From: Solibacillus sp. FSL H8-0538
Lineage (GTDB): Bacteria > Bacillota > Bacilli > Bacillales_A > Planococcaceae
Assembly (NCBI RefSeq): GCF_038003525.1
Contig: NZ_JBBOPI010000001.1
Coordinates: 921,001 to 985,000, forward strand
Length of the DNA stretch: 64,000 nt
Direction: 5' to 3'
Shown here one piece after another: positions 1-64,000 of this stretch; position 1 is the stretch's first letter; the number at the start of each line of letters is the position of its first letter. Under the pieces are notes generated by a model. It had not been told where the DNA came from, did not search any database, and saw only the letters and a program-made list of their open reading frames with translations. Position numbers and translations under genes: made by a program.

Positions 1-2
1 TA

Positions 3-494
3 ACATTACCTGAAGGACGTATGCAACGGATAAAGAATGATATCGGCCTTACGATTTTAATTGACTACGCCCATACAGCAGAGGCGCTCCGTGCGGTATT
101 GCAAGTCGTACGGAAACAAGCAAAAAATAAAGTAATAGTAGTATTTAGTTGCGGTGGAGAACGAGATCAACAAAAAAGAGCCAAAATGGGTATGGTTGCC
201 TCCACATTTGCCGATTTTATTTATTTAACAACAGATAATCCCCGAGGCGAATCACCAGTAAAAATTAACGAGCAAATTCAAGAAGGGTTTTCAGCTAACC
301 AGGCATTTGACGTGGAATTAGACCGTAAGAATGCCATTAGAAAAGCACTGGAGCTTGCGAAAGCGGGTGATACTGTTGTGATTATCGGAAAAGGGCATGA
401 ACGAACACAAACAATTAGTGGGCGTACGTTACCATTTTCAGATTATGACTGTGTGCAGAACGTGCTACGAACGTCGCTAAATTACGAAAAATGA
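3..494 (+). CDS. murE: MurE C-terminal part, meso-diaminopimelate type (5' end outside window)
   Basis: C-terminal 163 residues of a UDP-N-acetylmuramoyl-tripeptide synthetase, which adds the third stem-peptide amino acid in the cytoplasm. The frame is open from the first bases of the window, so the gene starts upstream. Visible family features are the DYAHT segment, CGGERD followed by a KR pair, the substrate-selecting DNPR motif (followed by GE), and a late GKGHE. In this family DNPR marks enzymes that bind meso-DAP; lysine-adding enzymes carry a different motif. It ends about 85 bp before ylbF, far from the dcw cluster at 16.8-31.8 kb, which has no murE of its own. MurE identity is secure; the amino-acid specificity is inferred from the motif. 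Confidence 0.85.
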   Translation, partial: TLPEGRMQRIKNDIGLTILIDYAHTAEALRAVLQVVRKQAKNKVIVVFSCGGERDQQKRAKMGMVASTFADFIYLTTDNPRGESPVKINEQIQEGFSANQAFDVELDRKNAIRKALELAKAGDTVVIIGKGHERTQTISGRTLPFSDYDCVQNVLRTSLNYEK

Positions 495-579
495 AAATGT
501 AGCTATATGTGCGAGGAAGACAAAATAACAAATTTATTATAGTTTCTGTTATGATAGTGTCAGATTGGAGGAATTTACA

Positions 580-1026
580 ATGCTAATGACTTCTGAATGG
601 GCTATTATTTTAGATGAGGTCGATGAATTAAGTAACATGATTCTTTCTTCTGAGCAGGCGCATAGTTTGCGTCATGCATATACGGCCGTTTATAAGGATG
701 AAGAGCTCGCAGTGGAAATTGCTGCTTTTCAAAGGATGAAGGATCACTATGAGGATGTACAACGCTTCGGGAAATATCACCCGGACTATCATACAATCAT
801 GAAAAAGATTCGCGAGCAAAAGCGTGCGCTTGATTTAAATGAACGCGTCGCCGCTTTAAAAATTGCGGAAAATGATTATCAAGATTTGTTAGATGAGGTT
901 AGCTTATTAATTGGGCGTTCAGTATCTGATGCTGTTAAAGTTCCGGTAAGCAATCCGTTTTTTGCAAGCAGTGGTTCTTGTGGCACAGGTTGCGGCACAG
1001 GCGGCGGCTGTTCTTGCTCGTCATAA
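580..1026 (+). CDS. ylbF: YlbF, Y-complex regulator (YlbF/YmcA family)
   Basis: 148-residue cytoplasmic protein. In B. subtilis YlbF, YmcA and YaaT form the Y-complex, which affects RNase Y-dependent mRNA processing and entry into competence, biofilm formation and sporulation, and which carries iron-sulfur clusters. The N-terminal ~115 residues are helical and charged, as usual. The last ~15 residues are rich in Gly, Cys and Ser (four Cys), matching the Cys-bearing tail that binds Fe-S in YlbF. The ATG at 580 is chosen because GGAGG lies 8 bases upstream; an in-frame TTG at 565 sits before that site. A strong hairpin follows the stop. Confidence 0.88.
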   Translation: MLMTSEWAIILDEVDELSNMILSSEQAHSLRHAYTAVYKDEELAVEIAAFQRMKDHYEDVQRFGKYHPDYHTIMKKIREQKRALDLNERVAALKIAENDYQDLLDEVSLLIGRSVSDAVKVPVSNPFFASSGSCGTGCGTGGGCSCSS

Positions 1027-1036
1027 TTTAATGAAA

Positions 1037-1087
1037 ATGGCTGTGCCAAAAGTGAAATTTCCACTTTTGACGCAGGCATTTTTTTAG
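1037..1087 (+). terminator. Rho-independent terminator after ylbF
   Basis: An imperfect ~18-bp stem (core CAAAAGTG at 1047-1054 paired with CACTTTTG at 1062-1069) is followed by a run of seven T. It lies just after the ylbF stop. Confidence 0.8.
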
Positions 1088-1170
1088 ATAAGAAACCATA
1101 ACTTTTTAGGAATATCTAGGCATTCTCGGCCAGCGCTTGTCGCATACAAACGGGCGCGAATGTGCTTTTC

Positions 1171-2082
1171 TTATGCTTTTTGAACTTTTTGTAATAATGT
1201 ATGTGCGATGTCAGGGCGATCTGTTACGATGCCGAATGCGCCATTACGAACAACGCGGCTCATTGTCATTAAATCATTAACACCAGTATAAAGTAGCGGC
1301 ACGTTTAAATCAGCTAAAAACTTCACGAATTTTGGTGAATCGTAAGAGAATACACCTGACTTAAGTGGAACTTTGAACACATCTATTTTGGGATTGTATA
1401 AATGCCCAAACTGGCTTGAAAATGCAGTAATCGCCTTTTTAATATCTGCATCGCCAGCTCCTAAGGCAACACGATTTTGTGCGTATAAGTTGAAGCGGTC
1501 GATTTGCTCACTGTAAACACTCGTCACAACAATGTTATTTTGTGCACCTAGCTCCTCGATTAATCGCCATAACTTCGACGGCATTAAGCTACCCTCATAC
1601 GTATCTGGGCCGTCTTTGATTTCAATTACGATTAATTTGTCAGTAAATTTCTCAAGCACTTCTCGTAATGTTACTACTGTTACTTGCTCGTCGCGGTAAG
1701 GTGTATTACCTTCTAAGCATTCGAAATTGAAGCCGTGGTTTAACTGCTGTAAATCCGCTAAAGTTAAATCTTTAACATAACCAGCACCGTCAGTTGTACG
1801 GTCTACTGTTGCGTCATGAAATGCGATAATCTCTTCATCCTTCGTTAAACGGATACTAACCTCAAATCCATCTACACCCAGTTCTGTCGCTTGATCGAAT
1901 GCAAGCATCGAATGTTCAGGTGCTAAATGTGCACCGCCGCGATGTGCAAGAACGATAGGACGTCCGAATTGTAACGCTTCTTTCCCTTCACGCTTTTGTG
2001 GTTTTGAAATCGCCTTTGTCCCAGCCCAAGCTGCCGCACTAGCTGCAGCAATAGCAAGAGCTACCTTCGTTTTTTTCCCCAT
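1171..2082 (-). CDS. Glycerophosphodiester phosphodiesterase family protein with N-terminal membrane anchor
   Basis: 303 residues. Members of this family hydrolyse glycerophosphodiesters to glycerol-3-phosphate and an alcohol in a TIM barrel. The HRGG metal/catalytic motif near residue 45, followed by PEHS, an E-V-S segment and the second catalytic HD pair, are all visible, as is IEIKDGP further on. Residues ~5-22 form an Ala-rich hydrophobic stretch after KKTK, so the enzyme is probably anchored outside the membrane or secreted. The ATG at 2082 is chosen for the AGGAGG about 7 bases upstream; an open frame extends to 2187 without a better start. It sits on the opposite strand between ylbF and ylbG, which adjoin in B. 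subtilis. The exact substrate cannot be told. Confidence 0.85.
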   Translation of the reverse strand: MGKKTKVALAIAAASAAAWAGTKAISKPQKREGKEALQFGRPIVLAHRGGAHLAPEHSMLAFDQATELGVDGFEVSIRLTKDEEIIAFHDATVDRTTDGAGYVKDLTLADLQQLNHGFNFECLEGNTPYRDEQVTVVTLREVLEKFTDKLIVIEIKDGPDTYEGSLMPSKLWRLIEELGAQNNIVVTSVYSEQIDRFNLYAQNRVALGAGDADIKKAITAFSSQFGHLYNPKIDVFKVPLKSGVFSYDSPKFVKFLADLNVPLLYTGVNDLMTMSRVVRNGAFGIVTDRPDIAHTLLQKVQKA

Positions 2083-2293
2083 AGTTCGTCCTCCTCTAAC
2101 CTTACATAATTCGTTTCCAAAGCTAACAATTTCTCTTACGAAAAATAGAGCATACGTGTATGATTTCCATATGAGGTGTAAGTTCACTCTATGATTCCTA
2201 TTATAACGGAAAATACTGTCTGCTGTCAGCTAAACTCTGTTGCTATCAAATAGCACATTTGGTATGCTTTTAATAAGAAATGAGGGAAATTAT

Positions 2294-2566
2294 ATGAATG
2301 AACGACAAGGATTAATCGTGTATGTACATCAGTTGAAACACGCCAAATCATTACGTAAATATGGTCACGTCCATTATATTTCTAGAAAATTAAAATATGT
2401 AGTAATTTATTGTAATCGTGAAGACATTGAATCGATTAAAAATAAAATACAACGCCTTCCATTTGTGAAAGACGTTGTTGAATCATTCCGCCCTTACTTA
2501 AAGACGGAATTTGAAAATGCACGACCAGATAAAGCGAAAGAGTATGATTATAAGGTTGGACTATAA
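2294..2566 (+). CDS. ylbG: YlbG, DUF2129 family protein
   Basis: 90-residue cytoplasmic protein of unknown function, found beside ylbF throughout Bacillales. The sequence after the start ([10 protein letters not shown], then a [10 protein letters not shown]-like stretch and the FVKDV segment) matches the DUF2129 pattern. The ATG at 2294 is used because TGAGGGA lies just upstream; the frame is open from 2240 with no comparable site. Its stop codon directly abuts the stop of the convergent gene at 2567. Confidence 0.82.
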
Positions 2567-2956
2567 TTATTGCATCGGCGGAATATAGTGATTTAGTCGT
2601 AAAATACCGATTACGTATTGATAAAATAATTTTGTTTCCGAAAAAATAGAAGAGTGCTTAATTTCGAAAATACTTTCTTGTTTACCTGTTGCAGCAACGG
2701 CTTCTTGGAAAATTTCGATACGTTTTGAAGGTTTTTCTTCATTAAAAGGAATTCCTTCACGACAAATATAAATGGGCATGAATTTACTTTCGCCTACTGG
2801 TTTGAAAGCGACAGCGATCGAAGCAACCATTTTACCTTCATTATTGGCAGTAAAAATGAACGCGTTATGTAAGCGCTCTTCATTCGTTTTAATTAATTCG
2901 CAAAGCTCATAAATATCTCCATAGCCTTGCCCTAGTTCGATAAATTGTTGAATCAT
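2567..2956 (-). CDS. YlbA-like protein (DUF7147-type), function unknown
   Basis: 129 residues. It begins MIQQFIELGQGYGD and ends with LRLNHYIPPMQ, both of which I recall from B. subtilis YlbA, whose gene is a near neighbour of ylbF there. No catalytic motif, signal peptide or membrane segment is apparent. The ATG at 2956 is preferred over the upstream ATG at 2977 because GGAAAGGATG lies directly before it. It is convergent with ylbG (0 bp between stops) and divergent from the gene starting at 3010 (53 bp). The family assignment is from memory and moderate. Confidence 0.6.
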   Translation of the reverse strand: MIQQFIELGQGYGDIYELCELIKTNEERLHNAFIFTANNEGKMVASIAVAFKPVGESKFMPIYICREGIPFNEEKPSKRIEIFQEAVAATGKQESIFEIKHSSIFSETKLFYQYVIGILRLNHYIPPMQ

Positions 2957-3009
2957 TTTTAGACACATCCTTTCCATAACATAGTATCATGATGCAGGAG
3001 GACAGGCAC

Positions 3010-4431
3010 ATGAAAATTGCAGTTAGCATTTTTTCTGTTTTAGTAATATTAATTAGCGCGATGCTTTTTGTGCAATATCAAGTATATTCAGATCATCTTG
3101 ATACAGCAGAGGAAGCATATAAATATTCACAAGAAATTGAAATTGTTTACCGAGGGGAAAGTTTAGATGTGCGCCAGCATTTTAAAAATTTACCGAATCA
3201 AGCGCTTTCTATTCACTGGCCCAAAGATGCCGTAAACCCAAGCTGTTTTATCGAGACAGAGCAGAGTTGCGCGCGTTTGAGTGAGGATACGACGAAGTTT
3301 GAGGCAGGCGATACACGTGCTCAATCGTTGTCCTACATAATTCCCCTTGATGGCGGCTTAAAATCTAAACAATTAATGAAGGATTTATTTGTCACGTTAG
3401 AAAATGGAGATGTTCAGTTTTCAACTGTCCATATTTCTACAGAAAGCTCGATTGGCGGGCAATGGGTAACAGGACTACCACTAATTGGTCAGCAGTCATT
3501 GTCGCTCGTAAATTACACGATGTTTAGCGGTATGGGACAGGTGAAGGATTTATACTGGCAAACAGGTGAGTTTACGTTACAAAAACAAACTGATATTGTA
3601 TCGATTTATTCAAAATCGCCACTGAAAAACGCTTTTTATGAAAAAATGGCCAAGATAAAGTTTTTAAATGAAGACCATATTGCTATCGTAAATGGAGCGA
3701 ATTCTGCAAATGCGGAAGGTGATCGTATACTATTTTTACCGGATATTACGGTTGCTAAAGTACAGAAAAATGTCATTATCTCGCAAGTCGAATCATTATA
3801 TAAGTTTGGGGACAGCCCGCACTGGGTTAAAGAGCTAGTCGCCTCGTATTTAACAGGTACAGTTTTTGGTAGTGATAAAACAGCTAAAGTAGTCGAGTCA
3901 TTAACGAACCAAATGACAGATAAGCAGCTGAAGGACTGGACAAATCGTTTGCAATCACTCGAGGGTCAAGCACTAAATCCAAAGGTTTTAGACGAGGAAT
4001 TAACGCATGTCTTCGGTGCAAGTACGCGCTATATTACGATGAATGCCCAGTCAAAAGGAGCATATCCGTTTTTATTTAATGACATCCGGGAATTATACGT
4101 CGACATTACGTTACAAAAAGACGTCCAAATTATTTTAAAGGATGGCCAAATTTTGTATTCAGCAGTGCCAGTATTAAATGCGCTCGGTTATGAGGCAACA
4201 GAGGGGAAAAATGGTTTTTATGTAAATAGTGAAACACGCGTCTTCCGTTTCCCTGTCGAGCCAGGGTTCTACGTTTTCAATCAACGTAGGTACAATACAG
4301 TATCAGAACCTGTGAAAAAGGTAGCGGGAGACTATTATATTGAAGAATCATGGTTACAACGACTATTTTTAGTGGAATTGGCTAAATCAGATAATCGTAT
4401 TACGATTACATCGACGACAGCACAGCAATAA
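3010..4431 (+). CDS. Membrane-anchored extracellular protein of unknown function with a C-terminal stalk-like domain
   Basis: 473 residues. An uncleaved-looking signal anchor at residues ~3-26 is followed by an entirely hydrophilic remainder, so the body should lie outside the membrane. Two Cys about nine residues apart near residues 75-85 could form a disulfide. Residues ~370-465 (an IILKDGQ strand, then ALGYEA and a repeat of short beta-like segments) resemble the copper-amine-oxidase-N type stalk domain common in Bacillales surface proteins; this is a weak match by eye. The ATG at 3010 has AGGAGG 8 bases upstream, which settles it over ATGs at 2989 and 2992. It precedes rsmD by 30 bp. I do not recognise the family. 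Confidence 0.6.
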   Translation: MKIAVSIFSVLVILISAMLFVQYQVYSDHLDTAEEAYKYSQEIEIVYRGESLDVRQHFKNLPNQALSIHWPKDAVNPSCFIETEQSCARLSEDTTKFEAGDTRAQSLSYIIPLDGGLKSKQLMKDLFVTLENGDVQFSTVHISTESSIGGQWVTGLPLIGQQSLSLVNYTMFSGMGQVKDLYWQTGEFTLQKQTDIVSIYSKSPLKNAFYEKMAKIKFLNEDHIAIVNGANSANAEGDRILFLPDITVAKVQKNVIISQVESLYKFGDSPHWVKELVASYLTGTVFGSDKTAKVVESLTNQMTDKQLKDWTNRLQSLEGQALNPKVLDEELTHVFGASTRYITMNAQSKGAYPFLFNDIRELYVDITLQKDVQIILKDGQILYSAVPVLNALGYEATEGKNGFYVNSETRVFRFPVEPGFYVFNQRRYNTVSEPVKKVAGDYYIEESWLQRLFLVELAKSDNRITITSTTAQQ

Positions 4432-4461
4432 GGGATAATACAGAAAGTTTGGTGGGAATAT

Positions 4462-5518
<1,057 letters not shown>

Positions 5519-5568
5519 AAAGACACTTCAATAGGTGGTTCTTACTGCACGGTAATACGGGATAAACG

Positions 5569-5608
5569 AATGCGACAAAGTTACTTTTGACTTTGTCGCA
5601 TTTTTTTT
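5569..5608. terminator. Terminator hairpin between coaD and ylbJ, possibly bidirectional
   Basis: A perfect 13-bp stem (AATGCGACAAAGT at 5569-5581 with its complement at 5590-5602) and an 8-base loop, followed by eight T on the plus strand. It ends coaD; the convergent ylbJ may use the same stem, though its side has only a short T run. Confidence 0.85.
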
Positions 5609-5611
5609 GTT

Positions 5612-6525
5612 TTAAAGAAAAAATAGCAGGTATAGACACGGCATTAAAATACTATAGAGGAGGCGAATCCAAATATAAGGCCGAAGTGCAATTCCGGCTC
5701 CTCTAGCGATGACAATAACTTGTAAATGAATACTGAGGCTTTGTGTTGTTAAAAATAACACGGTAATAACAGCTAACATAGATCCGTCTAAATGCTGATG
5801 CACTAAAAATAAGCCATTTGTCATCTCCAATGCCCCTGCTACGAATAGCTCGAAAACTTGAGGTAATGATTGGAATAAAACATCTGTACTATATAAAAAA
5901 ACAGTATAAATAGTTGTGAAAAAAACAATGGTTGACGCAACGATGAGTACAGTAGGAATACTGTCCTTAATGCTATTAGTAAAGGGCTGCGGGTCTACTA
6001 CATGTTCGTATACAGTTGTCCTAGTCGCAGGAATAAGTAGATAAATAATTACTAAAAAAATAAGAGAGAAGCTATGTAATAATAATAAATAATTCCAACT
6101 AAATGTCGTAGAGCCAAATAAATCCATCCCAACAAAGCCAAACATAAATAAAGGGCTTGGACTATGGCAAATACCAAGTAAATAAGCGGCCTGCTTTTTT
6201 TGTAGTTCCCCCTGCCGCGTTAAATGAGCAATTGTTGCTGCTCCTGTTGGAAAGCCTCCTACAGCGCTAATGCAATACGTTTTAAAAAATAAAGAGAACG
6301 AAGATTTGCCAGTTGGTTGCGCAGTTAATCGAATGAGCCAGTTCGTTAAAATTAAATAAGGTAGTAAATAAGGGAAGAGCGCATCCATAAATAGTGATAC
6401 ACCTAAATCGGCTCCTTCGTGTGCAACTTGTGGGAAGAGCAACAGTAAAATAATGAGTGATAAGCAAAGTAAAATAGATAGAATGATGCATTCAGCCCTT
6501 TTCGATTTTTTGTCATTCGTTTCAT
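5612..6525 (-). CDS. ylbJ: YlbJ-like sporulation membrane protein, apparently frameshifted at its start
   Basis: Polytopic membrane protein of the YlbJ/nucleoside-gate family, needed for spore formation in B. subtilis. Visible: a first hydrophobic segment ending at FPQVAHEGADLG, a GGFPTGA gate segment, and a second gate region near the C terminus. At roughly 300 residues it is about 100 shorter than B. subtilis YlbJ (~408). The main frame has no credible start: upstream of the first membrane segment there is no ATG, GTG or TTG until an ATG at 6595 inside the divergent ylbL leader. An ATG at 6525 would give a sensible basic N terminus (MKRMTKKSKRAE) only if a six-A run (6506-6511, read on the minus strand) had one more A. 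I therefore place the original start at 6525 and infer a one-base deletion. Confidence 0.6.
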
Positions 6526-6596
6526 CAAGTGCTAAACTAATATATGCTCGACAAAAAATAATTAGTCGTACGCTACTATAGGAGGTGCAATACATA

Positions 6597-7643
6597 ATGA
6601 AATTTTTTTCAAAAGGGGCCATTATTGGAATCATCATTGTTGGTTTTTTAATGCTCTATCGGTTGGATTCTTATGTTATGAAGCCTGGTCATGCTTATAA
6701 TGTGAGTGACTTTATTACGATTCAAAATGGAGATGAGGATGACGAAGGCTCATTCAGTCTTATGACAGTATCCTTGTCACGCGCAACCCCTTTTACGTAT
6801 ATGATTGCACAGTTTAAAGAATATGAAGAAATCATGGAATTAGACTCGGTTCGTCAAGAGGAAGAGGATGATGAAGAATATAATGTGCGTCAGTTAAAAT
6901 TAATGACGGATTCACAGTTTAATGCTTCTTATATAGCTTTTTCAAAGGCTGGGCTTGATTATAGCATTACGTATAAAGGCGTTTTTGTACTAAATGTTCT
7001 GACAGGTGGAGCAGCGGATGGCGTATTAAAGCCAGGCGATGAAATTGTAGAAATTGACGGGGAGCGTATTAAGCAGCAGGCGATGCTCGTTGAACGATTA
7101 AATAATAAAGCAGTAAATGATGAAGTAAAGCTAGTAGTTGATCGAAATAATAAATTAATTGATAAAACGTTAACGTTAAAAGAAATTCCTGATAGTGATG
7201 GCCGAATTGGGCTAGGAATTACTTTTACAGAGAGTAAATCGATTAAAACGGATCCAAAAGTAAATGTCAAAACAGAAGATATTGGTGGGCCATCTGCAGG
7301 CTTAATGTTTACCCTTGAAATGTTAAACCAATTACTTGACGAGGACTTAACGCATGGCTATTTGATTGCAGGTACGGGTGAAATGAATGAGGCTGGTACG
7401 GTTGGTCGTATTGGGGGCATTGAGAAAAAAATTGTAGCTGCTGACAAAGATGGTATGGAAATCTTCTTTGCGCCAGACGACGAAATAACAGAAACGATGC
7501 TTAAATACAACCCAAACATCGTCTCAAATTATGAGGCCGCAGTAAAAACTGCTAAACAACTAGGTACTTCAATGAAGGTTGTGCCTGTTAAAACGATTGA
7601 TGACGCTCTTGATTATTTAGCGTCACTACAACCGAAAAATTAA
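6597..7643 (+). CDS. ylbL: YlbL, membrane-anchored PDZ-Lon-type serine protease
   Basis: 348 residues. Layout: membrane anchor at residues ~5-22; acidic stretch ~45-100; PDZ domain ~120-205 (GVFVLNVLTGGAAD, PGDEI); C-terminal Lon-type catalytic domain with the nucleophile in GGPSAG (Ser near residue 230) and the general-base Lys in GGIEKK (near 277). In B. subtilis YlbL helps clear the cell-division inhibitor YneA after DNA damage. The ATG at 6597 has GGAGGTG about 8 bases upstream, better than an in-frame GTG at 6585 that lies within that site. Its stop codon overlaps the stop of the convergent tmcAL. Confidence 0.9.
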   Translation: MKFFSKGAIIGIIIVGFLMLYRLDSYVMKPGHAYNVSDFITIQNGDEDDEGSFSLMTVSLSRATPFTYMIAQFKEYEEIMELDSVRQEEEDDEEYNVRQLKLMTDSQFNASYIAFSKAGLDYSITYKGVFVLNVLTGGAADGVLKPGDEIVEIDGERIKQQAMLVERLNNKAVNDEVKLVVDRNNKLIDKTLTLKEIPDSDGRIGLGITFTESKSIKTDPKVNVKTEDIGGPSAGLMFTLEMLNQLLDEDLTHGYLIAGTGEMNEAGTVGRIGGIEKKIVAADKDGMEIFFAPDDEITETMLKYNPNIVSNYEAAVKTAKQLGTSMKVVPVKTIDDALDYLASLQPKN

Positions 7644-8848
7644 ATACGAATAGGCGGAGTTTTATAATCTTCGCCTATTTTTTTATGGGAGAAATGCTGC
7701 ACGCCTAAGCTATACATTGTCGTCGCTCGCAAATCAAGTGCAAGCATCGGGTCACTAGTGGCAGCGACGCGACTAATAAGCGGTAGCGCCAAAGATTTTT
7801 TATGCGTTGAAATATAAGCCTGTCCTTGCTTTGTCATACCGAGCACACGAATATATGACGGTGCTGAAAAGGCATGTAGCTGGTCTTTTGTGATGCCCGT
7901 ATAAATATGTGTGAGCATACGCTGTAAACGTGTCCACGTATAGCGCTTGGATTTTAATAGCGTCATAAACTGCTGGTAAGATGAGCTAACCATTGCGTGT
8001 TTAATTAATGCGTTTTCTAGTCCCTCACATACATCTGCGTACTGCTTAAGCTGCTGTGGTGTGTGACGAAGGATTGCGTATTGCAATAGTGGCCAAAAGT
8101 TTTCCCAACTCGTAAATTTTCCGTAAGACGTTTGCCAACTACGTAATTCATTTACACTCGCATTCGGCATGAACTGTGCTACCTCATTTAGCGAGCCTCC
8201 ATTAAAAACAGCCTTGCGAATACCCGTAGCGCTCGCTATATGGCTTTGTGCGTTAATATCGTCATAATAACCGGCTTCAATGCGCTGAATGGTTACAGGC
8301 TTTATCGGGCTTGCTAATTGTTGTGCAGCCTCAATGTAATGAAAACCTAAAATATTATTAGGTTGTGCTAAATCAATGTATGAATCCTGCGTTTGCTGCT
8401 GAAGCTGTTCATAAGCGGTGTGTAATGCTTGTGGATAGCTAATCCCGGAAGTAACAGCCTCTTTTATTGAAGCGTTGTAAGCCACGCGGTTATCTTCAAT
8501 TAAATGGTAGCTATTTAAAAAGGGCTCAATACTTCCTTGCTCACTACCGAACGCAAGATGTTCACATTGCATAGCAGATAGCAAGTGGACGGCCCCAAAT
8601 GCAAATTGAGTAGCCTGTGCTGTACTAAAAACGTAAGGTAGTTCAATGACTATATCGACGCCGCTTGTTAACGCCATTTTTGTGCGATGCCATTTATCAA
8701 CGAGTGCTGGCTCACCCCGTTGTAAAAATTGCCCGCTCATTACGGCAATAGTGACATCTGCATCTGTGACACGTTTTGCTTCATTTACGTGGTGAAAATG
8801 ACCGTTATGGAACGGATTATATTCAACGACAATACCGACTGCTTGCAT
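7640..8848 (-). CDS. tmcAL: tRNA(Met) cytidine acetate ligase TmcAL
   Basis: 402 residues, usual length (YlbM in B. subtilis). It activates acetate with ATP and transfers it to the wobble cytidine of elongator tRNA-Met, giving N4-acetylcytidine. The nucleotidyltransferase start GIVVEYNPFHNGH, the FLQRGEPALVDKW block and the IELPYVFSTAQA segment are all present. The ATG at 8848 is preceded by AGGAGG. The gene is convergent with ylbL, the stop codons overlapping at 7640-7643. Confidence 0.93.
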   Translation of the reverse strand: MQAVGIVVEYNPFHNGHFHHVNEAKRVTDADVTIAVMSGQFLQRGEPALVDKWHRTKMALTSGVDIVIELPYVFSTAQATQFAFGAVHLLSAMQCEHLAFGSEQGSIEPFLNSYHLIEDNRVAYNASIKEAVTSGISYPQALHTAYEQLQQQTQDSYIDLAQPNNILGFHYIEAAQQLASPIKPVTIQRIEAGYYDDINAQSHIASATGIRKAVFNGGSLNEVAQFMPNASVNELRSWQTSYGKFTSWENFWPLLQYAILRHTPQQLKQYADVCEGLENALIKHAMVSSSYQQFMTLLKSKRYTWTRLQRMLTHIYTGITKDQLHAFSAPSYIRVLGMTKQGQAYISTHKKSLALPLISRVAATSDPMLALDLRATTMYSLGVQHFSHKKIGEDYKTPPIRI

Positions 8849-9002
8849 ATTTTTCCTCCTCGCAGTAAAATGTATCTTTGTATAGTTAATCGAACAGTAC
8901 TAAAATTTTTGTACATTTTTAGTAATATTGCTCCGTTTCTTGCAAATTAAACTAATTTATATTGATTATAAGCATGTTTTGAAGTAGTGACAAGAAATTA
9001 TC

Positions 9003-9031
9003 TTGACATCTATTTTTCAACAATATATAAT
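9003..9031 (+). promoter_or_regulatory. Sigma-A promoter of the yceD-rpmF operon
   Basis: TTGACA at 9003-9008, a 17-bp spacer, and TATAAT at 9026-9031: both hexamers match the consensus fully. The start codon lies 29 bp downstream. Confidence 0.9.
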
Positions 9032-9060
9032 CATGAGTGTTGTCTCGAGGTGATTAACGA

Positions 9061-9594
9061 ATGAAATGGTCAATTCATCAATTATCTAAGTATCGACAAA
9101 ACGGGCTACCAATTGATACGTATGTTCAGTTGGATGAAGTTATGATTCGTAACCAAGATATTCGTAACGTTTCACCCGTTCATGTAAAGGGGCTATGTAC
9201 TTTTGGTGCATCCCAAATGACTTGTCACTTGACGGTTAGTGCTACATTGACGCTTCCATGTGCTCGCACGTGGGAAGATGTTGAGTTTCCCGTAAGTATT
9301 GAAACAGTTGAAGTTTTTAGCTGGATCGATGAACTTAAACGCGGGGATGATGACGGTGAGATTCACTATCTTGATGGTGATGTTGTCGACATGAAGCCGG
9401 TTTTAGAGGAGTTGATTCTTCTCGAAGTGCCTATGCAAGTATTCAAAGAGAATACCGAAGGACAAGTGCATGGCGGAGAAAACTGGTCTTACACAACGGA
9501 TGAAGATGTAGAGCTAGCGAGAAAAGTTGACGAACCAAAATTGGATCCAAGACTGGCTGCTTTAGCTAAGTATTTTGATCAAACAGATGAATAG
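9061..9594 (+). CDS. ylbN: YceD/DUF177 family protein (YlbN)
   Basis: 177 residues. DUF177 proteins are linked to 23S rRNA and the large ribosomal subunit in bacteria and chloroplasts, and their gene is almost always directly upstream of rpmF, as here (24 bp gap to the rpmF start). Seen: an N-terminal KWSIHQLSKYR segment, a central FGASQMTCHLTVSATL segment followed by LPCARTWED, and a C-terminal LDPRLAALAKYF, all typical. The ATG at 9061 follows CGAGGTG. It is driven by the consensus promoter at 9003-9031. Confidence 0.88.
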   Translation: MKWSIHQLSKYRQNGLPIDTYVQLDEVMIRNQDIRNVSPVHVKGLCTFGASQMTCHLTVSATLTLPCARTWEDVEFPVSIETVEVFSWIDELKRGDDDGEIHYLDGDVVDMKPVLEELILLEVPMQVFKENTEGQVHGGENWSYTTDEDVELARKVDEPKLDPRLAALAKYFDQTDE

Positions 9595-9618
9595 ATAATC
9601 TGTAAGGAGGTGCCATCA

Positions 9619-9792
9619 ATGGCTGTACCATTTAGAAGAACTTCTAAAACTGCAAAAAGAAAGCGTCGTACGCATTTCAAATTATCATTACCTGGTATGG
9701 TAGCTTGCCCAAACTGTGGAGAAGCTAAATTATCTCACCACGTTTGCAAAGCTTGCGGACAATACAAAGGTAAAGAAGTAGTAAGCAAATAA
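9619..9792 (+). CDS. rpmF: 50S ribosomal protein L32, zinc-ribbon form
   Basis: 57 residues, usual length, starting [17 protein letters not shown]. Two CxxC pairs (CPNC and CKAC) mark the zinc-binding (C+) type of L32, rather than the Cys-less form made under zinc starvation. The ATG at 9619 is decided by AAGGAGGTG ending 6 bases upstream. It is co-transcribed with the DUF177 gene and followed by a terminator. Confidence 0.95.
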
Positions 9793-9811
9793 TTCAGTAT
9801 TTGCGCTATAT

Positions 9812-9853
9812 AAAGGCTAGAAGAGAGACCATGGCTCTCCTCTAGCCTTTTTC
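9812..9853 (+). terminator. Terminator after rpmF
   Basis: A stem of about 16 bp with one mismatch (AAAGGCTAG...CTAGCCTTT at its base, 9812-9850), then a T-rich tail. Confidence 0.82.
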
Positions 9854-9982
9854 TGTTTTCATGACGAGAACGTCTGTTTAGGCTCGGTATGAACTGGAAC
9901 GTTCGGAGTTTTCGAAAAGTATATTTACGTACGATCGAAGCTAGATATCTTTTTTGATGCTGCAGTAACACAAGAGACTAAT

Positions 9983-10140
9983 CAACGACTGACTGACTAA
10001 CATCCTGTACAAATGGAGCTAGCCTAAAATCGCCACGTCCTGTGGCAACGACTGACTGACTAACATCCTGTACAAAGGGAGCTAGCCTAAAGTCGCCACG
10101 TCGTGTGGAAACGGCTAGCTGACCGACGTCGTGTCGGCCT
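9983..10140. repeat. 63-bp tandem repeat (2.5 units) carrying small hairpins
   Basis: Units at 9983-10045 and 10046-10108 are nearly identical; a third, partial and more diverged unit covers 10109-10140. Each unit holds a CCAC-(5)-GTGG type hairpin; the third has CCGAC-(5)-GTCGG at 10123-10137. The element at 58710-58830 shares its order of motifs. Because 63 is a multiple of three, a spurious minus-strand frame with a repeated 21-residue peptide runs through it. It occupies most of the 444-bp gap between rpmF and the hydratase gene. Confidence 0.85.
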
Positions 10141-10236
10141 GAATATTCAATTAATTCACTTGTCAAACGTGTGATCGTTCGCTACTATAAATAGTGATAT
10201 GTGTTATAGTACGATAATTTCAAAGGGGTGGACAAG

Positions 10237-11001
10237 GTGGCATATTTAATTCAGAAGAATGATGGTATTTTGACGTTCACGATTAATCGCGAAGAAAAAC
10301 GCAATGCGGTTAATGATGACGTCATGAATGGTTTAAATGAGGTTATTACATATATTAAACAGCATAATGATGTACGCTTTTTAGTCGTTACTGGGGCTGG
10401 GGAAAAATCATTTTGCTCTGGTGGAGATTTGTCGGTATTTCATGCGCTTGAAACTGAGGACCAAGCATTTGGCATGCTAAGTAAAATGGGGAAAATATTA
10501 TATGATTTAGCGACGTTACCGGTCCCGACGATTGCGCTTATTAACGGTACGGCTGTTGGTGGTGGCTGCGAAATCGCAACAGCCTGTGATTTTCGGTTGG
10601 TGGCGAGTGATGCGAAATGTGGCTTTATTCAAGGGACATTAGGGATTACAAGCGGCTGGGGTGGTGGAACGTATTTGTTTGAACGCGGATTACGCCACGA
10701 TAGAGCGCTGAAAATGCTTGTAGATGCAAAACCATACGAAGCACAGTTGCTTTATGATATCGGCTGGGCAATGCGTGTATTTGACGGGTCGAAAGAAGAA
10801 GCGCTTGAAGCATTCATCTATGAAATGCGAAAAGTTCATCCATCTGTTCATCAAGCTTATAAGGAAATTGAGCTGCGTAAATGGCGTGAGCGTAATATGT
10901 ATCAGCGCGTTATGGAAGAAGTTCGTACATGTGCGAAGTTATGGGAAAGTGAAGCTCATCACGAGGCCGTTAATAGCTTCTTGACAAAATCAAAAAAATA
11001 A
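10237..11001 (+). CDS. Enoyl-CoA hydratase/isomerase family protein
   Basis: 254 residues with a crotonase fold. Seen: the early REEKRNAVN, the oxyanion-hole segment SFCSGGDLSVF near residues 60-70, and the second oxyanion segment INGTAVGGGCEIATACDFR near 100-118. The usual second catalytic Glu region is occupied by GTLGITSGWGGGTYL, so the reaction (hydratase, isomerase or other) cannot be fixed. I choose GTG at 10237 because AAAGGGGTGG lies 5-6 bases upstream; an upstream in-frame GTG at 10228 falls within that site. It stands close to carboxylase genes at 11652-13449 that also act on acyl-CoAs. A terminator follows. Confidence 0.85.
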   Translation: MAYLIQKNDGILTFTINREEKRNAVNDDVMNGLNEVITYIKQHNDVRFLVVTGAGEKSFCSGGDLSVFHALETEDQAFGMLSKMGKILYDLATLPVPTIALINGTAVGGGCEIATACDFRLVASDAKCGFIQGTLGITSGWGGGTYLFERGLRHDRALKMLVDAKPYEAQLLYDIGWAMRVFDGSKEEALEAFIYEMRKVHPSVHQAYKEIELRKWRERNMYQRVMEEVRTCAKLWESEAHHEAVNSFLTKSKK

Positions 11002-11010
11002 ATGACAGTG

Positions 11011-11049
11011 AACGTCTCTTAACTTCTAGTGGAAGTGAGGGACGTTTTT
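11011..11049 (+). terminator. Terminator after the enoyl-CoA hydratase gene
   Basis: Stem built from AACGTC...GACGTT with an inner ACTTC/GAAGT pair, then five T. Confidence 0.75.
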
Positions 11050-11114
11050 CTATTGTTTCCTATTCTATTTCGTCTCTATTCGCATATAGTAGTAAAAAAT
11101 GTGAGGTGACTGAA

Positions 11115-11525
11115 ATGGAACATAAACGAAGAAAAGATCAGTGGACGGTGGCGGATGATGAAAAACTTGCTGAAATTGTCATTCAAGCTGTTCAAAATGG
11201 TAAAACGCAACTAGAAGCATTTGAGGCGGCAGCGCTCGTATTAAATCGTACAAAGCAGGCATGTGGTTTTCGCTGGAATAAAACATTGCGTCTCCAATAT
11301 GGCCAAATGTTAAATAGTGTTCGCAAGCGCCCGAAGCAATTAATGCGCAGCCATTTGAAACTAGCGTTGACTAGCTTTGATGAGCTAACAGAGGCCTATA
11401 CGGAGCTTGAATTAAAATACCGTGAGCTGCAAACAGATCATGAAAAATTGCTGAGATGGCTACAACAAGGTAACGCCTTTCTTTCAAAACAACAGGAAGC
11501 AAAAGAGGAAATGAGTATAAAGTAG
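11115..11525 (+). CDS. ylbO: RsfA/YlbO-family transcriptional regulator
   Basis: 136 residues. Bacillus RsfA fine-tunes sigma-F-dependent forespore transcription, and YlbO is its paralogue at this chromosomal position. The N-terminal half (QWTVADDEKLAEIV, then LNRTKQACGFRWN) is a Myb/SANT-like helix-turn-helix; residues ~90-125 look like a coiled coil (LTEAYTELELKYRELQ). ATG at 11115 is preferred to GTG at 11106 because AGGTG lies 6 bases upstream of the ATG. Regulation of the neighbouring acyl-CoA genes is possible but not shown. Confidence 0.8.
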   Translation: MEHKRRKDQWTVADDEKLAEIVIQAVQNGKTQLEAFEAAALVLNRTKQACGFRWNKTLRLQYGQMLNSVRKRPKQLMRSHLKLALTSFDELTEAYTELELKYRELQTDHEKLLRWLQQGNAFLSKQQEAKEEMSIK

Positions 11526-11651
11526 ATAAAATAATCATTTTTTCTTGAAATATAAGGAAAATATTTGAAATAAAATTCGATGCTAGCTTACAATAGAAGA
11601 GAAACATGTCGATTTTATTCTCGAACAATAATCTTCTAAGGAGGCATTACT

Positions 11652-11864
11652 ATGGGGGAAGTAAAAGCACAAATGGCAGGAACAGTATTTGAAGTAAGCG
11701 TTAAAGAGGGCGAAGAGGTGACAAAAGGGCAAACGCTCATAATCTTAGAATCGATGAAGATGGAAATACCGTGTGAAGCAGAAACAGGTGGCGTTGTCGT
11801 GAAAATTCTTGTAGCAGAAGGGGATTTTGTTGAAGAAGATGATGTACTTGTTGAACTAGCATAA
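11652..11864 (+). CDS. Small biotin/lipoyl-attachment protein (biotin carboxyl carrier, BLAP type)
   Basis: 70 residues, consisting of a single biotinyl domain. The ESMKMEIP motif places the biotinylated lysine at about residue 36, and the flanking VKEGEEVTKGQ and AEGDFVEEDDVL segments are standard. It resembles B. subtilis YngHB. It starts 46 bp before a carboxyltransferase gene with AAGGAGG upstream of the ATG, so the two probably form the carrier and transferase parts of one acyl-CoA carboxylase. No biotin carboxylase gene is in the window. Confidence 0.88.
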   Translation: MGEVKAQMAGTVFEVSVKEGEEVTKGQTLIILESMKMEIPCEAETGGVVVKILVAEGDFVEEDDVLVELA

Positions 11865-11910
11865 CCTTGGAATCTAGTAGGTTAGAATTCTGGTCGAAGG
11901 AGAGAATTGT

Positions 11911-13449
11911 ATGACGAACACATCGTATAACGAAACTTTACAGCAAAAAATCGAAGCAATTTATGCAGGGGGTCATGAGAAATATCACGAAAAATTAAAG
12001 GAAACGAATAAATTATTTGTACGTGATCGTCTACAGCTATTATTTGATAACGGGGAATATGAGGAAGATGGCCGCTTTGCAAACTGTGAGGCGGGCGATT
12101 TACCGGCAGATGGAGTTGTCACGGCAATTGGGAAAGTCGGTGGACAAACTGTTTGTGTAATGGCTAATGATTCGACGATTAAAGCCGGATCATGGGGCTT
12201 CAGAACGGTTGAAAAGATTATTCGTATACAGGAAACGGCCGAAAAAATGCAAGTACCGCTTTTCTATTTAGTTGATTCAGCAGGTGCGCGAATTACAGAC
12301 CAACTAGAAATGTTCCCTGGTCGTCGCGGTGCTGGGCGTATATTCCATAATCAAGTGCGCCTGAGCGGCATGATTCCACAAATTTGCATTTTGTTTGGTC
12401 CGTCTGCAGCGGGCGGGGCATATATTCCGGCGTTTTGTGATATCGTCATTATGGTGGACGGCAATGCGTCAATGTATTTAGGTTCGCCGCGCATGGCAGA
12501 GAAGGTCATCGGAGAAAAGGTGACCCTAGAAGAAATGGGTGGAGCGAATATGCATTGTACGGTGAGTGGATGTGGTGATGTGCTTGCTACAACTGAGGAA
12601 GAGGCCATTGCGGAGGCGCGACGCTATTTAAATTATTTTCCTTCAAGCTATGCTGATTTACCGCCGCTTGACATCGGGAAGGTTCCGAAAACGGGTCGTA
12701 CACTTGAGGAAATGATTCCAAAAAATCAAAATGCACCATTTAATATGTATGAGTGTATTGATCAGCTAATTGATGTAGGCAGTTTTTTTGAGGTGAAGAA
12801 ACTGTTCGCTGCAGAGCTTATTACTGGTCTTGCGCGCATTGATGGGCTAGTGGTAGGTATTGTTGCGAATCAGCCGAAAGTGAAGGGTGGCGTATTATTC
12901 GTTGATTCAGCGGATAAAGCGACTAAGTTCATAAATTTATGTGATGCCTTTTCGATTCCACTTTTGTTTTTGGCGGATGTACCAGGATTTATGATTGGTA
13001 CTAAAGTAGAACGTGCAGGCATAATTCGACATGGTGCGAAATTTATATCGGCTATGAGCTCAGCAACCGTGCCGAAAATCTCAGTTATTATTCGCAAGGC
13101 ATACGGTGCGGGTTTATACGCGATGTGTGGACCTGCATTTGAGCCCGATGTTTGTATCGCACTACCAACAGCTCAAATTGCGGTGATGGGCCCAGAAGCT
13201 GCCGTTAACGCGGTATTCTCTAATAAAATCGAAGCGATTCAGGATCCGAAAGAACGCGCAGCATTCGTTAAAGAAAAAATCGAAGAATATAAAAAAGAGA
13301 TTGATTTATATAAGCTGGCATCGGAAATGGTAATTGACGAAATTGTAGCGCCCAATCATTTACGCGAAACGCTTATTCAGCGATTCGGCTATTATAGTAC
13401 AAAACAAATTATATTGCCTTATCGAAAACATCCCGTCTATCCAGTATAA
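11911..13449 (+). CDS. yngE: Acyl-CoA carboxylase carboxyltransferase subunit (YngE-like)
   Basis: 512 residues. It transfers CO2 from carboxybiotin to an acyl-CoA; the family includes propionyl-CoA, methylcrotonyl-CoA and acetyl-CoA carboxylase beta chains. Seen: FVRDRLQLLFD at the start, the MANDSTIKAGSWG segment, the acyl-CoA/oxyanion segment SAGARITDQ, GPSAAGGAYIPAF, and in the C-terminal half the biotin-side oxyanion region IRKAYGAGLYAM. The length and N terminus match B. subtilis YngE, so a methylcrotonyl-CoA-like substrate is plausible, but the sequence alone does not decide. ATG at 11911 has GAAGGAGA upstream. Confidence 0.88.
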   Translation: MTNTSYNETLQQKIEAIYAGGHEKYHEKLKETNKLFVRDRLQLLFDNGEYEEDGRFANCEAGDLPADGVVTAIGKVGGQTVCVMANDSTIKAGSWGFRTVEKIIRIQETAEKMQVPLFYLVDSAGARITDQLEMFPGRRGAGRIFHNQVRLSGMIPQICILFGPSAAGGAYIPAFCDIVIMVDGNASMYLGSPRMAEKVIGEKVTLEEMGGANMHCTVSGCGDVLATTEEEAIAEARRYLNYFPSSYADLPPLDIGKVPKTGRTLEEMIPKNQNAPFNMYECIDQLIDVGSFFEVKKLFAAELITGLARIDGLVVGIVANQPKVKGGVLFVDSADKATKFINLCDAFSIPLLFLADVPGFMIGTKVERAGIIRHGAKFISAMSSATVPKISVIIRKAYGAGLYAMCGPAFEPDVCIALPTAQIAVMGPEAAVNAVFSNKIEAIQDPKERAAFVKEKIEEYKKEIDLYKLASEMVIDEIVAPNHLRETLIQRFGYYSTKQIILPYRKHPVYPV

Positions 13450-13461
13450 TAATTGTTACCT

Positions 13462-13492
13462 GAAGGGGCTGTCTTGAAGGCAGGCCTTTTTT
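13462..13492 (+). terminator. Terminator after the carboxyltransferase gene
   Basis: Short imperfect stem (AAGGGGCTGTCT with AGGCAGGCCTT) followed by six T. Confidence 0.65.
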
Positions 13493-13506
13493 CTGTGTGG
13501 TTAACA

Positions 13507-13578
13507 AAGTTTAACTTTCTAAACTACCTAATAAAGGACGTCATCTAGCCGTATTTAGGGACGAGATGATGCCATTCT
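13507..13578 (+). repeat. Double-hairpin dispersed repeat, copy D (diverged)
   Basis: Contains AAAGTttaACTTT, a linker ending AAAGGAC, and CATCT...AGATG around a TATTTA-like loop. It aligns along its length with the intact copies at 36321-36404 and 59885-59967. Confidence 0.65.
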
Positions 13579-13606
13579 GATTCGAGATTTTTTAGGAGGA
13601 GTAGCG

Positions 13607-14503
13607 ATGCTTATTCAAATTGTCGGTGCAGGTGCAGTTGGCATGCTCATGGCAAGTTTTGTTGCGGAGGCGGGTTTGCCGGTACAGTTAGTGGTGAGAC
13701 GCGCGCAGCAAGCCGTTATCATAAATAAACAGGGGCTTGTACGTCAAAATATTGATGGAGATGCGCAACAATTTCAATTTCGATCAACGACGCGCATAAA
13801 TAACGAGACGGGGTTAATTATTGTAGCTGTGAAATACGGTCAATTATCAGAGGTTATCGAAAATTTACATAGTGTAAATGAACAAATTCCTATATTATTT
13901 CTTCAAAATGGTTTAGCCCATTTTGAAGAGGGGTTAAGGCTGCCACATCAGCATATTGCCTATAGTTCTGTGCAGTTTGGTGCACAAAAATTAGATGATG
14001 TAACAGTCGTGCATCGTGGGATTGGAGCAATGAAGATCGCTGTAGCACGTGGAGAAGTAGGTGTGTTTCAATTTCTGGAGCAATTAGAAAGTCGTACTTT
14101 GCCAATTGTTTTTGAGGCAAATGCGGAACAAATGCTATTGGAAAAAGCGTTGCTAAATTGTTTTATTAATCCTTTAACAGCCATCTTACAAATAAAAAAT
14201 GGGCAACTACTTCAAAATAGCGAAGCTCTCCAATTATTGCAATCATTATATAATGAATTAAGGTCTGCTTTTCCTGAGCTAACGAACCTAGTTAGTTTTG
14301 AAGATGTCCAACAATTATGTGCTCGTACAGCGAATAATACGTCTTCTATGCTTGCAGACCGGCTGCTTGGGCGTAGAACAGAGGTTGATACAATTGTTGG
14401 AGCAGTTATCAAAAAAGCACATAACGCCGGGAAGCAACTACCAACACTCGAGACGTTGTACTGTTTAGTAAAAGCCTTTGAAGAGAGCGGTGAGAAAATG
14501 TGA
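13607..14503 (+). CDS. ylbQ: 2-dehydropantoate 2-reductase family protein (YlbQ-like)
   Basis: 298 residues. Family members reduce ketopantoate to pantoate with NADPH for pantothenate synthesis; paralogues with other 2-oxoacid substrates exist. The N-terminal Rossmann motif GAGAVGMLMA is clear, with VRRAQQ at the end of the second strand (suited to NADP). Also visible are the VAVKYGQ stretch and, in the C-terminal domain, a catalytic-type EKALLNCFINPLTA segment. The AGGAGG before ATG 13607 is good. It overlaps the next gene by 4 bp. Confidence 0.85.
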   Translation: MLIQIVGAGAVGMLMASFVAEAGLPVQLVVRRAQQAVIINKQGLVRQNIDGDAQQFQFRSTTRINNETGLIIVAVKYGQLSEVIENLHSVNEQIPILFLQNGLAHFEEGLRLPHQHIAYSSVQFGAQKLDDVTVVHRGIGAMKIAVARGEVGVFQFLEQLESRTLPIVFEANAEQMLLEKALLNCFINPLTAILQIKNGQLLQNSEALQLLQSLYNELRSAFPELTNLVSFEDVQQLCARTANNTSSMLADRLLGRRTEVDTIVGAVIKKAHNAGKQLPTLETLYCLVKAFEESGEKM

Positions 14504-14895
14504 AGTTTGTCATACAAGTTTTGATGACGACTATTTTATTTTGTCCTATTATTGCACTTTTGATAACATATGTGATTTTCCGAAAATGCAAAATTGATCA
14601 TGTGAAAGCATTTGGTCTTGCTGCAGATATCACAACATGTGTATTGTTTTTAACGGTACCGCTTGCAATAAATAGCATATGGGAGGTGTCACTATTCATT
14701 CCTGTTATTTTAATGGCGGTAGTCATTGCTGTGTTTTTTACATACATTGATTGGAAAACGAAAAAAGAAATTGAAGTACTGCAGTTGCTGAAAAAACTGT
14801 GGCGAATTTACTTTATTTTATTAGGCGTTTTATATTTTGTTATTTTGGTTGGGGGGCTTACACAAAATATTATTGGGTATGTCGCACCTATGTAA
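14500..14895 (+). CDS. DUF3397 family membrane protein
   Basis: 131 residues with four hydrophobic segments (about 5-25, 38-58, 65-85 and 105-125). Function unknown; small DUF3397 proteins are typical of Bacilli and often lie just before bshC/mraZ. Start is GTG at 14500, giving a 4-bp overlap with the stop of the reductase gene. Confidence 0.75.
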   Translation: MKFVIQVLMTTILFCPIIALLITYVIFRKCKIDHVKAFGLAADITTCVLFLTVPLAINSIWEVSLFIPVILMAVVIAVFFTYIDWKTKKEIEVLQLLKKLWRIYFILLGVLYFVILVGGLTQNIIGYVAPM

Positions 14896-15045
14896 AATAT
14901 TATCCGAAGATGTAAGCATTTTCTTTCCACAAAAGGTGCTCAACGTTTACAATAAGAAAACAGTCATGAATTAAAAATATAGTAGCATAGTAAAGATAGT
15001 CATTAGTACTAACATAGTAGAGATAGAAGTAGAGGAGATTTTTCA

Positions 15046-16662
15046 ATGAAGCTGGAACAAATTTCATTACCAGTGAAGAACGGATTATTAGCAGACTATT
15101 GGTCTGAAGATGCAAATATTCATACGTTTTTCGATTATAAATATAATGATCAATCATTTGTGGAACGTGCGAGCTACTTGCAAAATAAAACATATGACAT
15201 GGAGCAACTAGCAACAGTAATTCGCGTTTATATGGAAAAATTCGGCATACATTCAGCGGTGGAACAACATTTAACGGATCTTGAACAAGGTGCACTTGTA
15301 GTTGTTGGAGGACAGCAGGCGGGCGTACTAACAGGCCCGTTATACTCGGTTCATAAAGCCATATCGGTAATTTTATTAGCAAAAGAACAGCGCGAGAAAT
15401 TACAAATTCCTGTTGTACCACTATTTTGGATTGCTGGTGAAGACCATGATATAGAGGAAATTAATCATACGTATACAATTGTAGATGGGCAACCGAAAAA
15501 GCGTGGCTATAGTGAACGCTCTAAACGTAAAACGATGGCTTCTACAACAGCATTAAATCAAGAAGCGATGGAACAACTTGTACGCGTTGTATTTAAGGAC
15601 TTCGGTGAAACGGCGTATACAGAAGGGCTACTAGTAGATGTGTTAAAGCATGTCCGAGCGAGCGAAACTTTTACGGACTTCTTTGCAACATTGATGAATG
15701 AGTTATTTGCTAAACATGGTCTGTTAATGATTGATGCGGCAAATGGGGCATTCCGCCAATATGAGAAGTCGTTCTTTGCAGCGATTATTCAGCATAATGA
15801 GCAAATTGCCAAAGTGGTAGTAGAGCAGGAACGTGAACTAATGGAAGCGGGCTACGGTATGCCGATTGAAGCGAATGCGGACAATGCAAACTTATTTTAC
15901 GTACAAGACGGAGAGCGCTTTTTATTAGAATGCAAAAACGAGCAGTTTCGTAATGTGCTAGCGCATATTAAATTTACAAAGGACGAGTTACTCGATCTGG
16001 CGAAAAATACACCTGAAAAGCTCAGTAATAATGTGGTTACGCGTCCGCTAATGCAAGAAATGACGATTCCAGTTCTAGCCTTTGTAGGAGGACCCGGGGA
16101 ACTTGCTTACTGGGCAACCTTAAAAGGTGCTTTTGCTATACTAGATTTACAAATGCCGATTTTTGCACCACGTCTTAATATTACGTTGCAAACTCGCCAA
16201 GTACAGACACTTCTTCAACAGTATGAGCTGTCACTTATGCAAATCATTGCGGGTGAAGGCGAACAATTGAAGCAGGAGTTTATTGGGAGCGTGCAGGATG
16301 TGGAAGCGGCATGTCAAATTCAGCAAATGAATGAATTGCTAGCAAAACAATATGATGAGTTACTTAATCATTTATCGACACAGCAATTAGATCTACAAAA
16401 AATTATTGAAAAAAATAAAGTGTATCATGAGCAACAGTTTAGTTATTTACGAAGTAAGATCTCCCAGCAAGTACTGCAAAAACATCAGGTAGTGTTAAGG
16501 CAATTTGATGTATTGCAGGCAGAGCTTTTACCGAACGAAGGTTACCAAGAGCGGCTTTATAATCCGTATCAGTTTCTAAATACTTATGGTCCGACGTTGA
16601 TTGATGATTTATTGGGTCTTCCGATGAGTATTTGTGCTCAACATCAAATTGTCTCGCTGTAG
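15046..16662 (+). CDS. bshC: Bacillithiol biosynthesis cysteine-adding enzyme BshC
   Basis: 538 residues, usual length. It adds cysteine to glucosaminyl-malate in the last step of bacillithiol synthesis, so the cell makes this thiol as its glutathione substitute. Seen: VVGGQQAGVLTGPLY near residue 87, FWIAGEDHDIEEINH near 126-140, FVGGPGELAYWA near 346, and a long C-terminal coiled coil (~425-495). AGAGGAG lies upstream of ATG 15046. As in B. subtilis (yllA), it directly precedes mraZ, but here a terminator separates them. Confidence 0.93.
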   Translation: MKLEQISLPVKNGLLADYWSEDANIHTFFDYKYNDQSFVERASYLQNKTYDMEQLATVIRVYMEKFGIHSAVEQHLTDLEQGALVVVGGQQAGVLTGPLYSVHKAISVILLAKEQREKLQIPVVPLFWIAGEDHDIEEINHTYTIVDGQPKKRGYSERSKRKTMASTTALNQEAMEQLVRVVFKDFGETAYTEGLLVDVLKHVRASETFTDFFATLMNELFAKHGLLMIDAANGAFRQYEKSFFAAIIQHNEQIAKVVVEQERELMEAGYGMPIEANADNANLFYVQDGERFLLECKNEQFRNVLAHIKFTKDELLDLAKNTPEKLSNNVVTRPLMQEMTIPVLAFVGGPGELAYWATLKGAFAILDLQMPIFAPRLNITLQTRQVQTLLQQYELSLMQIIAGEGEQLKQEFIGSVQDVEAACQIQQMNELLAKQYDELLNHLSTQQLDLQKIIEKNKVYHEQQFSYLRSKISQQVLQKHQVVLRQFDVLQAELLPNEGYQERLYNPYQFLNTYGPTLIDDLLGLPMSICAQHQIVSL

Positions 16663-16669
16663 AATTTAT

Positions 16670-16701
16670 GAGTTATCTCACATAGAGATAACTCTTTTTT
16701 T
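16670..16701 (+). terminator. Terminator after bshC
   Basis: GAGTTATCTC (16670-16679) pairs with GAGATAACTC (16685-16694) across a 5-base loop, then seven T. The same stem core recurs at 31901-31930. Confidence 0.9.
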
Positions 16702-16784
16702 ATGCCATTTCTATTAGATGTTTTTAGGTGAATACGGTCTAATTACACAAATACCAAATAGTTGTCAACCATTTTCTAAAAGTT

Positions 16785-16828
16785 GTGGTGGAAAGTGGGG
16801 CAATGTGGTACATTATTTATTAAAGTGG
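16785..16828 (+). promoter_or_regulatory. Candidate MraZ operator (GTGG repeats in 10-bp phase)
   Basis: GTGG occurs at 16785, 16795 and 16805, exactly 10 bp apart, and again in phase at 16825 in the ribosome-binding region of mraZ. MraZ proteins bind short direct GTGG-type repeats with this spacing upstream of their own operon, so autoregulation of the dcw operon is expected. Confidence 0.7.
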
Positions 16829-16838
16829 GGTGAGTAGC

Positions 16839-17270
16839 ATGTTCATGGGAGAATATCAACATTCCGTTGATACGAAAGGGCGACTGATTATACCTTCAAA
16901 GTTCCGCGAAGCACTTAGTGATTCATTTGTTATTACGCGGGGACTTGATAACTGTCTTTTTGGCTATCCTATGGATGAATGGCGAAAACTCGAGGAAAAA
17001 CTAAAGGATTTACCGATGACGAAAAAAGATGCACGTTCGTTTGCACGATTTTTCTTTTCTGGAGCTACTGAAGTAGAAATAGACAAGCAAGGCCGGATTA
17101 ATATTCCATCTACACTTATTCATCACGCTAATCTTGTAAAAGAGTGCGTCGTGCTAGGTGTATCCAGTAAAATTGAGATTTGGGCGAAGGATGCATGGGA
17201 TCAGTACTTTACTGAATCGGAACAATCTTTTAATGAAATAGCAGAAAATATGGTAGGTTTTGATTTTTAG
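16839..17270 (+). CDS. mraZ: Transcriptional regulator MraZ
   Basis: 143 residues, usual length, beginning [16 protein letters not shown]. It has two AbrB-like SpoVT/MraZ domains, each with a DxKGRxxIP signature ([13 protein letters not shown] near residue 12 and [12 protein letters not shown] near 84). It is a DNA-binding repressor and first gene of the dcw cluster. ATG at 16839 is taken, not the in-frame GTG at 16830, on family N terminus and the GGGGTG just upstream. Confidence 0.95.
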
Positions 17271-17296
17271 TCAGACCAGAAAAAGGAGCTTAGAAT

Positions 17297-18247
17297 ATGT
17301 TCGATCATACAACTGTGTTATTGAGAGAAACTGTTGATGGATTGAACATCAATCCGGATGGTATTTATGTGGATTGTACTTTAGGTGGTGCAGGGCATAG
17401 CGAGTATTTAGTGAAGCAGCTATCATCAGAGGGGCGTTTAATTTGTTTTGACCAAGACACAACAGCAATAGAAAATGCGAAAGTAAGACTAGCCGATTAT
17501 TTAGATCGTGTAATATTTGTTCATTCAAACTTCCGTTATTTAAAGGAAGAGCTATTAAATTTAAACATCCATGAAGTCGATGGCATTTTATATGATTTAG
17601 GTGTCTCATCACCGCAGCTAGATACACCAGAACGTGGCTTTAGTTACCATCACGATGCGCCTCTAGATATGCGCATGGACCAAACGGCAGAGTTAACCGC
17701 TTTCCATGTCGTGAACGAATGGTCGTATGAAAATTTAGTCCGTATTTTTTTCCGTTACGGAGAAGAAAAGTTTTCAAAGCAAGTTGCACGTAAGATAGAA
17801 CAAGCACGCGAAGTTGCGCCGATTGAAACGACAGCTCAGTTAGTAGAATTGATTAAGGATGGTATTCCAGCCCCAGCTCGTCGCAAAGGTGGACATCCTG
17901 CGAAGCGTATTTTCCAAGCGATTAGAATTGCTGTGAATGATGAATTAGGAGCAGCAGAGGATTCTTTAACTGATGCAATTGACATGTTGGCAATTGGTGG
18001 GCGCATTAGTGTCATTACGTTCCATTCACTAGAGGACCGTTTGACAAAAACAATTTTTAAAGAAGCTTCATCACTACCAGATTTACCACCGGGACTACCC
18101 GTGATTCCGGAACATATGAAGCCAATTTTAAAACTTGTAACACGAAAACCGATTGTACCATCAGAAGAGGAGTTAGAGGCAAATAATCGTTCACGTTCAG
18201 CAAAGTTACGCGTTGCTGAAAAAATTAACGATAAAGGACGTGGGTAA
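17297..18247 (+). CDS. rsmH: 16S rRNA (cytosine(1402)-N4)-methyltransferase RsmH (MraW)
   Basis: 316 residues. It methylates N4 of C1402 in the ribosomal P site. Motifs: [13 protein letters not shown] at the N terminus, the SAM-binding [13 protein letters not shown] near residue 28, [10 protein letters not shown] near 104, [15 protein letters not shown] near 117, and FHSLEDR near 245. AAAAGGAG precedes ATG 17297. The stop abuts the ftsL start. Confidence 0.96.
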
Positions 18248-18616
18248 ATGGCAGTCAGATTAAGACAGACTAATATTCAACAGCCTGGAATGCCTGAGCA
18301 AAAGAAGCAGCAACCACGCCAACCTAAACAGAAAAAAATAAAGCTTATTTCGGTACAGGAGAAAATACTATATGTGGCATTTGTAGTGCTAATGGCTGTT
18401 TTAGCAGTTTCGATTTTACATACACAGGGAGAAATTCAAACTGTAGGTATGGAAATTCAAAAAATTGAAACTGAAACGCAAAAAATAAGTATGGAAAATG
18501 TCGATTTAAAAGTTCGTGTTAGCGAATTATCTACGTATGAGCGTATTTGGGAAAAAGCGAAAGAACTCGGTTTAACACTAAATGAGAAAAATGTGAAGGT
18601 AGTGCCGGGCGAATGA
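18248..18616 (+). CDS. ftsL: Cell division protein FtsL
   Basis: 122 residues: a basic cytoplasmic tail (1-35), one membrane segment at ~40-58, and an extracytoplasmic leucine-zipper-like coiled coil (~60-105). It is a bitopic divisome protein that pairs with DivIC and DivIB. Sequence is poorly conserved in this family, so the call rests on topology and on its position between rsmH (0 bp) and pbpB (4-bp overlap). Confidence 0.9.
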   Translation: MAVRLRQTNIQQPGMPEQKKQQPRQPKQKKIKLISVQEKILYVAFVVLMAVLAVSILHTQGEIQTVGMEIQKIETETQKISMENVDLKVRVSELSTYERIWEKAKELGLTLNEKNVKVVPGE

Positions 18617-20820
18617 AAAAGAAAAAATTTCGTTTCCAGTTAGGAGCCTTTCTGATGTTTGCAATATATGGAGGGCTCTTTTTACTATTATTTTGGCGGA
18701 TTGTTCATATTCAGGCGACAGGTGAAGTTGAAGGTCATGCTCTAGCTGTTGAAGCAGCAGCTAAATATGAAAAAGAAACCGTGTTAGCAGCAGACCGTGG
18801 GAAGATTTTAGACCGCGATGGCAATATTATTGCAGAAGATACGCTAAGCTACCGCCTGATTGCGGTTGTTCGAGAGTCTGCAACTACAAACCCTGAAAAA
18901 CCGAGACATGTAGTTGACCCACAAGAAACGGCAAAAATTTTAGCGCAGTATATTCCAATGGATGAAGCGGAGATTTATGCGCGCCTTACAAAAGAGGGAG
19001 ATCCATATCAAGTCGAATTTAAATCAGCTGGTCGAGGTATTAGTCACGAAGTTAAGACTGAAATTGATGAGCTAAAATTGCCGGGTATTCTTTTTGTGAG
19101 TGATACGAAACGTTATTATCCAAATGGCTCCTTTGCTGCCCATTTAATTGGTTTTGCCTTAAAAGAAGATCAAAAGGATGGAACTACTAAAACGGTCGGT
19201 AAGATGGGACTTGAATCTATTTATAATGATCAACTCACTGGAACAGACGGCGCACTAAAGTATCAAAGTGATGCATTCCGTTATTTGTTACCGAATAGTG
19301 AGAAAATGGTTCAGCCAGCAACAGATGGTTCTGATATTCATTTGACACTCGATAAGTCGATCCAAAATTTTCTAGAAGACGCTATGTCACGAGTGAATGA
19401 TGAATATAATCCAGAATCGATGGTAGGTGTTGTAGCCAATCCAAAAACAGGGGAAATTTTAGCAATATCTCAACGTCCAACTTTTGATCCAGATACACGA
19501 GCAGGGCTTGAAACAAATTGGCTAAACGATGTCATTGAAAATGTTATTGAGCCAGGTTCTACGATGAAAATTTTTACTGTCGGGGCTGCCGTTGATTCTG
19601 GTAATTGGCATCCAAATGCAACGTACCAATCCGGTCAATATACGTTACTAGACCGAACAATTCGTGACCATAACTTAGTTGGCTGGGGGACAATATCTTA
19701 TTTAGAAGGATTCCAGCGTTCATCAAATACTGCCATGGCACATTTACTAGAAATTATGGGGCGCGATACTTTTGTAGAATATATAAATAAATTTGGGTTT
19801 GGTGAAAAGACCGGTATTGATTTACCTAGAGAAGCAACCGGTACGATATTAACGAAAGTACCAAGTAATGTTTTAACGACATCCTATGGTCAAGGGTCAA
19901 CGGTAACACCAATTCAGCTTATTCAAGGTTTAACGGCAATTGCCAATGACGGTGAAATGATGCAGCCGTATGTCATTGATAAAATTGTAGACCCAAATAC
20001 CGGGGAAGTTACATTTGACTCAAAGCCTACAGTAAAGAGTAAGCCGATATCAGCAGAAACAGCGAAAACGATGCGAGAGTTACTTGCTTCCACAGTAACT
20101 TCTGAGGTGGGGACTGCGAAACGCTTCCAAATAGAAGGCTATGAGGTTGCTGGGAAAACAGGAACAGCGCAAATGCCAAAGAAAAATGGTGTTGGTTATG
20201 ACTGGGGTAAAAATGAGTTCCTTTATTCATTTTTAGGGATGGCACCTGCAGACGATCCACAATTAATTATGTATATTGCAATCGCAAAACCGCAATTAAG
20301 TGCGACAGAAGTAGGCTCAGAACCCGTTTCGCAAGTTTTTAACTCCGTGATGCAAAATAGCTTGAAATATTTAAACATTAATCCGGAAGATGTGGCCAAG
20401 GTGAAAGTAACTTCTGTAGCAGACTATGTAGGTCAGCAAGCAGAAGCGATTCAAATAGAACTAATGAATGAGGGGCTGCAGCCAATTATAATTGGTAAGG
20501 GCGGGGAAGTAATCGCTCAATATCCAAAAGCTGAAACCAAGGCTACAGCAGGCAGTCTCGTATTTTTAAAAACGGACGGTGAGATTACATTGCCATCATT
20601 TACTGAATGGTCGCTACGTAATTTGCTCGTCTATAAAACGATGTCTAAATTACCCATTGAGATTATCGGAGAAGGCTATGTAGAAAGTCAAAGCGCTTCA
20701 CCTAACACAGTTATTTTAGATAACGCTCCAATTGTTGTAAAACTAAAAACGCCGGAGCAATCCTTTGCAACGCCCGTTGAAGAAATAGGCGATGAAGGCG
20801 AGCAATTACCACAAGATTAA
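18613..20820 (+). CDS. pbpB: Penicillin-binding protein 2B-type transpeptidase with PASTA domains
   Basis: 735 residues. Class B PBP that cross-links septal peptidoglycan. One N-terminal membrane anchor (~8-30); dimerisation domain from ADRGKILDRDG; transpeptidase domain with Ser316 in STMK, SSN at 370-372 and KTG starting at Lys515; C-terminal PASTA repeats from about 595. It starts in the last codon of ftsL. Its place between ftsL and spoVD identifies it as the vegetative division PBP. Confidence 0.95.
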   Translation: MKKKKFRFQLGAFLMFAIYGGLFLLLFWRIVHIQATGEVEGHALAVEAAAKYEKETVLAADRGKILDRDGNIIAEDTLSYRLIAVVRESATTNPEKPRHVVDPQETAKILAQYIPMDEAEIYARLTKEGDPYQVEFKSAGRGISHEVKTEIDELKLPGILFVSDTKRYYPNGSFAAHLIGFALKEDQKDGTTKTVGKMGLESIYNDQLTGTDGALKYQSDAFRYLLPNSEKMVQPATDGSDIHLTLDKSIQNFLEDAMSRVNDEYNPESMVGVVANPKTGEILAISQRPTFDPDTRAGLETNWLNDVIENVIEPGSTMKIFTVGAAVDSGNWHPNATYQSGQYTLLDRTIRDHNLVGWGTISYLEGFQRSSNTAMAHLLEIMGRDTFVEYINKFGFGEKTGIDLPREATGTILTKVPSNVLTTSYGQGSTVTPIQLIQGLTAIANDGEMMQPYVIDKIVDPNTGEVTFDSKPTVKSKPISAETAKTMRELLASTVTSEVGTAKRFQIEGYEVAGKTGTAQMPKKNGVGYDWGKNEFLYSFLGMAPADDPQLIMYIAIAKPQLSATEVGSEPVSQVFNSVMQNSLKYLNINPEDVAKVKVTSVADYVGQQAEAIQIELMNEGLQPIIIGKGGEVIAQYPKAETKATAGSLVFLKTDGEITLPSFTEWSLRNLLVYKTMSKLPIEIIGEGYVESQSASPNTVILDNAPIVVKLKTPEQSFATPVEEIGDEGEQLPQD

Positions 20821-20829
20821 TGTAGTACT

Positions 20830-20858
20830 GAATAGAAGTCCACTTATTTACATACGTT
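20830..20858 (+). promoter_or_regulatory. Candidate sigma-E promoter of spoVD
   Basis: GAATAGA at 20830-20836, a 14-bp spacer, and CATACGTT at 20851-20858 resemble the sigma-E pattern (-35 KMATATT, -10 CATACAMT with 13-15 bp). B. subtilis spoVD is sigma-E dependent. The element lies 24 bp before the start codon, inside the 62-bp pbpB-spoVD gap. Confidence 0.45.
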
Positions 20859-20882
20859 GTTTAAAACGAGGTGTGTTGTCGA

Positions 20883-22799
20883 ATGAAGTGGATTTCCGTC
20901 CATTCAAAAAAACGATTAAAGTGGATCTTGATTGCATTAGTACTATATGGCGTGGCGATTTTTCTTAAATTAATTTACCTTCAGTTTTTTCAATATGAAA
21001 AATTAACGACCTTAGCGAAGGAAAATTGGGACAGGGAAATTCCCTTTGCATCAGAGCGCGGACTAATTGTAGATCGGCATGGTGAGATTATCGTGACGAA
21101 CAAATTAGCACCTACACTGTACTTTATGCCATCTCAAAATTCGCAGCCGGAAGAGGTAGCAGAGGCAATTGCGGAAGAGCTTGGTATCCAGCCGTCACCT
21201 ATTTTGCAAAAGCTCAAGAAACGTGCGTATTTAATTAAGCTAGCACCACAAGCAAAAAATATTACGTATGAGCAGGCAGTTGCGATACAGCGCAGACAAA
21301 TCCCAGGATTATATAGCGGGGTGGATTATATTCGACAGTATCCGCATGGTAATTTGCTCGCGCGCTTTATAGGTTTTACGGGAGTAGACAATCAAGGTCT
21401 TGCAGGTATTGAATATGAATACAATCAACTGTTAACAGGTAAAGATGCGGCAATTCGCTTGTTCACAGATGCAAAAGGCAGTTCGCTAGCTCATGTTGAT
21501 GATGAATGGAAGGCAGGGAGCTCGGGTGCAACAGTTGAGCTGACCATTGATTTACGTATTCAACAATTCGTGGAGCGTGAGTTAGCGCAGGCGATGAAAA
21601 AGTATGATTCCGATCAAGCATTAGCCATAGCGATGAATCCAAATACTGGTGAGATTTTAGCACTTGCTTCTTTTCCAACGTATGACCCAGCGAATTTTAA
21701 TGAAGTAGAGCCGGCAATTTATAATCGTAATTTACCTGTGTTTATGACATATGAGCCTGGCTCTACCTTTAAAATTATTACACTAGCTGCAGCGGTAGAA
21801 GAAGACGTCGTCGATATGAAGAACGATCATTTTTATGATGCGGGCTATACACTTGTCGAAGGGGCACGCTTACGTTGTTGGCGGCGTGAAGGGCATAAGG
21901 ATCAAACCTTTTTACAAGTTGTAGAAAACTCTTGTAACCCAGGTTTTGTACAGCTCGGGCAACGTGTTGGTGCAACGAAGCTGCTGGATTATATTCATAA
22001 ATTTGGCTTCGGAGAAAAGACAGGCTCAAATATTTCTGGCGAGGCAAGTGGGATTTTATTTAAGAAAGAAGCGTTTGGTCCCGTCGAGCATGCGACGACA
22101 TCGTTCGGTCAAGGGATTTCTGTTACGCCGATTCAACAAGTGCAAGCAGTGGCAGCGGCAATTAATGGAGGCAATTTGTATCAGCCATATGTTGTGTCCA
22201 AAATTAAGGATGGAGATAGTGGTACCGTACTGCATGAAAATGTACCGACTATAAAGCGGTCAGTTATTAGTGAAGCATCCTCCACTATTATTAGAGAAGC
22301 ATTAGAGTCGGTTGTGGCAAATGGTTCCGGCCGACAAGCTTACCGTGATGGCTTACGAATTGCTGGGAAGACTGGAACAGCACAAAAGGTTGAAAATGGT
22401 CGATATAAGGATGGCGATTATATCGTTTCCTTTATTGGTTTTGCTCCAGCAAATGACCCGGAAATAATAATTTATGTAGCAATTGATCATCCGAAAAGTG
22501 CATTGCAGTTTGGTAGCGTCATTGCGGCACCGATTGTCGGGCAAATCATAGAAGATATTGCGCCGATTATTGGGATTGAGAAGCAATCGGAGCAGCTTGA
22601 CAGAAAATATGTATGGGGCGATGAATTAACTGCACGGCTAGCTAATTTTGTTGGGCAATCAGTTAATAGTATCGTCGAGCAACAATATCCGTATAAAATT
22701 CAGTGGCATGGCAGTGGAAGCAAGGTTGTACAGCAATTACCAGCTGCCGGTAGCCTAATAGAACAAGATGAAGTACTTCATCTCTATTTAGATAATTAA
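20883..22799 (+). CDS. spoVD: Stage V sporulation protein D, class B penicillin-binding protein
   Basis: 638 residues. Sporulation-specific transpeptidase for spore cortex synthesis in the mother cell. Membrane anchor ~13-33; ASERGLIVDRHGE starts the dimerisation domain; active-site Ser294 in STFK, SCN at 350-352 and KTG starting at Lys496; one C-terminal PASTA-like domain (~580-638). ATG 20883 follows CGAGGTG; an in-frame GTG at 20871 lies within that site. B. subtilis has murE next; here mraY follows after 92 bp. Confidence 0.93.
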   Translation: MKWISVHSKKRLKWILIALVLYGVAIFLKLIYLQFFQYEKLTTLAKENWDREIPFASERGLIVDRHGEIIVTNKLAPTLYFMPSQNSQPEEVAEAIAEELGIQPSPILQKLKKRAYLIKLAPQAKNITYEQAVAIQRRQIPGLYSGVDYIRQYPHGNLLARFIGFTGVDNQGLAGIEYEYNQLLTGKDAAIRLFTDAKGSSLAHVDDEWKAGSSGATVELTIDLRIQQFVERELAQAMKKYDSDQALAIAMNPNTGEILALASFPTYDPANFNEVEPAIYNRNLPVFMTYEPGSTFKIITLAAAVEEDVVDMKNDHFYDAGYTLVEGARLRCWRREGHKDQTFLQVVENSCNPGFVQLGQRVGATKLLDYIHKFGFGEKTGSNISGEASGILFKKEAFGPVEHATTSFGQGISVTPIQQVQAVAAAINGGNLYQPYVVSKIKDGDSGTVLHENVPTIKRSVISEASSTIIREALESVVANGSGRQAYRDGLRIAGKTGTAQKVENGRYKDGDYIVSFIGFAPANDPEIIIYVAIDHPKSALQFGSVIAAPIVGQIIEDIAPIIGIEKQSEQLDRKYVWGDELTARLANFVGQSVNSIVEQQYPYKIQWHGSGSKVVQQLPAAGSLIEQDEVLHLYLDN

Positions 22800-22891
22800 A
22801 TGTTAGTTCGTTCTTTTAAAATGGCAATAAAACAACTATTATAGTGAAGGATGTTCACTTAGAACAGAAGAAGATTTAAAGGAGTTTTTAC

Positions 22892-23866
22892 ATGACACTT
22901 GCAACAACAGTGACCATTTTAGCAGTATCATTCATCATAACAGTAATTCTAGCGCCGATTGGAATTCCAATGTTACGACGGCTAAAGTTTGGTCAAAGCA
23001 TCCGTGAAGAGGGACCCCAGTCGCATATGAAAAAAGCGGGAACACCGACAATGGGTGGTATCATCTTTTTACTAGCAATTATTTTAACGACTATAGGTGT
23101 AGGCAATATTTTTGATTTATTTACAACACAAACAGTTGTTTTATTACTCGTTTTAGTTGGATTTGGAGTCATTGGTTTTTTAGATGATGGATTAAAAGTA
23201 ATCTTTAAAAGAAATTTAGGATTAACATCATTGCAAAAATTAATCGGGCAAATTGTCATTGCAATTGCAGCATTTCTGTTATTACGTCTAGGTACATTCG
23301 ATACATCGATTACCATTCCATATACAGATTTATCGATTGATTTTGGGGTGTTATATGTTGCATTTTTAATTTTCTGGTTAGTAGGTTTCTCAAATGCCGT
23401 CAACTTAACAGATGGCTTAGATGGCTTAGTAGCAGGAACAGCTTCGATTGCCTTTGCAGCATTTGGCGTTATTGCACTGTTTAATGAGCAAGGTGATATC
23501 GCATTATTTGCTTTTGTTGTAACAGGTTCTTTACTAGGCTTCCTTATTTTCAATGCCAACCCAGCGAAAGTATTTATGGGCGATACGGGTTCACTTGCTT
23601 TAGGCGGTGCACTGGCAATGATTTCTGTGCTTGTAAAGTCAGAGTTATTGTTATTACTAATCGGGTTGGTGTTCGTTATTGAAACATTATCTGTTATTTT
23701 ACAAGTAGGTAGTTTTAAATTACGCAAAAAACGTATTTTTAAGATGAGCCCTATTCATCACCATTTCGAGTTATCGGGTTGGTCAGAATGGAAGGTCGTA
23801 GTTGTATTTTGGTCTACAGGGTTAATCGTTGCATTAATTGCAGTATTAGCGGAGGCGTTTTTATGA
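22892..23866 (+). CDS. mraY: Phospho-N-acetylmuramoyl-pentapeptide transferase
   Basis: 324 residues with about ten membrane segments. It transfers phospho-MurNAc-pentapeptide to undecaprenyl phosphate, making lipid I at the inner membrane face. Seen: KKAGTPTMGGI near residue 47, the catalytic FLDDGLKV near 97, NAVNLTDGLDGL near 168, and the cytoplasmic SPIHHHFE near 288. AAAGGAG precedes the ATG. Its last bases overlap murD by 4 bp. Confidence 0.96.
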   Translation: MTLATTVTILAVSFIITVILAPIGIPMLRRLKFGQSIREEGPQSHMKKAGTPTMGGIIFLLAIILTTIGVGNIFDLFTTQTVVLLLVLVGFGVIGFLDDGLKVIFKRNLGLTSLQKLIGQIVIAIAAFLLLRLGTFDTSITIPYTDLSIDFGVLYVAFLIFWLVGFSNAVNLTDGLDGLVAGTASIAFAAFGVIALFNEQGDIALFAFVVTGSLLGFLIFNANPAKVFMGDTGSLALGGALAMISVLVKSELLLLLIGLVFVIETLSVILQVGSFKLRKKRIFKMSPIHHHFELSGWSEWKVVVVFWSTGLIVALIAVLAEAFL

Positions 23867-25215
23867 TTGAGTATGCAGGGTTAGAATTTAAGAAAGTATT
23901 AGTATTAGGTTTGGCAAAAAGTGGTGTTGCTGCAGCGGAGCTATTACATAAGCTTGGTGCATTTGTAACCGTAAATGATGCAAAACCATTTGATGCAAAC
24001 CCAGAAGCGCAGGGACTACTTGCAAAAGGCATTACGGTTATTTGTGGCCGTCACCCAGAAGATTTACTGGATGAAGGATTTGAATTAATCGTGAAAAATC
24101 CAGGTATTCCTTACAGCAATCCAATTATTGCTGATGCAATAGCACGTGGATTACAAGTCATAACTGAAATGGAGCTTGCGTATTTAGTAAGTGAGGCTCC
24201 ATTTATTGGGATTACGGGTTCTAATGGTAAAACAACAACGACAACGTTAATTTTTGAAATGTTAAATGCTGGAGAGCGCAAGCCATTAATCGCCGGAAAT
24301 ATCGGGACAGTGGCTTGTGGTGTAGCGGCTGAAGCGACAGCAGACAATGTTATCGTTACAGAGCTTTCTTCATTCCAACTAATGGGGACACTTACATTTA
24401 AGCCTCGTATTGCCATTTTAACAAATCTTTATGATGCGCACTTAGACTACCACGGAACGTTTGAAAATTACGTAGAAGCGAAATTTGGCGTGACACGTAA
24501 TCAAACAGCAGAAGATTATTTCATTTATAATGTGGACCAAGAAATCGTACGTAATTATGCAGCGAAATCTAATGCACAGCTTGTACCTTTTACAACAAAA
24601 GGACAGACAGCTGAAGGTATTAGTGCAGATGCAACGACAATTTACTGGCAAGGTGATGCCATTTTACAACGTAGTGAAATTGCTCTGCCAGGACAGCATA
24701 ATTTAGAAAATATTTTATGTGCGGTGGCAGCATCACTTTTACACGGATGTTCTATTGAAGCAATTAAACAAGTACTTGCTCACTTTGGTGGCGTGCGTCA
24801 TCGGACACAGTTTGTACGTGAATGGAAAGGCCGTAAAATTTACAACGATTCAAAAGCGACAAACTGCTTGGCAACGAAAAGTGCGCTTGCCGCATTTAAT
24901 CATCCGATTGTGTTATTAGCTGGTGGCTTAGATCGAGGTCATTCATTTGAAGAACTACGCGAAGAAATGAGCAATGTAAAAGCCGTTGTTGCATTTGGTG
25001 AAACCGGTTTACGTTTTATAGAGTTTGCAAAATCATGCGGAATTACCGACACAATTAGAGCCATTGATGTAGAAGATGCAGTAGGCTATGCAGCCAAGCT
25101 TTCTGCAGAGGGGGATATTATTCTACTATCACCTGCATGTGCCAGCTGGGACCAGCATGGTAGCTTTGAAATCCGTGGCGATTTATTTATTGAGCGTGTC
25201 ATGAAGCTTTCTTAA
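23863..25215 (+). CDS. murD: UDP-N-acetylmuramoylalanine--D-glutamate ligase
   Basis: 450 residues. Adds D-glutamate to UDP-MurNAc-L-alanine in the cytoplasm. The N-terminal LGLAKSG nucleotide-fold motif, P-loop GITGSNGKTTT (~117-127), the NLYDAHLDYHG segment (~188-198), the NDSKATN motif and a final SPACASWDQ are all present. ATG 23863 overlaps the mraY stop (ATGA) with GCGGAGG before it. In B. subtilis murD is followed by spoVE, murG and murB; here only spoVE follows. Confidence 0.96.
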   Translation: MIEYAGLEFKKVLVLGLAKSGVAAAELLHKLGAFVTVNDAKPFDANPEAQGLLAKGITVICGRHPEDLLDEGFELIVKNPGIPYSNPIIADAIARGLQVITEMELAYLVSEAPFIGITGSNGKTTTTTLIFEMLNAGERKPLIAGNIGTVACGVAAEATADNVIVTELSSFQLMGTLTFKPRIAILTNLYDAHLDYHGTFENYVEAKFGVTRNQTAEDYFIYNVDQEIVRNYAAKSNAQLVPFTTKGQTAEGISADATTIYWQGDAILQRSEIALPGQHNLENILCAVAASLLHGCSIEAIKQVLAHFGGVRHRTQFVREWKGRKIYNDSKATNCLATKSALAAFNHPIVLLAGGLDRGHSFEELREEMSNVKAVVAFGETGLRFIEFAKSCGITDTIRAIDVEDAVGYAAKLSAEGDIILLSPACASWDQHGSFEIRGDLFIERVMKLS

Positions 25216-25233
25216 CCTGATGAGCCCTTTACG

Positions 25234-25294
25234 TTTCACCCAAAATGCGGATGGGGCCAACAACAGGATGTTGGTCATCGCAACTTGGGTGAAA
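25234..25294. repeat. Long nested palindrome between murD and spoVE
   Basis: Outer arms TTTCACCCAA (25234-25243) and TTGGGTGAAA (25285-25294) enclose GATG/CATC and an inner GGCCAACA (25255-25262) with TGTTGGTC (25269-25276) hairpin. No T run follows, so it is not an ordinary terminator. The full gap is 205 bp. Confidence 0.75.
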
Positions 25295-25420
25295 ATGATT
25301 TAGCTGTGCGATAGCAACAAATGTTTTTGCTGTGTAAAAGCAAAGAGACAGCTAAAAAACGGCGCAAATGGGATTTTCTAAAATGCTGAAGTAGAAAGGA
25401 TTGTCACACTGACTCATCAG

Positions 25421-26500
25421 TTGAAGCGAGTATTTTTTACTTGTGCCTGTTTGCTTTCGGTTATTGGCATTGTTTTTATTTATTCTGCTGGTACGTATTG
25501 GAGTTCCGTGCATTACGTCGGACAAACCCCTTTTTATATTAAGCAAGCCGTTTATTTTATTGTCGCAGTGGGAAGCTGTCTAATTTTGATGAAGGCGAAA
25601 TTTCTACATAGTGAGCGAACATGGACAATGTTATATGTCTTTTCGCTCCTATTATTAGTTGGGGTTTTAATTCCTGGCATTGGTATAGTACGTAACGGTT
25701 CACAAAGTTGGATTGGCTTTGGTCCCTTATCGCTACAGCCAGCTGAACTTGCTAAACTGACGACACTCGTGTATTTAAGCATCGTGTTGTCTAAGCGGAA
25801 GCTAGGAGAAAGAATCGTCCAAATTAAACATTTTGGCATTATATTATTGCCATCGTTTCTCATTATGTTACAGCCTGATTTTGGAGCCGTGTTCATTTTA
25901 CTAGTTGCAGCTTTGGTCTTATTATTCATCGCACAATATCCACTGAAGCTATATGTGTTCGTCTTATTGTTAGGGGCAGGAGGTTTAGTCGGCCTTATTT
26001 TGGCGGCGCCGTATAGGCTAAAACGAATTGAAGCCTTTTTAAATCCATGGGCAGATCAGTTAGGAAGTGGTTTCCAAGCTGTCCAATCACTATTAGCAAT
26101 TGGACCAGCTGGATTATTTGGGCATGGTTTTCTAAAAAGTAGACAAAAATATTTATACTTACCAGAACCACAAAATGACTTTATTTTTTCGATTATTCTT
26201 GAAGAGATGGGGTTAGCTGGTGGGGTGGTGCTGCTGCTTATTTTTGCGTGCTTTTTAATGACCGGTTATGCACTCGCGATTCGTGCTTTGCTACAAAAAC
26301 AGTTTTACATTATTAGCGCTTTAACGACGATGATTGCTATTCAGGCATGCCTAAATATAGGGGTTGTTATTAGTCTATTACCGGTAACGGGTGTGACGCT
26401 TCCATTTATTAGTTATGGTGGGACATCGTTATTAATGATTTGGTTCACCGTCGCGACCATTTTAAATTTTGCCAATGAGCGAATTAGGAAGGAGGAGTAA
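25421..26500 (+). CDS. spoVE: SpoVE, FtsW/RodA-family (SEDS) glycosyltransferase
   Basis: 359 residues with about ten membrane segments. SEDS proteins polymerise lipid II into glycan; SpoVE works with SpoVD on spore cortex. Seen: IVRNGSQSWIGFGPLSLQPAE, where the catalytic region lies, then LQPDFG, a PAGLFGHGFLKSRQK loop and the final LPFISYGGTSL. The position after murD and next to spoVD supports SpoVE over FtsW. TTG 25421 is the first standard start, but it lacks a Shine-Dalgarno at normal distance; a CTG at 25409 would sit 8 bases after AAAGGA, so the true start may be there. Confidence 0.85.
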   Translation: MKRVFFTCACLLSVIGIVFIYSAGTYWSSVHYVGQTPFYIKQAVYFIVAVGSCLILMKAKFLHSERTWTMLYVFSLLLLVGVLIPGIGIVRNGSQSWIGFGPLSLQPAELAKLTTLVYLSIVLSKRKLGERIVQIKHFGIILLPSFLIMLQPDFGAVFILLVAALVLLFIAQYPLKLYVFVLLLGAGGLVGLILAAPYRLKRIEAFLNPWADQLGSGFQAVQSLLAIGPAGLFGHGFLKSRQKYLYLPEPQNDFIFSIILEEMGLAGGVVLLLIFACFLMTGYALAIRALLQKQFYIISALTTMIAIQACLNIGVVISLLPVTGVTLPFISYGGTSLLMIWFTVATILNFANERIRKEE

Positions 26501-26503
26501 GCG

Positions 26504-27334
26504 GTGAAAAAAGTGATTGATATAACGGAACGTGTTCCAGCAATGCAAAGAGAACGCAAAAAGCGAACAAATTTTAAATTTGTAGCATTAACGACCATAT
26601 TCGTATTTATAATTGCTTTACTCCTATATTTCCAAACGTCCTATAGTGATATAAAGAAAATTGAAATTATAGGCGATGAAATTGTTGACAGTTCATTTTA
26701 TTTAAAACAATCCGGCTTAAAAATAAATAACTCGATGTGGGGCTTTAAAATAGCCGATATTGAGAAAGAGATTTCTGCAAGTGACTGGGTACAATCGGTA
26801 AAGGTAGAGCGCAAGTTTTTAAATCGAGTAATAGTGACAGTGGATGAATGGAATAAAGTGGCCTATATTTCGAAGGATGGGACATTTTACCCGATTTTAG
26901 AAAATGGCGTCATCTTTCAACAATCGAGTGAGCTCGTTCCAATCGATGCTCCTATTTTTCTAGAGTTTGATGATGAAAGTTTGCGTAAAAAATTGTTAAA
27001 GGAATTAGCGCAGCTTAATCCACAAGTGTTAGCGCTCATTTCACAAATCAACGCGTCACCGTCAAATGCAGATCCATATGCTGTAACACTTTTCATGAAT
27101 GATGGCTATGAAGTACGGGCTGATATTTCATCGCTTTCAAGCAAGCTTAATTACTATCCTTCCATCGTCGCACAAATAGAAAGTGTCGAAGGATATGAAA
27201 AGGGAATTATTGATATTGAAGTAGGTTCTTATTATCGTCCTTTTTCCGATGAATACGCGGTCGGATTAGCTGAAGAGATAGATAGTGAAGCAGCAGGAGG
27301 AGTGGAAGACAATGAAGAGCAATCTTCACAATAA
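26504..27334 (+). CDS. divIB: Cell division protein DivIB (FtsQ)
   Basis: 276 residues. Cytoplasmic tail 1-23, membrane segment ~24-44, then a POTRA domain (KKIEIIGDEIVDSSF, ~48-115) and a beta domain, ending in an acidic tail. Bitopic divisome scaffold that stabilises FtsL and DivIC. Start is GTG 26504 following AAGGAGGAG. The gene directly follows spoVE (3 bp); murG and murB, which sit between them in B. subtilis, are absent. Confidence 0.93.
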   Translation: MKKVIDITERVPAMQRERKKRTNFKFVALTTIFVFIIALLLYFQTSYSDIKKIEIIGDEIVDSSFYLKQSGLKINNSMWGFKIADIEKEISASDWVQSVKVERKFLNRVIVTVDEWNKVAYISKDGTFYPILENGVIFQQSSELVPIDAPIFLEFDDESLRKKLLKELAQLNPQVLALISQINASPSNADPYAVTLFMNDGYEVRADISSLSSKLNYYPSIVAQIESVEGYEKGIIDIEVGSYYRPFSDEYAVGLAEEIDSEAAGGVEDNEEQSSQ

Positions 27335-28037
27335 AAAAGCTCCTCTTTTTAATCGGAAATATTTTGTACTGTTAATTGTTTGTATTATTACAGGCTTTTT
27401 CATTGGCTATTCGTACAACTTATCGAAGGATAAAAAAACAGTAAGCTCAGCCTCCATGTATTACCAGAAGGAAAATACGTACCGACAAGAGCTAATTGAG
27501 CAGCAAGAACGTAATAAAGAATTAACAGATGAAGTAAATAGCGTTGAAAAGAAAATTCGTGCTTATGAAAAAGAATTTGCGTCAAATGAAGAACAGTATG
27601 AGCAATATATTGAGGAAGCCGAACGGTTGCGCTTACTTTTAGGGACAACCCCTGGGGAAGGCGAAGGCATTAAGCTAACGCTGGAAGATGGAGAGTATGA
27701 TGCTGCGAGCACGAATCCAAATGATTATATTGTGCATGATAGTCATATTTTCAAAGTGATTAATGAATTGAAAATTGCTGGTGCGGAAGCAATTGCGATA
27801 AATGGGCAACGTTTAAAAACGAATTCCTATATTAGTTGCAATGGCCCTGTGATAACAGTAGATGATAAACAGCATCCTGCCCCTTTCGTCATTGAAGCAG
27901 TGGGCAAGCAATCCGTACTAATTGCTTCATTAGAGCTAGCTGGGGGCGTTTTTGACCAGTTATTAAATGAACGTGTTATTGTGACGCTAGAGAAGAGCGA
28001 TAGAATTCAAATGCCTTCCGTAAATGAAGAAAATTAA
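27312..28037 (+). CDS. ylxW: DUF881 family protein YlxW
   Basis: 241 residues: one N-terminal membrane segment (~16-35), a coiled coil (~55-105), and the extracellular DUF881 domain from GTTPGEGEGIKLTL, with the SYISCNGPVITV segment. Function unsettled; the family accompanies divIB/ftsA in Bacillales. ATG 27312 lies 10 bases after AGGAGGAG and overlaps the end of divIB by 23 bp. Confidence 0.85.
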   Translation: MKSNLHNKKAPLFNRKYFVLLIVCIITGFFIGYSYNLSKDKKTVSSASMYYQKENTYRQELIEQQERNKELTDEVNSVEKKIRAYEKEFASNEEQYEQYIEEAERLRLLLGTTPGEGEGIKLTLEDGEYDAASTNPNDYIVHDSHIFKVINELKIAGAEAIAINGQRLKTNSYISCNGPVITVDDKQHPAPFVIEAVGKQSVLIASLELAGGVFDQLLNERVIVTLEKSDRIQMPSVNEEN

Positions 28038-28061
28038 ACTTGCATTGTGGAGGGAAGATCG

Positions 28062-28772
28062 ATGACGAAAAAAATGTACAGAAACATTACAATCGTGTCC
28101 TTCATCATTGGTTTTATGTTAGCTGTACAATATAACACAGTGCAAAATCCGACTGAACGTGATACAAGGGATATTTGGGAAATTCGTCAAGAATTAGCTG
28201 ATGAGAAAAAACGCCATTCTGAACTACTAACGACGATTCGTTCTTTAACGGAAGTAGTGAATAAGTATGAGGATGCCGAATTTGATAATCCAGAGCTATT
28301 GCTAGAACAAACTGTAGAGGAATTACGAATTCAAGCAGGTGTTGTACCAGTGAATGGTCCAGGGTTAACGCTAACCGTATCTCCCTCTTATGAATTAGTA
28401 CAATTTGGATATGATATCGAATCGCTATCACCTATTTTATTAATCAGGTTAATCAATGATTTGTATCGCTATAATGCAGAAACAATTGAAATCGATGGCC
28501 AACGCTTAACTCATACTTCGGCAATTCGTGATATTAATGGGCAAACGTCGATTAATAGTGTGCCGATTAATAATACTGATATAGAAATTAAAGTAATGAC
28601 ACAAACATTTGAACAAGCGCAAAAAATGTATAACCATTTACTAGCTTCATCGTTTCGAGATGAGTTTTTCATCGATAATTTAAATTTAGCGATTCACGAG
28701 GCGCAACGAACATTAAATATTCAATCCATTGAGGAAGTAGATTTAAATGAATATTTAACGGAAAAAAATTAA
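28062..28772 (+). CDS. ylxX: DUF881 family protein YlxX
   Basis: 236 residues, paralogue of the preceding gene with the same plan: membrane segment at ~8-25, coiled coil ~40-75, and DUF881 domain with GPGLTLTV and the IEIDGQRLTHTSAIRDING segment. ATG 28062 has TGGAGGGA upstream; the GTG at 28047 lies within that site. B. subtilis also has two DUF881 genes here. Confidence 0.85.
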   Translation: MTKKMYRNITIVSFIIGFMLAVQYNTVQNPTERDTRDIWEIRQELADEKKRHSELLTTIRSLTEVVNKYEDAEFDNPELLLEQTVEELRIQAGVVPVNGPGLTLTVSPSYELVQFGYDIESLSPILLIRLINDLYRYNAETIEIDGQRLTHTSAIRDINGQTSINSVPINNTDIEIKVMTQTFEQAQKMYNHLLASSFRDEFFIDNLNLAIHEAQRTLNIQSIEEVDLNEYLTEKN

Positions 28773-28784
28773 GGGGATTAGAAT

Positions 28785-29156
28785 ATGTGGTTACCACTTT
28801 TAGGATTAATTTTAGGCGTAGCACTTGGTATTTTAACCGATATTCAAATTCCTTCTGTATATGAAAACTATTTATCTATTGCTGTACTAGCTGCTCTTGA
28901 TACGATGTTTGGTGGTATTCGTGCACAGCTTCAACAAGTGTATGATGATAAAGTGTTTCTATCAGGTTTTTTCTTTAATATCGTGTTAGCAGCGGGGCTT
29001 GCGTTTTTAGGTGTTCATATCGGTGTAGATTTGTATTTAGCCGCTATTTTTGCGTTCGGAGTACGTCTTTTCCAAAACATCGCCGTCATTCGTCGGATAT
29101 TATTAGCTAAATTAGACGACAGACGATTAATGAATCGTAAAAAATCATCAGAATAA
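28785..29156 (+). CDS. sbp: Small basic protein Sbp, DUF1290
   Basis: 123 residues with four hydrophobic segments and a basic C terminus. LPLLGLILGVALGIL at the start and AALDTMFGGIRAQLQ are family signatures. Function unknown; it always sits between DUF881 genes and ftsA. AGGGGAT precedes the ATG. Confidence 0.9.
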   Translation: MWLPLLGLILGVALGILTDIQIPSVYENYLSIAVLAALDTMFGGIRAQLQQVYDDKVFLSGFFFNIVLAAGLAFLGVHIGVDLYLAAIFAFGVRLFQNIAVIRRILLAKLDDRRLMNRKKSSE

Positions 29157-29251
29157 GGTTAAAATTTCATTACAAACGCTAATTTACTTAGACATTAACG
29201 TAAATTTACAATAGAATGAACAGTAGGAGTAATCGAAGGAGGTGCAGCGAA

Positions 29252-30544
29252 TTGAATCATCAGGATATTTACGTTTCACTAGATATAGGTTCATCTTCTA
29301 TTAAAGTATTAATAGGTGAAATGAGTGATGATCAGTTGCACGTAATCGGTGTCGGGCATGTAAAGTCTACCGGCATTCGGAAAGGTGCAATAGTTGATAT
29401 TGATGCAACAGTACAATCAATTAAAAAGGCCGTAGATCAGGCTGAACGAATGACAGGGATCAAAATCGAGGAAGTGGTGCTTGGAGTTCCAGCAAACCAA
29501 ACATACTTACAATCTGTAAAAGGAGTTGTAGCTGTTAATGGCGACAACCGTGAAATTACAGACGATGATTTAGAGCGTGTTATCGAATCTGCACAAGTCA
29601 TGTCTATCCCACCTGAACGTGAACTGGTAAATTTAATCCCGAAACAATTCATCGTAGACAACTTAGATGAAATAAAAGACCCAAGAGGTATGATCGGCAT
29701 TCGTTTAGAAATGGATGCAACGATGATAACAACATCAAAAACACTAGTACATAATGTACTACGATGTGTTGAACGAGCGGGCTTACAAATACGTGAAATT
29801 TATTTACAACCATTAGCAGCAGGTTTCTTTGCATTGACAGAAGATGAAAAAAATCAAGGAACAGCTTATATCGATTTTGGCGGTGGTTCAACGACAATCG
29901 CTGTTTTTGAAGAAGGACTATTAACTCATACAAGCGTCATCCCAGTTGGTGGCGATCATATTACAAAAGATTTATCAATTGTATTAAAAACTCCAACAGA
30001 ACAAGCAGAAAAAATTAAAAAGCAGTATGGACATGCCTATTATGATGATGCTTCAGATGAAGAATTATTTGAAGTCCCTGTAGTGGGAACGGATTCGACG
30101 GATCAATATAGTCAGCGTTATATTGCTGAAATTATTGGTGTGCGTTTAGAGGAACTGTTTGAACTTATTTTAGATGAGCTTGCTCGTATAGGTGTAAGAG
30201 ACTTACCGGGAGGCGTCGTCATTACAGGAGGCGTTGCACAATTAGAAGGACTAGCCCAACTAGCACGCCAAGTTATGCTTACGCGTGTTCGCATTTATAC
30301 ACCGGATTATATTGGTGTACGTGAGCCTTTATTTACGACTGCAGTTGGACTAATTCGTTATGCGCATTCAGATGACAGGTTTTACGGTAGGAGCATGGGA
30401 AGTACAGCTCCAGCGTATGTGCCATATCCAGCTCAGCCAACTCCTTCTAAAAAACAATCGAATACACCGGAGAGAGTAGATCACGGTAATAAAGTTCGTG
30501 TCATTGATCGCGCGAAAAACATATTAAATAAATTTTTCGAATAA
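29252..30544 (+). CDS. ftsA: Cell division protein FtsA
   Basis: 430 residues. Actin-like protein that tethers FtsZ to the membrane. Seen: phosphate-1 motif SLDIGSSSIKV, the FtsA-specific 1C subdomain (~80-160), phosphate-2 DFGGGSTTIAV, ITGGVAQLEG, and a C-terminal amphipathic helix (RVIDRAKNILNKFF). TTG 29252 is chosen because AAGGAGGTG ends 8 bases upstream; an in-frame ATG at 29216 comes before the site. Confidence 0.95.
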   Translation: MNHQDIYVSLDIGSSSIKVLIGEMSDDQLHVIGVGHVKSTGIRKGAIVDIDATVQSIKKAVDQAERMTGIKIEEVVLGVPANQTYLQSVKGVVAVNGDNREITDDDLERVIESAQVMSIPPERELVNLIPKQFIVDNLDEIKDPRGMIGIRLEMDATMITTSKTLVHNVLRCVERAGLQIREIYLQPLAAGFFALTEDEKNQGTAYIDFGGGSTTIAVFEEGLLTHTSVIPVGGDHITKDLSIVLKTPTEQAEKIKKQYGHAYYDDASDEELFEVPVVGTDSTDQYSQRYIAEIIGVRLEELFELILDELARIGVRDLPGGVVITGGVAQLEGLAQLARQVMLTRVRIYTPDYIGVREPLFTTAVGLIRYAHSDDRFYGRSMGSTAPAYVPYPAQPTPSKKQSNTPERVDHGNKVRVIDRAKNILNKFFE

Positions 30545-30583
30545 CAGCGAAAAATCAAGACGAGAGAAGTAGGAGGAGAAACA

Positions 30584-31735
30584 ATGTTAGAATTTGATAC
30601 AAGTATGGATCAGCTTGCTGTCATTAAAGTAATAGGTGTAGGTGGCGGAGGTAATAACGCAGTAAACCGCATGATCGAACATGGTGTGCAAGGTGTAGAT
30701 TTTATAGCAGTTAATACTGATGCGCAAGCATTAAATTTATCAAAAGCTGAATATAAACTACAAATCGGGGGGAAATTAACACGTGGTCTTGGCGCCGGTG
30801 CTAATCCTGAAGTCGGTAAAAAAGCGGCAGAAGAAAGCCGTGAGCAATTAGAAGAAGTACTACGTGGAGCAGATATGGTATTTGTTACTGCTGGTATGGG
30901 TGGTGGTACAGGTACAGGTGCAGCCCCAGTAATCGCCGGTATTGCACGTGATTTAGGCGCGTTAACAGTAGGTGTTGTTACACGACCATTCACATTTGAA
31001 GGCCGTAAACGCCAAACACAAGCGATCGGCGGTATTTCATCAATGAAAGAAGCGGTTGATACATTAATCGTGATTCCAAACGATAAACTACTTCAAATCG
31101 TGGATAAATCAACGCCGATGCTTGAAGCATTCCGCGAGGCAGACAATGTACTAAGACAAGGTGTACAAGGTATTTCAGATTTAATCGCAACTCCTGGTTT
31201 AATCAACCTTGACTTTGCCGATGTTAAAACAATTATGTCAGGTAAGGGTTCAGCACTTATGGGAATCGGGATTGCTGCTGGCGAAAATCGTGCAACAGAA
31301 GCAGCCAAAAAAGCGATTTCAAGTCCACTTCTTGAAACGTCAATTGACGGAGCAAAAGGTGTAATTATGAATATTACAGGCGGCACTAACTTAAGCCTTT
31401 ATGAAGTACAAGAGGCAGCGGATATCGTAGCACTTGCTTCAGACGAAGAAGTAAACATGATCTTCGGTTCTGTTATTAATGACAACTTAAACGATGAAAT
31501 TATCGTGACAGTAATCGCAACAGGATTCTCAGATGACTTTGTAGCGCCACGTCCACAGCCAGTCCGTTCAACATTAGGTACGCGTCAACAAGCACAACAA
31601 GTAACACAGCCTACTGGACAAGTAAGAGGGCAAGAACCAGTACACCAAGAAGCACCTCGTCAGACACAAAGCTATCAGCAAGAAGATGCTTTAGATATTC
31701 CAACATTTTTACGTAATCGTAAAAATCGCGGCTAA
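30584..31735 (+). CDS. ftsZ: Cell division protein FtsZ
   Basis: 383 residues. Tubulin-like GTPase that forms the division ring. Seen: [11 protein letters not shown] near residue 20, the GTP signature GGGTGTG near 106-112, the T7 loop NLDFADV near 208, a Gln-rich linker (~320-365), and the C-terminal partner-binding peptide [17 protein letters not shown] precedes ATG 30584. Terminator at 31761. Confidence 0.98.
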
Positions 31736-31760
31736 TATTTAATAGATTGAAGTGGCTATA

Positions 31761-31804
31761 AAAGCTAGTTTACAGTTGTGATAAACTGTAAACTAGCTTT
31801 TTTA
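31761..31804 (+). terminator. Terminator after ftsZ
   Basis: A perfect 17-bp stem (31761-31777 with 31784-31800) with a 6-base loop and six T. It closes the dcw cluster. Confidence 0.93.
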
Positions 31805-31894
31805 ATTGTTTAGGAAATTATAAGATTTCGCTTAAGAACTTGAGTGTCCCTTACTAATAATGGGTTGTGTACCTGCCCCTTCGATTTCGTTGCA

Positions 31895-31936
31895 AAAACG
31901 GAGTTATCTCACAAGAATTTGAGATAACTCCGTTTT
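31895..31936. terminator. Second hairpin in the ftsZ-spoIIGA gap
   Basis: A perfect 17-bp stem (31895-31911 with 31920-31936) and an 8-base loop. The core GAGTTATCTC equals that of the bshC terminator. Only four T follow on the plus strand and four A precede, so it could act in either direction or be a repeat. Confidence 0.6.
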
Positions 31937-32031
31937 GTCGATTTGTTTATTTGAATGAAAGTTTTTGTCTAAAACAATTTGCAAAACCTTGCAACCGTTT
32001 GACATTTTCTACAGTGAGCCAATGCTAATCT
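31936..32031 (+). promoter_or_regulatory. Candidate Spo0A-controlled promoter of spoIIGA-sigE
   Basis: TTGACA at 31999-32004 is followed 21 bp later by TAATCT (32026-32031), an unusually wide spacer like the ~22 bp of the B. subtilis spoIIG promoter, which uses sigma-A with phosphorylated Spo0A. Two near-matches to the TGNCGAA 0A box lie upstream: TGTCGAT (31936-31942) and TGTCTAA (31966-31972), each with one mismatch. Confidence 0.4.
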
Positions 32032-32051
32032 ACATGTAGGAGGAGCAAAAC

Positions 32052-32873
32052 ATGGTAGGCGAACTAATCATTTTGTACAATACACTATTTAACTTGATTT
32101 TATTAATGTTTACGAAAGAAATAACGGGACTGTACATAAGCAAGTGGCGTCTTGTTGCCAGTGCGTTAGCTAGTAGTATAGTTGCGACGATTTTATCGCC
32201 CTCGTTATTTGCGTCCATTCTGAGCTTTATCTTATTAATTGGCATTGCTTTCTCTTTTAGAATATACAGTTTTATTATTCAAGGGAGCTGGCTTGTCGTT
32301 GGGACGCTATTAGCAGGAGGACTATTAACCGCTCTGCAACCAATTTTGCAGGGGCGTTCATGGCTAACGTATATTTTGCTTAGTGCTAGCGCAGCTTGTA
32401 TTGGCTTGGCGCTCGTAAAACTGAATTGGCATAAAAAATTACAAGATGCAGTACAACAGTCCTTTTTAACGAGCTGTGAACTTCAATTATTTGAACAAGC
32501 TCTTACTGTGAGTGCATTTATTGATACAGGAAACGAATGCGTAGAGCCTCTAAGTAGGCAGCCAGTACATTTTTTATCGTATAAAGCAGTGCAAGAGCAG
32601 CTAGCACCGTCGCTAAAAACAGCGCTTGAGCAGTGGCAGGAAGACGCGCCTTTAAATGTATCGATGTTTCCGGTTGAATTTCGTAAAGCAATTCGTTTTG
32701 TTCCAATTACTACTATTCAAGAAAATACAGTTATTGTACCAGCCCTTCGCGTGAGTTGTTTACAAGTGCAAGGGAAGTCATATGCGGGGCATTATATTAT
32801 TTTCACGAAAAATGATGCCCGTTTCCCGCAAGATGCCGAAATGATTCTACATGTTTTTATCCTTACCAATTGA
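32052..32873 (+). CDS. spoIIGA: Pro-sigma-E processing protease SpoIIGA
   Basis: 273 residues. Five membrane segments in the N-terminal half (~5-130) and a cytoplasmic aspartic-protease domain with the catalytic AFIDTGNE motif (Asp near residue 158). After septation SpoIIGA, activated by SpoIIR, cleaves pro-sigma-E. AGGAGGAG precedes the ATG; sigE follows after 16 bp. Confidence 0.92.
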
Positions 32874-32889
32874 TAAAGGGGGATCAGGA

Positions 32890-33597
32890 TTGTTTGAAAA
32901 ACTCATAGCTTATTTAAAACGTATTGGACGTAAGTTTTGGAAGAAGGGCACATACTATATAGGAGGACATGATTCATTGCCAGTACCTTTAACTCGAGAA
33001 GAAGAAGTAATCGTCGTCGGAGCCTTTATGAATGGAGATATGCATGCAAGAGATACATTAATCGAACGTAATTTGCGGCTTGTCGTCTATATAGCAAGAC
33101 GCTTTGATAATACAGGTACACCAATTGAAGATTTAATTAGTATTGGTTCAATCGGTCTAATTAAAGCCATTGAAACATTTAATTTAGATAAAAATATTAA
33201 GCTTGCTACGTATGCCTCACGCTGTATTGAAAACGAAATTTTAATGCATTTGCGTAAAACGAGTCGTATGAAAGGTGAAGTCTCACTAGATGAGCCTTTG
33301 AATTCAGATGCAGATGGCAATGAATTATTATTATCGGATATTTTAGGCACGGAGGAGCATATTATTACAAATGACGTTGAGAAAAAAATCGAGCGTCAGC
33401 ACATGTTTACAGCCATAAATAAATTAAATCCCCGTGAAAAATATATTATGGAATGTCGCTTTGGTTTAAATGGTAAAGAAGAAATGACACAAAAAGAAGT
33501 GGCTGATCATTTAGGTATTTCGCAGTCGTATATTTCGCGTCTAGAGAAAAAAATAATTTTAGATTTACGAGAGCACTTAAACGAGCCTATTTTATAG
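32890..33597 (+). CDS. sigE: RNA polymerase sigma factor sigma-E (pro-protein), mother-cell
   Basis: 235 residues. First mother-cell sigma factor of sporulation. A basic, amphipathic prosequence is followed by the YYIGG processing region at residues 22-26 (near residue 27 in B. subtilis, so this pro-region is about five residues shorter). Sigma region 2 holds [25 protein letters not shown] and [12 protein letters not shown]; region 4 ends with the helix-turn-helix [16 protein letters not shown] 32890 follows AAAGGGGGA; the frame is open upstream into spoIIGA. Confidence 0.95.
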
Positions 33598-33625
33598 ATT
33601 GGCTGAAATTGGCATAGTTGCTTAC

Positions 33626-33654
33626 GCATATTCTCATTGCATCCGGACAAACTG
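33626..33654 (+). promoter_or_regulatory. Candidate sigma-F/sigma-G promoter of sigG
   Basis: GCATA (33626-33630), a 14-bp spacer, and GGACAAACTG (33645-33654), which meets every defined position of the sigma-F -10 consensus GGNNANAHTR. B. subtilis sigG is transcribed by sigma-F and then by sigma-G. It lies in the 87-bp sigE-sigG gap. Confidence 0.6.
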
Positions 33655-33684
33655 ATTGAAAGATAAAGTTCGGAGGAAGAGAAT

Positions 33685-34464
33685 ATGGTGCGTACAAAAG
33701 TAGAGCTATGTGGTGTAGATACATCGTCATTACCTATATTAAAGCACGAGGATATGAAGCAACTTTTTATTAGAATGCAAGCTGGAGAAAGTGCTGTACG
33801 TGAGGAACTGGTCATTTGTAATTTACGACTCGTCCTTAGTATCGTTGGACGTTTCTCGTATCGTGGGGAACAGGCTGATGACTTATTCCAGGTCGGCTGT
33901 ATCGGCTTGTTAAAAGCAATAGATCACTTTGATTTAAAGCACAATGTACGGTTTTCTACGTATGCCGTGCCAATGATAATTGGAGAAATTCGCCGTCACT
34001 TACGCGATCATCATGCACTGCGCGTCTCTCGCTCACTACGGGATATAGCGTATAAAGCGATGCAGGCAAAGGAACAGTTTATTTTAGAACATTTACATGA
34101 ACCAACAATCGAGCAAGTGGCGGCTGCAATTGAGATGAAAAAGGAAGATGTGTTGTATGCGCTAGATGCGATTCAAGATCCAATGTCGTTGCAAGAGCCG
34201 ATTTATTCGGATGGGGGCGATGCAATTTATATGATTGATCAATTGAAGGGAGATGTGAGCGAGGATCAATGGGTTGCTTATGTATCGGTGAAGGAAAGTC
34301 TACAAAAATTAGATTTCCGGCAACAATTAATCGTCGCAAAGCGTTTTTATTATGGTGAAACGCAAACAGAAATCGCACAGACACTTGGGATTTCACAGGC
34401 ACAAATTTCACGTCTTGAAAAAAGTGCAATTGAAACAATGCAAAAGGATTATAAGTTTTTGTAG
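33685..34464 (+). CDS. sigG: RNA polymerase sigma factor sigma-G, forespore
   Basis: 259 residues, usual length, with the N-terminal VRTKVELCGVDTSSLP that marks sigma-G. Region 2 (NLRLVLSIVGRF, DDLFQVGCIGLLKAIDHFD, FSTYAVPMIIGEIRRHLRD) and region 4 (GISQAQISRLEKSA) are intact. Late forespore sigma factor, active after engulfment. GGAGG lies before the ATG. Confidence 0.96.
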   Translation: MVRTKVELCGVDTSSLPILKHEDMKQLFIRMQAGESAVREELVICNLRLVLSIVGRFSYRGEQADDLFQVGCIGLLKAIDHFDLKHNVRFSTYAVPMIIGEIRRHLRDHHALRVSRSLRDIAYKAMQAKEQFILEHLHEPTIEQVAAAIEMKKEDVLYALDAIQDPMSLQEPIYSDGGDAIYMIDQLKGDVSEDQWVAYVSVKESLQKLDFRQQLIVAKRFYYGETQTEIAQTLGISQAQISRLEKSAIETMQKDYKFL

Positions 34465-34514
34465 TAAGCGTACGTGCTTCGTGCGCTTTTATTCTGTTGG
34501 AAAGGGAGGTTTGC

Positions 34515-34754
34515 ATGCGTTTTTCAACCGTGCAGGAAAAGGAAATCATTGAGGCGACGAGCGGCAAGTTTATTGGGTATATAATAGATGCGGAAGTTTG
34601 TGAGGAAAAAGGAGAGATTATAGCCTTTATAATTTCTCAGCCTAAAAAATTTTACCACTTGTTTCAAGGTGAAGAGAATACTATAAGAATAGCGATTAGT
34701 CATATTCTCACAGTTGGGAAAGACGTAATCCTGGTAAAAGGTATTAATGAATAG
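34515..34754 (+). CDS. ylmC: YlmC/YmxH family PRC-barrel protein
   Basis: 79 residues, a single PRC-barrel domain (KEIIEATSGKFIGYIIDAEV at the start). Function unknown; YlmC/YmxH genes lie next to sporulation genes in Bacillales. ATG 34515 follows AAGGGAGG. The B. subtilis neighbours ylmA, ylmB and ylmD (pgeF) are absent. Confidence 0.8.
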   Translation: MRFSTVQEKEIIEATSGKFIGYIIDAEVCEEKGEIIAFIISQPKKFYHLFQGEENTIRIAISHILTVGKDVILVKGINE

Positions 34755-34829
34755 GTCGCGCTATTCATTGAAAATTGGTCGCTAGCTTGTTACAATGTAA
34801 GAAACTAATGTTGTAAAGTTGGGGTAAAA

Positions 34830-35498
34830 GTGTCGGATATCGTTAATAATTTATTTAACATACAAACAAAAATTGAAGAAGCGAAAGAGCGAGCAAATGT
34901 TTCACAAGATGTACAAATTATCGCTGTCACAAAACAGGTAGATGTAAAGCGCACAGTTGAGGCAATTGAAGCGGGTCTTCAAAATCTTGGTGAAAACCGT
35001 CCAGAAGGTCTAGCTTTAAAGCTTGAGGCAATTGAGCTAGATGCGTGTTGGCATTATATTGGTTCATTACAAACACGTAAAGTGAAGCAAGTTATTAATG
35101 AAATTGATTATTTGCATTCATTGGATCGCTTAAGCTTAGCAGATGAAATTGAAAAACGTGCAACAAAAGTAGTAAAGTGCTTTGTGCAGGCCAATGTTTC
35201 AGGGGAAGAATCAAAACATGGATTAACGAAAGAACAAGTATTAACGTTTATAAACGAACTCGCAACCTATACAAAAATAGAGGTAGTCGGCTTAATGACG
35301 ATGGCGCCAAATACAGATGATGAACAAGTTGTTCGGCAAGTATTTCGTGAGCTGAAATTATTACAGCAGGAAGTTGAACAATTACAATTGCCGTATGCAC
35401 CATGTAGTCATTTATCAATGGGTATGTCAAATGACTATGAAATTGCCGTAGAAGAAGGTGCAACGTTTGTCAGAATTGGCACAGCTCTTGTTGGCTAA
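34830..35498 (+). CDS. ylmE: YggS/PipY family pyridoxal-phosphate homeostasis protein (YlmE)
   Basis: 222 residues. PLP-binding protein of alanine-racemase fold type III without known catalysis; it buffers PLP and amino-acid pools. Lys in AVTKQV (~35) should bind PLP; LGENRPEG, WHYIGSLQTRK, and SMGMSNDYEIAVEEGATFVRIGTALVG are typical. Start GTG 34830 has TTGGGGT upstream. It leads the sepF-ylmG set. Confidence 0.9.
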   Translation: MSDIVNNLFNIQTKIEEAKERANVSQDVQIIAVTKQVDVKRTVEAIEAGLQNLGENRPEGLALKLEAIELDACWHYIGSLQTRKVKQVINEIDYLHSLDRLSLADEIEKRATKVVKCFVQANVSGEESKHGLTKEQVLTFINELATYTKIEVVGLMTMAPNTDDEQVVRQVFRELKLLQQEVEQLQLPYAPCSHLSMGMSNDYEIAVEEGATFVRIGTALVG

Positions 35499-35515
35499 GA
35501 AAGAAGGGATAATGG

Positions 35516-36010
35516 ATGAGTATTAAAAATATATTTGACAAATTCTTTTACTTAGAAGAAGTGGATGAAGAACAAGGAGCTCCGGCCGTAGCGGCTCATG
35601 TAGCACCAACATCAGCCCCACGACAAGAGCAGCCAAAGCAATCAATTGTAAATAATCGTGTAAAAAAAGATCGCAAAATGCAGCCGCGAAACGAAGTTGT
35701 AGTACCTAATAACGTCGTAAGTTTGCAGGCAGCATCGTCATTAAAAAATTCTAAAGTTATTTTAATTGAACCTCGTGTTTATGCAGAGGCGCAGGATATT
35801 GCTGAGCATTTAAAAAACAAACGTGCAACAATTGTCAATTTACAACGCATTGACCGTGATCAAGGTGTTCGCATTATTGATTTTTTAAGTGGTACAGTGT
35901 ATGCGCTGGGCGGCGATATTCAGCGTATAGGTACGGATATCTTCCTATGCACGCCTGATAATGTAGAAGTGTCAGGTGAAATTTCAGATTATTTATACGA
36001 GGAACTTTAA
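35516..36010 (+). CDS. sepF: Cell division protein SepF
   Basis: 164 residues. N-terminal amphipathic membrane-binding helix ([14 protein letters not shown]), a disordered Pro/Gln-rich linker (~20-70), and the FtsZ-binding SepF core ([38 protein letters not shown]). It bundles FtsZ filaments and can replace FtsA in tethering. Confidence 0.94.
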
Positions 36011-36029
36011 ACTAGAGAGGTAGTAATAT

Positions 36030-36287
36030 ATGATTTTTTCATTAGTATCCACAGCATTTCTCGTTTACAGATTTATGCTTATTGGTTATATTTTAATGTC
36101 TTGGGTTCCAGCGTTGCAAAATTCTGCAGTTGGTAGTTTTTTAGAAAAAGTGTGTGAGCCGTATTTAGGGTTCTTCCGAAAATTTATTCCGCCAATTGGT
36201 ATGATAGATATTTCACCAATTGTTGGATTATTTGTTTTAGTATTTATTGAGCAAGGTGTTTATAATGTAATAGGTTATTTACTATAA
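36030..36287 (+). CDS. ylmG: YggT family membrane protein YlmG
   Basis: 85 residues with two hydrophobic segments separated by a loop holding EPYLGFFRKFIPPIGMIDISP, the family signature. Linked to division and membrane organisation by neighbourhood only. It follows sepF by 19 bp and is closed by a terminator. Confidence 0.9.
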   Translation: MIFSLVSTAFLVYRFMLIGYILMSWVPALQNSAVGSFLEKVCEPYLGFFRKFIPPIGMIDISPIVGLFVLVFIEQGVYNVIGYLL

Positions 36288-36296
36288 TTCAAACCT

Positions 36297-36321
36297 TCCC
36301 CTACGTAAGTGGGGGTTTTTT
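36297..36321 (+). terminator. Terminator after ylmG
   Basis: CCCCTAC, a GTAA loop and GTGGGGG, then six T. Confidence 0.85.
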
Positions 36322-36404
36322 AGTAGATAAGAAAGTATAACTTTCTTATCTACATAAGTAAGGACAGCATCTCGCCCTATTTTGGGCGAGATGTGTCGTT
36401 CTAA
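36321..36404 (+). repeat. Double-hairpin dispersed repeat, copy A (intact)
   Basis: Hairpin 1 is a perfect 13-bp stem (36323-36335 with 36341-36353, loop TATAA). After the linker ATAAGTAAG comes hairpin 2: CATCTCGCCC (36368-36377) with GGGCGAGATG (36384-36393), loop TATTTT, extended by GACA/TGTC. No T run follows. Same layout as 59885-59967. Confidence 0.85.
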
Positions 36405-36470
36405 GTAGTTTTAAATATAGAATTTAGTGCGGTATACTACATAGTAAAGACAACGAAGAGAGGTGTTTTC

Positions 36471-37259
36471 ATGGAGCATTTAATTCAACATTTTAGAAAA
36501 GATGAGCAGCAATTTATTGAGCAGGCAATTGGTTGGCAACGTGAAGTAGAAGATCGCTATGCACCAAAGCTCACTGATTTTTTAGATCCTCGTCAGCGTT
36601 TTATCGTAGGGGCTGTCCTCGGTCAATCCATTGATTTAATTATGCAGACTGCAGGTGTTTTTGAACCAGCGGAAAGGGCTCGTGTCCTTATTGCCCCATC
36701 ATATTTCGTTGCAACAGAAGACGATTTTCAAATGACCATTTTTACTATTAGTTTTCCGTCTAAATTCTTACAGCTAAAGCATCCAGATGTGCTCGGTGCG
36801 CTACTTTCGCTCGGGATAGACCGTAGTAAATTCGGAGATATACGAATTTGTGAAAATACGGTGCAGTTTGCTGTAGCAACTGAAGTAGGGGATTATGTCC
36901 GGGCCAATTTAACGAGCATAGGAAAAGTAAAGGTGCATGTCGAAGAAATTGGTGAGGCGGTCCCGTTAATCCAAACTAATGAAGAGTGGATTGAGAGCTC
37001 GTATACAGTTGCTTCGATGCGTCTTGATGTGGTGCTGGCAACCGTGCTTAATATTTCACGTCAAAAAGCCCAAAGTTTAATCGCTGCTAGTAAGGTGAAG
37101 GTGAACTGGACTGTGCGCGAAACAACATCATTTGAGCTACAAGAAGGAGATATATTATCTGCGCGCGGCTATGGTCGACTAAAGGTCATTATGACTGAAG
37201 GAAGAACAAAGAAAGATAAAATTCGTCTCCAAGTAGGTCGATTAGAGCAAAAAGCGTAA
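36471..37259 (+). CDS. ylmH: YlmH, S4-domain RNA-binding protein
   Basis: 262 residues. N-terminal domain ends near 175; C-terminal S4 domain (~182-245: RLDVVLATVLNISRQKAQSLI, GDILSARGYGR). YlmH/RqcP binds the obstructed 50S subunit and acts with RqcH in Ala-tailing during ribosome quality control; rqcH is also in this window at 55580-57262. AGAGAGG precedes ATG 36471. Confidence 0.92.
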   Translation: MEHLIQHFRKDEQQFIEQAIGWQREVEDRYAPKLTDFLDPRQRFIVGAVLGQSIDLIMQTAGVFEPAERARVLIAPSYFVATEDDFQMTIFTISFPSKFLQLKHPDVLGALLSLGIDRSKFGDIRICENTVQFAVATEVGDYVRANLTSIGKVKVHVEEIGEAVPLIQTNEEWIESSYTVASMRLDVVLATVLNISRQKAQSLIAASKVKVNWTVRETTSFELQEGDILSARGYGRLKVIMTEGRTKKDKIRLQVGRLEQKA

Positions 37260-37355
37260 ATAACAAGGAAATTTTACGGAAAATTGATGTTAATGTGAAA
37301 CTAAACCTATATAATGAGTTTTATAGTATAAACGTGTAAAGGAGAGTCGAATGAC

Positions 37356-37898
37356 ATGCCACTATCACCTCTTGATATACATAACAAAGAGTTTACGCGT
37401 GGATTCCGCGGCTATGCCGAAGATGAGGTAAATGAATTTTTAGACCAAATCATTAAAGATTATGAAATCATTTTGCGTGAAAAGAAAGAACTTGACGAAA
37501 AAATTAAGACGATGACCGAGCAAATGAATCATTATAATTCACTAGAGGATACATTACAGCGCTCCATTATTGTCGCACAAGAGGCAGCGGATGAAGTACG
37601 ACGCAATTCTCAAAAAGAAGCGAAATTAATTGTAAAAGAATCAGAGAAGAACGCAGACCGTATTATTAATGAAGCGTTAACGAAGGCGCGTAAAGTAACA
37701 ATAGAAATTGATGAGTTAAAAAAACAATCAAAAGTTTTCCGTAATCGCTTCAAGATGCTTGTAGAAGCACAGCTGGATTTATTAAATACAGATGATTGGG
37801 ATCATTTACTGGAATATGATGTGCATTTGACTGAAATTCAAGCACATGCGCGGTCTGAAGAGGAAAACGATTCTTCAAGTGAGAGTACTACTTATTAG
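37356..37898 (+). CDS. divIVA: DivIVA, polar/septal scaffold protein
   Basis: 180 residues. N-terminal membrane-curvature-sensing domain starts LSPLDIHNKEFTRGFRGY; long coiled coils from ~30 to ~135; acidic C terminus. It marks septa and poles and positions Min proteins and, in sporulation, the chromosome anchor. AAAGGAG precedes the start. Confidence 0.95.
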   Translation: MPLSPLDIHNKEFTRGFRGYAEDEVNEFLDQIIKDYEIILREKKELDEKIKTMTEQMNHYNSLEDTLQRSIIVAQEAADEVRRNSQKEAKLIVKESEKNADRIINEALTKARKVTIEIDELKKQSKVFRNRFKMLVEAQLDLLNTDDWDHLLEYDVHLTEIQAHARSEEENDSSSESTTY

Positions 37899-37908
37899 TG
37901 GATAGTGC

Positions 37909-37938
37909 TTGACATAAACAAGGTCATTTTCATATACT
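37909..37938 (+). promoter_or_regulatory. Sigma-A promoter of ileS
   Basis: TTGACA at 37909-37914, 18-bp spacer, TATACT at 37933-37938. It lies just upstream of the T-box leader. Confidence 0.82.
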
Positions 37939-37944
37939 GATACA

Positions 37945-38257
37945 CAAGTATGAAGTTTTTATATGCAAATGAAGCAAAGACGGAGACAGTATGATTTGAA
38001 TGCGGTTTAGCGATTCGAGGACGGTGAAAGCTCGAACGAAGCAATTAAAACAGAAAATCACTCCTGAGCTAAACGACTGAACTACACTGGATTCAATTGG
38101 CGTAAAAACGTCAAGATGATTTAGTAAGTAAGTCGTTTCGTCACACGCTACGTTACAGCGTCTAAGAGGCAAAGAAGCACACGCTTTTTGCAAATTAGGG
38201 TGGTACCACGAGACATACGCTTCTCGTCCCTTTACCAGGGACGGGAAGCTTTTTTTT
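37945..38257 (+). ncRNA. T-box leader of ileS
   Basis: Long structured 5' leader in the 481-bp gap before ileS. The conserved T-box AGGGTGGTACCACG is at 38197-38210; its TGGT suits the ACCA end of tRNA-Ile. The terminator follows: GCTTCTCGTCCCT (38219-38231) with AGGGACGGGAAGC (38237-38249) and eight T. Uncharged tRNA-Ile should favour the antiterminator and ileS transcription. I did not fix the specifier codon. Confidence 0.92.
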
Positions 38258-38266
38258 ATGTAATTA

Positions 38267-38314
38267 TGTAAGGACTTCATCTCTTCCTTTTTTGGGGGAG
38301 ATATGTCTTTCTAA
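38267..38314 (+). repeat. Double-hairpin dispersed repeat, copy C (second hairpin only, diverged)
   Basis: ATGTAAGGAC, then CATCTCTTCC, loop of T, GGGGGAGATA and TGTCTTTCTAA: the linker, second stem and tail of the family, with base changes partly kept as G-T pairs. It lies between the T-box terminator and ileS. Confidence 0.6.
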
Positions 38315-38379
38315 TTTGGTTAAACGGGTAATAGTGCAGCGGTTTGCATATAGATTTCAAAAAATAGGAGGCTTTCCAA

Positions 38380-41139
38380 ATGGTAGAGTATAAAGAAACG
38401 TTATTAATGCCTAAAACGGATTTCCCGATGCGCGGTGGTTTACCGACAATGGAACCGAAAATGCAAGAGAAATGGAACGAAATGGACATCAATAAATTAG
38501 TAAATGAGCGTACAAAAGATCGCCCATCATTTATTTTACATGATGGCCCTCCTTACGCGAATGGTGATATTCATATCGGGCACGCATTAAACAAAGTAAT
38601 CAAGGATATGATCAACCGTCAAAAATCTATGACTGGTTTTCATGTACCGTATATTCCAGGCTGGGATACACATGGTTTACCAATCGAGCAAGCATTAACA
38701 AACAAAGGTGTTAAGCGTAAAGAAATGTCTGTTGCTGAGTTCCGTGAGCTTTGTGAAAAGTATGCGTACGAGCAAATTGCTAATCAAAGTTCTCAGTTCC
38801 AACGTCTAGGAGTTCGTGGTGACTGGGAAAACCCATACATCACATTAAAACCGGAATTTGAAGCACGTCAAATCGAAGTATTCGGTAAAATGGCGGAAAA
38901 AGGGTACATTTACAAAGGCTTAAAACCTGTTTATTGGTCTCCTTCTTCTGAATCGGCTTTAGCGGAAGCAGAAATAGAGTACAAAGATGTTAAGTCTGCA
39001 TCAATTTATGTAAGTTTTGCGATTAAAGATGCTAAAGGTGTCGTACCAGCGGATGCAAAATTCATCATCTGGACAACAACGCCTTGGACTTTACCCGCGA
39101 ACTTAGGGATCTCATTAAATCCTGAATTTATTTACGCGGTTACTCAAGTTGGCGAGAAAAAATTCATCGTGGCAAAAGAATTACTTGAAACAGTAGCGAA
39201 AGCGCTTGAGTGGGATAGCTATGAAGTTATCCAAGAAGTGAAAGGGCAAGAAATGGACCGCATCGTAGCAGCGCACCCATTCTATGACCGTGATTCACTT
39301 GTTATGGTTGGTGACCACGTAACGGCTGAAGCGGGTACCGGATGTGTTCATACAGCGCCTGGACACGGGGAAGATGACTATAACATTGGTAAACTTTATG
39401 ATCTACCAATTCTGTCACCAGTTGATAATCGCGGCTGCTACACAGACGAAGCACCTGGCTTTGAAGGTATTTTCTATGATGACGCTAACAAAATGGTTAC
39501 AGAAAAATTAAAAGAAGTAGATGCACTTGAAAAATTAAACTTCTTTACACACTCATACCCACATGACTGGCGTACGAAGAAGCCGGTCATTTATCGTGCA
39601 ACACCACAGTGGTTCGCGTCAATTGATGCATTCCGTGATGAGTTATTACAAGCAGTAACAGCGACAAAGTTCACGCCGGCATGGGGTGAAACGCGCCTTT
39701 ATAATATGATTCGCGACCGAGGGGACTGGGTAATTTCTCGTCAACGTGCTTGGGGTGTTCCGATTCCGATTTTCTACGCAGAAAACGGCGAGCCAATTAT
39801 TTCACCTGAAACAATCACGCATGTATCTAGTCTATTCCGTGAACATGGTTCAAACATCTGGTTCCAAAAGCCGGCAAAAGAATTACTTCCAGCAGGCTTC
39901 ACACATGCAGGAAGCCCGAACGGTGAATTCACGAAAGAAAACGACATTATGGACGTTTGGTTCGACTCAGGTTCATCTCACCAAGGAGTGCTTGTAGAAC
40001 GTGGCTTAACATACCCAGCTGACCTTTATTTAGAAGGCTCGGACCAATATCGTGGCTGGTTTAACTCATCATTAATTACATCTGTAGCAATTAACGGTTA
40101 CGCACCTTATAAAGGTCTTCTTTCTCACGGCTTTGTACTTGATGGAGACGGACGTAAAATGAGTAAATCTTTAGGGAACGTTATCATTCCTGAGAAAGTA
40201 ATGAACCAATACGGTGCAGACATCCTACGTCTATGGGTAGCATCTGTAGACTATACAGCAGACGTTCGTATCTCTATGGATATGTTAAAACAAGTATCAG
40301 AAGTATACCGTAAAATCCGTAACACATTACGCTTCTTACACGGTAACGTTGCAGACTTCAATCCTGCGACAGACCGTGTGGCATACGAAGATTTACGGGA
40401 AATGGATCAATACATGTACATGCGCCTACAAGACGTAGTGAAAACAGTGCGTACCGCATATGATCGTTACGAATTTGCAGCTGTATACCATGCAGTAAAT
40501 AACTTCGTCGCAATCGAATTATCGTCGTTCTACTTAGACATTGCGAAAGACGTTGTATACATTGAAGGTCATGACAATAAAGACCGTCGTGCAATGCAAA
40601 CAGTCATGTATGATACGTTAATGGCGTTACTAAAACTTATGACACCAATCATCCCTCATACTACGGATGAAATGTGGTCATACTTAGGTCAAGAAGAAGC
40701 ATCTGTTCAATTAACAAACTTCCCAGAAGTTGAAGAGAATGAAAATTTCGCTGACCTACGTGCGAAATGGGTAAATGTCATTGCTGTACGTGACGAAGTG
40801 TTAAAAGCGCTAGAAGAAGCACGTAACGCAAAAGTAATCGGTAAATCACTTGAAGCGAAACTTTCTGTATATGCGGATGGAGAAGTCGTGCAATTACTTA
40901 ATGATTCCAATATTAATTTTGCTCAGCTTTCAATCGTTTCTGAGTTTGTCATTGCAGGTAGCAAAGCTGACGCACCTGAACACGCATTAGTATTAGATAA
41001 AACTGCCATCGTTGTTGAAAAAGCTGACGGGGAAAAATGTGAGCGTTGCTGGTCAATTACTGAAACAGTAGGTAAAAACGAAGCGCATCCAACATTATGT
41101 ACTCGTTGTGCAGAAGTTGTTGAAAATTATTACGTATAA
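38380..41139 (+). CDS. ileS: Isoleucine--tRNA ligase
   Basis: 919 residues, usual length for the Bacillus type. Class I synthetase: HIGH signature in GDIHIGHAL near residue 66, editing domain (~190-400; [22 protein letters not shown]), KMSKS near 592-596, and a C-terminal zinc site formed by CERC and CTRC (~887-907). ATG 38380 follows AGGAGG. Controlled by the T-box upstream. Confidence 0.97.
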
Positions 41140-41152
41140 GTAAATAAATTAG

Positions 41153-41187
41153 GCGATGTCTCGGAACTTTTCTGAGGCATCGTTTTT
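41153..41187 (+). terminator. Terminator after ileS
   Basis: GGCGATGTCTC...GAGGCATCG stem with an inner GAA/TTC pair, then five T. Confidence 0.8.
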
Positions 41188-41347
41188 ATGTTAAGGAAAT
41201 TATAAAATTGCGGCTGTAGGCAATCGTTTTTTGTCGAAAATAATTATGCTAAAATGATAATTTTCATTTCAAGTGATTATATCCCTATAAGTATGCATAC
41301 GGTTTGTGATAGAATGGGTAAGATATATCGTAAACGGGGGAACTGCT

Positions 41348-41827
41348 GTGTATAAATATTATGGATTAGCTTTGTTTGCTATACTATTAGACCAATGGAC
41401 GAAATGGGTAATAGTTAAAAATATGGAATTAGGAGAACGAATTGCGGTTTGGGATCCATGGTTAGGTATTTTATCGCATCGAAATCGCGGTGCTGCATGG
41501 GGCATGCTAGAAGGTCAAATGTGGCTATTTACCATTGTTACAGTGGGTGTCATCGTTGGGATTATTTACTTCTACCATACAGAAGCGCAAGGAAAGCCTA
41601 TGTTCCAAGTGAGCTTAATGTTACTACTAGGCGGGGCAATTGGTAACTTTATCGATCGACTTTTCCGAGGTGAAGTAGTCGATTTTATAGACGTACTTAT
41701 TCCGGGTATTAATTATCATTTCCCGATTTTTAATATTGCCGATGCAGCGTTAACAATAGCGGTGACTATGCTTTTAATTACGATTATTTTAGAAGATCAA
41801 GCAGAAAAGAAAAAGGTGAAAAAATGA
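41348..41827 (+). CDS. lspA: Lipoprotein signal peptidase LspA
   Basis: 159 residues with four membrane segments. Removes signal peptides of prolipoproteins after lipidation. The two catalytic Asp lie in NFIDRLFRGEVVDFID (~105-120) and FNIADAALT (~129-137). GTG 41348 is set by CGGGGGAA just upstream; the frame is open from 41306. TGTGATAGAAT at 41305-41315 looks like an extended -10. Confidence 0.94.
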   Translation: MYKYYGLALFAILLDQWTKWVIVKNMELGERIAVWDPWLGILSHRNRGAAWGMLEGQMWLFTIVTVGVIVGIIYFYHTEAQGKPMFQVSLMLLLGGAIGNFIDRLFRGEVVDFIDVLIPGINYHFPIFNIADAALTIAVTMLLITIILEDQAEKKKVKK

Positions 41828-42732
41828 CAGTAGTAACACATACAATCCAAGCAGAAAACGTTGGAGAACGTATTGATAAAGCATTGTCGTCTATTCAAAC
41901 AGAATGGTCGAGATCACAAATTAGTAACTGGCTTACTGAAGGCAATATCAAAGTCAATGGGAATACAGATGTAAAGCCAAAGTACAAAGTAAGAGAAGGT
42001 GACATCATTGAAGTTGATGTGCCAGAAGTTCAAGAATTAGAAATTATAGCGGAAGATTTGAATTTAGAAATCGTCTATGAAGATGCAGATGTTTTAGTTG
42101 TTAATAAACCAAAAGGAATGGTTGTACATCCCGCGCCAGGTCATGCATCAGGCACATTAGTAAATGGATTAATGCACCATTGTAAAGACTTATCAGGTAT
42201 TAACGGCGTGATGCGTCCTGGTATAGTGCATCGTATCGATAAAGATACTTCAGGCCTATTAATGGTCGCTAAAAATGACATTGCGCACGTATCATTAGTG
42301 GATCAATTAGTAAAAAAGACCGTAACACGTAAATATACAGCACTTGTACATGGTCATATCGCACATGATAAAGGGACAATTGATGCTCCAATCGGTCGTG
42401 ATGTGAAGGACCGTCAAAAGCAAGCAGTTGTTGATAACGGCAAGAACGCAATAACGCATTTCCAAGTAATGGAGCGCATGGGGAATTTTACGTTGGTAGA
42501 ATGCCGTCTTGAAACGGGTCGTACACACCAAATTCGAGTCCACATGAATTATATTGGTTACCCATTAGCTGGCGATCCAAAATACGGGCCGAAGAAAACC
42601 CTCGATTTCGATGGACAAGTACTGCATGCAGGTGTATTAGGCTTTGAGCATCCAGTTACAGGTGATTATTTAGAGTTTTCATCACCACTACCTGCAGATT
42701 TCGAACAATTGTTGTCTGAACTTCGTAATTAG
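41824..42732 (+). CDS. ylyB: RluD-family 23S rRNA pseudouridine synthase (YlyB-like)
   Basis: 302 residues: N-terminal S4 domain (~14-75: RIDKALSSIQTEWSRSQI) and a catalytic domain with HRIDKDTSGLLMVAK (~137-151), where Asp is the nucleophile. The ATG overlaps the lspA stop by 4 bp. B. subtilis has the same lspA-ylyB-pyrR order. Confidence 0.93.
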   Translation: MTVVTHTIQAENVGERIDKALSSIQTEWSRSQISNWLTEGNIKVNGNTDVKPKYKVREGDIIEVDVPEVQELEIIAEDLNLEIVYEDADVLVVNKPKGMVVHPAPGHASGTLVNGLMHHCKDLSGINGVMRPGIVHRIDKDTSGLLMVAKNDIAHVSLVDQLVKKTVTRKYTALVHGHIAHDKGTIDAPIGRDVKDRQKQAVVDNGKNAITHFQVMERMGNFTLVECRLETGRTHQIRVHMNYIGYPLAGDPKYGPKKTLDFDGQVLHAGVLGFEHPVTGDYLEFSSPLPADFEQLLSELRN

Positions 42733-42734
42733 TA

Positions 42735-42763
42735 TTGACATGTATCTTTATGGGTAATATACT
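42735..42763 (+). promoter_or_regulatory. Sigma-A promoter of the pyr operon
   Basis: TTGACA (42735-42740), 17-bp spacer, TATACT (42758-42763). Confidence 0.9.
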
Positions 42764-42784
42764 ATGAAAAGTGAAAAACTAAAT

Positions 42785-42999
42785 AACCACCTTTAATGAC
42801 AGTCCAGAGAGGCTGAGAAGGTACTTGTGAAATGTAGAAAAAATTTAAGCTGATCTGTTTACTGCGTAGATGAATGCGGTAAGTATAAGCGTATGATTTC
42901 TGTCTAGCTGATTAAAGTGAAGCGGAAACGATTTTTTCGTCATGGTCTTTTAACACTTGTATATTCAACCTCTTGAGCGGATGCTTGAGAGGTTTTTTG
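42785..42999 (+). promoter_or_regulatory. PyrR attenuator in the pyr leader
   Basis: The PyrR-binding anti-antiterminator core, AGTCCAGAGAGGCTGAGAAGG, starts at 42801 (given here in part: AGTCCAGAGAGGCTG), flanked by ACCTT/AAGGT pairing. A terminator follows: AACCTCTTGAGC (42967-42978) with GCTTGAGAGGTT (42983-42994) and six T. PyrR with UMP bound should promote termination. The remaining ~115 bp to pyrR hold a small GTCAAC/GTTGAC hairpin. Confidence 0.9.
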
Positions 43000-43072
43000 T
43001 TGTAAAAAACAAAAGTGAGTAAGCTAAGAAGGACGCTTCCCTAGGGCAAATGCATGGTCAACTTCATGTTGA

Positions 43073-43660
<588 letters not shown>

Positions 43661-43691
43661 ATCAACAATAAAGAATGCGAGGAAAATAACA

Positions 43692-44987
43692 ATGTCAAAA
43701 GCAGTTTTAGATATTAACGACAAGCCAAGTAGTGGGCAGTTGATAACGTTAAGTTTCCAGCATATGTTTGCCATGTTTGGATCAACAATTTTAGTACCAC
43801 AATTAGTAGGGTTGAGCCCAGCGATAGCCCTTTTAACGAGTGGGATTGCGACAATTATGTTTTTACTCATTACACAATTCAAAGTACCAGCTTACTTAGG
43901 CTCATCATTCGCCTTCATCGCGCCGATTTTAATTGCAACAGGCGGTGTGGATCAGGCTACTGGTGCAAATATAAATCCAGGAAATGCGATGATCGGAGCA
44001 ATGGCAGTTGGTATTGTATACGGGATCGTATCACTCCTTATTTGGAAAACAGGCTATAAATGGCTAATGCGTCTCCTACCACCGATTGTAGTAGCACCAG
44101 TCATCATCGTAATCGGATTAGGGTTATCAGGAACAGCTGTAGGAATGGCGATGAACGTAAATGGTGAATATAGCTTTTTACACTTCTCAGCAGCATTAGT
44201 CACATTGTTCTCAGCAATTATCTTCACGGTGTACTTTAAAAATATTTTAAGTGCGATGCCAATTTTAATGGGCTTAATTATCGGCTACATTTATTCTTGC
44301 ATCATCGGAATCGTGGATTTCTCAGCAGTAAAAGAAGCGTCATTTTTCGCAATGCCAGAGTTCTTAATTCCTGGTGTAGACTATGAAATCAACATCACAT
44401 TAAAAATTTTACTGGCAATGGTGCCGATCGTTATCGTAACGATTTCAGAGCATATTGGCCACCAGTTAGTTCTAGGGAAAGTTGTTAACCGTAACTACAT
44501 TAAAGATCCAGGTCTACATCGTTCAATCTTTGCAGATGGGCTTGGAACATTTGTCAGTGCATTATTAGGTGGACCTCCAAAAACAACATACGGTGAAAAT
44601 ATTGGTGTACTGGCCATTACGCGTGTGTATTCCGTATATGTAATTTTAGGGGCAGCAGTCATTGCGATTATTGTATCATTCTTCGGTCAAGCGATGGCAT
44701 TAATCTCAACAATCCCAACGGCCGTGCTTGGCGGGATTTCAATCCTGTTATTCGGGATTATCGCTTCAAGTGGTTTACGTATGTTAGTTGAAAATAATGT
44801 AGACTTCGGTAACAACCGTAATATGGTAATTGCATCAGTAATTCTAGTAGTAGGCATCGGCGGAGCAGCCTTAAGATTTTCAGAGTCATTTGCCATCGAG
44901 GGCATGGCGTTAGCCGCGATTATCGGTGTTATTTTAAACTTAGTTTTACCTGGTCGCGATACAAAAGAAGTAGACTATGACAACTAA
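43692..44987 (+). CDS. pyrP: Uracil permease PyrP (NCS2 family)
   Basis: 431 residues with 12-14 membrane segments. Uracil:proton symporter of the UraA/NCS2 family. Seen: QHMFAMFGSTILVPQL near the start, the substrate-site VTISEHIGHQLVL (~248-260) and GGPPKTTYGENIGVLAITRVYS (in parts, ~293-314). Only 31 bp separate it from pyrR, so the attenuator found here in B. subtilis is missing. Confidence 0.95.
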   Translation: MSKAVLDINDKPSSGQLITLSFQHMFAMFGSTILVPQLVGLSPAIALLTSGIATIMFLLITQFKVPAYLGSSFAFIAPILIATGGVDQATGANINPGNAMIGAMAVGIVYGIVSLLIWKTGYKWLMRLLPPIVVAPVIIVIGLGLSGTAVGMAMNVNGEYSFLHFSAALVTLFSAIIFTVYFKNILSAMPILMGLIIGYIYSCIIGIVDFSAVKEASFFAMPEFLIPGVDYEINITLKILLAMVPIVIVTISEHIGHQLVLGKVVNRNYIKDPGLHRSIFADGLGTFVSALLGGPPKTTYGENIGVLAITRVYSVYVILGAAVIAIIVSFFGQAMALISTIPTAVLGGISILLFGIIASSGLRMLVENNVDFGNNRNMVIASVILVVGIGGAALRFSESFAIEGMALAAIIGVILNLVLPGRDTKEVDYDN

Positions 44988-44995
44988 ATAGAAGT

Positions 44996-45123
44996 ACCTT
45001 TTAAAGAGTGTCCAGAGAGGCAAGCAAGGGGAATTTGAAAAGCATAAGATAGGCGAACTATAGCTATCTTTACCTTTTCACACCTTCCTTTGCCTCATTG
45101 ATGCCATCAATGAGGCTTTTCTT
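44996..45123 (+). promoter_or_regulatory. Second PyrR attenuator, between pyrP and pyrB
   Basis: GTGTCCAGAGAGGCAAGCAAGG-type PyrR site at 45008-45029 flanked by CCTT/AAGG, then the terminator GCCTCATTGATG (45092-45103) with CATCAATGAGGC (45105-45116) and a T-rich tail. Confidence 0.88.
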
Positions 45124-45185
45124 TTGAATGGTTTTCCCAGTCAAAAGAGGTGGATTTAAAAATGCATGACAATCGGAGGCGCGTT

Positions 45186-46064
45186 ATGAAAAACTTACTT
45201 TCAATGGAACATTTATCGAATGAAGAAATTTTACACATCTTAGACCGAGCAAGAGATTTTGAAAATGGCGGAAAACCTCAATTATCGCGCTCATACAACA
45301 TTGCAAACTTATTTTTTGAACCGAGCACACGTACAAAAACAAGCTTTGAGATGGCGGAACGTCGTGTCGGTTGTACTGTTATTCCTTTTGATGCAAGTTT
45401 CTCAAGTGCAGTAAAGGGTGAAACGATGTACGACACAGTAAAAACGCTTGAAATGATTGGTATGGATGCAGTTGTGATTCGTGCAAAGGAAGATGAATAC
45501 TACAACGAGCTTTTAGAAGGCATCAACGTAGCAGTCATTAACGCAGGCGATGGCGCAGGTCAGCACCCGTCACAATCATTACTTGATTTATACACGATTC
45601 AAAAAGAGTTTGGCACATTTGAAGGATTGAATGTCACGATTGTAGGGGATGTCTCACATAGCCGTGTAGCAAAATCAAATGCCACAGCACTTACTCGATT
45701 AGGGGCAAATGTTCGATTCCTCTGCCCAAAGGAATGGGCAGGCGAGTTTGAAGCGTTCCACTCTTGGGATGAAGTACTTGAAGATAGCGATGTAGTCATG
45801 CTGCTACGTATTCAACATGAACGTCATTCTGTAAGTAAAAGCTTCTCAAAAGAAAGCTATCATGAGCAGTATGGATTAACAGTTGAGCGAGAGAACAGGA
45901 TGAAGCCTGATGCCATCATTATGCATCCAGCTCCAGTGAACCGTGACGTTGAAATTACGGATGAGTTAGTCGAATGTGAACGATCACGTATTTTTGAACA
46001 AGTGCGAAACGGTGTATTTGCACGTATGGCCATTGTAGAAACGATTTTGAAGGAGAGACCATAA
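45186..46064 (+). CDS. pyrB: Aspartate carbamoyltransferase catalytic chain
   Basis: 292 residues. Makes carbamoyl-aspartate. Carbamoyl-phosphate loop [13 protein letters not shown] (~45-57), [10 protein letters not shown] (~120-129), and [10 protein letters not shown] with late [15 protein letters not shown] 45186 follows CGGAGGCG; an upstream GTG 45150 has no better site. No regulatory chain (pyrI), as usual in Bacillales. Confidence 0.95.
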
Positions 46065-46065
46065 C

Positions 46066-47340
46066 ATGACAAAAGTTATTCAAAACGTACAACTATTAAC
46101 TGAACAAGGCGAGTTAGTAACAACTTCTTTGACAATCGAAGACGGGAAAATTGCTAGCGTTGGTGGTGACATTCCAGCCGGTGCGGAAATTATTGAAGGG
46201 AACGGCCATTTTATCTCACCGGGTTTTGTCGATGTACATACACATCTGCGTGAACCAGGATTTGAGCATAAAGAAACAATTGCAACAGGTTCAGCATCTG
46301 CTGCAAAGGGTGGTTTTACAACGATTTGTGCAATGCCGAATACGAAGCCAGTTCCAGATTCGGTAGAAAACATGCAACTTATTAATGGCTTAATTAAAGA
46401 AAGTGCTGTAATTCGCGTTTTACCATATGGCTCACTTACGAAAGATATTTCTGGTGAGGTACGTACAAATATCGAAGAACTTAAAGCAAACGGAGCAGTG
46501 GCATTTTCGGATGACGGTGTTGGGATTCAATTATCATCAACAATGTATGAGCAAATGAAAGAAGCGGCGCAACATAATATGGTCGTTGTGGCGCACTGTG
46601 AAGATAACTCACTAATTTATGATGGCGTTATGCATGAAGGAAAACGCAATCTGGAGCTTGGCTTACCGGGGATTCCATCAATTTGTGAATCGGTACAAAT
46701 TGCACGTGACGTATTACTAGCGGAAGCAGCAGGTGCGCGCTACCATGTTTGTCATGTTTCATCAAAAGAATCAGTGCGTGCTGTCCGTGATGCAAAAGCA
46801 GCGGGCATTCGTGTAACAGCTGAAGTTTGTCCACACCATCTACTACTTGAAGAAATGGATATTCCTTCAGATGATGCCAACTGGAAGATGAACCCGCCAT
46901 TACGTGCAGCAGACGACAAAGACTCATTACATGCGGCACTACTTGACGGCACAATTGACTGTATCGCGACAGATCATGCACCTCATACAACAGAAGAAAA
47001 ATGCTGTGGTATGGTGGGCGCTCCGTTCGGTATTGTAGGCTTTGAAACAGCTTTCCCGTTACTTTATACAAAATTCGTTGAAACAGGTAAATGGACGCTA
47101 AAACAATTAGTCGACTGGATGAGCGTAAAAGCAGCAGAAATTTTTGAACTTCCATATGGCAAAATTGAAGTAGGGTGTTCTGCGGATCTGGTTTTAATTG
47201 ACTTAAATAAAGAGCAAGCGATCGATGCAGAAGGTTTTGTGTCAAAAGGACGTAATACACCATTTAACGGTTGGGTAGCAAAAGGCTGGCCGGTCATGAC
47301 AATTTTTGAAGGCAACATTGTATATCAGGAGGCGGAATAA
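46066..47340 (+). CDS. pyrC: Dihydroorotase
   Basis: 424 residues. Closes carbamoyl-aspartate to dihydroorotate. Zinc-binding HTHLREPG (~59-66), H of HCED (~178), H of CHVSS (~231), and [10 protein letters not shown] (~304) are present. Follows pyrB by 1 bp with AAGGAGAG upstream; its stop overlaps carA by one base. Confidence 0.95.
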
Positions 47341-48440
47341 TGAAAAAACGTTTATTAATTTTAGAAGACGGCACAGTGTTTCACGGTACAGCATTTGGTA
47401 GCGATGAAGCTTCGCAAGGTGAGGTTGTATTTACAACAGGGATGACAGGTTACCAAGAAACATTATCTGACCCTTCATTTTACGGACAAATCGTAACATT
47501 AACATACCCTTTAATTGGGAACTACGGAATTAACCGTGATGACTTCGAAGCGATTTCACCAGCAATTCGTGGCTTCGTAGTACGCGAGCTATGTGATCAA
47601 CCATCAAATTTCCGTTGTGATATGACGTTAAATGACTATTTAACATCGAAAAACATTCCTGGTATTGAGGGAATCGATACACGTAAATTAACGCGTATTA
47701 TTCGTACACAAGGTGCGGTTCGCGCAATTCTTACTGAAGCGGATGCAGAAGTAAAAGTAGACGAAATCGTAGCACAGCTTCAAGCAACACCGTTAATTAC
47801 GCATCATGTAAAAGAGGTTTCACCAAAAGCTGCGTATCCATCACCAGGTCGTGGTAAACGCGTTGTGTTAATCGACTACGGTATGAAGCATGGTATTTTG
47901 CGTGAGCTAAACAAACGTGACTGTGATGTAGTCGTTGTTCCATATAACACACCGGCTGAAGAGGTGCTGGCTTGGCATCCAGACGGCATTATGTTATCAA
48001 ATGGCCCTGGTAACCCAGCGGACGTAACAGAAGCAATCGACACGCTTCGCAACCTAATTGGTAAAGTCCCAATCTTCGGTATTTGCTTAGGGCATCAACT
48101 ATTTGCACTAGCAAGCGGCGCAACAAGCTTTAAATTACCATTCGGTCACCGCGGAGCGAACCACCCAGTTAAAGATTTACGCACAGGTCGTACGGAGTTA
48201 ACTTCACAAAACCACGGTTATGCAATTGACGAAGCGTCACTTGCAGGCACAGACCTTGAAGTAACACATTTAGCATTAAATGACGGAACAGTTGAAGGCT
48301 TACGCCATAAAGTACACCCGGTATTTACAGTACAATATCACCCAGAAGCATCACCGGGACCAGAAGATTCAAACCACTTATTTGATGAATTTATTGAGTT
48401 AATGGAGCAAGAAGCAGGGAAGGGGAAACAACATGCCTAA
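47340..48440 (+). CDS. carA: Carbamoyl-phosphate synthase small chain (glutaminase)
   Basis: 366 residues (PyrAA type). Hydrolyses glutamine for the large chain. N-terminal [16 protein letters not shown]; class I amidotransferase with nucleophile Cys in FGICLGHQ (~243) and the HPEAS triad segment (~332). Overlaps carB by 8 bp. Confidence 0.96.
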
Positions 48441-51400
48441 ACGTACAGATATAGAAACTATTTTAGTAATCGGATCAGGTCCAATTGTTATCGGCCAAGC
48501 AGCGGAATTTGACTATGCAGGAACACAAGCTTGTCTTTCATTAAAAGAAGAAGGCTACCGTGTCATCTTAATCAACTCAAACCCAGCGACAATCATGACG
48601 GACACAGAAATCGCAGACAAAGTATACATCGAGCCAATTTCTTTAGAGTTCGTTTCACGTATTTTACGTAAAGAACGTCCAGATGCCATCCTTCCAACAT
48701 TAGGCGGTCAAACAGGTCTGAACATGGCGATTGAGCTTGATGAATCAGGCATTTTAGATGAGCTAAATATCGAAATTCTTGGGACAAAACTTGATGCGAT
48801 CCATAAAGCAGAGGACCGCGACTTATTCCGTAACTTAATGTATGAACTTGGTGCACCAGTACCAGAATCAGACATTATTCACAATATGGAAGAGGCACAT
48901 GCGCTTGTGGCACGTATTGGCTACCCAGTAATCGTACGTCCTGCATTCACACTTGGCGGAACAGGCGGCGGTATTTGTCATAATGATCAAGAGCTTGAAG
49001 AAATCGTAACATCGGGGCTAAAATACTCACCTGTAACACAATGTCTTCTAGAAAAATCAATCGCTGGTATGAAAGAAATTGAATACGAAGTAATGCGTGA
49101 CGCGAACGACAATGCCATCGTAGTATGTAACATGGAAAACTTTGACCCAGTAGGTATCCATACAGGGGATTCAATCGTAGTCGCACCTTCTCAAACATTA
49201 TCAGACCGTGAATACCAAATGCTACGTAATATTTCACTTGATATTATCCGTGCGCTTAAAATCGAAGGTGGTTGTAACGTACAGTTAGCACTGGATCCAA
49301 ATAGCTTCCAGTACTATGTAATCGAAGTAAACCCGCGTGTATCTCGTTCATCGGCACTTGCATCAAAAGCAACAGGTTACCCTATTGCCAAACTTGCTGC
49401 AAAAATTGCAGTAGGTTTAACGCTTGATGAAATTAAAAACCCAGTAACAGGTTCAACATACGCTTGCTTCGAGCCCGCACTTGACTATGTTGTAGCGAAA
49501 ATCCCGCGCTGGCCTTTCGATAAATTTGAATCAGCAAAACGTAATTTAGGTACACAAATGAAAGCTACAGGTGAAGTAATGGCGCTTGGCCGTACATTCG
49601 AAGAAGCTTTATTAAAAGCAGTTCGCTCACTTGAAACTGGTCATGTGCATATTGAAATGAAGCATGCAGAAGACTTAACAGATTCTTGGATTGAAAAACG
49701 TATTAAAAAAGCTGGGGACGAGCGTTTATTCTTCATCGGTGAAGCAATCCGTCGCGGCGTAACAATCGAACAAATCCATGAGTGGTCAGCAATCGACTTA
49801 TGGTTCTTAAATAAATTAAAGAAAATCGTTGATATGGAAGCAACACTTGCTGCAAACAAAAACGATAAAGATGTCTTACGTACAGCAAAACGTCTAGGCT
49901 TTGCTGATAAAAAAGTAGCTGAGCTTTGGGAAACGACACCGGAAGCAATCTACGCATTCCGTAAAGATACAGGCATCATCCCTGTGTATAAAATGGTTGA
50001 TACTTGTGCGGCAGAGTTTGAATCACAAACACCATACTTCTACGGCACATACGAAGATGAAAACGAATCAATTCGCTCTGAAAAAGAATCGGTAATCGTA
50101 CTTGGTTCGGGTCCAATCCGTATCGGACAAGGGGTAGAGTTTGACTATGCAACCGTGCACTCAGTTTGGGCAATTAAAGAAGCAGGTTATGAGGCAATCA
50201 TTATTAACTCAAACCCAGAAACAGTATCTACTGACTTCTCAATTTCAGATAAATTATACTTCGAACCACTAACAATCGAAGACGTAATGCACATCGTGGA
50301 CTTAGAGCAACCAAAAGGTGTAGTCGTTCAGTTTGGTGGACAAACTGCCATCAACTTAGCAGATAAATTAGCAGCGTACGGCGTGCAAATCTTAGGTACT
50401 TCTCTAGAAGATATCGACCGTGCTGAAAACCGTAATAAATTCGAAGCGGCATTACAAGAAATGGGTATTCCCCAACCACAAGGGGAAACAGCGGTATCAA
50501 CAGAAGAGGCATTAGTTATTGGTAAAAAACTAGGCTTCCCTGTACTAGTTCGCCCTTCTTATGTACTGGGTGGACGCGCAATGGAAATCGTGTATAACCT
50601 TGAAGAGCTCGAGCACTATATGGAAAATGCAGTAGAAGCATCTCCAGATCATCCGGTATTAGTTGACCGCTATTTAACGGGTCAAGAAATCGAAGTAGAC
50701 GCAATTTGTGACGGTGAGAACGTCTTAATTCCGGGGATTATGGAGCATATTGAGCGCGCAGGTGTTCACTCTGGTGACTCCATCTCGGTCTACCCACCAC
50801 AAAAATTATCACAAGATCAAAAAGATGTGTTAGTTGATTACACAACACGCTTAGCAAAAGGTCTTGGTATTATCGGTTTAATGAATATCCAGTACGTAAT
50901 CTCTCAAGGTGAAGTGTACGTAATCGAAGTAAATCCACGTTCATCTCGTACAGTACCGTTCTTAAGTAAAATTACGAACATCCCAATGGCAAACATTGCA
51001 ACAAAAGCGATCCTTGGTCAATCAATTGTCGAACAAGGCTACCCAACAGGTCTTGCAAAAGAGAAGCAAGGTGTATTCGTTAAAGTCCCAGTGTTCTCAT
51101 TCGCCAAACTTCGTCGTGTAGACATTACATTAGGCCCTGAAATGAAATCAACAGGGGAAGTAATGGGGAAAGATTCAACACTTGAAAAAGCGTTATACAA
51201 AGGCTTAGTTGCAGCAGGTATGGAAATTAAAACACATGGTACGGTTCTTTTCACAGTGTCAGATAAAGATAAAGAAGAAGCAATCGCACTTGCAAAACGT
51301 TTCTCAACAGTGGGCTACCGCATTGTAGCAACAGAAGGTACAGCAGCGATTTTCGAGCAAAACGGTGTGCGCACAGATGTTGTCGAAAAAATCGGTGGTA

Positions 51401-51630
51401 AAGGCAGAACATTACTTGATTTAATTCAAAACGGTGAAGCACAACTCGTAATTAACACATTAACAAAAGGTAAGCAACCAGCACGTGACGGGTTCCGTAT
51501 CCGTCGTGAGTCTGTAGAGAATGGCGTACCTTGCTTAACTTCATTAGATACAGCAGAAGCGATGTTACGTGTAATCGAATCGATGACATTTACAGCAGAA
51601 GAAATGCCAAAATCGGAGGTAGTACACTAA
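48433..51630 (+). CDS. carB: Carbamoyl-phosphate synthase large chain
   Basis: 1065 residues, full length. Two homologous ATP-grasp halves ([17 protein letters not shown] at ~13 and [16 protein letters not shown] at ~559) and a C-terminal allosteric MGS-like domain (~930-1065). Each half shows the EVNPR metal-binding motif. Member of the pyr operon, so the pyrimidine-regulated isoenzyme. Confidence 0.97.
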
Positions 51631-51631
51631 A

Positions 51632-53313
<1,682 letters not shown>

Positions 53314-53314
53314 C

Positions 53315-54022
53315 ATGAACAACAAACCAATTATTGCACTTGACTTTCCTGGAGAAAAAGAAGTGTTCCACTTTTTAAATAAATTTAACGAGCCTTTATT
53401 CGTAAAAATCGGCATGGAGCTTTATATGCAGGAAGGTCCAGACATTGTTCGTAAAGTAAAAGAGCAAGGTCACGACATTTTCCTGGATTTAAAACTTCAT
53501 GATATTCCGAATACAGTGAAGTCCGCAATGAAAGGTTTAGCACGACTTGGTGTTGATTTAGTCAATGTTCATGCAGCGGGTGGTAAGCCCATGATGGAAG
53601 GTGCGCTTGAAGGCTTAGAGGCAGGAACAGCTGCTGGTAAAGAGCGCGCGGCATTAATCGCGGTAACACAATTAACATCAACGACAGAAATTCAAATGCA
53701 GCAAGAGCAAAAAATTGCGTTATCACTACAAGATTCAGTATTACATTATGCGCGTCTTACAAAACAAGCGGGCTTAAATGGTGTCGTTTGTTCGGTTCAT
53801 GAGGCACGTGCGATTGCAGATGCGTGCGGTGAGGATTTCCTTCGCGTCACGCCAGGTATTCGTATGGCAGGTGGCGATGCACATGACCAAAAACGTATTG
53901 CAACGCCAGACGGGGCTCGTCAAGACGGTTCTTCATTAATCGTCGTTGGCCGTGCTATTACAGGTGCAGCGGATCCAATAGCAGCTTATAAAAATGTTTG
54001 TGAATTATGGGAGGAAAAATAA
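53315..54022 (+). CDS. pyrF: Orotidine 5'-phosphate decarboxylase
   Basis: 235 residues. Final step to UMP. ALDFPG at the N terminus, catalytic [11 protein letters not shown] (Asp-Lys-x-x-Asp, ~58-68), and [16 protein letters not shown] near 183. One base after pyrD with GGAAGGAG upstream. Confidence 0.96.
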
Positions 54023-54023
54023 G

Positions 54024-54656
54024 ATGTCATTACAAAACGAAATCGCACATGCAATGTTAAAAGTAGGAGCAGTGGAACTAAATCCAACAGACCTTTTCAC
54101 ATGGGCTTCAGGAATCAAATCTCCAATTTACTGCGATACACGCTTAACAATTTCAGATCCTGTTATTCGTAAACAATTAGCGAACGGGTTAGCTTCATTA
54201 ATCAAAGAAAACTTCGGTGAAACAGAAGTTGTAGCAGGAACAGCAACAGCAGGTATCCCACATGCAGCTTGGGTTGCGGATATTTTAGAATTACCAATGG
54301 TGTATGTACGCTCAAAAGCAAAAGAGCATGGCCGCGGTAACCAAATTGAAGGTAAATATGCAGCTGGTCAAAAAGTGGTTGTGGTAGAAGACATCGTATC
54401 AACTGGCGGCTCTTCAATTACAGCGGTAGAAGCATTACGCGCGGCGGGCTGTGAAGTATTAGGGGTAGTTTGTGTATATACTTATAACTTACCAAAAGCT
54501 GAAGAAGCATTCGCTGCTGCAGATGTAAAATATGCATCACTTACAAACTTCGACTACTTAATCGAAGCAGCAAACGAATCAGGCACGATTCAAGAAGACC
54601 AAATTCCGTTCTTAAAGAGCTGGCACGCGGATCTTAAAGCGGGTACTCTTAAATAA
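54024..54656 (+). CDS. pyrE: Orotate phosphoribosyltransferase
   Basis: 210 residues. Joins orotate to PRPP to form OMP. PRPP loop VVVVEDIVSTGGSS (~116-129) and YVRSKAKEHGRGN (~93-105) with the catalytic Lys. ATG 54024 follows GGGAGG. Last gene of the pyr operon. Confidence 0.96.
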   Translation: MSLQNEIAHAMLKVGAVELNPTDLFTWASGIKSPIYCDTRLTISDPVIRKQLANGLASLIKENFGETEVVAGTATAGIPHAAWVADILELPMVYVRSKAKEHGRGNQIEGKYAAGQKVVVVEDIVSTGGSSITAVEALRAAGCEVLGVVCVYTYNLPKAEEAFAAADVKYASLTNFDYLIEAANESGTIQEDQIPFLKSWHADLKAGTLK

Positions 54657-54680
54657 TAAAATCAAAGTAATTCCAATAAC

Positions 54681-54719
54681 AAAACACCACATGAGTTCCC
54701 AATGCTCATGTGGTGTTTT
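54681..54719 (+). terminator. Terminator of the pyr operon
   Basis: A perfect 15-bp stem (AAAACACCACATGAG at 54681-54695 with its complement at 54705-54719) and a 9-base loop. The final TTTT is part of the stem. Confidence 0.88.
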
Positions 54720-55527
54720 CAGTTTGTTTTTTGTAAATGTCCCTTATTTTTTGTTGAAAAATGAAAATAGGCGCATTTAGCATACAACTTAATTGTAAAT
54801 AAGTGAAAATGACACTTAATTTCGAATAAGTTGTATATCGATTTCGACTTTTTGAGACGAACTCTATTACGATAAACTACAATGAAATTTAACAGCGGCA
54901 GCCTAAAACTTCTTTTCGTTTTTTCTTTTTATTGTACAAAGTGTTTCCTTAAAATCTTTATTTACATAATAACTACAATGTTAATTTACATTGCCAATAT
55001 TAAAGAAAAGGATCAGTTCATTTTAATGGATTAATAAAATTTTTCCTGCTTATTAAGCAATTTTTGAACGCTACCCCTTTATGGAAAAATAGTTTGACGG
55101 TGTTTTGGTACTTAAGAGACTGACCCTCTTTAGTTAGCTCTATATATTATTTTTAAATTTTTAAATTGTCCCAATGTCTTTCTTCCTCACTAGCAAAAAT
55201 TATAAAACCTTCCCCTTGATTGATAGCTAAATCTGCTTCGATGACAGCATTCCTATCTAGTCAATTCGATTATTCGGTCACATACCTCTCCCGATAATTC
55301 CGCTATGTTTTTCAAATTTTCTACTTAATTCTTAAATGTTGGGAAATATCGGATATCCCGTCGTAAAACGTCATCATTTGTCATGACTTCTTTTCAATCG
55401 TTTATCGCATATCCTGACATATTGAGCGTTTTGTGTGATAGTGCATATGTCTATTCGACAAGTTTCTAAATGCATTGCGAAATTTCGTCGTATTAATAAG
55501 CGAGATGATCAAAATCGACAGAAAAAA
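54720..55527. other. Gene-poor AT-rich gap between pyrE and rqcH
   Basis: About 800 bp without an open frame of useful length on either strand. An inverted ATACAACTTAA/TAAGTTGTAT pair lies near 54783-54837. A degraded minus-strand frame is seen at 55153-55377. The rest shows nothing I can interpret. Confidence 0.6.
55153..55377 (-). pseudogene. Possible decayed small gene
   Basis: Reading the minus strand from ATG 55377 gives MMTFYDGISDISQHLRIK before a stop, then VENLKNIAELSGEVCDRIIEL in a second frame, then NAVIEADLAINQGEGFIIF and a natural-looking end at 55153 in a third. The amino-acid make-up is protein-like across all three pieces, as if one ~74-residue gene had two frameshifts. I do not recognise the product. 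It could be chance. Confidence 0.3.
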
Positions 55528-55558
55528 CTACTGAAACACTTATTTATTGTTTCAGTAG
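55528..55558 (-). terminator. Terminator of rqcH
   Basis: CTACTGAAACA (55528-55538) with TGTTTCAGTAG (55548-55558); read on the minus strand it is followed by six T, 22 bp beyond the rqcH stop. Confidence 0.85.
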
Positions 55559-55579
55559 AAAAATGATAAAATCCTATTC

Positions 55580-57262
55580 TTATTTTTTAAACGATAAAAT
55601 TTTAGCTTCATCTGGTGTAACGTACAAAGTCCTTTGTTCAAAATAAATTACAAATCCAGGTTTTGCACCACTTGGCTTCTTCACGTGACGGATTTCCGTG
55701 TAGTCTACAGGTACAGAAGACGATTCGCGGGCTTTACTAAAGTATGCACTTAACATCGCTGCTTCCATTAATGTTGCTTCATCAGGTTCAGTAGTATGTA
55801 TAACTACGTGTGATCCTGGAATGTCCTTTGTATGTAACCAAATTTCATTGCGTTTCGCGATTTTGAATGTTAAAAAATCATTTTGTTTATTGTTTTTACC
55901 GACAGAAATTTTAATGCCTGTTGATGAAGTGAATTCTTCAGGCGTTGGTTTTGTTGGTTTTTTCTTTTTCTTTGATGCGCGTAAACGTAGATAGCCCTGC
56001 TCCGCTAGCTCTTCACGAATTTCTTCAATATCAGCAGGGGCTGCTTGCTCAACTTGCTGCATGAGCATCTCGAAATAAGCGATATCATTCACCGTTTTGT
56101 CGAGTTGCTCCTGTACCATGATGAGCGCGTTTTTCGCTTTATTATATTTTGTGTAGTAGCTTTGTGCATTTTCAACGGGTGTTTTACGCGGACTTACTGG
56201 GATGCGTACCATTTCACCCGTTTCACTATAGTAATTCGCAACATCGACAAAATCCACGCCTTTTTCAAAATTATACAGATTGGCCATTAACAGCTCACCG
56301 TACAGCTGAAACTGATCAAGATTGGCAGCGCGGTCAAAATCTTTTTGTAGTTTTTTTAGTTTTAATTTTAATTTATTTATTTCGTTAATGAGCCAACGTT
56401 CTAAATCGCCCGCTTGCTGTTTTACGCGGTCGCGCTCAGCACGGGCAAAGAAAACACGATCCAGTAGCTCGCTTAAATTTGGATAGTTCGTCACATGCCC
56501 TTCTAGATGTGTTAAATGTGCAGGTGAATAATAGATCTTTCCATTGCTTTCTAAATACGTAGGGTGTGCGGCACTTGCAACTTCGGTAGTAAATTGTCGG
56601 AATGCCGTAACCACATCTTGGCTCTTGATACGGTGCAGTAGCTCTGCTGCTTGCATTGGTGAAAACGCAGCAAAATGAGTTACTACATCTTTCGGTTCTT
56701 TGTCCTCGGCAAAAAAAGCTTGGATGTCTTGGTCAGCTACTTCGTATGGGTTCACTTTATGCTGAGCAGGTGGAGCCATATAAATTTGACCTGGTAGCAC
56801 GGTACGGTAGCTATTGAGGGACGGTGGTAAGTGCTTTAAACTATCGATAATTTTATCGTTACCCGCATCTAAAAGCAGTAAATTACTATGTCGTCCCATA
56901 ATTTCAATGACCAACTTACGTGTAATTGGGTCGCCGATTTCATTTTTACTTTCGATAACGAGCTGTAAAATTCGCTCTGAGCCATCATGCTGGACTGCAT
57001 GTATAAATCCACCTTCAATATGTTTACGTAGAAGCATACAAAACATTGGTGGCTCTGCCGGATTTTCAATAGATTGCTCCGTAAAATGGACTCGTGCATA
57101 AGAAGGGTGAATCGAAAATAACAGCTTTTTATTACTGCCACCCGCACGAATGTGTAGGACGACTTCTAATGCGTTCGGTTGGTGTATTTTAGTAATGCGG
57201 CCGGAAACAAGCGTATGTATTTCATTGGCCATTGCTCGTGTAAATAATCCATCAAATGCCAT
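55580..57262 (-). CDS. rqcH: RqcH, ribosome quality control NFACT protein
   Basis: 560 residues (YloA; long annotated as fibronectin-binding). Binds stalled 50S subunits and recruits Ala-tRNA to add C-terminal alanine tails. NFACT-N domain from MAFDGLFTRAMANEI; central coiled coil (~270-330 and 380-430); NFACT-R domain from SSTGIKISVGKNNKQND, with LHTKDIPGSHVVI. ATG 57262 lies after AGAGGAA; the frame is open to 57316. YlmH, its partner, is at 36471. Confidence 0.93.
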   Translation of the reverse strand: MAFDGLFTRAMANEIHTLVSGRITKIHQPNALEVVLHIRAGGSNKKLLFSIHPSYARVHFTEQSIENPAEPPMFCMLLRKHIEGGFIHAVQHDGSERILQLVIESKNEIGDPITRKLVIEIMGRHSNLLLLDAGNDKIIDSLKHLPPSLNSYRTVLPGQIYMAPPAQHKVNPYEVADQDIQAFFAEDKEPKDVVTHFAAFSPMQAAELLHRIKSQDVVTAFRQFTTEVASAAHPTYLESNGKIYYSPAHLTHLEGHVTNYPNLSELLDRVFFARAERDRVKQQAGDLERWLINEINKLKLKLKKLQKDFDRAANLDQFQLYGELLMANLYNFEKGVDFVDVANYYSETGEMVRIPVSPRKTPVENAQSYYTKYNKAKNALIMVQEQLDKTVNDIAYFEMLMQQVEQAAPADIEEIREELAEQGYLRLRASKKKKKPTKPTPEEFTSSTGIKISVGKNNKQNDFLTFKIAKRNEIWLHTKDIPGSHVVIHTTEPDEATLMEAAMLSAYFSKARESSSVPVDYTEIRHVKKPSGAKPGFVIYFEQRTLYVTPDEAKILSFKK

Positions 57263-57790
57263 GTAAATTCCTCTTTCATGAACGTGCAAAGGAAACCGCC
57301 TTGCCGTTTTCGTCATATTTTATCCGATATGCAATCGGTCGTATTATTAGTTGGCGCCGAGTTACTTAAAACGGCACTCAAAATAAAAAATAGGCACAAG
57401 CTCCACAGTCGTTACAATGTTAGCAACCAAAAGCTCAATAGCAAATGGAGGGAATGCCCTATGCCCATTGTAAAGCAAATCTACTGTTTTGACATCTGTG
57501 ATTAAGTTGAACTAAAATGTTTTGATGTATTTTATTGATTAGTAATGGGAACGTCTTGCTGATTAGTTTAGTTTTATGCAAAAAACGTATAAAATGATGG
57601 GATATTAATCGTAAAACAATCGGAACGACTAATGGATAGGGCAATCGGACAGGTTGTTAGTATCGTAACATTCATAGTCTCTAATTGTATCTTAAATAAT
57701 GATGATTTCGACTAATGAGATGCGTAGAGTTATTTAATCAGGGTATCGATGCGTTTTTTCTATAAAACAATCATCATAAACTCGTCAACA
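57263..57790. other. Intergenic gap between rqcH and yloC
   Basis: About 530 bp between divergent genes. A 75-codon plus-strand frame at 57278-57505 has poor composition and no clear ribosome-binding site, so I do not call it. B. subtilis has yloB (a calcium ATPase) between these genes; no trace of it is visible. Confidence 0.6.
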
Positions 57791-57792
57791 TA

Positions 57793-57801
57793 TGATATAA
57801 T
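57793..57801 (+). promoter_or_regulatory. Extended -10 promoter element before yloC
   Basis: TGATATAAT (TGn plus TATAAT at 57796-57801) 34 bp before the yloC start, with no good -35 hexamer. Confidence 0.55.
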
Positions 57802-57834
57802 TATAGCAGTATGCAAAGAAGGATGTGACGAACC

Positions 57835-58710
57835 TTGGTGCGTAGTATGACTGGCTTTGGCAGGGGTGTCACAACGACGAAATCTTATCAACTTACCGTT
57901 GAAGTTCGTGCTGTGAATCATCGTTTTTTAGAGATTAATACAAAGTTTCCGAAAGAATGGATGGAGTCTGAGGTTCTTGCTAAAAAGATGCTTTCCGATG
58001 CCGTTTCTCGTGGAAAACTTGATGTTATAATTTTTATAAAAGAACTCCAAGTAGCAGAACATAAAATTCAGATTAATTGGCCATTACTTGATGCATATCG
58101 TAAGGCAAAGGAAGAGCTGGCACAAAATGTCTTTATCGAAGAGAAATGGACGATGCAAGAAATTGCTATGCTTGATCAAGTATTAGTCGTTGATAAAGAA
58201 TCTTATGTTCAAACAGATATTTTAGAAGCTGTACAACAGGCAATGTCCCAAGCAATTGAAAATTTATTACAAATGCGTGAACGTGAAGGACAAGAGCTTG
58301 AAGTCGTTATGCTGCAATATAAAGAGCAACTGCAACAGCAAATTTCATTCATTCGACAAACGTCGCCAGAAGCTGTAGCGAAATATCGTGAACGTTTACT
58401 TGCGCGTATTGAAGATGTAGTGAGTGGACAAGTCGTTGAGGAGCGTTTACTAACAGAAGTTGCGTTGTTTGCAGAGCGTGTTGATATTTCAGAGGAACTG
58501 GATCGCTTAGATAGTCATTTCCATCAGTTAGATGAAACGCTTCAGGAAACAGTAGCGATTGGACGTAAGCTCGATTTTTTAATGCAGGAAATGCATCGTG
58601 AAATTAATACGATTGGATCAAAAAATCAATCTTCGCAAGCTTCGATTGCTGTCGTACAAGCGAAAACAATTTTAGAAAAGATGCGAGAGCAAGTTCAAAA
58701 TATTGAATAG
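57835..58710 (+). CDS. yloC: YicC/YloC family endoribonuclease
   Basis: 291 residues. Starts (M)VRSMTGFGRG, then VEVRAVNHRFLEIN, and ends with FLMQEMHREINTIGSK, all family signatures. E. coli YicC cleaves RNA; the Bacillus protein is assumed similar. TTG 57835 gives the family N terminus, 10 bases after AAGGA. In B. subtilis remA follows; here a structured repeat does. Confidence 0.9.
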   Translation: MVRSMTGFGRGVTTTKSYQLTVEVRAVNHRFLEINTKFPKEWMESEVLAKKMLSDAVSRGKLDVIIFIKELQVAEHKIQINWPLLDAYRKAKEELAQNVFIEEKWTMQEIAMLDQVLVVDKESYVQTDILEAVQQAMSQAIENLLQMREREGQELEVVMLQYKEQLQQQISFIRQTSPEAVAKYRERLLARIEDVVSGQVVEERLLTEVALFAERVDISEELDRLDSHFHQLDETLQETVAIGRKLDFLMQEMHREINTIGSKNQSSQASIAVVQAKTILEKMREQVQNIE

Positions 58711-58830
58711 GCGGATGTCACAGATTTTGAAAGGAATTAGTGGATGTTAGCCTAATTTCGTTGCATTTATGCGACGGCTGCTAACTGACCTGCATCACGC
58801 AGGCCCAAGACAATTCAAAATCTAGACGCC
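58710..58830 (+). repeat. Structured intergenic element between yloC and gmk, related to the 63-bp repeat
   Basis: Ends are inverted: GGCG...AGATTTTGAA near 58710-58731 and TTCAAAATCTAGACGCC at 58814-58830. Inside are TTAGCC/GGCTgcTAA, the hairpin CGTTGCAT/ATGCGACG (58759-58776) and CCTGC-ATCAC-GCAGG (58789-58803). The order TAGCCTAA - hairpin - ACGGCT - CTGACC - hairpin - GGCC matches 10077-10140. Confidence 0.75.
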
Positions 58831-58848
58831 AATTACGCCGAGGTGTAA

Positions 58849-59496
<648 letters not shown>

Positions 59497-59500
59497 ACCT

Positions 59501-59725
59501 ATGTTATACCCATCAGTAGATGCTTTAAAAAAGAAAGTTGATTCAAAATATTCTTTAGTGAGCTTAGCTTCTAAACGTGCACGCCAACTGCAAGAAGAGG
59601 GCGGAGAAAAGTTAGATTCTTACATTTCATACAAACCAGTAGGTCGTGCGCTTGAAGAAGTTTCGGTTGGTGCACTAAAAATTGTGAAGCAAGATGCTTC
59701 TACTATTTATGAAGACGAAATTTAA
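59501..59725 (+). CDS. rpoZ: RNA polymerase omega subunit
   Basis: 74 residues. Starts MLYPSVDALKKKVDSKYSLVSLASKRARQL-like (first part shown: LYPSVDALKKKV), with YISYKPVGRALEEV typical of omega. It follows gmk by 4 bp with GAGGAG upstream, the usual gmk-rpoZ pair. Confidence 0.95.
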   Translation: MLYPSVDALKKKVDSKYSLVSLASKRARQLQEEGGEKLDSYISYKPVGRALEEVSVGALKIVKQDASTIYEDEI

Positions 59726-59756
59726 TTTTAGTTAGCAATTTTTTAAAATGCGTAAT

Positions 59757-59800
59757 AGCGTATCGGTAAACATAAATATGCCGATACGTCATATATTTTT
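59757..59800 (+). terminator. Probable terminator after rpoZ
   Basis: CGTATCGG and CCGATACG form an 8-bp stem around a 14-base AT-rich loop (59759-59788), followed by a T-rich but interrupted tail. Confidence 0.45.
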
Positions 59801-59884
59801 CCGCGTTATGTACAAACTAGTATTTTAATGATATATGTTGCGAAGTAGCTCCCGGAGAATTTTTCTTTGGGAGCTTATCATTTG

Positions 59885-59967
59885 GTCGATAATTAAGTAT
59901 GACTGACTTATCGACATAAGTAAGGACGGCATCTCGACCTATTTTGGGTCGAGATGTGTCTTTCTAA
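59885..59967 (+). repeat. Double-hairpin dispersed repeat, copy B (intact)
   Basis: Hairpin 1: GTCGATAA (59885-59892) with TTATCGAC (59908-59915). Linker ATAAGTAAGGAC. Hairpin 2: CATCTCGACC (59930-59939) with GGTCGAGATG (59947-59956), loop TATTTTG, then TGTC and TTTCTAA. Ends 15 bp before the coaBC start. Confidence 0.85.
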
Positions 59968-59982
59968 AGGGGACGAAAACGA

Positions 59983-61185
59983 ATGATGCAAAAAAATAAT
60001 ATTCTACTTTGTGTTTCAGGTGGGATTGCTGTTTATAAAGCGGTGGCGCTCGTTAGTAAGCTATCGCAGGCTGGGTTGAATGTGAAAGTAATCATGACGG
60101 AGTCCGCACGCCAATTTGTCAATCCTTTGAGCTTTCAAGTGATGTCAAATAACGATGTGTTTTACGATACATTCGATGAAAAAGATTCTCGTGTCATTGC
60201 GCATATTGATTTAGCAGACTGGGCCGATTTAGTATTAATCGCACCGGCTACAGCCAATGTGATTGGCAAGCTTGCCAATGGAATTGCCGATGATATGGTC
60301 ACAACGACACTCCTTGCGACAACAGCACCCGTGTGGATCGCACCGGCGATGAATGTACATATGTATGATCATCCAGCTGTGAAGCGAAATATTTCGCAGT
60401 TGGCACAGGACGGCTATAAATTTATTGAACCGTCAGAAGGCTTTTTAGCATGCGGGTATGTAGGGAAGGGTCGCTTAGAGGAGCCAGAAAAAATTACCGA
60501 GCTTGTCGTAAAGCATTTCGCGCCAAAATCATTGCCGTTAAAAGGCAAGAAAGTTATTGTATCAGCAGGCCCAACTCGTGAAAAGATTGATCCTGTTCAT
60601 TTTATTACGAATTTCTCTACTGGGAAAATGGGCTATGCGATGGCTGAAGCTGCACGTGACTTAGGGGCAGATGTTGTACTCGTTTCAGGTCCAGTCCAGT
60701 TAGCTAGACCAGCCTGTATGAAAATTATTGATATTGAGAGTGCACATCAAATGTATGAAGCAATGGACGCTGAGTTTGCTGCAGCTGACATCGTTATTAA
60801 AACTGCTGAAGTTGCAGATTATCGTCCAAAGCAAATCCATACACCTAACGTGAAAAAACAAGATGGTGATCTGGCAATTGAGCTAGAGCATTCAATTGAT
60901 ATATTAGCTGCATTAGGTGACAAAAAAGCAACGCAACGCTTAATTGACTTTACCGTTGGACCGAATGATATAGAAGCATACGCCCAGCAAAAATTATTTA
61001 AACAAAAATTGGATTATATGATTGTCAATGTTGGGACGGAACAGGGCTTGGACTTTGGTACCGAAACAAATCGCGTCACGCTTTTCGGTAAAGAAGACTT
61101 CAAGCAAACATTCCCACAACTTCAGAAAAAGGACCTTGCGCTAGCATTACTAACAGCGATTGCAGAAAGAGAACAAACTCCATGA
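59983..61185 (+). CDS. coaBC: Bifunctional CoaBC: phosphopantothenoylcysteine synthetase/decarboxylase
   Basis: 400 residues. Two steps of coenzyme A synthesis. N-terminal flavin decarboxylase (VSGGIAVYKA at ~10; HIDLADWAD with active His ~75; PAMN motif in APAMNVHMYDH at ~119-127; ACGYVGKGR with catalytic Cys ~163). C-terminal CTP-dependent synthetase from GKKVIVSAGPTREKIDPV (~187), then FSTGKMGYAMAEAA. Overlaps priA by 4 bp. Confidence 0.95.
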   Translation: MMQKNNILLCVSGGIAVYKAVALVSKLSQAGLNVKVIMTESARQFVNPLSFQVMSNNDVFYDTFDEKDSRVIAHIDLADWADLVLIAPATANVIGKLANGIADDMVTTTLLATTAPVWIAPAMNVHMYDHPAVKRNISQLAQDGYKFIEPSEGFLACGYVGKGRLEEPEKITELVVKHFAPKSLPLKGKKVIVSAGPTREKIDPVHFITNFSTGKMGYAMAEAARDLGADVVLVSGPVQLARPACMKIIDIESAHQMYEAMDAEFAAADIVIKTAEVADYRPKQIHTPNVKKQDGDLAIELEHSIDILAALGDKKATQRLIDFTVGPNDIEAYAQQKLFKQKLDYMIVNVGTEQGLDFGTETNRVTLFGKEDFKQTFPQLQKKDLALALLTAIAEREQTP

Positions 61186-63596
61186 TATATGTGGCAGAAG
61201 TAATCGTGGATGTATCTGCTTATCCAGTTGACCGTGCGTTTGATTACCTCATCCCTGAACAGTGGGCGGATTTAATTGAAAAGGGCTGCCGGGTGAAAGT
61301 GCCATTTGGTCCGCGTAATGTACTCGGGTTTGTGGTCGATTTGAAAAACGAAACAGCTGTACCGCCTGAAAAAATAAAGCCGATCGCGCAAATTTTAGAT
61401 ATTGAACCGGTGTTAACAGAAGAAATGCTTCAGTTGGCGAAATGGTTGAAGCATGAAACAATCTGTTACGAAATTGACGCCCTCCAAGTTATGCTACCGA
61501 GTGCACTAAGAGCGAAATACGAGAAAATTGTTCACCTGCAAGTAGTTCAAAATGATCTGCTTCCAGAGCTTCAACCGTATTTTGCAAAATCACCTAAAGT
61601 AAATTATAAGCTTTTTGAAAAAGATCATTTGCTTCGTGAGCTAAAGCTAGCGGCGATACACGGTCATGTAACAATCGAAAATAGTGTGAAGCAGCAAGGT
61701 GCAGTGAAGCATATACGGAAAGTTGCGATTACACAGGATACGGCGCTACTAGAGGGGATTTTTACAGCGATTTCTAATCGTGCACAAAAGCAGAAACTGC
61801 TTGTGCAGTGGATGCAAGGCCATCCGGGGGGCATTTTCACACCGGATGAGATTAATGAACAAGCGCAAGTAACGTCAGCCGTTCTGCAAGCTGTAGTTGA
61901 GCGAGGTGCGGCAACCTATATTCAGGAAGAAGTGTACCGGGATCCTTTTACTAAGGATGTTGCACGTACCGATTTTCTTCGGCTAACAGATGAGCAAACA
62001 GTGGCGCTACAGCAAATAACAACTGCTATGGAAGAAAAGCGGGCAGAGACCTTCCTACTGCATGGTGTAACGGGTAGTGGGAAAACAGAAGTGTATTTAC
62101 AAGCAATTCAACATACCCTTGCAGAAGGCAAAGAGGCCATTGTGCTCGTGCCGGAAATTTCTTTAACACCACAAATGACGGAGCGATTCCGTTCACGCTT
62201 TGGCGAGCAAGTTGCGGTTATGCATAGTGGATTATCCGTTGGCGAGAAGTATGACGAGTGGCGTAAAATCCAACAAGGCAAAGTCAAGGTAGTTGTTGGT
62301 GCGCGTTCGGCCGCTTTTGCACCCTTTACAAATGTCGGACTCATTATTTTAGATGAAGAGCATGAATCCACATATAAGCAAGAAGATTCACCCCGTTATC
62401 ATGCGCGAGATGTTGCGATTTGGCGTGGCGAATTTTATAGTTGTCCAGTCATTTTAGGAAGTGCAACGCCAGCGCTTGAATCATTTGCCCGGGCTAAAAA
62501 AGGTGTTTATACGTTATTAACACTCCAACAGCGTGCGATGAGGCAGGCGTTGCCGACAGTTGAAATTGTCGATATGCGTGAGCAATTAAAAAAGGGTAAT
62601 CGTTCAATGTTTTCAGAACCGCTTGTGGATGCAATTCGTGTCCGACTAGAGAAAAAAGAGCAAATCGTATTGTTTTTAAATCGTCGTGGCTATTCGTCGT
62701 TCGTCATGTGCCGGGATTGTGGTACGGTTGTTCAATGTCCAAACTGCGATATTTCGCTCACATATCACCGTTCGAATGAAAAGCTAAAGTGCCATTACTG
62801 CGGCTATGATGAATATGTTCCGCATGAATGTCCACAATGTCAGAGTGAGCATATCCGCTTTTTCGGAACCGGTACCCAAAAGGTAGAGGAAGAGTTATAT
62901 AAAATTTTCCCAGAAGCACGCGTATTACGAATGGATGTCGATACGACAAAGCATAAGGGTGCACACGAAGAAATTTTGGAGGCATTTGGTGAGGGGAAGG
63001 CAGATGTTTTACTCGGCACGCAAATGATTGCAAAGGGGCTTGATTTCCCGAATATTACATTAGTCGGTGTCCTCAGTGCAGATACATCGCTCCATTTACC
63101 AGACTACCGGGCGGCGGAAAAAACGTTCCAACTGATGACGCAAGTAAGTGGGCGTGCTGGTCGTCATGATAAACCGGGTGAAGTGTTTATTCAAACGTAC
63201 ACGCCTGAGCATTATGCGATTGAATTGTCGAAAGAGCAGTTATATACCCCTTTTTATGAACGAGAAATGCATACGCGTCGTCAAGCAGGCTATCCTCCGT
63301 ACTATTATTTAGCACTCATCCAAGTTTCGCATGAAGATGTCATGATAGCTGCCGAATACGCAGGTCGAGCTGCAGAATGGCTACGTGCCAATTTATCATT
63401 TAAAGTGTCGATTATCGGCCCGACAACTGCAAGCATTAGCCGTCTCCAAAATAGATATCGTTATCAATGTTTGATAAAATATAAAATAGAACCAAATTTA
63501 ATTCCGGTCCTGCTACAACTCATTAAGCTGTATCGCTCTGATTGGATTAAAAAAGGAATTATTTTAACAATTGATTTAGATCCGTCGATGATCTAA
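61182..63596 (+). CDS. priA: Primosomal protein N' (replication restart helicase PriA)
   Basis: 804 residues. Reloads the replisome at stalled forks. N-terminal 3'-DNA-binding domain (~1-105), helicase domain 1 with Walker A HGVTGSGKTEVYL (~294) and DEEH box (~390), zinc region of four paired Cys (~508-560; CRDC, CPNC, CHYC, CPQC), and helicase domain 2 (GTQMIAKGLDFP, VSGRAGRHDKPGE). ATG lies in the coaBC stop. Confidence 0.96.
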   Translation: MIYVAEVIVDVSAYPVDRAFDYLIPEQWADLIEKGCRVKVPFGPRNVLGFVVDLKNETAVPPEKIKPIAQILDIEPVLTEEMLQLAKWLKHETICYEIDALQVMLPSALRAKYEKIVHLQVVQNDLLPELQPYFAKSPKVNYKLFEKDHLLRELKLAAIHGHVTIENSVKQQGAVKHIRKVAITQDTALLEGIFTAISNRAQKQKLLVQWMQGHPGGIFTPDEINEQAQVTSAVLQAVVERGAATYIQEEVYRDPFTKDVARTDFLRLTDEQTVALQQITTAMEEKRAETFLLHGVTGSGKTEVYLQAIQHTLAEGKEAIVLVPEISLTPQMTERFRSRFGEQVAVMHSGLSVGEKYDEWRKIQQGKVKVVVGARSAAFAPFTNVGLIILDEEHESTYKQEDSPRYHARDVAIWRGEFYSCPVILGSATPALESFARAKKGVYTLLTLQQRAMRQALPTVEIVDMREQLKKGNRSMFSEPLVDAIRVRLEKKEQIVLFLNRRGYSSFVMCRDCGTVVQCPNCDISLTYHRSNEKLKCHYCGYDEYVPHECPQCQSEHIRFFGTGTQKVEEELYKIFPEARVLRMDVDTTKHKGAHEEILEAFGEGKADVLLGTQMIAKGLDFPNITLVGVLSADTSLHLPDYRAAEKTFQLMTQVSGRAGRHDKPGEVFIQTYTPEHYAIELSKEQLYTPFYEREMHTRRQAGYPPYYYLALIQVSHEDVMIAAEYAGRAAEWLRANLSFKVSIIGPTTASISRLQNRYRYQCLIKYKIEPNLIPVLLQLIKLYRSDWIKKGIILTIDLDPSMI

Positions 63597-63621
63597 AGGT
63601 TTAGAAAGAGGTAAACAAAAA

Positions 63622-64000
63622 ATGGCAATTAAACAAGTGGTATTTAACCCCGCAAAAATTTTAACGCAAAAAACAAAGGAAGTTGAAGTAATCAACGAAG
63701 AGATTATTCAATTACTTGATGATTTATATGACACAATGGTTGAACATGATGGTGTCGGTATCGCAGCACCACAAATTAATGTTGGCTTACGTGTAGCTAT
63801 TGTAGAGCTCGGTGAAGATATATTAGAAATGATTAATCCTACTGTTATTGAAACACGCGGTGAGGAAGAAGATGTAGAAGGTTGCTTAAGTTTCCCGGAT
63901 CTATTTGGCATGGTGAAGCGCCCAACGTACGTGAAAATTGAGGCAGCTGACCGTGAAGGCCGTGTTTATGAGCTAGAAGCAGAAGACTTCGAAGCACGTG
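63622..64000 (+). CDS. def: Peptide deformylase, N-terminal part (gene runs off the window)
   Basis: First 126 residues. Removes formyl groups from nascent proteins. Motif I GVGIAAPQ (~44-51) and motif II EGCLSFP (~91-97, Cys a metal ligand) are present; the HEXXH motif III lies beyond the window. AAAGAGG precedes ATG 63622. Follows priA by 25 bp, as in B. subtilis. Confidence 0.93.
   Translation, partial: MAIKQVVFNPAKILTQKTKEVEVINEEIIQLLDDLYDTMVEHDGVGIAAPQINVGLRVAIVELGEDILEMINPTVIETRGEEEDVEGCLSFPDLFGMVKRPTYVKIEAADREGRVYELEAEDFEAR

Follow-up and report, generated by a model that had tools for sequence, protein, structure and literature searches.

Bacillaceae-1 (RF01690) elements of Solibacillus sp. 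FSL H8-0538: a covarying fold and its repeat carriers

Two structured sites in a 64-kb window

The window, by which we mean the whole stretch analysed, comprises 64,000 nucleotides (C1:921001-985000) of the 3.93-Mb genome of Solibacillus sp. FSL H8-0538, which is assembled in two contigs; by reading, C1 apparently starts at dnaA. Site A is flanked by rpmF and an enoyl-CoA hydratase gene, and site B by yloC and gmk, all gene names being readings of the open reading frames. A sequence-only reading had described site A as tandemly amplified and site B as single with inverted ends. Tandem Repeats Finder (TRF) reported an array of period 63 with 2.1 copies and 94% matches at 9983-10113, which by reading reaches about 10139 once the diverged last unit is counted, and site B is enclosed by the arms AGATTTTGAA and TTCAAAATCT, in agreement with both descriptions (Table 1).

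Table 1. Features of sites A and B in window coordinates
Feature	Position	Strand	Basis
Truncated further unit (3' half) at the start of the site A array	9983-10007	+	TRF array, period 63, read against the unit
Site A, first core unit; first hairpin intact (loop GTCCT), second decayed	10008-10070	+	RF01690 48.4 bits; R1 54.5 bits (R1 trained with the neighbouring unit)
Site A, second core unit with terminal GGCC; both loops GTCGT	10071-10139	+	RF01690 63.7 bits; R3 66.9 bits
Site B insertion of about 150 bp in the yloC-gmk gap (approximate ends)	58711-58860	+	Gap length 168 nt in Solibacillus, against 13 nt (G018) and 16 nt (G013)
Site B, left inverted arm AGATTTTGAA	58722-58731	+	By reading; same arms at C1:1208534, C1:3222008, L181 and L186
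Site B, core of 68 nt	58736-58803	+	R3 43.1 bits, E 5e-7; below Rfam detection
Site B, right inverted arm TTCAAAATCT	58814-58823	+	By reading and flank comparison

The second unit of site A matches the Rfam family RF01690 (Bacillaceae-1) at 10071-10137, well above the cut-off of 35 bits. In the genome scan the first unit (C1:931008-931071, window 10008-10071) also exceeded this cut-off. Its second hairpin is decayed, with four of five pairs non-standard, and model R3 (see below) gave no match for 10008-10070. In this detail the first unit differs from the account given for the tandem site. Judged by loop sequence, the first unit nonetheless has GGA in both loops on the opposite strand.

For site B no Rfam match was obtained, even at E<=10. 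Its outer arms are common to two other copies in the genome, at C1:1208534 (RF01690, 55.3 bits) and C1:3222008 (35.2 bits), and it is flanked by ATTGAATA and ATTGAAAA, a candidate target duplication recognised by eye only.

A hairpin with a T-run is found 3' of rpmF at about 9813-9852 (terminator-like by reading; the terminator scan called none), and a promoter-like site is found downstream of site A at 10160-10188 (one found by the scan against 1.6 expected in shuffles). The TTGTCAAAC of this promoter-like site also precedes the same gene in the relatives at loci L300 and L301. Because site A is positioned between these two features, read-through transcription of it is not expected. Elsewhere the window harbours a T-box leader (RF00230, 37968-38234, plus strand, 106.9 bits, cut-off 93) and two more short tandem repeats, at 25293-25343 and 7104-7150, with periods of 26 and 21, respectively.

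A covarying fold and its folded strand

Both sites had been proposed to form one structured family. The 40 training sequences of model R3 included neither window site nor the 68-nt copies of the site B subfamily from the same genome; one training copy, L181, has arms of the site B type, but the arms were not modelled. R3 detected both sites in the window, site A at 10071-10137 (E 6.7e-12) and site B with the values given in Table 1, and its next match in the window had an E-value of 0.73. The R3 E-values are rough, yet the gap to the next match is wide. Model R1 includes both window sites, so that its scores are circular for them, and R3 is the fair test. Together with the RF01690 match at site A, these results establish the proposed kinship and go beyond it: sites A and B are copies of Bacillaceae-1, a family already catalogued in Rfam.

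The two sites have a common core of 67-68 nt. Of the shared elements that had been listed in the same order at both sites, ACGGCT is three positions out of register between the sites in the alignment. The comparison of the second hairpins, with equal stem length and loop size and both sides of the stem changed together, was correct. In RF01690 the architecture consists of a basal stem enclosing one hairpin, followed by a second hairpin and a GGCC end. When 41 distinct copies, including both window sites, were aligned on this fold, 92.5% of the 697 cells were paired, compared to 26.5-40.7% when the partner was slid. Changes on both sides were observed in 13 of 17 pairs, double changes occurred in 153 cells (shuffled mean 48), and the covariation score was 0.571 versus 0.211 in shuffled alignments. 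Two statistics were weaker: shuffling reached the observed number of pairs with double changes in 37 of 500 cases and that of pair types in 349 of 500. The Bacillaceae-1 fold covaries and is maintained through paired changes. According to the sequence-only reading, unpaired stem changes in other copies would speak against a family; the stems mostly stay paired. The reading had also taken the paired changes as a sign of selection on structure. Paired changes and a kept fold are indeed observed, but a mobile element that preserves its own fold is something different from a host function, and paired changes can also arise by correction between hairpin arms.

The accessible text of Gardner and Eldai (PMC4333381) proposes CsrA binding for the reverse complement of Bacillaceae-1 and reports uncertainty among its discoverers about the strand. 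The copies could accordingly be a small RNA expressed from the opposite strand that sequesters CsrA, with two hairpins whose GGA loops bind the protein; the published motif, as given in that text, matches the reverse complement. Among 103 distinct copies, A-C combinations, which are G-U on the opposite strand, outnumbered G-U combinations by 53 to 25, in a count restricted to non-duplicate 67-nt matches with no more than three other mismatches, and to which a few lineages contributed, mainly at positions 11, 12 and 56. An earlier count of 47 distinct rows, including the misregistered rows L106 and L123, gave 24 A-C and 17 G-U. Moreover, of 78 matched copies, 54 scored higher with a reverse-complement model and 21 lower, with a mean difference of 0.68 bits (first 60 of 120 loci, among the matches listed, leaving out four matches with differing coordinates). 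Wobble count and model scores both point to folding of the opposite strand, with the changes stemming from few lineages. Folding energy was rejected as a strand test: of 179 distinct copies, 169 had the stabler fold on the opposite strand, yet so did 180 of 180 once the stems were forced to Watson-Crick pairs. Since the forced stems give the same strand difference, the folding z-scores of site A (-2.67 for the plus and -4.95 for the minus strand) were set aside.

The distribution of csrA is in part consistent with such a role. Read off by hand, copies occur in 181 of 224 csrA-positive and in 10 of 26 csrA-negative genomes; in a smaller sample none of nine csrA-negative genomes had carried a copy, and the larger sample showed exceptions. 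The elements are thus not limited to genomes with csrA. No csrA match was found in G097 (at least 19 copies, 2 contigs), G106 (at least 19 copies) and G073 (seven copies), all of them 100% complete, and in such genomes, rich in copies but without a csrA match, the CsrA idea can be tested directly. The loops fit less well: among 43 copies of 67 nt in the Solibacillus genome, GGA is present in both loops in only two, in one loop in 39 and in neither in two, and GGA is missing from both loops of site B and of the second site A unit. Furthermore, the Bacillaceae-1 loop has five bases (AGGAY), whereas the usual CsrA loop has six. A role in CsrA binding may be ancestral, but it does not account for the copies in this genome, and we regard CsrA sequestration as an unlikely explanation of the elements.

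Copies in the genome and in relatives

As the sequence-only reading had suggested, the genome was searched with a structure-aware model, and other copies do exist: RF01690 gave 58 matches at E<=1, of which 54 exceeded the cut-off. Across 25 genomes of the family the number of copies ranged from 0 to 54. A further sample from other genomes, obtained with a pattern that leaves the stems almost free, contained 166 copies in 120 fetched loci (among the matches listed). Here, 110 of 119 core clusters were situated outside open reading frames of at least 110 aa and nine inside (among the matches listed). Relative to their neighbours, the 110 clusters were oriented in the same direction in 43 cases, opposite in 33, convergent in 18 and divergent in 16 (among the matches listed), which shows no preference. 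One weak core match was found in the plasmid collection, and among viral contigs a core was present on one contig.

At both window junctions the core is confined, among the loci examined, to that of Solibacillus, another finding beyond the earlier reading. The yloC gene was located in 25 of 41 genomes, and no core was found beside it in any of the 24 relatives' loci (R1; one further match with E 0.54). For ylbN, located in 38 of 41 genomes with loci fetched for 30, none of the 29 relatives' loci had a core beside ylbN-rpmF (R3; one further match with E 0.53). Both copies are absent from the matching places in the relatives sampled. This is a comparison between genera; because the nearest relatives sampled belong to other genera, the absence cannot separate a recent from an old gain. 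The short yloC-gmk gaps of G018 and G013 are empty orthologous sites, with ends that are not base-exact, from which the gain at site B amounts to about 150 bp (Table 1). When 13 of the gaps at these ylbN-rpmF loci, including that of Solibacillus, were inspected, the one in G014 was found by reading to contain a coreless palindromic repeat. An ortholog scan among the fetched loci yielded 21 rows (among the matches listed), several of them same-species pairs or unlike gaps, and no base-exact empty site among these rows. In the pairs L246/L229 (rnjA-ktr) and L259/L211, the gap is shorter on the side without the core.

These data bear on the idea that the element acts in cis, as a conserved RNA or as a boundary element, and is retained at certain gene junctions. 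The strong covariation speaks for such an element, as do cores in the same gap across genera, between dnaI and thrS (L206, L101) and between rplQ and ecfA (L193, L224). This could reflect a conserved function, although the repeats surrounding the cores in the shared gaps are different; these gaps are also possible insertion hot spots. Against a junction element, neither window junction has a core in the relatives examined, the cores have no preferred orientation to their neighbours, and transcription is not expected to read through site A. We consider this explanation quite improbable.

In some loci several cores are close together. Close inverted pairs were observed in L271 (7848-8005), L242 (234-377), L237 (5807-5949), L227 (5979-6114), L152 (6330-6474) and L162 (911-1046), and direct arrays in L153, L254, L259 and L178. 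In L180, L197 and L227 (Amphibacillus cookii), the core is followed by extra partial copies of its own second half. Hairpin units in arrays and close inverted pairs are also a feature of REP/REPIN-like elements moved by a Y1 transposase of the RAYT or IS200 type. The Solibacillus genome has three Y1 matches. However, no Y1 match was found in 7 of 21 element-bearing genomes, on which ground a Y1 or RAYT transposase was rejected as the general mobiliser; mobilisation by such an enzyme seems very improbable.

Carriers of the core

In the Solibacillus genome the copies are carried by interspersed repeats, some of which are derived from IS1182. At least 30 copies fall into seven groups (G1-G7, set by hand) with long shared flanks. 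The 16-nt end AGGGCACTGAAAAAGT was found at 84 places in this genome with up to two mismatches, compared to two places for the reversed control. Seven pairs of this end are spaced by about 1,870 bp, and the first pair encodes an IS1182-family transposase within the fetched stretch (NF033551, 294.9 bits, cut-off 270). The leader of this IS1182-type insertion sequence contains a GC-rich palindrome. In one group of copies the core is located at the tip of the palindrome in the transposase sense; in another, the same palindrome contains the core in reverse (arm score 25 versus 11 direct and 7.7 shuffled). Inversion between the arms could explain the two orientations. By reading, IS1182-type ends surround high-copy elements, several copies residing inside elements with the ends of the full insertion sequence, and transposase remains, detected as an exact 12-mer of the IS1182 end, are present within 700 nt of 9 of the 58 copies. 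In the window, the IS1182 end motif was not found with up to two mismatches, and neither window site has such ends. IS1182 remains were found near none of the 166 copies from other genomes (among the matches listed), and IS1182 as a general carrier has no support outside the Solibacillus genome.

Versions of the carriers that lack the core were found as well. A coreless match across the junction (E<=1e-6) was obtained for 127 of 224 queries (the 58 Solibacillus copies and the 166 others among the matches listed), some of these being artefacts inside arrays. By reading, three clean coreless arm types exist in the Solibacillus genome (L069/L086, L085/L086/L007 and L083/L091), with 93-94% identity in the best cases, and the coreless versions there include IS1182 transposon leaders; further clean cases are L165, L254, L189, L159 and L156. 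In the clean pairs, the stretch of the empty carrier that takes the place of the core in the filled one is about 6-14 nt long. A position of the core always within a hairpin loop was rejected as a general rule, since only 16 of 123 copies with distinct flanks had immediate inverted arms above the 95% null level (five above the 99% level).

Instead of a fixed RNA gene, the Bacillaceae-1 core is likely to represent, here and probably in related genomes, a module of small interspersed repeats. The palindromic IS1182 leader, shorter elements bounded by IS1182-like ends and the AGATTTTGAA/TTCAAAATCT repeat of site B would be among its several unrelated carriers, with others elsewhere, and insertion of the carrier would multiply the core. 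Site A would exemplify the solitary or tandem cores into which older copies would decay. The core may enter or leave a carrier as a unit, and its fold may be kept since some protein or replication step needs it. Movement of the core itself from one carrier to another is likewise inferred; empty and filled carriers are paralogs, so that a lost core or exchanged hairpin tips would produce an identical picture. For the copies examined, neither a clear target duplication nor a base-exact empty site was obtained.

A bolder version of the module reading is tentative and, on present evidence, rather doubtful. It holds that the core is a structured mobile module of about 70 bp whose fold is recognised by some mechanism, in no need of a Y1 transposase or CsrA, that lets it enter, leave or swap between hairpin repeats of unrelated kinds. 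With the same reserve, the palindrome of the IS1182 leader would be one of its carriers, in both orientations. If this were true, an abundant bacterial small-RNA family in Rfam would be mobile DNA. In case the copies are largely passengers of small repeats, the annotation of small RNAs across these bacteria needs correction. Empty and filled versions of one carrier within one genome also provide a good system for the spread of elements without genes.

Likenesses to several known systems can be drawn. Bacillaceae-1 RNA (RF01690; Weinberg 2010, PMC2864571) has its sequence, two hairpins and basal stem in common with the elements described here, site A scoring above the Rfam cut-off; it is listed as a candidate RNA, whereas here it is found in repeat carriers and is lineage-specific. 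Rfam does not detect site B, and at both sites the loops deviate in part from UCCU. In PMC9029176 RF01690 figures as one of the most abundant families of small RNAs, and the part of that source available names no function for it. The bcr repeats of Bacillus cereus (PMC6542083), from a related group, are likewise small and interspersed; they measure 100-400 bp, number in the tens and show features of mobility, and the likeness of bcr1-bcr18 to Bacillaceae-1 drawn here is one of description. The accessible texts on REP/REPIN (PMC3116915, PMC3733652) likewise describe hairpin units in arrays and inverted pairs, from which Bacillaceae-1 differs in not depending on a Y1 transposase. MITEs of the IS1182 family resemble several Solibacillus copies, which have the ends of the full IS1182-type insertion sequence, but not the two window sites, which have no such ends, nor the copies of other genomes, near which no IS1182 remains were found among the matches listed. 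BOX elements also consist of hairpin units, with a tandem inner unit between outer arms. Nostoc small dispersed repeats are very small elements nested in other repeats as well; compared to them, the Bacillaceae-1 core is larger and has a covarying fold of several hairpins. In the accessible literature on Bacillaceae-1 we found no statement that the family is mobile; a search of the literature for a link between IS1182 and Bacillaceae-1 gave none, and a search of the repeat-element literature gave no title on Bacillaceae-1.

The copies are unevenly distributed along the chromosome. None of the 51 chromosomal copies above the cut-off is located in the origin region, which extends from C1 3413451 through the origin to 605804 (933 kb, 25% of C1). 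The probability of this void is about 3e-5 under uniform positions and 0.0012 when clusters within 20 kb are merged. Of the 84 IS1182-type end motifs, ten are present in this region.
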